Source: Thermoplasmata archaeon
Lineage (GTDB): Archaea; Thermoplasmatota; Thermoplasmata; Lutacidiplasmatales; UBA184
DNA length: 34,252 bases
Assembly (NCBI GenBank): GCA_030039715.1
Contig: JASHVA010000054.1
Span: forward strand, 1-34,252
Direction of reading: 5' to 3'
Shown here: positions 1 to 34,252 of the stretch, in pieces
Position numbering within the stretch: position 1 is the first letter of the stretch
Layout: the number at the start of each line of letters is the position of its first letter
Notes under the pieces: generated by a model
Seen by the model: the letters and a program-made list of their open reading frames with translations, nothing else
Told to the model about the DNA's origin: nothing
The model's database searches: none
Position numbers and translations under genes: made by a program

Positions 1-1
1 C

Positions 2-661
2 GCGGCGGCGCGCGGAAAGCGCCGAGTGCGCGTCGTCTCCTGCAACACCACCGGCATCGCCCGGGCGGCGGCGGTGCTCCTGCCGCGCTGGGGCGTCGAG
101 CGGTGGGACGTGACGCTCGTTCGGCGCGCGGCGGATCCCGCCGAGTCGAAGAAGGGCCCGATCAACGGGATCGTCCCGTCGCTGCACATCCCGTCGCACC
201 ACGGTCCGGACGTCCAGACGATCTTCCCCGGGCTCCCGATCGAGACGGTGGCGGTCGTCGTGCCCACGACGCTCATGCACGTGCACGTGAACCACGTCCG
301 GCTGGCGCGGGCCCCGGCGGGGGCGGCGGAGATCGTCGACGCGTTCCGGAGCGCGCCGCGCTTCCGGGTCTTCGCCCCGTGGGAGCAGGCGGACGCCACC
401 CCTCAGGTGATGGAGTACGCCCGGGGACGGGGGATCGGCTTCGACGACCTGATGGAGAACGTCGTCTGGCAGGAAGGCGTCTCGCTCGAAGGGAAGGACG
501 CGTACTTCTTCCAGGCGATCCACCAGGAGTCGGTGACCGTTCCCGAGAACGTCGACGCGATCCGCGCGATGTTCGACCTCGCCCCGGACGGCCCGACCTC
601 CGTGGCCCAGACCGACCGCGCCCTGGGGATCCCGAACGGCGAGCGGGGGCGGGGCACCTGA
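2..661 (+). CDS. gap: Type II (archaeal) glyceraldehyde-3-phosphate dehydrogenase, 5' truncated by window edge
   Basis: Frame open to window start; VVSCNTTGI catalytic Cys motif, HHGPDVQTIFPGLPIETVAVVVPTTLMHVH and the C-terminal archaeal GAPDH pattern (AIHQESVTVPENVDAIRAM). Confidence 0.93.
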   Translation, partial: AAARGKRRVRVVSCNTTGIARAAAVLLPRWGVERWDVTLVRRAADPAESKKGPINGIVPSLHIPSHHGPDVQTIFPGLPIETVAVVVPTTLMHVHVNHVRLARAPAGAAEIVDAFRSAPRFRVFAPWEQADATPQVMEYARGRGIGFDDLMENVVWQEGVSLEGKDAYFFQAIHQESVTVPENVDAIRAMFDLAPDGPTSVAQTDRALGIPNGERGRGT

Positions 662-1038
662 GCGCGGCGTCGAGCGGGCCCGCGGACGACCTCCCCGCCG
701 GCTCGCGGGATCCCGGGAAGGCCCGCCGTGCCGCCCAGGACCCGAAGCGGCCGGGCGAGCGCTGCCGCTCCGCGCCCGGCGCCTGGGTCCCGGTCATCGA
801 CCGCAATGCGTGCGAAGGGAAGTCGGACTGCGTCGCCGTCTGCCCGTACTCGGTCTTCGAGCTCGGGACGCTCACGGACGAGGAGTACGCGTCGCTCAGC
901 TACGTCGGCCGGTTGAAGGCGCGGCACCACGAACGGAAGACGTCGCGCACGCCGCTCGCCTCCGCCTGCCGCGCGTGCGGCCTCTGCGTCGTCGCGTGCC
1001 CCGAGGACGCTATCCGCCTCGTCCGGTCCGGCGGCTAG
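658..1038 (+). CDS. Ferredoxin-type iron-sulfur protein; start codon uncertain (CTG at 658 overlapping the gap stop?)
   Basis: IDRNACEGKSDCVAVCPYSVFEL and CRACGLCVVACPEDAIRLV cluster motifs in the C-terminus of ORF 103..1038; no in-frame ATG/GTG/TTG close to the conserved domain. Confidence 0.75.
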   Translation: MSAASSGPADDLPAGSRDPGKARRAAQDPKRPGERCRSAPGAWVPVIDRNACEGKSDCVAVCPYSVFELGTLTDEEYASLSYVGRLKARHHERKTSRTPLASACRACGLCVVACPEDAIRLVRSGG

Positions 1039-1072
1039 CGCGCTCGCTGCGCCGCCGGCGGAGCCGACCCCA

Positions 1073-1084
1073 ATTATCTTATAG
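1073..1084 (+). promoter_or_regulatory. Putative TATA box for rpo7-spt4-DPCK
   Basis: AT-rich 'attatcttatag' in a GC-rich background, about 25 nt upstream of ATG 1108. Confidence 0.55.
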
Positions 1085-1107
1085 ACGGCCTAGCTCGCGC
1101 GCGGCGC

Positions 1108-1758
1108 ATGTACTATCTAGATCACCGTCGGGACGTCGTTCGGATCCCGCCCGAGCGGCTCGGGCCCGAACTCTCGAACGTGCTCACCGAGCTCGCCCAG
1201 CAGCAGTTCGAGGGGAAGCTCGTCGACGGCCAGAACCTCGCGGTCACGATCCGCGACGTGAAGCCGCTCGGCGAGGGGCACATCATCCACGGCGACGGCG
1301 GCGTCTACCAGGAGGTCGAGTACCAGGCCCTCCTCTTCCGGCCCGAGATCCAGGAGGTCGTCGAGGGTTCGGTCGTCGAGATCCGCAAGTTCGGCGCGTT
1401 CGTCCGTTTCGGCCCGCTCGACGGGCTCCTCCACGTCTCGCAGATCATGGACGACCGGGTGAACATCGACGAACACAACCAGCGCCTGGTCGGCGTCGAG
1501 TCGAAGAAGGACTTGAAAGTCGGCTACAAGGTCCGCGCGCGGGTCGTCTCGCTCTCGCTCTCCGAGATCTCCCCCCGCGACAGCCGTATCGGGCTCACGA
1601 TGCGCCAGCCGGCGCTCGGGCGGCTCGAGTGGATCCAGGAGCTGCACAAGAAGTCGGAGGAGAAGGGCGGGAAGAAGGGCGGGCCGCCGGCGGGCAAGCG
1701 CGCCGCGGCGAAGCCGGCCGCGGACGCGAAGGCCCCGGCGGCCACGGGGGCCTCATGA
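1108..1758 (+). CDS. rpo7: DNA-directed RNA polymerase subunit Rpo7 (RpoE'), S1 domain, with Lys/Ala-rich C-terminal tail
   Basis: MYYLDHRRDVVRIPPERLG N-terminus; VVEIRKFGAFVRFGPLDGLLHVSQIMDD S1 motif; followed by spt4. Confidence 0.96.
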   Translation: MYYLDHRRDVVRIPPERLGPELSNVLTELAQQQFEGKLVDGQNLAVTIRDVKPLGEGHIIHGDGGVYQEVEYQALLFRPEIQEVVEGSVVEIRKFGAFVRFGPLDGLLHVSQIMDDRVNIDEHNQRLVGVESKKDLKVGYKVRARVVSLSLSEISPRDSRIGLTMRQPALGRLEWIQELHKKSEEKGGKKGGPPAGKRAAAKPAADAKAPAATGAS

Positions 1759-1940
1759 TCAACCTCAAGGCGTGCAAGAACTGCAACACGATCACCGACC
1801 AGGCGAAGTGCCCCCGGTGCGGCGGGGAGACCTCCCGCGAGTGGCAGGGGTACCTCGTCGTGATCGACCCCGAGAAGTCCGAGATCGCCCGGAAGATGGG
1901 AATCCATGCCGCGGGCCGGTACGCGCTCCGCGTCAAGTGA
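1755..1940 (+). CDS. spt4: Transcription elongation factor Spt4 (RpoE'')
   Basis: MINLKACKNCNTITDQAKCPRCGGETSREWQGYLVVIDPEKSEIARKMGI...GRYALRVK; CxxC/CxxC zinc ribbon; ATGA overlap with rpo7. In the track it is buried in ORF 810..1940. Confidence 0.95.
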   Translation: MINLKACKNCNTITDQAKCPRCGGETSREWQGYLVVIDPEKSEIARKMGIHAAGRYALRVK

Positions 1941-2475
1941 CGAGCGGGCCTGGTGGGTTCCGGAGTCGCTCCGTCCCACGCTCGCCGAGCGGTACGGCCC
2001 GGTCTACGCGGGCCCCGAGGCGGACCGACGGATCCGCGCGCTCGGCGTGTTCGCCACCTGCGGAGACCGCGTCACCGCCCGGGCGATCGAGCTCGGCCAT
2101 CTTCCGCTCGTCGGGATCGTCGACTACAAGACGCGACGCGAGGAGGAGATCCCGCGCGGCACGTTCGAGGCGCTCGCGCGCCGGCGAACGGTCCGGGTCG
2201 CGAACCCGCCCGGCTACCTCACGGAGGATCTCCGGAGCGCGGTCCGCAAGCTGATCGCGCAGGGCGGAGGTCTCATCGAGGTCGCCGGCGAGGAGGACAT
2301 GGGCTCGCTCGCGCTCGTCGAGGCGATGCCGGCCGGCTCGATCGTGCTGTACGGCATCCCGGGCGAGGGCGTCTCGTTCGTCCTCGCGGACGCCATCGCG
2401 AAGGAGCACGTGCGCCTCCTGATCGGCCAGCTCGAGCTGCGGCGGCTCCCCCGGACGAAGCTCCCCGCCCGTTAG
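1906..2475 (+). CDS. GTP-dependent dephospho-CoA kinase (DUF359 family)
   Basis: GIVDYKTRREEEIP, VANPPGYLTEDLRSAVRKLI, VAGEEDMGSLALVEAMPAGSIVLYGIPGEGVSFVL; classic neighbour of spt4 in archaea. Confidence 0.92.
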   Translation: MPRAGTRSASSDERAWWVPESLRPTLAERYGPVYAGPEADRRIRALGVFATCGDRVTARAIELGHLPLVGIVDYKTRREEEIPRGTFEALARRRTVRVANPPGYLTEDLRSAVRKLIAQGGGLIEVAGEEDMGSLALVEAMPAGSIVLYGIPGEGVSFVLADAIAKEHVRLLIGQLELRRLPRTKLPAR

Positions 2476-2485
2476 GCGAACCGGC

Positions 2486-3271
2486 TCACGGACGGGCGGC
2501 GCGCCTCGCCCGGGCGGCGGTCGACCTCGACGCCCCTTCCTCCGTGCGGTCGAAGGCGAGCAACTCGTTGCCGTCCGGGTCGGCAAAGAGCAGCGTCCGC
2601 TCGCCCCACGGCTGTTGCTCGACGCCCTGGAGGATGCGAGCGCCCGCGTGGCGGAGGCGGAGCTCGAGCGCCGAAACGCTGTCGGTCTGGAAGACGATCC
2701 CGGTGCGGATCCCGAGACGGGCCTTCGTCTCGGAGTAGTGCGGCTCCCCCCAGTCCGGACGGGGGGCGATCAGCGAGATCGCCGTGGTCCCCGGACCGAG
2801 ACCGAGCTCGACGTACTGCTGGTCGGGGTCGTGCGAGAGGACCGTCAGGCCGAGCACCTCACGGTACCAGTCGATCGCGCGACGCTGGTCGCTCACGACG
2901 ACGGGGATCCGCTGGAGGAGCGTGAGGCGTCCGGCGCCGCGCGCCGGCGGCGGCTCCAGGCTCACGCCGGTGCCGGCGAGCGCCGGGCTCCACTCGAGGA
3001 GCTCGTACCGGCTCCCCGGCAGCGCCCGGAGCGGGTCGGCCCGCAGGACGCGCTCGGCCTCGGCCCGGTCCGCCGCCCGAAAGACGAGGAAGTCGCCGGG
3101 AGGCTCGACGAGCGGTCCGTGACCGACGAGCCGTCCGACCCGGTCGACGTGCTCGGTGAAGTCGCGTAGGGCGCGCCGGTCCGCCGCGGTCGACTCGGCG
3201 TCGACGGGCCGCCAGACGACGCGGAGGAAGAGGTGGCGGGGCGCGCGCCCCGGCCGGCGGGCGGCGGTCAT
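2486..3271 (-). CDS. Two-domain protein: N-terminal YCII-like ferredoxin-fold domain + C-terminal VOC/glyoxalase domain
   Basis: N-terminus FTEHVDRVGRLVGHGPLVEPPGDFLVFRAADRAEAERVLRADP (YCII-like); C-terminus RAIDWYREVLGLTVLSHDPDQQYVELGLG...LFADPDGNELLAFD (VOC). Confidence 0.8.
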   Translation of the reverse strand: MTAARRPGRAPRHLFLRVVWRPVDAESTAADRRALRDFTEHVDRVGRLVGHGPLVEPPGDFLVFRAADRAEAERVLRADPLRALPGSRYELLEWSPALAGTGVSLEPPPARGAGRLTLLQRIPVVVSDQRRAIDWYREVLGLTVLSHDPDQQYVELGLGPGTTAISLIAPRPDWGEPHYSETKARLGIRTGIVFQTDSVSALELRLRHAGARILQGVEQQPWGERTLLFADPDGNELLAFDRTEEGASRSTAARARRAARP

Positions 3272-3340
3272 CGCGGGGGACCGTACGTTCCGGAGAAGTT
3301 AGAGGTCGCGACGGCCCGTCTCGAGAGTCGACTTTAGGTG

Positions 3341-3354
3341 CTATTATATAGTAA
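3341..3354 (+). promoter_or_regulatory. Putative TATA box for hsp20
   Basis: 'ctattatatagtaa' about 45 nt upstream of ATG 3395. Confidence 0.65.
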
Positions 3355-3394
3355 CGCAAACTTACACTTACCGTATTCCCTGAGGGAGAAGACG

Positions 3395-3883
3395 ATGACG
3401 AAGGAGATCCAGGAAGCAGAGAGATCGACCGACCCGTGGAGCGACCTCGACCGAGCGCTCGAGCTGACCCGCGCCCAGTTCTACCAGGCGTTCGGCCTGA
3501 GCCCGCTCGTCGCGGTCGGAACGGTCGGCCCGAACGGCACGCCGGCGGAGTTCCGCGCGCCCCGGCTCGACGTCGCGGACACCGGTAAGTCCTACAGGAT
3601 CGTCGCCGAGATCCCGGGCATCCCGAAGGAGCAGCTCGAGATCCGCGTGCGCGGCACGAACGTCGAGATCCGCGGCGAGAGCTCGAAGGACACCGAGGCG
3701 AAGGACGCCGAGTACGTGCACCGCGAGCGCACCTACGCCGGCTTCTACCGGAGCTTCGAGATGCCCGAGGCCGTCGTCGCGGCCGACGCGAAGGCGAAGG
3801 TCGCGAACGGCGTGCTCGAACTCGAGCTCCCCAAGGTGAACCCGACCCCGTCCTCGGACGAGGTCAAGGTCCCGGTCCAGTAG
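3395..3883 (+). CDS. hsp20: Small heat shock protein Hsp20 (alpha-crystallin domain)
   Basis: YRIVAEIPGIPKEQLEIRVRGTNVEIRGESS...YAGFYRSFEMPEAVVAADAKAKVANGVLELELPK. Confidence 0.94.
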   Translation: MTKEIQEAERSTDPWSDLDRALELTRAQFYQAFGLSPLVAVGTVGPNGTPAEFRAPRLDVADTGKSYRIVAEIPGIPKEQLEIRVRGTNVEIRGESSKDTEAKDAEYVHRERTYAGFYRSFEMPEAVVAADAKAKVANGVLELELPKVNPTPSSDEVKVPVQ

Positions 3884-3994
3884 GACCGCCCACCCCTTCC
3901 GTCCCGGGCGCTCGGCGCCCGGGACCCCGATTTTCCCGCGGACCGCGGTACTCGCCTACAAGTATCCCCGCGCGACTTCCCGCGCGAGGCGACG

Positions 3995-4303
3995 ATGTTC
4001 TGCGCCCAGTGTGGCAAGGAGATCCCGTCCGGCAGCCCGACGTGTCCGGCCTGCGGCTACCTCGCGATGCCGCCCGGCCCGAAATCCCCGGGAGCCCGCT
4101 CGTTCGAGGACGCCGTCGGCGAGGTCCGGCGGGCGGCCCAGGAGCTCGCCCGGACCGCGGCGGACCTATCGAAGCGGGCGGGAACCGAGGCGAAGAAGGC
4201 GGCGCGGGACCCGGCCGGAACGGCCCGACGGGCGAGCCGCAAGGCCGCGGACGAGCTCGACCGAGCGGCCCACGAGGTCGAACGGATCCTGAGGGACCTC
4301 TGA
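3995..4303 (+). CDS. Zinc-ribbon protein with long Ala/Lys/Arg-rich amphipathic helical tail
   Basis: MFCAQCGKEIPSGSPTCPACGY ribbon followed by ~65 aa of charged Ala-rich helix. Confidence 0.75.
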   Translation: MFCAQCGKEIPSGSPTCPACGYLAMPPGPKSPGARSFEDAVGEVRRAAQELARTAADLSKRAGTEAKKAARDPAGTARRASRKAADELDRAAHEVERILRDL

Positions 4304-4388
4304 GCGTCGCCGTCGTGCCGCTAAGGGACCGCTCGATGCGATCCCGCTCCCGGGAAGCGTTTAGCCCCGGGGTGCCTCCCCGCGCGGG

Positions 4389-4697
4389 ATGACCGAGGGC
4401 GTTCCGCCGCGCACGTTCATTTCCGACCTGCGGCCGGGCCGCGTCGCCACGTTCGAGGCCACGGTCGCCAAGCTGGAGGAGCCCCGGGAAGTTCCGCAGC
4501 GGACCGGGGGCACCACCCGGGTCCGGCGGGGAACCCTGCGGGACGGGACCGGCGAGATCACGCTCGTCTTGTGGGGGCGGGAGGTCGACCTCGTGGTCGA
4601 GGGCGACCCGGTCCGGATCGTCGAGGGCTGGGTCAAGGAGTACAAGGGCCGTCCCGAGGTCTCGCTGGGGCGGACCGGTCGGCTCGAGAAGCGGTGA
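4389..4697 (+). CDS. OB-fold single-stranded nucleic acid-binding protein (RPA/SSB-like)
   Basis: GRVATFEATVAKLEEPREV...VRRGTLRDGTGEITLVLWGREVDLVVEGDPVRIVEGWVKEYKGRPEVSLGRTG. Confidence 0.85.
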   Translation: MTEGVPPRTFISDLRPGRVATFEATVAKLEEPREVPQRTGGTTRVRRGTLRDGTGEITLVLWGREVDLVVEGDPVRIVEGWVKEYKGRPEVSLGRTGRLEKR

Positions 4698-4703
4698 CGG
4701 TCG

Positions 4704-5216
4704 GTGACCTGGGACAACTTCTTCAGCGCCGAGGTCGGGGCGGCGGCGGCGCTCGCCGGGCTCATCTTCGTCGGGATCTCGATCAACCTCCAGCGGATCC
4801 TCGCGCTCCCGATGATCGTCAATCGGGCGTTCCAGGCGCTCTTGATCCTGCTCGCGATCCTGGGCGTCGAGTCGATCCTGCTCGTCCCGGACCTGAGCAC
4901 CGAGGACGCCGGGCTCAGCGTGCTCGCGGTCGGGCTCCTCCTCGTCATCGCGATCAACGTGCTCGAGGTCCGCAGCTGGAGAGACACCGCGGCGAATCTC
5001 GACAAGCTCGTGGCGCAGCACCCCGCGAACTACCGGGGGCTCCTCGCGCAGCACACCGTCGAGATCCAGCTCCCGTCGGCGATGATCCTCCTGGGCGGGG
5101 TCTTCCTCGTCGTCGGGAACTCCTGGGCCCTCTACTGGTTCGTTCCGGCGACGCTCGTGAGCTTCCTGCTCGCGATCGGCGAGGCCTGGGTGATCACGGT
5201 CGAGATCCTGCGGTAG
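4704..5216 (+). CDS. Integral membrane protein, ~4 TM helices, unknown function
   Basis: GTG start; hydrophobic segments AAALAGLIFVGISI, ALLILLAILGVESILLV, LSVLAVGLLLVIAINVL, ALYWFVPATLVSFLLAIGEAWVITVEIL. Confidence 0.75.
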   Translation: MTWDNFFSAEVGAAAALAGLIFVGISINLQRILALPMIVNRAFQALLILLAILGVESILLVPDLSTEDAGLSVLAVGLLLVIAINVLEVRSWRDTAANLDKLVAQHPANYRGLLAQHTVEIQLPSAMILLGGVFLVVGNSWALYWFVPATLVSFLLAIGEAWVITVEILR

Positions 5217-6798
5217 CGAGCCCGACCGTCTCCGTCACGGGCGGCTCGGCGGCGGAGGTCGCGGCGACGTCGGAACGGGTCCCGTCCTCCGCGAACGTGT
5301 AGTTCCGCAGGAACGCGGCGAGGATCCCGCCGACGAGGGTGAGCAGCGCCCCGACGCCGAAGATCCAGTGGAACGCGCTCGCGCTCGGGAGCACCACCGT
5401 CTCCCCCGGGCCGACGAGGTAGGCGGCGGTGAAGCTCGCGAGGATCGAGGCGACGAGGACCGGCCCGATGCTCGCGCCGAGGTCCTGGAACATCTCCATC
5501 ATCCCGGTCTGGATGCCGGTCTCGCCGCGGCGGCTCGCGAGCACGACCATGTTGGTCGCCGAGATCAGCATCGCCACGAGCCCGACGAAGATCGGGATCG
5601 GTGTCACGAGGAGGTTCGTGTACGAGTGGCCGAAGGCGAGCACGAGCAGGTAGCCGACGGTGGCGAGCGCCGCGCCGAGGATCATCACCGGCTTCGGACC
5701 GAACCGGGTGATCGCGCGGCCGACGAACGGCGCCGCGACGAGCATCGACATCGTCGTGGGGAGGCTCAGGACGCCGAACTCGAAGATCGAGCGCCCGAGG
5801 CCGACGATCGGGGTCTCCACGAGGATCGTGAGCCCGACGAACCCGAGGAAGATCGAGATGCCGATCAGCAGCGCGGCGAAATAGCTGATCGCGAGGTTCC
5901 GTTCCCGGAATCGCTCGAGCCGGACCATCGGGTCGGCCGCGGTCTCTTCGCGCAGGTAGAAGCCGACGGCGAGCGCCGCGGAGATCACGAACAGTTCGGG
6001 CACGCCGATCGGGACGGGCCCGAGGTGGGCGGCCGCGAGCGCGCCCCAGCCCCATGCCGGGGCCTGGGAGAGCCCGAGGAGCAGGGTCGCGAGCGCGCTC
6101 CCGAGCAGCGCCGCGCCGGGCACGTCGAGCCGGACGGCGAGACGGTGCTGGGACTCGGGGAGGATGAGGACCGTCATCGCGACGATCGCGACCGCGAACG
6201 GGATGACGAGGTGGTAGGCGTCCTGCCAGCCGTACGTCTGGATCACCCAGGCGCCGCCGAAGAGGCCGAGGGCGGCCCCGATCGCGAACATCGCCGCGAT
6301 CAGGCCCTGCGCCTGGGCGACCTGGGCGGGCGGGAGCTCCTCTCCCACGAGCGCGAAGGCGAGCGGGAACATCGCGAGCCCGACGCCCTGCACCCCGCGG
6401 GCGGCGATCAGGAGGTAGACGGCGTCGAGGCGGGAGAGGCCGGCCATCGTCGCGATCTGCGGCGTGAATCCGGTGATGGCGACCGCGACCGAGTACAGCC
6501 CCAGGACGACGAGGAGGATCCGCTTCTTCCCGTAGATGTCGCCGAGCTTCGCGAAGAGCGGGGTGGTCGAGACGCCGACCAGGAGGTAGGCCGAGACGAC
6601 CCAGGCGATCGTGGTGTACGGCACGTTGTCGTAGAACGCGACGAGCGTGGGGAGCGCCGGAACGAGCATCGTCTCGACGTAGTTCACCATCAACGCCGCG
6701 GCGGCGAGCACGAGCAGGATCGCCGCGCCGCGACGGGCGGCGACCGGTGCGGCGCTCTCGGCGACGGGGGAGGTCGGGTGGGCGGTCGCGGTGGCCAT
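5194..6798 (-). CDS. MFS transporter, DHA2-like (14-TM) drug/proton antiporter type
   Basis: MATATAHPT start; AKLGDIYGKKRILLVVLGLYSVA loop motif, ARGVQGVGLAMFPLAFALVGEELPP, many TM helices. Confidence 0.9.
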   Translation of the reverse strand: MATATAHPTSPVAESAAPVAARRGAAILLVLAAAALMVNYVETMLVPALPTLVAFYDNVPYTTIAWVVSAYLLVGVSTTPLFAKLGDIYGKKRILLVVLGLYSVAVAITGFTPQIATMAGLSRLDAVYLLIAARGVQGVGLAMFPLAFALVGEELPPAQVAQAQGLIAAMFAIGAALGLFGGAWVIQTYGWQDAYHLVIPFAVAIVAMTVLILPESQHRLAVRLDVPGAALLGSALATLLLGLSQAPAWGWGALAAAHLGPVPIGVPELFVISAALAVGFYLREETAADPMVRLERFRERNLAISYFAALLIGISIFLGFVGLTILVETPIVGLGRSIFEFGVLSLPTTMSMLVAAPFVGRAITRFGPKPVMILGAALATVGYLLVLAFGHSYTNLLVTPIPIFVGLVAMLISATNMVVLASRRGETGIQTGMMEMFQDLGASIGPVLVASILASFTAAYLVGPGETVVLPSASAFHWIFGVGALLTLVGGILAAFLRNYTFAEDGTRSDVAATSAAEPPVTETVGLATAGSRP

Positions 6799-6944
6799 GG
6801 TCTCTCCATCGGGCCGGGGGATGTCAATCCCGCGGCCGGAGCGCCCGTCGCGTCGCGCCGCGCGGACCCCCTCCGTGTCCGTTTCTTGCGACCGGGCCGT
6901 CACGGTCGGAACGCTCAAGCGCGCGCCGCCTCCTGCGCGGGGCC

Positions 6945-7907
6945 GTGAACGCGCCGACCCTGCGGCCCGAACCGCTGGACCTCGACATCTTCCGGGCGAT
7001 GTACGGGTCGAACACCGGCGCGCTCGCGGGGATGGACCCGCGCCTCAACGCGACGCGGATCGCCCGCCGTCTGAGGGTCGGACGCGCCCGGGTCGCCGCC
7101 CGGTTGAAGGCGTGGAGCGACTCCGGTTTCCTCTCCCGTCTCGACGTCTGGCTGAACCCGGCGCTCTTCGCGCACTACGGGGGGTTCTACAACGTCCGCG
7201 TCACCGACCCGCACGTCAAACCGTCGGTGATCGCCCGGCTCGGGCTCGTGGAAGGGGCGGTGTCGAGCATGGAGTTCCTCGGCGAGTGGGTGACGTTCGG
7301 CGTCGTCGTGCCCGAACCCGCGGCGTTCGAGCGCCTCCGGAAGCTCGTCGAGGGCTTCACGGGCGTCCGCTCGGTCGAGCCGGTGATGCCGTGGCCGGCC
7401 GTCGCGCCGAAGCGGGCCCTGACGCCGCTCGACCTGCGCGTCGTCCGGGCCCTGCGCGAACGGCCGACCGCCTCGCTCACGGAGATCGCGCGCCGGGTCG
7501 GGGTCTCCACCCGGACGATGACGCGGCGGTACGCCGAGCTCGTCGGCGACTGGGCAACCTGGTTCGTCCCCGTCTTCGACTTCCGCGCGATCAGCGACCC
7601 GATCGTCTCGGTCCTCGTCACGCTGGCCCCCGGGGCGTCGGCGACGGCGCTCGCCCGGCGGGTGCGCGCACGATACCCCCTGACCGAAGTGGTCGGCGGG
7701 ATCGAGGAGGGCCCGCCGGCGATCCTCTCGTTCTTCGCGATCCTTCCGTCGGCCGCCCATCTCGAAGAGCTCTCCCGCCTGATCGCCGGACAGGAGGGCG
7801 TCGCCGACGTCGAGACGAACGTGATGGTTCGGATGCACACGTTCCCGGGCTGGTTCGACCGTCAGCTCGATTCGCTGGAGCGCCAGGTCGTGGCCCGGGC
7901 GCCCTAG
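6945..7907 (+). CDS. Lrp/AsnC-like transcriptional regulator with two HTH units
   Basis: GTG start; NATRIARRLRVGRARVAARLKAWSDSGFL and SLTEIARRVGVSTRTMTRRYAELV; divergent to the MFS gene. Confidence 0.75.
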   Translation: MNAPTLRPEPLDLDIFRAMYGSNTGALAGMDPRLNATRIARRLRVGRARVAARLKAWSDSGFLSRLDVWLNPALFAHYGGFYNVRVTDPHVKPSVIARLGLVEGAVSSMEFLGEWVTFGVVVPEPAAFERLRKLVEGFTGVRSVEPVMPWPAVAPKRALTPLDLRVVRALRERPTASLTEIARRVGVSTRTMTRRYAELVGDWATWFVPVFDFRAISDPIVSVLVTLAPGASATALARRVRARYPLTEVVGGIEEGPPAILSFFAILPSAAHLEELSRLIAGQEGVADVETNVMVRMHTFPGWFDRQLDSLERQVVARAP

Positions 7908-8344
7908 CCCGCGGGGGTGCGTCCGGTCTCGGCGAGGCGCCGCGCCATCTCCGAGAGGATCGTGCGGAGCATCTCGGGGCGCTCCTGGGCGAATCCCCAG
8001 AACTCCCAACGCGAGAGGACGACCACGGTGGTCGGCTCCGTCGTCACGACGTCCGCCGAGCGGGGCCGGTCGTCGAACAGCGCGAGCTCCCCGAAGAAGT
8101 CGCCCGGACCGAGTCGGGCGAGGGAGGTCGAGCCCTTGCGGACCTGGACCCCACCGCTCAGGATGACGTAGAATCCGATGCCCCGCTCGCCGCGCTTCAC
8201 GACGGTCGAACCCTTCGCGATCGTGCGCAGCTTCGCGAGCGCCGCGAGCCGCTTCAGCTCGCGATCCTTGAGGCCCCCGAGCAGGGCGGAGCGACGGAGC
8301 CCCTCGACGATCGCCTTCTGCTCGTCGCTCGCCGCGAGGCTCAC
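7904..8344 (-). CDS. Cyclic nucleotide-binding domain protein
   Basis: ELKRLAALAKLRTIAKGSTVVKRGERGIGFYVILSGGVQVRKG...LGPGDFFGELALFDDRPRSADVVTTEPTTVVVLSRWEF; GTG start at 8344 with TATA-like ttta ~24 nt upstream. Confidence 0.9.
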   Translation of the reverse strand: MSLAASDEQKAIVEGLRRSALLGGLKDRELKRLAALAKLRTIAKGSTVVKRGERGIGFYVILSGGVQVRKGSTSLARLGPGDFFGELALFDDRPRSADVVTTEPTTVVVLSRWEFWGFAQERPEMLRTILSEMARRLAETGRTPAG

Positions 8345-8367
8345 CGGTCGCCCGAACGGGCCGGCGG

Positions 8368-8374
8368 ATAAAGA
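8368..8374 (-). promoter_or_regulatory. Putative TATA box for the cNMP-binding gene
   Basis: 'ctttat' on minus strand about 24 nt before GTG 8344. Confidence 0.45.
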
Positions 8375-8394
8375 CCTGTGCCCCCGACCGGGGC

Positions 8395-9135
8395 TCACTT
8401 CCCCTTGAAGTGGTCGATGAGCACGGCGAGGACGATCGCCGCCATCGGGTCGACCGGGCCCGTGAGGTCGACGGAGAAGGTGTCCCGGGCCGAGACCCAC
8501 GCCTCGTGCACCTTCACGACCTCCGCGCCGCTCGCGTCGTGCAGCCCGAACTCGTGGTGGAAGAGGTTCCCCTTCGACTCGAGGATCGGCCGGCCGTCCG
8601 GCGCGAGGGCCGTCGCCGCGAGCCCCGCGAGGCCGGACGGTTCGATGCGGACCACGAACTCGGGCGCGCCGCCCGGTCCCGAGACGACGCACTCGCCGCG
8701 GCGTCCCGAGTGACGGAGGACCACGCTCCCGCGGGGCGTCCGGCTCGGGTCCTCGATGATCCAGAACGACGTCGCCTCGAACGGGCTCCGCCCCCAGGTG
8801 ACGCCGGCGGGACGGCTCTCCCACGCCGTGCGCACCTGCTGGGACCACGCGGACCTCTCCGCGCCGTAGTCCTCACCGAGCGCGAGGAGGGGCCGCTTCG
8901 CCGCGTCCAGCACCCGGTAGCTGTGCTTCGGGCCGATGAGGAGGTGCTGGAGGAGGAAGCTGCGCGTCGCACCTAGGCCGAGCTGGACCCCCAGCGGGGG
9001 GACCGGGGCGGCCGGCGGCGCTGTCGCGCTCGAGAGCGGGGGCGCGGACGGCGCGACCGGCGTCCCGCAACTCAGGCAGAACTGCGCGCCCTCGGGCAGC
9101 GGTTGACCACACTTCGAGCAGAACTGAGCGGCCAT
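8395..9135 (-). CDS. Zinc-ribbon + LURP-one/scramblase-like (tubby-like) domain protein
   Basis: MAAQFCSKCGQPLPEGAQFCLSCG ribbon; HSYRVLDAAKRPLLALGE ... FHHEFGLHDASGAEVVKVHEAWVSARDTFSVDLTGPVDPMAAIVLAVLIDHF resembles the LOR/scramblase fold. Confidence 0.7.
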   Translation of the reverse strand: MAAQFCSKCGQPLPEGAQFCLSCGTPVAPSAPPLSSATAPPAAPVPPLGVQLGLGATRSFLLQHLLIGPKHSYRVLDAAKRPLLALGEDYGAERSAWSQQVRTAWESRPAGVTWGRSPFEATSFWIIEDPSRTPRGSVVLRHSGRRGECVVSGPGGAPEFVVRIEPSGLAGLAATALAPDGRPILESKGNLFHHEFGLHDASGAEVVKVHEAWVSARDTFSVDLTGPVDPMAAIVLAVLIDHFKGK

Positions 9136-9180
9136 GACGGAAGGCCACCGGCGCTCGCGCTCAAGGAGTTGCCGTCGCGC

Positions 9181-10806
9181 CTACGCCGCACCGAGCAACG
9201 GGTCCAGGAGCCCGATCGGGGGCATCCCGAAGCCGAGCAGCGTGTCGTGGAACGCCCGCAGGGAGGAGCCGAACCGCGAGCCGAGGTACTTCGACCGGAC
9301 GTCGAGGATCGCGAGCTTTCCGAGCGTGTAGCAGAAGTACTCGGGGTTGTACGTGCCTCGGATCGCCTCGCGCTCGGCATGGAACCGCTCGAGGTGCGCC
9401 TCGGTCTCGAAGAGGCGCGCGGCCTCGGCGACCGACATGCCCTGGGTGTGCATCCCGATCGAAGCGACGAGGCGGCAGTTGCGGGTCAGCGCGTCCGCGA
9501 GCTGGGTCACCTCGGCCTCCATCGACCGGCCGTCGAAGCCGGCCTCGAGCGCGACCTGCTCGCAGTAGTGCGCCCACCCCTCCGTGAACGAGTAGGAGAA
9601 CCAGACCTTGCGCGCGAGGCTCTGCTCGGTCTTGCGGAAGTGGAGCGCCTGGAGATAGTGGCCGGGCCAGACCTCGTGGACCGTGGTGTTCTTGAGCATC
9701 CCGTAATTGAGCGTGCGCAGCCAGCTCTCCTGCTGCGTCGGCGTCCAGGAGCGGTCGACCGTCGTCACCCAGTAGATCCCGTCGACCGGCTTCTCGAACG
9801 GACCGGGCGGGCTCATCGCCGCGGTCCAGAGGTCGCGGGCCCACGGGGGCGTCTCCCGGACGTGGCAGACCTCGGGTTCGGGGATCGAGGCGAGATCCTC
9901 CTTCCGGACGAATTCCCGGATGTCGTTCGTCATGTTCCGCACGAGCGGCATCACTTCGTCCGGCTTCGGGTGGTGGTCGTTCAGCCGTTCGATGAGGCGG
10001 GCCGGCGTGAGGCCCTCCTGGCGGGCGATCTCGGCGAGCCGCTCCTGGTTGCGCTGAAGGTCGGCCCGCCCTCGCCGCAGCACTTCCTCCACCGGCGTGG
10101 CGAGGCCCTCCCGCACCCAGAGCAGTCGCTGGAACCTCTCCGGTCCGAGCGGGAAGCTCTCGTCGGCGTGCGGCAGGCGCTCGGCCTTGAGCCACTCGGC
10201 GAACCGGAGCACCGCCGCGTCGGCGGCCTCGCGTGCCGCATGGACCCGGCCCCGGAGCTGGGGGGAAGCCACCTGGCTGAACGCCTCGCCTTCCGCGAAG
10301 TGCGACGGCAGCCCCTCGGCGATCTGGATCGCGAGCGAGACGAACGGACGCGGGAGCACGGGCTCGAGGCGCGCCCGAGCGGCATCGAAGAGCGCCGGGG
10401 TCGCCTCGAGGGTGGCGGCGATCGCCGCCACCCGTACGGCGACCGGGGCGTAGTCGCGGGAGATGTAGTTGGTGAGGTCGGACTGGAAGAGGTAGCTCAT
10501 CGGGTTCCGGTCGTACTCGCGGGATTCCTCGAGGTCGAACAGCTGGCCCTCGAGCAGCAGTTGGAGGAGCTGACGGTCGAGTCGGCGCGGCGAGGTGAGC
10601 TCGTGCGCCGGGAGGTCGGTCAGCTCCCGGAGCAGTTCCCGCGCCCGGGTCGCCCACCGGGTCGTCGCGGCGGCCGAGGTGTCGGGCAGTCGGCCGTCGT
10701 ACTCGTGAAGTCCGAGCGACGACGCGTACGGGGGCCGCAGCTCGAAGACGTGGTCGACGATCGTTCGCTCGAGCGACGCGAGCCGGTCGGCGGGAGGAGA
10801 AGACAT
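9181..10806 (-). CDS. DUF885 family putative metallopeptidase
   Basis: TTVHEVWPGHYLQALHFRK (HExxxGH type) and SFTEGWAHYCEQVALEAGF, hallmarks of DUF885. Confidence 0.92.
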   Translation of the reverse strand: MSSPPADRLASLERTIVDHVFELRPPYASSLGLHEYDGRLPDTSAAATTRWATRARELLRELTDLPAHELTSPRRLDRQLLQLLLEGQLFDLEESREYDRNPMSYLFQSDLTNYISRDYAPVAVRVAAIAATLEATPALFDAARARLEPVLPRPFVSLAIQIAEGLPSHFAEGEAFSQVASPQLRGRVHAAREAADAAVLRFAEWLKAERLPHADESFPLGPERFQRLLWVREGLATPVEEVLRRGRADLQRNQERLAEIARQEGLTPARLIERLNDHHPKPDEVMPLVRNMTNDIREFVRKEDLASIPEPEVCHVRETPPWARDLWTAAMSPPGPFEKPVDGIYWVTTVDRSWTPTQQESWLRTLNYGMLKNTTVHEVWPGHYLQALHFRKTEQSLARKVWFSYSFTEGWAHYCEQVALEAGFDGRSMEAEVTQLADALTRNCRLVASIGMHTQGMSVAEAARLFETEAHLERFHAEREAIRGTYNPEYFCYTLGKLAILDVRSKYLGSRFGSSLRAFHDTLLGFGMPPIGLLDPLLGAA

Positions 10807-10967
10807 GGACGGACCCCGAGGGACAATCGTCCCCACTTAGGGCTTGCGTACGCGAGCGGTCGGCGGCTCCCCACGGTCCGAACGGCGGGTCGCCGCGCGT
10901 CGAGGACTCGTCCGGAACCTCCCCGGCCGAATCCGACCGAACACGCGACCCGCGGAGCCGCGCGAGC

Positions 10968-12146
10968 TCACGATGCCTGCGCCAGCGCCGACTCCGAGCA
11001 GTCCCAGCAGACCCCGTCCTCACCGAACCGGATGGAGAGCCCGAGGCACCGGCGGCAGATCGGACGACCACAGCGCGCGCACGACGACCAGGTGCGGAAG
11101 TCGCCGAGCCCCCGCCGACACGATCCGCAACTCCGGGGTACGGCCGCGGGGGGCGAGCGAACGACGGTGGGAGTCGGGAGCGAGACCTCCTCGGTGGAAG
11201 TTCGGAGGTGGGGCGGCACCGGATTGAGCGCCTCGAGGTACAGTAGGTGGTCGATCGCTCCGGCCCCCGACAGCGCCCCGACCCCGGACCACGGTCCTCC
11301 GACGTCGCCCGAGAAGCCGTCGGCGGCCGGAGGCGATCGTTCCCGGAAGACTTTCTCTTCGAGCGTGACGAGCGGGGAGGGGGCGGGGGGCTCGGTAGCC
11401 GGCGGTTCCACCGCGAGCGGGACCGCGGCCGGGGAGGGCCGGGCCGGTGCGGACACCGGGTCCGGAGCTCCGGGCTCGGGCGGAAAGAGCCGGTCGAGCT
11501 CGTCGTCCGAGAACGGTCCGAACCGGCGGCCGGTGAGGGAGCGCGTCCCGTGCGAGTGGGCCGCGCTGGCGGCACGGGGCGGCGAGGGGACGCTCCTCCC
11601 CCCGCGACGCTCGGGCGGCAACGGCATCGACGGCATGAACCAGAGGTCCCGGTCCCGGGCCCCGAACGGGTGGAGCGAACCGCTCCGAGGCGGAACGTAC
11701 GCGGTGGAACCGACCGGAGGGATCACCTCGGCCCCGAGGTGCGAGCCGGCCGGGCGGCGCCATCGTTGCCAGATCTCCTCGCCGCTCCAACTGACGGACG
11801 AGGAGGCGACGCGGCCGAGCCCGCTGTGGGGAGTGGACTCGGGGCGGGCCGGGCGTCCGCCGGGAGCGGGACGGGGCCGTGCGAGCGCCGGCGGGGCGGC
11901 CGCGGCCGGACTCGGAGAACGGAGCCGATGGTAGCTCACCGAGCTCACGAGCGCTACCGCACCGACCGCGACGAGTCCGGCGGCCACGTACGGCGACACG
12001 ACCGGTCCGACGCCGGCGAGGGCGAGCCCTCCCGCGCCGACCGCGGCGGCCCCGGCGAGGGGCAACAGGTATCGGCGCGATGCGGGCGCGACCTCCTCCC
12101 CGGAGTCGGCCCCGCGGGTCGTGCGAGAAGAGTGGGCCGTAGCCAC
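10968..12146 (-). CDS. Membrane protein: two N-terminal TM helices, long low-complexity region, C-terminal 8-Cys FYVE/RING-like zinc finger
   Basis: TM YLLPLAGAAAVGAGGLALAGV and VSPYVAAGLVAVGAVALVSSVSY; C-terminal CGSCRRGLGDFRTWSSCARCGRPICRRCLGLSIRFGEDGVCWDC. Confidence 0.7.
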   Translation of the reverse strand: MATAHSSRTTRGADSGEEVAPASRRYLLPLAGAAAVGAGGLALAGVGPVVSPYVAAGLVAVGAVALVSSVSYHRLRSPSPAAAAPPALARPRPAPGGRPARPESTPHSGLGRVASSSVSWSGEEIWQRWRRPAGSHLGAEVIPPVGSTAYVPPRSGSLHPFGARDRDLWFMPSMPLPPERRGGRSVPSPPRAASAAHSHGTRSLTGRRFGPFSDDELDRLFPPEPGAPDPVSAPARPSPAAVPLAVEPPATEPPAPSPLVTLEEKVFRERSPPAADGFSGDVGGPWSGVGALSGAGAIDHLLYLEALNPVPPHLRTSTEEVSLPTPTVVRSPPAAVPRSCGSCRRGLGDFRTWSSCARCGRPICRRCLGLSIRFGEDGVCWDCSESALAQAS

Positions 12147-12254
12147 GCGACTCGCTCGGGCGGGGGTGGGATTAACCTATCGAAGCACGGGCAACGGTTC
12201 GAAGTCCGCGCGGGCGTTACGAGGCGCTCCGGGGGTCGCCGGCGCGCCCTCCCG

Positions 12255-12830
12255 TCATTCGGGCTCGAGGGATCGCAAGTCCGGGCGGCGGAGCTCCTCG
12301 CGCACGTAGGCGAGCCGCTCCTTGAGGGCGCCCATCGTGCCGAACCGACGTCCGATCGACTCCACCGCGTCGAGCCGGCTCGCGGGCACCCCGTCGATGA
12401 CGTTGGTGACGATCTTCTCGGCGTACGCCCGCCAGCGCTTCGTCATGAGCCGCATGTACCACACGAGCTCGGGCGACGCGTAGCGGATCCCGGCGACCTC
12501 CTCCGAGTGTTCCTCCGAGAGGAACCGGAAGAACTCGACGCCGGTCCGTTGCCCAGCGAAGGTCGCGGCGTCGAGGATGTCGAGCGGCACGCCGCCGATC
12601 CCGAGGATGCGGAACCGCGCGAGCGTGCCGTCCTCCCAGTCGAAGGCGATCCCGGGCTCGGCACGCAGGGCGTCCAGCGTGCGCCGAAAGTCCGCGGTCG
12701 CCACCATCACGTCGACATCGCGCGTCGTCGTCGCGGCGGTGCGCGCGATCGCCTGGCCGCCGATCACGACGTACGGGATCCCCCGTCGGCGGAAGATCGC
12801 GTCCGCGGCCTCGACCTCGGACTCGGTCAC
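12255..12830 (-). CDS. Nucleotidyltransferase-fold protein (AbiEii/DUF6036-like)
   Basis: GIPYVVIGGQAIARTAATTTRDVDVMVAT (GG...D-x-D NTase signature); 4-nt overlap with upstream gene. Confidence 0.8.
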   Translation of the reverse strand: MTESEVEAADAIFRRRGIPYVVIGGQAIARTAATTTRDVDVMVATADFRRTLDALRAEPGIAFDWEDGTLARFRILGIGGVPLDILDAATFAGQRTGVEFFRFLSEEHSEEVAGIRYASPELVWYMRLMTKRWRAYAEKIVTNVIDGVPASRLDAVESIGRRFGTMGALKERLAYVREELRRPDLRSLEPE

Positions 12831-13393
12831 GCGGCCTCCTCGAGCGGCGGGTTGTTGCGCTCGATCCAGCGCAGCTCCTCGCGAGGCAAGGGCTCGCCGA
12901 CCCGCGGGAGCGCCGGCGCGAGCTCCTGGAAACGGACCTTCGTGGCGGCCCGCTCGAGGCCCTCGTTCCGGATCCTCCGATAGAGCTCGTGCGGGTCGAT
13001 CTTAGAGCGGTTGCGGACCGCGACGACCCGAGCGGCGAGGGGGTCGAAGCGAAGGAGCAGCGTCAGCAGCTCCACGAAACCGGGGTCGCGGAGGGCCTCG
13101 GCGTCCCGCACGGGGAGGATCCGGTAGTCGCTCGCGACCTTCCCGGCGAGCCGCTCGGGCACGGCGAGCCACGGGCGGAAGCGGACCGGGTACCCGTGCG
13201 CCGAGACCCACTCCGACGTGAGGAGGTAGGCGGGCACGCGATGCCGGCGGAGGCGCTCCACGTCCCGGGTCGACCGGACGCGCGGGCGGTACTCCTCCCG
13301 GGGCCGGCCCCGGGCGCGCGGGGCGACGACCCGCATCTCGCGGGGGAGGGGCCGCTCCCCGGGCTCGCGGACCAGGCTCTCTTCGAGTCGCAT
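12827..13393 (-). CDS. Conserved-looking hypothetical protein, translationally coupled to the nucleotidyltransferase
   Basis: MRLEESLVREPGE... 188 aa; ATGA overlap with NTase ORF; strong TATA box upstream. Confidence 0.7.
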   Translation of the reverse strand: MRLEESLVREPGERPLPREMRVVAPRARGRPREEYRPRVRSTRDVERLRRHRVPAYLLTSEWVSAHGYPVRFRPWLAVPERLAGKVASDYRILPVRDAEALRDPGFVELLTLLLRFDPLAARVVAVRNRSKIDPHELYRRIRNEGLERAATKVRFQELAPALPRVGEPLPREELRWIERNNPPLEEAA

Positions 13394-13407
13394 CCGTCGA
13401 ACAAAGG

Positions 13408-13430
13408 TTGATAAATATATATAATAGATT
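13408..13430 (-). promoter_or_regulatory. Strong TATA-box island for the NTase operon
   Basis: 'gttgataaatatatataatagat' in an otherwise very GC-rich sequence, about 20-30 nt upstream of ATG 13393 (minus strand). Confidence 0.7.
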
Positions 13431-13550
13431 GCAGGCGCGCCGGGCCGCCTCGATTTTCGGATTCTCCGAGGTCCTCCGTACCTCTGCCTCCAAAGGGTAG
13501 ATAGCTCGCACGACCGATGGGACCCCCTCCGCCCCGGGGGAGAGTCGGTC

Positions 13551-14972
13551 GTGTCGCGCGACACCGCGTATCGGATGCCCCAACCGGTGTTCGACGAGCC
13601 GGTGTTCAGCGAGAGCAAGCCGACGCCCGACCCGACCCGGTTCCGCGTGCCCCATCCATCCGACGCGGCGCTCTACCAGCGGATCCAGCAGCTGCTGTAC
13701 GAGGACGTGGTGACGTTCCCGCCGGCGCGGGGGACTCCCTCCGACCTGTACGCGCTCGCGACCGCCTGGGGGCCCCACGGGCCCGAGGTCGTCCGCTCGA
13801 TCGAGGAGGCCGGACGGATCGTCTTCCACACCGTCGGCGACATCGGGGCGTCCACGCAGGGAAAGTACCCCGGCGAGCTCCGCGTCTCCGACGTCCTCGC
13901 CCGCGAGGCGCAGCTCGCGGCACCGTCCGAGCGGCCCGCCTTCCTCTACCTGCTCGGAGACCTCGTCTACGACTTCGGCGAAGCCCGCTACTACTACGAC
14001 CAGTTCTACGAGCCGTACCGCAACTACCCGGCGCCGATCTTCGCGATCCCGGGGAACCACGACTCGTTCATCGTGCCGGGCTCGCCGGTCGCGCAGTGGC
14101 CGCTCGCCACGTTCCGGCGGAACTTCTGCTCGGAGGAGACGGTCGTCACGCCCGAGGCCGGCTCGCTCCACCGCACCGCGATGACGCAGCCCGGGGTCTA
14201 CTTCGCCCTGGACGCCCCGTACGTCCGGGTCGTCGGACTGTTCAGCAACGCTCTCGAGGACCCCGGGGTGATCTCGAGCGAGGGCGGGCGCTGGAAGGGG
14301 GTGCCGGACTACCAGCTCGACTTCCTCGCGGCCCAGCTGCGCCGGGCGAAGCGCGAGCGGTACGCCGGCGCGCTGCTCTTCGCGGTGCACCATCCGCCGT
14401 TCAACTACGCGCCGCCCGCCGGAGCACCCGGCGGGGGCGGCGCGCACGGGGGGAATCCCGCGATGCTCGCCCAGATCGATGTGATCTGCCGCGCCGAGGG
14501 GGTCTACCCGCACGCCTTCCTCGCCGGGCACGCGCACAACTACCAGCGGTACACGCGAACCGTGCAGTTCGGCGAAGGGACGTACGAGGTGCCGTTCCTC
14601 GTCTGCGGGGGCGGGGGACACGACGTCCAGTCGCTCGTCGCCGCCCGGCACGGGTCCGAGGCGAGCGAGCCGGCGAACGGCGCCGACGTCTCGTATCTCG
14701 ACGTCCATCCCGCCGTCGACGCGAAGGGTCTCCGGCTCGACCGACACGACGACCGGTCCTACGGTTTCCTGCGGGTCGTGGCCGACGCGGCCCGGATCTC
14801 GTTCGAGTTCACTCCCGTGATCGTCGGGGCCGAGCCGGGCGTGGCCGCCGACACCGTCACGATCGACATCGCCCGGCACGCCCTCGTACCGGCCCCTCCA
14901 CCGCCCCCGTCCGAGGACGTCGCGGACAAACCGAAGGGGCGCCGGGGCCCCCGGCGCGGTCGAGCGGAGTAG
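13551..14972 (+). CDS. Calcineurin-like metallophosphoesterase
   Basis: TVGDIGAS, LLGDLVYDFGEARYYYDQF, IPGNHDSF, AVHHPPFNY, AGHAHNYQRYTR motifs; GTG start. Confidence 0.93.
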   Translation: MSRDTAYRMPQPVFDEPVFSESKPTPDPTRFRVPHPSDAALYQRIQQLLYEDVVTFPPARGTPSDLYALATAWGPHGPEVVRSIEEAGRIVFHTVGDIGASTQGKYPGELRVSDVLAREAQLAAPSERPAFLYLLGDLVYDFGEARYYYDQFYEPYRNYPAPIFAIPGNHDSFIVPGSPVAQWPLATFRRNFCSEETVVTPEAGSLHRTAMTQPGVYFALDAPYVRVVGLFSNALEDPGVISSEGGRWKGVPDYQLDFLAAQLRRAKRERYAGALLFAVHHPPFNYAPPAGAPGGGGAHGGNPAMLAQIDVICRAEGVYPHAFLAGHAHNYQRYTRTVQFGEGTYEVPFLVCGGGGHDVQSLVAARHGSEASEPANGADVSYLDVHPAVDAKGLRLDRHDDRSYGFLRVVADAARISFEFTPVIVGAEPGVAADTVTIDIARHALVPAPPPPPSEDVADKPKGRRGPRRGRAE

Positions 14973-15033
14973 TCCGGCGCGGCGGCCCGGTGACGGCCGG
15001 AACCGTTTGATACCGCCCGGCGATCGGGCGGCG

Positions 15034-15519
15034 ATGCCCCCGTCGAAGGGTCGACGATTCCGGCTCGAGGCGACCTTCGACGCCCCGTCGGACTTTGCGT
15101 TCCGATGGTGCACGGACTATTCCCCCGAGGATCCGGAGATCGAGAAGGACGATTACGAGCGCCGCGTCCTCTCCCGTGGGAGCCGCCGCGTGCTCTACCA
15201 GGACCTGGGTCCTGAGGGAAAAGGGTGGTTCCTCAACACCCAGACCGTCACCCTCCGACCTCCCGGGAACTGGCACGCCGAGTCGGTCGGGACGTACCGC
15301 TCCTGGTCGATCGACTACTCGGTCCGCGCCCTCCCCGACGGTCGCACGCGATTCGCCTTCGACGGGATCCGGCGGATCACGCCGCTCGCCGGCCGCGGTC
15401 CCACCCGGGCCGAGGTCGAGGAGAACCTCCGTACGCTCTGGACGCGATTCGGCCGCGCGCTCGCCCGGGACTACCGCCGGACGTCGGGTGGGTCGGCGCG
15501 TCGGCAGCGCCCGGGATAG
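15034..15519 (+). CDS. SRPBCC (START/Bet v1-like) domain protein
   Basis: FRLEATFDAPSDFAFRWCTDYSPEDPE...; C-terminal helix RAEVEENLRTLWTRFGRALARDYRR. Confidence 0.7.
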   Translation: MPPSKGRRFRLEATFDAPSDFAFRWCTDYSPEDPEIEKDDYERRVLSRGSRRVLYQDLGPEGKGWFLNTQTVTLRPPGNWHAESVGTYRSWSIDYSVRALPDGRTRFAFDGIRRITPLAGRGPTRAEVEENLRTLWTRFGRALARDYRRTSGGSARRQRPG

Positions 15520-15520
15520 C

Positions 15521-16537
15521 TCACGCGTTCCGCCCCACGACCCGCCCCGGACCGGGCTCGTCGGGCACGGTTCGCTCCGCCATGCGAAGGAACTCCTCGA
15601 CGAGGCGAAGGTACGCCGCCCGTTCCTCCCAGAAACTGACGTGCGAGCTCTTCGGGAACACGTGGAAGAACGAGCCCGGGAGCGCCCGGTGGATCCGGGC
15701 CCCGACCGCCGGAGTGACCTCGTCGTACCGGCCGTGGAGGACGAGGGTGGGAACGCGGATGCGGCGGAGCTCCGAGGTGAAGTCGACGTCCTTGATGCGG
15801 CCGACGATCGTGAACTCGTTCGGGCCGTTCATCGTCTCGTAGACCGGTCGGCTCGTCCGGAGCAGCGTCGAGACGATCTCCTCGGGCCACGGAAGGAGCC
15901 GGCAGACGTGCCGCCGGTAGAACTCCATCGCGGCGGCCTCGTAGTCGGGATGGTGGAACTCCCCGCGCGCCGCGTACCGGGCGAGCGTCGCCCGGGTCCG
16001 CGCCGGTAGGAGTCCCACGAGCCGCCGCATCTCCCGCACGGCGAACGGAACGTCGGAGAGCCCGCCGGTCGAGTTCAGGCTCCAGAGGTGCCGGGAATGG
16101 CGGACGGCGTAGGCGAGGACGAGCAACCCGCCGTAGCTCGACCCCATGAGGTGGACGCGCTCGTTCCCGAGCGAGCGCCGGACGGCGTCGAGCACGCGGA
16201 GGTCGTGCTCGACGGTGAAGAGCCGGGGATCCGGAGGAAGGTCGGAGCGCCCGCAGCCGAGTGCATCGTAGAAGACGACCCGATATCCGCGGCGGGCGAG
16301 GTCAGCGAGCGGCAACAGGTAGTCGTGGGTCCCTCCCGGACCTCCGTGCACGCAGAGGAGCGTGCGGGCGCGGTTCCGCTCCCCGAACGTACGCACGTAG
16401 ATGCGGTAGCCGTCGACGTCCAGGAATCGCGATCGCGAACCGTCCGTCACGTCCGGGGGAGACCGGCCCCGGTAGATGAGCTCGCTCGAACCGGCCCGGG
16501 CGGTTGGTGTCGCGCCGAGATAAACCGGCCCGCGCAT
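15521..16537 (-). CDS. Alpha/beta hydrolase, proline iminopeptidase / tricorn-interacting factor F1-like
   Basis: TLLCVHGGPGGTHDYLLPL, FYDALGCGRSD, VHLMGSSYGGLLVLAYAV, VLHGRYDEVTP; start uncertain. Confidence 0.87.
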   Translation of the reverse strand: MRGPVYLGATPTARAGSSELIYRGRSPPDVTDGSRSRFLDVDGYRIYVRTFGERNRARTLLCVHGGPGGTHDYLLPLADLARRGYRVVFYDALGCGRSDLPPDPRLFTVEHDLRVLDAVRRSLGNERVHLMGSSYGGLLVLAYAVRHSRHLWSLNSTGGLSDVPFAVREMRRLVGLLPARTRATLARYAARGEFHHPDYEAAAMEFYRRHVCRLLPWPEEIVSTLLRTSRPVYETMNGPNEFTIVGRIKDVDFTSELRRIRVPTLVLHGRYDEVTPAVGARIHRALPGSFFHVFPKSSHVSFWEERAAYLRLVEEFLRMAERTVPDEPGPGRVVGRNA

Positions 16538-16565
16538 CGGCACGGGGAGGGCTCGTATCGGGCCG

Positions 16566-19289
16566 ATGGCCGAGGGAGATCTCCGTCCCTCGCAGACGAC
16601 CGGGGAGGCCGGAGGGGTCCCGGTCTTCGAGCGGCCCCCCGCGCTGGTCCAGTTCCTCGACGCGACCGAGGACGCGATCCGACTGCGCCTCGCGAAGCTT
16701 CGGCTGTTCGACCGGATCTTCCTGCTCGAGCGGGACTGGATGACCCGCATCACGATGCTGATGGTGATCTGCTCGATCCTCTGGGGCGCGGTCGGCGGCT
16801 TCGACGCGTTCGGCTTCCAGACGCAGGTCGTCGCCTACGCGACCCAGTCGGCGGTGCACCTCTCGAACGTCGAGATCTACTCCTCGGTCACGCTCCACGG
16901 TCTGCGCGAGCTCTTCGGATTCGCGCAGCAGCTCGAGATCGCCCTCCTGGGGCTCCTCCTCGTCAACGCCCTCGGGATCGTCCCCCGCCACAAGTGGACG
17001 CTCTACTCGGTCGTCGGCCTCCTCAACGCCTCGATGCTCTTCCTCCAGGGGCCCGTCTACCTCTTCCCGTTCAACGACAACTACTTCCCGGCCGTCGGCT
17101 GGTACTTTCTCTCGCCGCTCGGCGTCAACGGGCAGAGCTCGTACGTCGTGAGCCCGCTCTGGTTCCTCGGGTGGCTCGCGCTCTGCGCGGCGATGTTCCT
17201 GTGGATCGGCTGGGTCGTCTCCCACCTCCTGCGCTGGTATCGGGCGAACCGGGCGAAGGCCGCGGGTCGACCCTACCCGATCTTCCTCTGGTTCGTGATG
17301 GCGACCCTCGTCCTCATCCCGCTGACGTACGCCCCGCTCGTCGTCTCGACGGTCTGGGACGTCGGGACGGCCTACGCGGGCTGGCCGATCAACGCCCTCG
17401 CGAACCAGGTGATCTTCTGGATGTTCGGGCACGCGCTCGTCTACGTGCTCTTCCTCATCCCGATGATCGAGCTCTACTTCCTCATCCCCATCCTCGCTCG
17501 GCGACCGATCTACAGCTACCGCTTCGCGGTCGCCGCGGCGATCCTGTTCGTCCTCCTGACGCCGCTCCTCGGCATCCACCACCTGTTCCTCGCTCCGATC
17601 CCCGCCTGGGAGACGTGGGCGACGATGGCGCTCTCGTTCGCGATCGTGCTGCCGTCCGCGATCACGTTCTTCTCGGTCTGGATGACCGTGAAGGGGGTCC
17701 CCCGGGCCCAGTGGGAGTGGAACGCCGTCGCGCTGTTCGCGCTCCTGAGCTTCGGCGGCGCGATCTTCGGCGGTCTCACGGGACCGACCCTCGCGACCAT
17801 CCCCTGGGACGTCGACGTCCACAACTCGCTCTACGTGCTCGGCCACTTCCACGCGATCACGATCCTGTCGATCGTGGCGGGCGGCTTCGCGCTCGTCTAC
17901 GCGGTCTTCCCGATCCTGACGGGCCGGCAATGGTTCAGCGCCGCCCTCGCCCGGATCCACTTCGTCCTCACCGTGATCGGCGGCGCCACGATCGTCCTCG
18001 CCTTCGAGGAGCTGGGGAGCCTCGGCGTCCTCCGGCGCGAGTTCATCCTCCCCATCGTCCCCGCGATCACCTTCTACCAGCTGATCCTGCTCGGAGGGAT
18101 CGTCGTCATCCTCTCCGGGCAGCTCTTCTTCGTCGCGAACGGCGCGCTGACGGTGTTCCGCGGGGAGCTCTACAGCGCCGCGGGGCTCTCGTTCGACGAG
18201 GCGATCCGGCGCGCCGCGCAGTCGACGGCCCCGCGGAGCGCGCGTGTCCCGATCGGCGACATTCCGTTCTCGCGCCGGATGCCGCGGAGCCGGCGGGAGC
18301 GCGCGGAAGCCGGTTGGTCGATCACCGTGGTCGTCCTCCTCGTCTCCGTGCTCGTCCTCGCGACCCCCGGCGCGCTCTCCGTGAGCAACACGATCGACGG
18401 CACGGGCACGGACCCCGCCGTCTCGGAATACATCGGCCTCTACGGCCAGCAGTACTACTGGACCGCGACCGAGAAGGGCCTCGTGAACGGGACGTTCGAC
18501 AACGCGCTCGTCGTGGAGGCGGGGAGCTGGGTCCAGGTGAACCTCACCGCCACGGGGGCGACCCAATCGCTCCTGGTGCCGTTCCGCGATCAGGCGGTCG
18601 TCGACGTGCAGGCCGTTCCCGGCTCGGACTCCTACGCGGTCTTCCAGGCGCCGAGCGTCCCCGGTGTCTACGGAGCGCCGGACGGGGAGTACGACGGGCC
18701 GTGGTTCGGCCAGGATGTCTCCGCGCTCATCGTGCTTCCGGACCCGAACGCGACCGGGGCCTCCCTCGCCGCCTTCGCCTCGAGCGGGGGCGGCGGGGAC
18801 ATCTACAATCCCCCGGTCGAGCCCGTCGCGGGTCTCTCGCTCGTCGGGGACGGCGAGGGGCTCTTCAACAGCTCCGTGCCGGGTCCGACGATCTCGGCGA
18901 GCGCCCCGGCCGCGGGGGGACCGGTCGCCTTCGACTGGGAGGTTCCGCTCTCCAGCATCGACGCCGACAACTATCTCGTCAACGTCACGTCGAACAATCC
19001 GGACGCGCAGCAGCAGTACGTCGTCGCCCACAACTACACGCTCCCCTTCGACATCGGGGTCTACCGCATCGCGCCGGCCACCGGGCTCTCCGTGGTCACG
19101 CAGGGCGACCTCGTGATCGACCGGGAGACGACCGAGTCGGCGAACCTCACGCCGGGCGTCTACCTCTACGGGATCGTCGCGCCGGTCGACTATTCGTACA
19201 ACCCGGCGGGCGACTCGGGCGACGGCACGGGGATCCAGACCGGGTTCGTGATGGGCCTCTGGGGGGTACTGTGGGTGAGCACGGAGTGA
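16566..19289 (+). CDS. Heme-copper oxidase subunit I-II fusion, B-type-like catalytic subunit, cupredoxin-like subunit II lacking CuA ligands
   Basis: SSVTLHGLRELFGFAQQLE, MFGHALVYVLFLIPMIELYF, LGIHHLFLAPIP, DVDVHNSLYVLGHFHAITIL (all heme/CuB His present); C-terminal soluble part VPGVYGAPDGEYDGPWFGQDVSALIVL. Confidence 0.9.
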   Translation: MAEGDLRPSQTTGEAGGVPVFERPPALVQFLDATEDAIRLRLAKLRLFDRIFLLERDWMTRITMLMVICSILWGAVGGFDAFGFQTQVVAYATQSAVHLSNVEIYSSVTLHGLRELFGFAQQLEIALLGLLLVNALGIVPRHKWTLYSVVGLLNASMLFLQGPVYLFPFNDNYFPAVGWYFLSPLGVNGQSSYVVSPLWFLGWLALCAAMFLWIGWVVSHLLRWYRANRAKAAGRPYPIFLWFVMATLVLIPLTYAPLVVSTVWDVGTAYAGWPINALANQVIFWMFGHALVYVLFLIPMIELYFLIPILARRPIYSYRFAVAAAILFVLLTPLLGIHHLFLAPIPAWETWATMALSFAIVLPSAITFFSVWMTVKGVPRAQWEWNAVALFALLSFGGAIFGGLTGPTLATIPWDVDVHNSLYVLGHFHAITILSIVAGGFALVYAVFPILTGRQWFSAALARIHFVLTVIGGATIVLAFEELGSLGVLRREFILPIVPAITFYQLILLGGIVVILSGQLFFVANGALTVFRGELYSAAGLSFDEAIRRAAQSTAPRSARVPIGDIPFSRRMPRSRRERAEAGWSITVVVLLVSVLVLATPGALSVSNTIDGTGTDPAVSEYIGLYGQQYYWTATEKGLVNGTFDNALVVEAGSWVQVNLTATGATQSLLVPFRDQAVVDVQAVPGSDSYAVFQAPSVPGVYGAPDGEYDGPWFGQDVSALIVLPDPNATGASLAAFASSGGGGDIYNPPVEPVAGLSLVGDGEGLFNSSVPGPTISASAPAAGGPVAFDWEVPLSSIDADNYLVNVTSNNPDAQQQYVVAHNYTLPFDIGVYRIAPATGLSVVTQGDLVIDRETTESANLTPGVYLYGIVAPVDYSYNPAGDSGDGTGIQTGFVMGLWGVLWVSTE

Positions 19290-19516
19290 CCGACCCCGCG
19301 CCGACTCTGGCCCCCGCGAGTACGTCGCGCGGCCTCTCCCCGTTCACGGCCTTCGGCCTCGTGGCGATCGCGGCGGCCGTCGGGGCGGTCTACGAGATGT
19401 CGTACTACGCCGGCGACTCCGCGCTCTCCCCGGGAACGCTCGGGACCACCGTCGGGATCGTGATCGCGCTCGTCGGGTTCTTCGTGTGGGGCCTTCGCGC
19501 GCCCCCGAACGAGTGA
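19286..19516 (+). CDS. Small two-TM membrane protein, putative accessory subunit of the oxidase
   Basis: GTG start overlapping oxidase stop (gtga); TM FTAFGLVAIAAAVGAVYEMSYY and LGTTVGIVIALVGFFVWGL. Confidence 0.7.
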   Translation: MTDPAPTLAPASTSRGLSPFTAFGLVAIAAAVGAVYEMSYYAGDSALSPGTLGTTVGIVIALVGFFVWGLRAPPNE

Positions 19517-19613
19517 CGGGACGCGGCGGCGAAACGCCCGCCGACAGCCTGTCGCCCGGGGTCCCGGCCGCCCGTCGGGGAGCGCTTAACTGGCCGCGCG
19601 CGGATTCGGCGTC

Positions 19614-21617
19614 ATGCCCGTCGCACGCCGCCGGCTCGCCGCGATCATGTTCACGGACATGGTCGGCTACTCGGCCCTCGCGCAGCGGAACGAGGCGGCC
19701 GCGCTGAAGCTGCTCGACCGGCACAACCGGCTCCTCCGCCCGGTCTTCGCCCGGTTCGCGGGCCGCGAGGTGAAGACCGTCGGCGACGCGTTCCTCGTGG
19801 AGTTCGAGAGCGCGCTCGACGCGGTGCGCGCGGCGATCGAGGTCCAGCGCGAGCTCGACAAGTACGACCGCTCGGCCGCCGAGGGCCTCGAGATCCGGGT
19901 CCGGATCGGCGTGCACGTCGGCGACGTGGTGCAGCAGGGCGACGACGTCCTCGGGGACGCCGTCAACATCGCCTCGCGCATCCAGCCGCTCGCCTCCCCC
20001 GGCGGCATCTGCCTCACGCAGCAGGTCGTGGACCAGGTCCAGACGAAGATCGCGGAGCGGCTCGAGCGACTCCCGCCAACGCCGCTCAAGAATCTCCGGG
20101 GTCCCGTCGCGGTCTACCGGGTCGTCCTGCCGTGGGAAGCCCCCGCCCTCGGGTCCGGCGCGGCCACGGGCAGCGGCCGTCAGCTCGCGGTCCTTCCGCT
20201 CGCGAACATCAGTCCCGACCCGAACGACGGCTACTTCGCCGACGGCCTCACCGAGGAACTGATCTCCGTCCTCTCGCAGGTCGACGGGTTGAGCGTCATC
20301 GCCCGGACCTCGGTGATGCCGTACAAGGCCGCCCCGAAGTCGGTCCCGCAGATCGGCAGCGAGCTCGGCGTCGACTCCGTGCTCGAGGGGAGCGTCCGGA
20401 AGGCGGGCGACCGGATGCGGATCACGCTCCAGCTGATCGACGTGCCGACGCAGCGCCATGTCTGGGCGAGCAGCTACGACCGGGAGCTCCACGACGTCTT
20501 CGCGGTGCAGACCGACATCGCCGACCGGACCGCCGAGGCCCTCCGGCTCCGGCTCGGGACGACGGCCCCCGAGGGGGGGCGTCGCCGACCGACCGATAAC
20601 CTCGCGGCGTACGACCTCTATCTGCGGGGCCTGGTCGCGGCGCAGGAGCGGGACGACGGGTATCTCGAGACGGCGGTCCGCTGGTTCTCGGAAGCGACGA
20701 AGCTCGACCCGAAGTTCGCCGAAGCGTACGCCGCGTGGGCCACGACGTACGTGATCGCCGCGGGGGAGCACGTCGCCATGCGCGAGGCGATCCCGAAGGC
20801 GCGCCGGCTCGCCGCGCGCGCGCTCCGCCTCGACCCGAACTCCTCCGATGCCCACGCGGCGCTCGCGAACATCGCCTTCCAGTACGACCACCGCTGGCGG
20901 TACGCGGAGGCCGAGTTCCGCCGGGCGATCGAGCTGAATCCGAGCAACGTCACGGCGACGCAGTTCTTCGGGACGATGCTCTTCGCGCTCGGCCGGTTCG
21001 AGGAGGCGAAGGAGCTCACCCGTCGCGCGATCCGGCTGAATCCGGGCGGCGGCCCGAGCGCCCTCCTCGCGTGGATCGAGTACGAGAGCGGCGACCCGGC
21101 CGAGGCGATCCGGCAGGCGGAGGAGGGCCGGGACCGAGAACCGGGCGCGGCGCAGGGGCACTCGTACCTCGGCTTGCTCTACCTCGGGGCGGGCCGGCGA
21201 GGCGACGCGCGGCGGGAGGCGGACTTTCGGCTCGTGCGGCCGACCGAGGAGGAACGGTTCGACCACGCGCTCCTGAACGCGCTCGTCGGCCGGACGGCGG
21301 AGGCGCGCGCGATCGCCCGGCGGATCGAGCAGGGTACGGAGCCCGGGTACAACTCCGCGACGCATCTCGCGATGCTGTACTCCGCCCTCGGGGAGAAGCG
21401 TCGGGCGCTCTCCCTGCTCGAGAAGGACTACCGGGCGGGGGACCGGGTGCTCTGGCTCTGGCAGCGGGGGATCTACTTCGACCCGATCCGGGCCGATCCC
21501 CGATTCGTCCGCCTCCTGCATCGCTACGGCCTCCCGGCCGAGCCTCCGCGCCGACCGCTGCTCGCCGAACGGCCCCGTCGGCGGGTCCCGCGCCGTGGGA
21601 CCCACCGGAGGCGGTGA
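19614..21617 (+). CDS. Class III adenylate/guanylate cyclase fused to TolB-like domain and TPR repeats
   Basis: AAIMFTDMVGYSALAQRNE, VKTVGDAFLVEF, VLGDAVNIASRIQPLA cyclase motifs; VLPLANISPDPNDGYFADGLTEELISVLSQVDGLSVIARTS; TPR-like C-terminus. Confidence 0.93.
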   Translation: MPVARRRLAAIMFTDMVGYSALAQRNEAAALKLLDRHNRLLRPVFARFAGREVKTVGDAFLVEFESALDAVRAAIEVQRELDKYDRSAAEGLEIRVRIGVHVGDVVQQGDDVLGDAVNIASRIQPLASPGGICLTQQVVDQVQTKIAERLERLPPTPLKNLRGPVAVYRVVLPWEAPALGSGAATGSGRQLAVLPLANISPDPNDGYFADGLTEELISVLSQVDGLSVIARTSVMPYKAAPKSVPQIGSELGVDSVLEGSVRKAGDRMRITLQLIDVPTQRHVWASSYDRELHDVFAVQTDIADRTAEALRLRLGTTAPEGGRRRPTDNLAAYDLYLRGLVAAQERDDGYLETAVRWFSEATKLDPKFAEAYAAWATTYVIAAGEHVAMREAIPKARRLAARALRLDPNSSDAHAALANIAFQYDHRWRYAEAEFRRAIELNPSNVTATQFFGTMLFALGRFEEAKELTRRAIRLNPGGGPSALLAWIEYESGDPAEAIRQAEEGRDREPGAAQGHSYLGLLYLGAGRRGDARREADFRLVRPTEEERFDHALLNALVGRTAEARAIARRIEQGTEPGYNSATHLAMLYSALGEKRRALSLLEKDYRAGDRVLWLWQRGIYFDPIRADPRFVRLLHRYGLPAEPPRRPLLAERPRRRVPRRGTHRRR

Positions 21618-21629
21618 GGGAGGACCGCG

Positions 21630-22379
21630 ATGCGGAACCGGCTTCGGGAACGATGGCGGGCCTCGAAGGGTCCGGTCTTCGGCACGTGGATCTCCTCCGC
21701 GTCGGTCGTCGCGCTCGACGCGCTCCGCGACCTCGACTTCGACTGGTTCGTGATCGACACCGAGCATGCGCACGTCAACCCCGAGACCCTGGCCGCCCTC
21801 CTCGCGGTGCTCGGGAACGACGGGCCGACCCCGCTCGTCCGCGTCGGCAACCTCGACCCGTATCTCGTGAAGCAGGCGCTCGATGCGGGCGCCCACGGGA
21901 TCCTCGTCCCGCTCGTCAGCACCGAACGTCAGGCGCGCGACGCCGTCGCCTACGCGAAGTACCCGCCGGACGGCGTCCGGGGCGCCGCGGCCGCGGCGGC
22001 GTCGCGCTACGGCGCCGAGCTCGCCGCCTACCTCCGCTCGGCGAACGCCGAGACGGTGGTCGGGGTCCAGATCGAGACGAAGGAGGCGCTGACCCACCTC
22101 GAGGCGATCGCGGGCGTGGACGGGATCGACGTGCTGTTCGTCGGCCCGCAGGACCTGACGCTCAGCCTGGGTCTCATCGACGACCGGGCGAACCCGCGCG
22201 TGCGGGAGGCGATGCGCGAGGTGGTGGCGGCGTGCGAGCGCCACGGGAAGGTCGCGGGAACGCTCGCGATCGACCCCGCGGAGAAGCGGGCGGCGGTCGA
22301 GCTCGGCTTCCGGTTCGTAGGGCTCGCGAGCGATGTGCGTTTCCTCGTCCAGGGAGCGAAAGAGTACCTCCGCTCCTGA
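21630..22379 (+). CDS. HpcH/HpaI family aldolase
   Basis: FGTWISSASVVALDALRDLDFDWFVIDTEHAHVN, AGAHGILVPLVST, QIETKEAL, DVLFVGPQDLTLSLG. Confidence 0.93.
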   Translation: MRNRLRERWRASKGPVFGTWISSASVVALDALRDLDFDWFVIDTEHAHVNPETLAALLAVLGNDGPTPLVRVGNLDPYLVKQALDAGAHGILVPLVSTERQARDAVAYAKYPPDGVRGAAAAAASRYGAELAAYLRSANAETVVGVQIETKEALTHLEAIAGVDGIDVLFVGPQDLTLSLGLIDDRANPRVREAMREVVAACERHGKVAGTLAIDPAEKRAAVELGFRFVGLASDVRFLVQGAKEYLRS

Positions 22380-22385
22380 ACCGGA

Positions 22386-23090
22386 TCAGGCGTCCGGGGA
22401 GCGGCGTCGCGCGGCGAGGAACGTCAGGACCTCCGCCGTGAGGAGGCCGGCGATCGCTCCGAGGAGCCCGCCGCCCCAGACGCCGAGGAGGATCGCGCCC
22501 TGGAGGAGCCCGGGTGGGCAGGCGGCCCCATTGTACGCGGCGTTCGGGCAGTAGGTCGTCGACTGGGCGAGCGTCGCCCCGATGCTCCCCCCACCCAGCC
22601 CGGCGAGCACTCCGCCGAGCGCACCGACCATCCCGCCGAAGCGGACGACCTCCTTGACCGGCGTGCCTTGGCGCTGGAAGACGAGGACGCCCACCCCGGC
22701 CGCGATCCCGACGAACGTGCCGCCGATCGCCCCTCCAAAGAAGGCCGCGGCCAGCGGATCCCCCGAGAACGCGCGAACCCAGTCGGCCGCGGCCGACTCG
22801 GCGAAGGCGCCCGACGCCGCCCCCGCCGCGAGACCGGCGAGCGACCCGACGACCGCGCCCAGGGCGGGTCGTCCGAGCCGGGCGAGGACGAACGCCCCGA
22901 TCGATCCGGCGGCGGCCCCGGCGATCACGCCCAGGAGGGTGCCGACGTAGATCGCCGCATCGCCGCCGAGCAACGGGTGGGCGGCCGGTGCGTAGATCGG
23001 CACGACCGAGCCGAGGAACGAGCCCGCCACCGCTCCGACGAGCGCCGCGAGCCCTACCGACCAGTGGAGCGGAGAGGGAGAGCGTGCCAT
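22386..23090 (-). CDS. Gly/Ala-rich polytopic membrane protein, unknown
   Basis: Repeated GxxxG-type hydrophobic helices; start MARSPSPLHW. Confidence 0.7.
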   Translation of the reverse strand: MARSPSPLHWSVGLAALVGAVAGSFLGSVVPIYAPAAHPLLGGDAAIYVGTLLGVIAGAAAGSIGAFVLARLGRPALGAVVGSLAGLAAGAASGAFAESAAADWVRAFSGDPLAAAFFGGAIGGTFVGIAAGVGVLVFQRQGTPVKEVVRFGGMVGALGGVLAGLGGGSIGATLAQSTTYCPNAAYNGAACPPGLLQGAILLGVWGGGLLGAIAGLLTAEVLTFLAARRRSPDA

Positions 23091-23185
23091 GCGAAGGAAC
23101 GTCGGTGGGACGGAGGGTCCCTCCTTAAACCGGTCGGCCGAACGGAAGCGCCGGCCTACATACGGCGGAGGCCTCGGCGTTTCCG

Positions 23186-24064
23186 ATGCGAGAACATACC
23201 GTGACCCGCGAGGCCGGACGCCAGCTGAAGGTCCGGGAGGACGGCGACCCCCGAGGCCGGGCGATCTTCTCCCTGCACGGCACGCCGGGCTCGCGCCTGC
23301 TCTACGGTCCCCACGTCGCCGACGCTCGGCGCCGGGGGATCCGCCTGATCGGGTACGACCGGCCGGGGTACGGGGAGTCGACGCCGGTCCGGGGTCGCCG
23401 GGTCGTCGACGCGGCGCACGACATCGTCGCGATCGCCGACGCGCTCGGGATCGAGAAGTTCGGCGTGTGGGGCCACTCGGGCGGTGGCCCGCACGCCCTC
23501 GCCTGTGCGGCCACGCTTCCCGGCCGCGCCGTCGCGGTCTCCTGCCTGGCGTCGCCCGCCCCCGCCGACGCGGACGGGTTGGATCCGTTCGAAGGGCTAG
23601 GCGAGGCGAACGCGGAGGACATGCGCCTGATGGAGTCCGACCCCGCCGCCTGGGAGGCGAAGGGGGAGGAGGAAGCGAAGATGATGCGGGAGGCCTCGTC
23701 GGAGCAGCTGCTCGCCATGCTGGACAGCCTCCTCTCGGAGGTCGACCGCAAGGCGCTCACGGGCGAACTCGGCGACTTCCTCCGGGCCCAGATGGCGGCG
23801 GGCCTCGCGGGCGGAGCCGCGGGGATGCGGGACGACAACCTCGCCGAGGGGAAGTTCGCCTGGGGCTTCGACCTCACGAAGATCCATGTCCCTGTCCAGA
23901 TCTGGCACGGTCGCCACGACAAGATGGCCCCGTTCCAGAACGGGCGGTGGCTCGCCGACCACCTGCCGCGGGCCGAGACGCACCTCGAACCGGACGAAGG
24001 ACACATCACGCTCTACGTGAACCGGGTCCCCGAAGCGCACGCCTGGATCCTCACCCAGTTCTGA
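23186..24064 (+). CDS. Alpha/beta hydrolase
   Basis: FSLHGTPGSRLL, GYDRPGYGES, GVWGHSGGGPHALACA, WHGRHDKMAPF, DEGHITLY. Confidence 0.9.
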   Translation: MREHTVTREAGRQLKVREDGDPRGRAIFSLHGTPGSRLLYGPHVADARRRGIRLIGYDRPGYGESTPVRGRRVVDAAHDIVAIADALGIEKFGVWGHSGGGPHALACAATLPGRAVAVSCLASPAPADADGLDPFEGLGEANAEDMRLMESDPAAWEAKGEEEAKMMREASSEQLLAMLDSLLSEVDRKALTGELGDFLRAQMAAGLAGGAAGMRDDNLAEGKFAWGFDLTKIHVPVQIWHGRHDKMAPFQNGRWLADHLPRAETHLEPDEGHITLYVNRVPEAHAWILTQF

Positions 24065-24069
24065 GCCGA

Positions 24070-24618
24070 TTAGGCGTCGCTGGGCCCCGGGGCCCAGCCG
24101 GCCGACTGCGCCCAGTCGTGGGCCGATCGGAGGACGGCCCAGACCGTGGGCTCTTTCGCCCGGACGTATCCCGGTCGATCGTCCCGGAACCGGCCCGCCA
24201 GCTCCCGTTTCACCCGGGCGTACTCCCGGGCGTCGGCGGGATGCGTTCTCAGGTAGTCGCGGAAGAGCAGGTTCAGCTGCTCGTCGAAGCTGCCCACGCG
24301 CCGGACGTGGAGGTGCGTCGCGGGGCCATCCGCCGGGCCGTCGAAAAAACGCTTCGAGCGATCCGGATTGTCGAGCAGGAGCCGGTAGCCGAGCCGCTCG
24401 AGGGGGCCGCGGTACGCCTCCTCGGGGGCGAGGTCTTGCACGCTCAGCTGGATGTCGATCACCGGCTTCGCGGCGATCCCGGGCACCGCGGTCGAGCCGA
24501 CGTGGTCGATGCGTCGCGCCACGGGGCCGAGCGCCTCCCGGAGCGCTCGAGAGCGATCGCCGAAGTTCCGCGGCCAGCCCGGGTCGTACTCCACGACGAC
24601 GATCGGCCCGCCGGGCAT
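24070..24618 (-). CDS. GrpB/UPF0157 family (nucleotidyltransferase-like) protein
   Basis: VVEYDPGWPRNFGDRSRALREALGPVARRIDHVGSTAVPGIAAKPVIDIQLSV. Confidence 0.92.
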   Translation of the reverse strand: MPGGPIVVVEYDPGWPRNFGDRSRALREALGPVARRIDHVGSTAVPGIAAKPVIDIQLSVQDLAPEEAYRGPLERLGYRLLLDNPDRSKRFFDGPADGPATHLHVRRVGSFDEQLNLLFRDYLRTHPADAREYARVKRELAGRFRDDRPGYVRAKEPTVWAVLRSAHDWAQSAGWAPGPSDA

Positions 24619-24658
24619 CGCGACGCGAGGTCCGGTGGCGGTTTAATGCCGGCCCGCC

Positions 24659-25453
24659 TCAGTCCGGTAGCGTCGCGACGAACCGGCGCACCCGCGGCGC
24701 CGTCCGGTCGAGATCGAGCACCAGTTCGAGGTGGCTCGCCGCCGGGACGAGCTCCAGCACGACCCCCGTCGGGACGTGGTTCCGGATCCGTTCGACGCGC
24801 TCCGGCTCGGCGCCGGCGCGCGCGATGAGGAGGATCGGCATCTCGAGGTGCGGCAGGACGCTCTTCGGGCCGGCCCATCGGGTCCACTCCGCGAGCTCGA
24901 AGGCGAGCATCTGGGGGTCGTTCTTGAGATACTCCGCGACCCACGGGTGATCGGGCGGGAGCGAGAAGACCGCCGACGCGCGTTCCCGGAACCGCCGGGC
25001 TCCGTCCTCGCCGACGAACGAAGCGTAGGCGCGGGCGCGCGCCAGCCGATCGTCGCGTATCACGGGCTCCGTGAGGTCGGCGCCATCGTACCCGTCGTGG
25101 TCGATCACGGCCCGGACGCGGCGGGGATACGCTTCGGCGACGGCGAACGCGAGCGTTCCTCCGTCCGAGAATCCCCAGAGAATCGCGCGATCGATGCCCG
25201 CGTCGTCCATGGCGGCGACGATGTCGTCCCGGTACTCCTCGATGCGATGCAGGGTCGGGTCGCGCGGCCGCCCGCTCTCCCCGTGGCCGCGCGGCTCCAC
25301 CGAGAGTCGGCGGTGGTCCGGGAGCGCGCGTGCGTATCCGACGCGCCGCCCGGGCGCGATCGACCCCCCGAGTCCGGGGAGGAGCACTACGTCCGGACCG
25401 TTCCCTTCGAGCTCGTAGTGGATCCGGATCTTACGGCGCGTCGCGAACGGCAT
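24659..25453 (-). CDS. Alpha/beta hydrolase
   Basis: IRIHYELEGNGPDVVLLPGLGGS, VEPRGHGESGRP, ILWGFSDGGTLAFAVAEAYP. Confidence 0.88.
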   Translation of the reverse strand: MPFATRRKIRIHYELEGNGPDVVLLPGLGGSIAPGRRVGYARALPDHRRLSVEPRGHGESGRPRDPTLHRIEEYRDDIVAAMDDAGIDRAILWGFSDGGTLAFAVAEAYPRRVRAVIDHDGYDGADLTEPVIRDDRLARARAYASFVGEDGARRFRERASAVFSLPPDHPWVAEYLKNDPQMLAFELAEWTRWAGPKSVLPHLEMPILLIARAGAEPERVERIRNHVPTGVVLELVPAASHLELVLDLDRTAPRVRRFVATLPD

Positions 25454-25492
25454 GACCGAGGCCCCCGGCCGGCCGCCGCGCTCCGAGCGCCG

Positions 25493-25618
25493 TCAGCCCT
25501 GCTCGATGTGCTCGGTGATGTGGCCGGCGTGCGCGGCGACCGCGGCGGGGTTCGCCGAGGAGTAGGTCGTTCCGCAGGTCTCGCACTCCATGTCGTCCGG
25601 CGCCGCCACCTTCGCCAT
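25493..25618 (-). CDS. 41-aa C2H2-type zinc-finger microprotein (absent from ORF track)
   Basis: Minus-strand translation MAKVAAPDDMECETCGTTYSSANPAAVAAHAGHITEHIEQG*; 'gttgttata' TATA-like element ~20-30 nt upstream. Confidence 0.6.
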   Translation of the reverse strand: MAKVAAPDDMECETCGTTYSSANPAAVAAHAGHITEHIEQG

Positions 25619-25722
25619 GTGGGCCCGAACGGCTCCCGGTATAACAACACGGCGCGTGACGAGTCGGGGGGCGCCGGAAGAGGGCGGAAAGGCCCATCCG
25701 CTCCCGTCGGCTTTCCGGGTCG

Positions 25723-26865
25723 ATGACCACCTACGATGTGCTGGTCGCCGGCCTCGGAGGAGCGGGATCGTCCGCCGCCTTCCATCTGGCCCGAGAAGGA
25801 GAACGCGTCCTGGGCCTCGAGCGGTTCGCGCCAGTGCATGCCCATGGGTCGTCGCACGGGCGCAGCCGGATCTACCGGACCGCCTACTTCGAGGGTCCGG
25901 AGTACGTTCCGCTGCTCCTGCGAGCGCAGGAGCTCTGGCGAGAGCTCCAAACGTCGACGCCCGAGCCGATCGTGCGGCCGACGGGGGGACTCATGATCGG
26001 TCGGCCCGACACGCCGACGGTCGCGGGGGCGCTGCGCACCGCCGAGCAGTGCCGCCTGCCCCACGAGCTGCTCGACGCCGCCACGGTGGCGAGCCGTTTC
26101 CCCCAGTTCGACCTTCGGTCGGAGGAGTCGGCGCTCTTCGACCCGAACGCGGGGGTCCTCTATCCCGAGAACTGTCTCCGCGCGCAGTCGGCCGGGGCGG
26201 TCGAGGCGGGAGCGGAGCTCCACTACGGAGAGCCGCTCGTCTCGTGGACCGCCTCCGCGCGCGGGATCACCGTCCGCACGCGCACGGCGGAGTACCGGGC
26301 GCGTTCGCTCGTCCTCACGACGGGGGCCTGGACCCGGGGCGTCGTCCGCGACCTTCGCCTGCCGCTCGAGATCGAGCGGCAGTTCATGTTCTGGTTCCCC
26401 GCGAACGAACCCGAGCTCGTGAGCGCCGATCGGATGCCCGTGTTCCTGTGGGACGCGGGCGACGAGTTCCAGACGTACGGCGTTCCCGACGTGGGCGACG
26501 GCGTCAAGGTCGGCTCCTGGCGGGGGAAGTTCTCCCGGACCCCGGAGCGTGCGGACCGGGAGCTGCACCAGTCGGACGCCGCGCCCGTCCGGGCGTTCGC
26601 CGCCGAGCGCCTGCGCGGCGTGCGCGCCCGCGAACGGGAGGTCGTCTCGTGTCTCTACACGAACGCGCCGGACCGGCACTTCGTCCTCGGGCCCCACCCG
26701 AAGCACCCGAACGTCGTCGTCGTGAGCGCATGCTCCGGCCACGGATTCAAGTTCATGAGCGTGCTCGGCGAGGTCGTCGCGCGTCTGGCCACGGGCGAGG
26801 CCCCCGGCTTCGACCTCGGTCTCTTCGACCCCGGCCGGTTCGGGCGCCGTCCGCGGAGCGGGTAG
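25723..26865 (+). CDS. FAD-dependent oxidoreductase, monomeric sarcosine oxidase / N-methyltryptophan oxidase-like
   Basis: YDVLVAGLGGAGSSAAFHLAREGERVLGLER; HGSSHGRSRIYRTAYFEGPEYVPL; VSCLYTNAPDRHFVLGPHP...SACSGHGFKFMSVLGE (flavinylation-type Cys). Confidence 0.93.
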   Translation: MTTYDVLVAGLGGAGSSAAFHLAREGERVLGLERFAPVHAHGSSHGRSRIYRTAYFEGPEYVPLLLRAQELWRELQTSTPEPIVRPTGGLMIGRPDTPTVAGALRTAEQCRLPHELLDAATVASRFPQFDLRSEESALFDPNAGVLYPENCLRAQSAGAVEAGAELHYGEPLVSWTASARGITVRTRTAEYRARSLVLTTGAWTRGVVRDLRLPLEIERQFMFWFPANEPELVSADRMPVFLWDAGDEFQTYGVPDVGDGVKVGSWRGKFSRTPERADRELHQSDAAPVRAFAAERLRGVRAREREVVSCLYTNAPDRHFVLGPHPKHPNVVVVSACSGHGFKFMSVLGEVVARLATGEAPGFDLGLFDPGRFGRRPRSG

Positions 26866-26881
26866 GGCGCCGTCTCCCCGC

Positions 26882-28957
26882 TCAACCCATCCGGACGCGA
26901 CTGAAGTCGAAGCCGCACTTGTGGCAGAACGCCGCGTCGGGAGCGGCGGCGGAACCGCAGTTCGGACAGAAGCGGGCCGCGGACGTCGGGGACGCCGCGG
27001 CCGGCGCCGGCGAGACCGTCGGGGCGGGCGAGGGAGCAGGAGCCGGAGCCGGCGCCGGAGCGATGGGCCGAGGCGGAGGCACCGGCGCATACGCCGGAGG
27101 CGGAGAGTAGGCCGCGGGCGGCGGACCGAAGTACAGGCCGCATCGAGGACACTGCGGGGCCTGGACCGGCATCATCGTGCCGCACCGGGGGCAGGGGCGG
27201 TAACCCGGGGGTGGCGTCGCGGGTCCTGCGGCGGGCCGTGCGGGCGCGGGGGCGGCAGCGACGGGGGCGTAGGCCGGGGCGGCCGACGGAGTCGGGGACG
27301 CCGGTGCGGTCGGCCCGGGAGCGTATCCCGGGGGCGGACTCGAAGCGGAGTACGGGGCGTAGCCGGGCGGCGCGGCGCCCGCCGGGCCGTACGTCGGAGG
27401 CGTCGCGGGCCGACCCGATCGACGCCGAGCGACGACCGAGACCACGACGACGACCGCGACGAGGACCACGAGGGCGACCAGCAGGAGGAGGATCGGAATC
27501 CCGGCGATCGAACCCGAGAGCGGGTTCGAGGTCGAGCTCGGCGGCGCGCTCGCGGTCCCCCCCGAGCACGGGCTCGACGGGGTCACGTTGAGCTCGCCTC
27601 CCGCCTTGAGCGTGCAGTGCCCGAGATAGGTCGTGGTGCCGCCCTCGGAGACGTTGACGAAGTACTGGCCGGGGTAGAGCGTGACCGTGGCGCCCCCGCC
27701 CTCGAACGGCGTCGGGGTGCCGTTGACGAGGAGCGCGCCGGTGCCGCTTCCCCCGGTGAAGTTGAGCACTCCGACGTCGGCGGAGGAGTACAGCTGGCGC
27801 AGGGTCGCGTAGCTGTCCGAGCCGGCGAGGAGATGGGCGGAGAGGTTGCCCGAGACCGTGTTGTACTCGAGGACGTCCTCGACGTCCTCCGACCCTTCCG
27901 CGGTCTCCGCACCGAAGTCGAACGCGTTGAGCGGCGACTCGAAGTTGTTGCCGTTCCAGGCGAGCAGCTGGAGCTTCGTGTTCGACTCCGCGTCGTAGGT
28001 CTGGGACCCTCCGCCCGGCCCCCCGAAGATCAGCTCGAGATCGTAGGGGATGTTCAACGGGTTCGTCTCGGTACCGGTGACGACGAAGCCGTAGAACGTG
28101 CTGGGATTCGCGGCCCAGGGGAAGTCCACCACGTCGTAGGCGTACTCTCCGCCGCCGTCGGCGTAGACGAACGCCACGCCGGGCTGTCCGCCCGACGTCT
28201 CGAACGCGTCCATTTCGAGGGTCACCGTGCCTCCCTCCGACCAGGAAACGTCCTCCCCGCCGGGTTGGGTGTCGAGCGAGTCGTCGGCGTACCAGTCCCC
28301 GTGCGCCCCGGTGTTGACTGTGCCGTTGCCCGAGATCGTGCTGTTGTACATCTCGGCGCCGGACGCCGACTCGTTCCAGACGTTGTCGATGAACTCGGCG
28401 ATGTCGTCCGAGCTGCTGTTGTACAGCAACACGTCCTGCGTCCAGTAGACGTACTGGACGCCGCCGGCCACGAAGACCAGCATCGCGTTCAGCTGGAGCC
28501 CGAAGTACGGGGAGAGGTCTCCGAGCGAGGAGTTCTCGACCTCCACGTTCGAGTCGAGGGTGACGACGCCGCGCACGGCCGGGGTGAAGTACGTGTAGCC
28601 CGTGCCACCGGCCGAGGTCACGCCGTAGTCGGCGATCCCCATCGGCGCCGGCTCGGTCGAGTAGTAGTCGAGCGGGTTCACCTGCTCCGGGCTCTTCGTC
28701 GCCCGCGGCTGGGCCAGCGAGGAGTGGACCATGTGGTTCGACGGTCCGACGCGGCTTCCCAGCGCGGAGAGGGCCGGGGGCGCATGGTAGGCGCCCGTCG
28801 TCGCGGAAGGACCGGTCGACGCACGGCGAGTGCTATCGCCGAGCCCGGCGGAGACGACGAGCACGACCGCGAGCGCGAGGCACAGGGCGACCGACACGAG
28901 CGATCGGTGCCGAAGGCCCCGCAGCCCGCCGATGACGAACCACCCGAACGGACCCAA
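26882..28957 (-). CDS. Thermopsin-family (peptidase A5) ectoprotein, membrane anchored, with Pro-rich cytosolic linker and two zinc ribbons
   Basis: NPLDYYSTEPAPMGIADYGVTSAGG, FGLQLNAMLVFVAGGVQYVYWTQDVLLYNSSSDDIAEFIDNVWN; TM IAGIPILLLLVALVVLVAVVVVVSVVARRR; CPRCGTMMPVQAPQCPRCG and FCPNCGSAAAPDAAFCHKCG. Apparent TTG start. Confidence 0.87.
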   Translation of the reverse strand: MGPFGWFVIGGLRGLRHRSLVSVALCLALAVVLVVSAGLGDSTRRASTGPSATTGAYHAPPALSALGSRVGPSNHMVHSSLAQPRATKSPEQVNPLDYYSTEPAPMGIADYGVTSAGGTGYTYFTPAVRGVVTLDSNVEVENSSLGDLSPYFGLQLNAMLVFVAGGVQYVYWTQDVLLYNSSSDDIAEFIDNVWNESASGAEMYNSTISGNGTVNTGAHGDWYADDSLDTQPGGEDVSWSEGGTVTLEMDAFETSGGQPGVAFVYADGGGEYAYDVVDFPWAANPSTFYGFVVTGTETNPLNIPYDLELIFGGPGGGSQTYDAESNTKLQLLAWNGNNFESPLNAFDFGAETAEGSEDVEDVLEYNTVSGNLSAHLLAGSDSYATLRQLYSSADVGVLNFTGGSGTGALLVNGTPTPFEGGGATVTLYPGQYFVNVSEGGTTTYLGHCTLKAGGELNVTPSSPCSGGTASAPPSSTSNPLSGSIAGIPILLLLVALVVLVAVVVVVSVVARRRSGRPATPPTYGPAGAAPPGYAPYSASSPPPGYAPGPTAPASPTPSAAPAYAPVAAAPAPARPAAGPATPPPGYRPCPRCGTMMPVQAPQCPRCGLYFGPPPAAYSPPPAYAPVPPPRPIAPAPAPAPAPSPAPTVSPAPAAASPTSAARFCPNCGSAAAPDAAFCHKCGFDFSRVRMG

Positions 28958-29026
28958 GGCGAGCCATTAGATGAATTGGTCGTCGGTCGTTCGCGAGAGG
29001 AGGCTCCCTTCGCGGGGGTCGCGCGC

Positions 29027-29386
29027 TCAGCGGTTGGAGAGGGCGCCGGCGAAATCGGCCATCGTATCCAGGACCCGGACCCGGTCGGCGGACCTATCGA
29101 ACACAGCGACCAGGATCGACTGGGGACCGGCACTCAGGATCGCGGTCTGCGAGACGCCGCCTTCCGCCACGACCCGGTCGGGTGGCGGAAGGTCGAGCTC
29201 CCGGTTGGCCGTCACGGCCGCACCCATCACGGTCGCACACATGATCGCGAACGTCTCTGCATAGACTCCCTCGGGGAGGTCGGCGAACAACACCACCCCG
29301 TCGCGCGAGAGGAGCGCGGTCGCGATCGCGCCGGTTCGGCTCTTCAGGTCCTTCACCATGGCGGCCCCGTTCGCAGTAGCCCACAT
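29027..29386 (-). CDS. Roadblock/LC7-domain protein
   Basis: MVKDLKSRTGAIATALLSRDGVVLFADLPEGVYAETFAIMCATVMGAAVTANRELDLPPPDRVVAEGG..ILSAGPQSILVAVFD. Confidence 0.82.
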   Translation of the reverse strand: MWATANGAAMVKDLKSRTGAIATALLSRDGVVLFADLPEGVYAETFAIMCATVMGAAVTANRELDLPPPDRVVAEGGVSQTAILSAGPQSILVAVFDRSADRVRVLDTMADFAGALSNR

Positions 29387-29394
29387 TTTCTTCC

Positions 29395-30168
29395 TCACGG
29401 CGGCCGCGGGACGAATCCCACATGGGGGGCTCCGGCGCGCGTATCCTCCGTGACCACGAAACTCGGGAAGCCCGGGCGAACGCCCCGGACGATGACACCG
29501 ATGTCCTCCCGACGCACCGCGAACTCCATATCCACCATGCGCCGGATGCCAGGTGCGCACCCGACTCCGGGAGCGAGGATGCCGAGCCCGAGGTGCCCGA
29601 GCGTCCGCACGCGCTTGATCCCGTGGTAGTACAGTTTGAGCGCCTTCTCCGAACCGAGGAGGGTGTCGAACACCTCGAACGCGAAGTACTCGATGATCGG
29701 TTTCTTGCGCTGCCCCTTCGCCTCCCGTTCCGCGGCGACGACCTTCTTCAGCGCGAGCGTCTGCTTGATCGGGTCACCGTCCTCGTTGGCGAGATTGACC
29801 ACGTAGGCGGGCCCCCGGTCCTCGCCCACATAGTCGATCACCCGCACGCGCGTGTCGAATCGCCGGCGGGTCGCGAACCGGGTCAGCCGGGAGCGGAACA
29901 GGTGCGGCGAGTCCCGCGACGGGAGGACCGCGACGATCCCTCGCGACTGGTAGAGGAAGTTGAGGCAGGTCGGGGTCGTGAGGAGGTCGAGGTCCTCGAG
30001 TCCGACGGACTCGTCGATACTGAATACCGCCATGGTCCCGCGGGGGAATCCACCGCCCAAGATCCGGTCGAAATCCGGGATGCCGCTCGAGAAGCGGCCC
30101 TCCGGGTCCTCGATCGCGTCCCAACCCGCTTCGGTCTCCCTCGTCTCGTCGCGCGCCGGCATCGACAC
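29395..30168 (-). CDS. KaiC/RecA-like protein without a recognisable Walker A motif
   Basis: GRFSSGIPDFDRILGGGFPRGTMAVFSIDESVGLEDLDLLTTPTCLNFLYQSRGIVAVLPSRDSP; N-terminal KaiC signature followed by SIDESVGLED instead of GxxGxGKT. Confidence 0.72.
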   Translation of the reverse strand: MSMPARDETRETEAGWDAIEDPEGRFSSGIPDFDRILGGGFPRGTMAVFSIDESVGLEDLDLLTTPTCLNFLYQSRGIVAVLPSRDSPHLFRSRLTRFATRRRFDTRVRVIDYVGEDRGPAYVVNLANEDGDPIKQTLALKKVVAAEREAKGQRKKPIIEYFAFEVFDTLLGSEKALKLYYHGIKRVRTLGHLGLGILAPGVGCAPGIRRMVDMEFAVRREDIGVIVRGVRPGFPSFVVTEDTRAGAPHVGFVPRPP

Positions 30169-30380
30169 GGAATGGCGGCCGGGGGTTCATAGAACCGTGG
30201 GCCCGGAATCGCGGATTTTCTGACGGTGAAGTGACCGTGTTTCCCGGTGGGCGAAAAGTAGGAATCGGTGGTCTCGCCGCGGGATCCGGAAGTCCGGACG
30301 CGAAATCCGGTAACCGGAACGACGGGTCGGCCGACAGAATTCTGTCCGCACCCGCGGCTTCCGGAGGCGGGTTCGGGAGC

Positions 30381-30971
30381 CTACGTCCGTCGCCCTCCGA
30401 GCTCCGGGTACCGAAAGCAGTCCCGCGTGTGGTCGTTCACCATCCCGACCGCCTGCATGTGCGCGTAGACGATCGTCGAGCCGACGAAGGAGAATCCGCG
30501 CCCTCGCAGGTCGGCGCTGAACTCGTCCGATTCCGGCGAGGTCGCCGGCACCTGGCGCCACGATCGCCACCGATTCTGTCGGGGCTCTCCCCCGACGAAC
30601 TGCCAACAGTAGTCGTCGAAGCCGCCGAACTCTCGCTGGACCGCGAGGAACGCCTTCGCGTTGTTCACGGCGGAGGCGATCTTCGCACGGTTGCGGATGA
30701 TGCCGGGGTCGCGGGCGAGCGCCCGCTGCTTCGCCGCAGTGTACCGGGCGACCTTTTCGGGCACGAAGTGGTCGAAGGCGCGCGCGTAGCCCGCCCGCCG
30801 GTGGAGGATCGTGGACCAGCTGAGGCCGGCCTGCGCGCCCTCGAGCATCAGGAACTCGAAGTGGAGACGGTCGTCGTGGACCGGGTTCCCCCACTCCCGA
30901 TCGTGGTACTCCCGCATCAGCGGGTCGTCCAACGAGGCCCAGGCGCAGCGCCGCCGCCGGTCACCGGCCAC
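30381..30971 (-). CDS. tag: DNA-3-methyladenine glycosylase I
   Basis: RRCAWASLDDPLMREYHDREWGNPVHDDRLHFEFLMLEGAQAGLSWSTIL...FSFVGSTIVYAHMQAVGMVNDHTRDCFRY; GTG at 30971 gives the expected length. Confidence 0.93.
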   Translation of the reverse strand: MAGDRRRRCAWASLDDPLMREYHDREWGNPVHDDRLHFEFLMLEGAQAGLSWSTILHRRAGYARAFDHFVPEKVARYTAAKQRALARDPGIIRNRAKIASAVNNAKAFLAVQREFGGFDDYCWQFVGGEPRQNRWRSWRQVPATSPESDEFSADLRGRGFSFVGSTIVYAHMQAVGMVNDHTRDCFRYPELGGRRT

Positions 30972-31038
30972 GGGAGCAGAGAGCTCGAACCGCCGATAAC
31001 TCCGGTGGCCGCCCTCGCGCCCGGTGCCGCGGGCGAGG

Positions 31039-31620
31039 TCACGAGGGGAGCGGTGCGGGGGCGTCCTTCGGTCGGTCAAGGAACGCTCGCCGGACACCGA
31101 GCCCGCGGCCGACGAGCAAGCCGATGCTGACCCCGTAGACGAGGTCGAAGGCGATCAGGATCACGAGGGAGCCGACCGAGAGCGAGGTCGGGATCGCGAA
31201 CGACGCGAAGGCAGCGAGTCCGAACATCCAGATCTCGACCGCCACCCGGACCACAAAGAGGACGAGGGTGAGGACCGGAATGATGAGCGGCAGTCGATAG
31301 TAGACCGCCCCGCCCGCCCGCGTCTCGAACTTAACCCGGCGGCGGACGATCGGCTCGGCGACGAGCGCCGCTCCGACCACGATCGCCGCGTACGGCGCGA
31401 GGAGGGCGAGCCCGATCGGACCCCACGTGCCCCAGGCAACGTAGATCGTTGTCGCGGCGAAGAAGGCAAAGAGGAACATCGAGAAACCGCCGTACGCGAA
31501 GATCCGCGTCGGTCCGTACTGCGCGCCCTGCGCGAGCGCCACCGTCCGCCGGACCATGATGAGGACGATGATCGCGAGGACGACGAGGGCCGAGGTGTCG
31601 GCTTGGGAGAGCGAGGCCAC
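31039..31620 (-). CDS. Polytopic membrane protein, unknown (CcdC/DUF1453-like?)
   Basis: ALVVLAIIVLIMVRRTVALAQGAQYGPTRIFAYGGFSMFLFAFFAATTIYVAWG..., several TM helices; GTG start. Confidence 0.7.
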   Translation of the reverse strand: MASLSQADTSALVVLAIIVLIMVRRTVALAQGAQYGPTRIFAYGGFSMFLFAFFAATTIYVAWGTWGPIGLALLAPYAAIVVGAALVAEPIVRRRVKFETRAGGAVYYRLPLIIPVLTLVLFVVRVAVEIWMFGLAAFASFAIPTSLSVGSLVILIAFDLVYGVSIGLLVGRGLGVRRAFLDRPKDAPAPLPS

Positions 31621-31781
31621 GAGCCCCGGTGTCCGTGACCCGCCTATACCTTCTACGGTGTCTCGCTCGGCGCCAGCTACTGTTCCCGGGCGAGGCTAGT
31701 GACCTCGCGTAACGGCGCGATTAACCCCTGTCGGGCCGTGGACGGGACGAGAGGGCCACGGCCCGCGGCCCCAGGAAAGAA

Positions 31782-32555
31782 ATGACGACCACCACGGTGC
31801 GGACTTCGTCCGGTCAGGTATCGGTGACGACGAGCGAGGCGGGCGGCGGTCGACCGTTTCTCGTCCTGCATGGGGGCGCGGGTCCGGCTTCGGTCGGCGC
31901 ATTTTCCGAGCAGCTGGCGAAGGGGGGCGATGCCCGCGTCATCGTTCCGGTGCATCCGGGATTCGCCGGAACGCCGAGGCCCGAGGGTCTCACGACGGTC
32001 CGCGGTCTCGCGGAGGTCTACGCCCGCCTGGCCGACGCGCTGCGGCTCGAGGACGTCACGGTCGTGGGGAATTCGATCGGAGGCTGGGTGGCGGCCGAGC
32101 TCGCGCTCCTCCAGAATCCTCGGATCGCCCGGAGCGTCCTCGTCGACGCGGGGGGCCTTGTGGTGCCGGGCGTCCCCGTGCTCGACGCGCTGAACCTGCC
32201 GCTGGCAGAGCTCATGGAGCGAAGCTATCGGCATCCCGAGCGGTTCCGGATCGATCCCACGAAGCTCTCCGAGTCCCAGCGAGCGGCCATCGCATCGAAC
32301 CGGGCGACCATGAAGATCTACCAGGGAGCTGAGTTGGCCGACCCGACGTTGCTCGGGCGTCTCCCCGCGATCCGGACCCCGACGCTCGTGGTCTGGGGCG
32401 GCGCCGACCGCATCTTTCCCCGCGAGCACGGGGAGGCCTACGCACGGGCGATCCGGGGGGCCCGCCTCGTCGTGATCGAGGAAGCGGGTCACTTGCCGCC
32501 GCTCGAGACGCCCGAGCTTCTGGTGCCGCTCGTCCGAACGTTCTCCGGGTCGTAG
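31782..32555 (+). CDS. Alpha/beta hydrolase
   Basis: FLVLHGGAGPASVGAF, VTVVGNSIGGWVAAELALL, TLVVWGGADRIFP, EEAGHLPPLETPE. Confidence 0.9.
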   Translation: MTTTTVRTSSGQVSVTTSEAGGGRPFLVLHGGAGPASVGAFSEQLAKGGDARVIVPVHPGFAGTPRPEGLTTVRGLAEVYARLADALRLEDVTVVGNSIGGWVAAELALLQNPRIARSVLVDAGGLVVPGVPVLDALNLPLAELMERSYRHPERFRIDPTKLSESQRAAIASNRATMKIYQGAELADPTLLGRLPAIRTPTLVVWGGADRIFPREHGEAYARAIRGARLVVIEEAGHLPPLETPELLVPLVRTFSGS

Positions 32556-32586
32556 CGTCCCGCCCACGTGCGGCGCAGTGCCGGTC

Positions 32587-33882
32587 TTACGAACTCGAGG
32601 AGGGAGCGGAGGGGCGCTCTCCGAACGCGCGAAAGTCCCGCAGGCTGAGCAGCACCACGCCCGTCACGAAGATCCCGAGGGCCGCGACCGCGAAGGTGAT
32701 CCCCACGCCGTAACGCGCGATGAGTAAGCCACCCACGACCAATCCGGCCGGGATCGCGACGAAGGACCCGAAATCCCCGATCGACATCACGCGGCCAAGG
32801 ACGCGGCTCGGTACGGTCGCTTGCATCACCGAGTAGTAGATGGTGTTCCCGAAGCCGATCATGAGGCCGGAACCGAGCGCCGCGACGACCGACAGGCCAA
32901 GGTTGGACGAGACGGCGAGGAGCCCGTAAAGGGCTGCCTCGGCGACCACCGAGCTCCCCATCCAGAGGCCGGCGCGCCGCCGCGTCGAGAGTCGGCCCAC
33001 GATCAAGCCCCCCGCGGCGGTGCCGAGCGCGACCGCGCCCACTAGGTAGCCGAAGGCCGCCGCACTCCCCCCGAAGCGGGTCGTCGCGTAGACGACCAGG
33101 AATGGGCCGATGAACGCAGAGAGGAAGTTCGAGGGCAGGTAGCCGAACGAGACCTCCGACAGCGTGCGATCGCCGAGTACGTACCGCATCCCTTCGGAGA
33201 AGTCGTCCCGGAACGACGTCCGCTCACGGGCGGCTTCGCGCGGGAGGCTACCCAACGCGCCCGCGATCTGGAGGATAAAGATCGCCGAAAGCGCATAGGT
33301 CACCGCGTTGATCCCGAGGCCCCACACCGCTCCGAACAACGCGACGACGATGCCTCCGGCTGCGGAGCCGATGCTACGGGCGGCCCCGCCGCTCGAGTAG
33401 AGGAGGCCGTTCGCGTCCTCGAGCGACGTCGGGTCCACAAGCCGGGGGAGGATCGCCTGGCTGGCCGGTGTGAAAAGCGCAGAGAAGCTCTCCACGACCA
33501 CCATGACTCCGAGGACCAGCACGAGGGAGAACCCGAGGAGGTAGAGCGCCACCGCAAGGACGGCCATTCCCGCCATCCGGGTGAGGTCGGCGGTGACCAT
33601 CAGGGAACGACGGTTGTACCGGTCCGCGATCACGCCCGCGGCGAGACCGAGCACGATGCCCGGACCGATCTCGACGAGGCCCACATACGCGACATCGAGG
33701 GAGCTTTGCGTGTAGTGGTAGACGATCCAGCTGACGGCCACGATCGAGATTGCCGCCCCAAAGGTGGACGCCGCGCTCGACGAGAACAGGTGCCGGAATC
33801 CGGGGTACAGAAGCGAGTGGCCGATCCCATGCGGGGGCACGGGCGGCGGCGACGCGGGCGGTGTCGGAGTCGAACCGGGCAT
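32587..33882 (-). CDS. MFS transporter (12-TM, MFS_3/EntS-like)
   Basis: GFRHLFSSSAASTFGAAISIVAVSWIVYHYTQSSLDVAYVGLVEIGPGIVLGLAAGVIADRYNRRSLMVTADLTRMAGMAVLAVAL. Confidence 0.9.
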   Translation of the reverse strand: MPGSTPTPPASPPPVPPHGIGHSLLYPGFRHLFSSSAASTFGAAISIVAVSWIVYHYTQSSLDVAYVGLVEIGPGIVLGLAAGVIADRYNRRSLMVTADLTRMAGMAVLAVALYLLGFSLVLVLGVMVVVESFSALFTPASQAILPRLVDPTSLEDANGLLYSSGGAARSIGSAAGGIVVALFGAVWGLGINAVTYALSAIFILQIAGALGSLPREAARERTSFRDDFSEGMRYVLGDRTLSEVSFGYLPSNFLSAFIGPFLVVYATTRFGGSAAAFGYLVGAVALGTAAGGLIVGRLSTRRRAGLWMGSSVVAEAALYGLLAVSSNLGLSVVAALGSGLMIGFGNTIYYSVMQATVPSRVLGRVMSIGDFGSFVAIPAGLVVGGLLIARYGVGITFAVAALGIFVTGVVLLSLRDFRAFGERPSAPSSSS

Positions 33883-34046
33883 GGTCGGGTGGAGAGAGAC
33901 CCGAGCGCCGGCGAGTTATAGGCCCCGTCCTCGAGGGCGGACGACCGGCGGAGCCGCGGCGCCCCGGAACGAGCGTCCGGTCGGAAGCGTCCCGGGTTCT
34001 TGGTGCCCGCACCGCTTATCGGAAGAGCCGGCTACGACTCGGCCGG

Positions 34047-34252
34047 ATGGCGACCCCTTCCCGGACCTCCGCGCTTCCGTCGCTGATGGGCAGCACGGTT
34101 CGGAGGTCGTTCTCGGTCGGCAAGGTAAATCTGGTCATCGCCACCGCCGTGAGCCTCTTCTGGGGTTCGCTCCTGAGTCTGGCTTCGGGGACGACGTTCA
34201 CCACCACGGTGCCGCTCCTGATCCCGCTGCTCGGAACGATCGGGGCGGTCGG
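34047..34252 (+). CDS. N-terminal fragment of a membrane protein, runs off window
   Basis: ATG 34047, MATPSRTSALPSLMGSTVRRSFSVGKVNLVIATAVSLFWGSLLSLASGTTFTTTVPLLIPLLGTIGAVG, frame open to the end; 'gcttatc' ~30 nt upstream. Confidence 0.55.
   Translation, partial: MATPSRTSALPSLMGSTVRRSFSVGKVNLVIATAVSLFWGSLLSLASGTTFTTTVPLLIPLLGTIGAV

Follow-up and report, generated by a model that had tools for sequence, protein, structure and literature searches.

Organisation of the locus

The window, by which we mean the whole stretch of DNA that was analysed (34,252 nucleotides from a Thermoplasmata archaeon), carries a single open frame of 907 codons that joins subunit I of a heme-copper oxidase to a subunit II-like part, followed by a gene for a protein of 81 residues (Table 1). 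The fusion proposed in an earlier note on this DNA stands. A COX1 match at residues 61-511 (Pfam, E 2e-64) is followed by CoxB/SoxA-like sequence at about residues 576-712, where the NCBIfam matches are weak (E 9e-8 and 5e-5), and the CtaD and SoxB models of NCBIfam match the first part of the protein. The fused oxidase is real and conserved: an assembly artefact was ruled out as its source, since 26 genomes and 20 named contigs carry the fusion.

Structure prediction agrees with this architecture. AlphaFold2, run on 24 orthologues with a modest mean pLDDT of 61, gives 12 membrane helices at residues 58-532, a thirteenth at 574-607, and then beta structure. Foldseek matches of the model are to subunit I of aa3, bo3 and ba3 enzymes, and the thirteenth helix aligns in BLASTP with the N-terminal helix of a separate cox2 of the same genome. 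With 12 helices and one anchor, the predicted topology would place the C-terminal part outside the membrane, like an ordinary subunit II.

Table 1. Features of the fused oxidase locus; positions are those of the window, residues those of the fused protein.
Feature	Position	Strand	Basis
Fused heme-copper oxidase subunit I-II gene, 907 aa	16566..19289	+	Open frame; COX1; CoxB/SoxA-like; orthologues
Subunit I part, residues 58-532, 12 predicted membrane helices	16737..18161	+	AlphaFold2; Foldseek
H111, low-spin heme ligand, helix II	16896..16898	+	Alignment to reference oxidases
H289 (CuB ligand) to Y293 (active-site Tyr); L291 at the place of A-type Glu278	17430..17444	+	Alignment
Y304, B-type K-channel residue (A types: Ser)	17475..17477	+	Alignment; definition in PMC3084760
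H338 and H339, CuB ligands	17577..17582	+	Alignment
S364 to T367, B-type K-channel residues (A types: Thr/Ser and Lys)	17655..17666	+	Alignment
H427 (high-spin heme) and H429 (low-spin heme)	17844..17852	+	Alignment
Membrane anchor of the subunit II part, one helix, residues 574-607	18285..18386	+	AlphaFold2; alignment to own cox2
Outer cupredoxin domain 1, homologous to the CuA domain but lacking copper ligands, residues ~620-725	18423..18740	+	Foldseek; BLASTP
Q667 (Gln of TQSLLVP), place of the upstream CuA His; varies among orthologues	18564..18566	+	Alignment
DGEYDGPWFGQD, equivalent of the CuA loop, residues 706-717, near-invariant	18681..18716	+	Gap-free alignment to CTEFCGEFHGTM; conservation
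Second outer, putatively cupredoxin-like domain without copper ligands, residues ~751-905	18816..19280	+	AlphaFold2; Foldseek; no Cys
81-aa gene, two hydrophobic helices, likely small subunit	19271..19516	+	Alignment, hydropathy; neighbourhood

The 81-residue frame begins within the 3' end of the fused gene and is too short for the list of open reading frames of at least 100 residues. It lies directly after the fused orthologue in all 21 loci checked, and it has no convincing family match. Subunit IIa of archaeal B-type oxidases has 53-78 residues, one helix, the motif P-X1-3-G-T/A and a conserved Gly and Trp (PMC3128077); the 81-residue protein has two hydrophobic stretches, and neither the motif nor the Trp is conserved across its orthologues. 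It is likely a small subunit of the fused oxidase complex and may fill the role of subunit IIa, which does not imply homology to it.

Two other + strand frames upstream of the oxidase (13517-15010 and 15095-16009) belong to no family and have an odd composition; we read them as shadow frames. Downstream, a gene at 19614-21617 (+) encodes an adenylate/guanylate cyclase domain and then TPR repeats, with homologues near the oxidase in the loci L037 and L040 only, and another at 26882-28957 (-) encodes a thermopsin-like acid protease with C-terminal zinc ribbons.

A complete catalytic site with B-type channel residues

The fused protein has the hallmarks of the heme-copper superfamily, namely the 12-helix core, six His ligands and the Tyr of helix VI. 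Alignment to reference oxidases puts the six His anticipated in the earlier note (111, 289, 338, 339, 427 and 429) at ligand positions, and the active-site Tyr at 293. Reduction of nitric oxide or another substrate instead of O2 might be envisaged for so divergent a clade, several B-like members of the superfamily being NO reductases. Nevertheless, all CuB ligands are kept, and every sampled orthologue has Y293, the residue missing from NO reductases, whereas Thermus plasmid references have Gln at the Tyr position and Lys at a ligand His. We therefore give another substrate only a slim chance. The two plasmid-encoded proteins in question (L101, L102) are annotated as ba3-type or cbb3-type subunit I; their sequences suggest that, despite this annotation, they are probably not O2 reductases.

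B-type oxidases are defined by Thr, Ser and Tyr in place of Lys354, Thr351 and Ser291 and by the lack of a D-channel (PMC3084760). The fused protein has T367, S364 and Y304 where A types have Lys354, Thr351 (Thr or Ser) and Ser291, and in alignments to annotated references the place of the A-type Glu278 is taken by L, I or V throughout the clade. The B-type look previously ascribed to subunit I is thus borne out at the K-channel. Of ten orthologues sampled, nine carry the fingerprint, and in L054 the Ser and the Thr have changed places.

Outer domains devoid of copper ligands

The first outer domain matches oxidase subunit II in Foldseek, and BLASTP aligns the fused subunit II part with the intact cox2 of the same genome (E 7e-12). 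This alignment is gap-free across the loop that had been equated by eye with the CuA loop: the C, E, C, H and M of CTEFCGEFHGTM pair with D706, E708, D710, F714 and D717. Both Cys are thus replaced by Asp, His by Phe and Met by Asp, with the central Glu kept, and the loop had been located correctly to the base. The upstream CuA His pairs with Q667, also at the exact position proposed; the Gln itself, however, is not a fixed substitution, as orthologues have Q, G, R, E, S or D there. All the ligands that characterise cytochrome c oxidases (two Cys, two His and Met) are therefore replaced, and the fused protein shares with heme-copper quinol oxidases a subunit II without CuA. In the outer 300 residues Cys is absent, and His and Met occur once each (H822 and M896), a composition that leaves no possible CuA or type-1 copper centre.

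The earlier description of the fused unit was right about a CuA-less cupredoxin part but missed both the small downstream gene and a second domain. In the AlphaFold2 model, residues ~751-905 form a second beta sandwich. The whole outer region matches two- and three-domain multicopper oxidases and nitrite reductases in Foldseek, with low whole-length TM-scores (~0.2-0.3), as expected if the orientation of the domains differs. On inspection, the end of the second domain (PGVYLYG...MGLWGVLWV) resembles a cupredoxin C-terminus without its ligands. It is on the sequential Foldseek match and this ending that we call the predicted domain cupredoxin-like.

The acidic loop is near-invariant among the homologues. 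P705, D706, E708, G711, P712, W713, F714, G715 and D717 are identical in 23 sequences, in which position 710 is D or N, 709 Y or F, and 707 G or S. Mean identity to the window sequence is 0.96 in the loop and ~0.70 in its domain, and for the outer domains four close pairs give a dN/dS of ~0.06-0.13, two more distant comparisons with the window sequence ~0.33-0.40. Judging from these 23 sequences, the conservation of the loop is more than chance. Three interpretations had been offered for the site: a relic, a quinol-facing surface or a different metal site. That the site is decaying in a gene losing its function would be in keeping with the disappearance of all CuA ligands, the patchy presence of the gene (26 of 103 genomes) and a copy in G019 that stops matching after ~350 codons. 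The near-invariant loop, the low dN/dS of the close pairs and the fact that nearly all full-length copies are open make decay extremely improbable.

A different metal site is less improbable than a relic. In CuA oxidases, the equivalent Glu also binds a Mg/Mn ion next to CuA, and H419 of subunit I, at the Mg/Mn-site position, is kept in the fused protein. Together with the invariance of D706, E708 and D717, this might indicate that D706, E708, D710 (or N) and D717 bind Ca, Mg, Mn or Fe at the interface of the two subunit parts, as a structural or a new redox site; a parallel is provided by qNOR, in which Ca bridges the donor and catalytic parts (PMC10256718). However, position 710 can be D or N, the surroundings contain neither His nor Cys, and in acidic habitats Asp and Glu in a turn may be purely structural. 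The AlphaFold2 models have pLDDT values below 50 at the loop, where the modelled geometry is too uncertain. On balance, metal binding by the loop appears improbable.

Distribution and phylogenetic position

Fused orthologues occur in 26 of the 103 genomes of the archaeal family, with one short fragment in addition, and their bearers include Thermoplasmata MAGs and Ca. Lutacidiplasma silvani. A canonical cox1 is also present in eight of the nine fused-gene genomes with a completeness of 90% or more and a contamination of 5% or less. No intermediate forms of the fused oxidase were found among 390 genomes of the phylum. The frame of one orthologue, L032 (G019), matches over ~350 codons only, owing to a frameshift, a broken gene or an assembly error.

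In trees whose reference set was without SoxB and DoxB, the fused clade is monophyletic, with a stem of ~2.1 substitutions per site, and falls outside the A types. Attraction to the B types is weak (support 79/64, with long branches) and a grouping with the C types is not rejected (p 0.37). The clade thus forms a separate, deep lineage in these trees, apparently of a depth comparable to that of the named A, B and C types. It might even constitute a separate oxygen-reductase family, not a B subfamily, in which the invariant Asp/Glu loop is a new metal site, perhaps fed in acid soils by Fe(II) or by a donor not yet recognised; we regard this combination as very unlikely. Membership in the SoxABCD group was rejected, as the scores reach 97.5 of 700 bits for SoxB and 23 of 110 bits for SoxA, and a search for SoxB at E 1e-60 found none in 293 genomes of the phylum.

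Three oxidases from other Thermoplasmata families (L105, L106, L107) have the B-type K-channel fingerprint and an intact CuA site (CVEYCGEYHY.M), and branch beside the A types. Kinship of the fused clade with them is disfavoured by the AU test (p 0.02, subject to long-branch effects). Similar enzymes of Cuniculiplasma have been called A1 (PMC5155288), and the border between A and B types in Thermoplasmatota looks unsettled.

The canonical respiratory chain of the same genome

The earlier note had regarded a second cox2 with intact CuA ligands in an adjacent operon as an argument against its reading. Such a gene does exist in the genome (HSFNIP...CTEFCGEFHGTM), but on another contig, C119, in a cluster with an A-type cox1 that carries the Glu and Lys of A-type channels, a SoxC-like cytochrome b, a SoxL2-like Rieske protein, TatC and a protein weakly matching SoxE/sulfocyanin and rusticyanin. 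As this cox2 is clustered with its own cox1, it is unlikely to pair with the fused subunit I and supply it with CuA. The canonical oxidase is probably fed by the cytochrome b/Rieske proteins and the blue-copper protein. For these archaea one complex IV locus has been described, whose coxA belongs to the A1 subfamily (PMC9287336).

Cytochrome c or sulfocyanin on the one hand and quinone biosynthesis on the other had been suggested as a way to tell possible donors apart. This genome (71% complete) yielded no cytochrome c, which is also reported to be absent from the phylum (PMC9287336), nor any sulfocyanin by TIGR03094. But in the 103 genomes of the family MqnA and MqnD have no match either, and MenD is never above its cut-off. 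NuoH-like complex I subunits, present in 96 of these 103 genomes, together with the cytochrome b/Rieske proteins imply a quinone pool.

Proposed electron donor

We consider it reasonably probable that the fused enzyme is a quinol-dependent O2 reductase, made of a fused subunit I, an anchor and two copper-free cupredoxin domains. The fused chain and the 81-residue protein would form a membrane oxygen reductase with B-type proton-channel features. As the outer part has no metal relay, electrons would pass from membrane quinol directly to the low-spin heme, like in other CuA-less oxidases; the heme/CuB site would reduce O2 with protons delivered by the K-channel. The copper-free outer domains would now have a structural, capping role and might help to form the donor site. 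The enzyme would run beside the canonical A-type oxidase.

The analogies on which this proposal rests come from several directions, and they make the quinol-facing surface the best fit among the three earlier interpretations. Members of the superfamily without CuA are quinol oxidases (PMC11942997). Replacement of the CuA His by Phe is also found in CyoA of Bradyrhizobium and in a Nostoc plasmid oxidase that resembles the cyanobacterial alternative oxidase (described in PMC6616624); the Nostoc protein has Asp at the first CuA Cys as well, as in the fused protein. Most likely, CuA was lost independently in the fused clade. Several observations speak against quinol. No known menaquinone route was found in the family, and the strict conservation of the acidic loop exceeds what a simple cap would require. 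The quinol site of bo3 comprises Arg71, Asp75, His98 and Gln101, and in the fused protein the aligned residues are V76, D80, E103 and S106, so that the Asp alone is kept, although these residues define bo3 and not all quinol oxidases.

Alternatively, a blue-copper protein like rusticyanin or sulfocyanin might dock on the outer domains and feed the low-spin heme directly. A candidate is encoded in the canonical cluster, and the missing quinone pathway would fit such a donor. However, its gene sits with the canonical oxidase and not with the fused gene, and the Trp of QWYW through which cytochrome c electrons enter is replaced by Tyr (QQYYW). As no relay metal is left in the outer part, the heme would be distant from the docking surface, which further argues against this route. 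We deem a blue-copper donor unlikely and retain quinol as the preferred one.

Significance and comparison with known systems

Our literature search, with most subscription papers outside its scope, found no description of the fused protein, and a survey of archaeal fusions reports a I-III fusion alone for complex IV (PMC11237513). What appears new is a deeply branching CuA-less oxygen reductase, probably quinol-dependent, fused to two cupredoxin domains without copper sites. In the evolution of respiration, CuA has been lost repeatedly together with a change of electron donor; in these uncultured soil archaea this would have happened in a single polypeptide, which has a strictly conserved loop at the former CuA position and stands on a deep branch. 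As the published respiratory description of these archaea comprises A1 oxidases alone (PMC9287336), the fused enzyme gives them a further terminal oxidase, which may have an electron route of its own. A new role for the copper-free outer domain thereby becomes a testable question.

The canonical oxidase of the same genome has homologous subunits I and II, but in separate genes, with an intact CuA and the A-type channel Glu and Lys, and its subunit I is ~30% identical to that of the fused protein. The B-type quinol oxidases of Sulfolobales (SoxABCD and the Dox enzyme of Acidianus) also have a subunit II without CuA. They are archaeal too, and the fused subunits show similarity to the models of SoxB (97 bits) and SoxA (23 bits), although far under the curated cut-offs of 700 and 110 bits. 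Unlike the fused enzyme, they are encoded by separate genes and have further subunits, and they lack its extra cupredoxin domain.

The ba3 enzymes of Thermus and haloarchaea share with the fused enzyme the K-channel Tyr/Ser/Thr, the absence of Glu278, the VHN..GHFH motif, a single subunit II anchor and, probably, a small extra subunit. However, they have an intact CuA and separate subunits, and the grouping of the fused clade with B types is the weak one reported above. In bo3 CyoA and the cyanobacterial alternative oxidase, a copper-free CuA cupredoxin is likewise retained, with the CuA His replaced by Phe. These have an A-type catalytic subunit and separate genes; CyoA has Ser where the fused protein has Asp/Glu, and the quinol site of bo3 is kept only partly in the latter. 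In qNOR, a former electron-input domain, once a heme c domain, is fused to the catalytic subunit, has lost its redox centre, and quinol is used (PMC10256718), as we infer for the fused enzyme. Although qNOR reduces NO, has no CuB and carries the altered domain on the N-terminal side, it is by analogy the closest precedent in kind.
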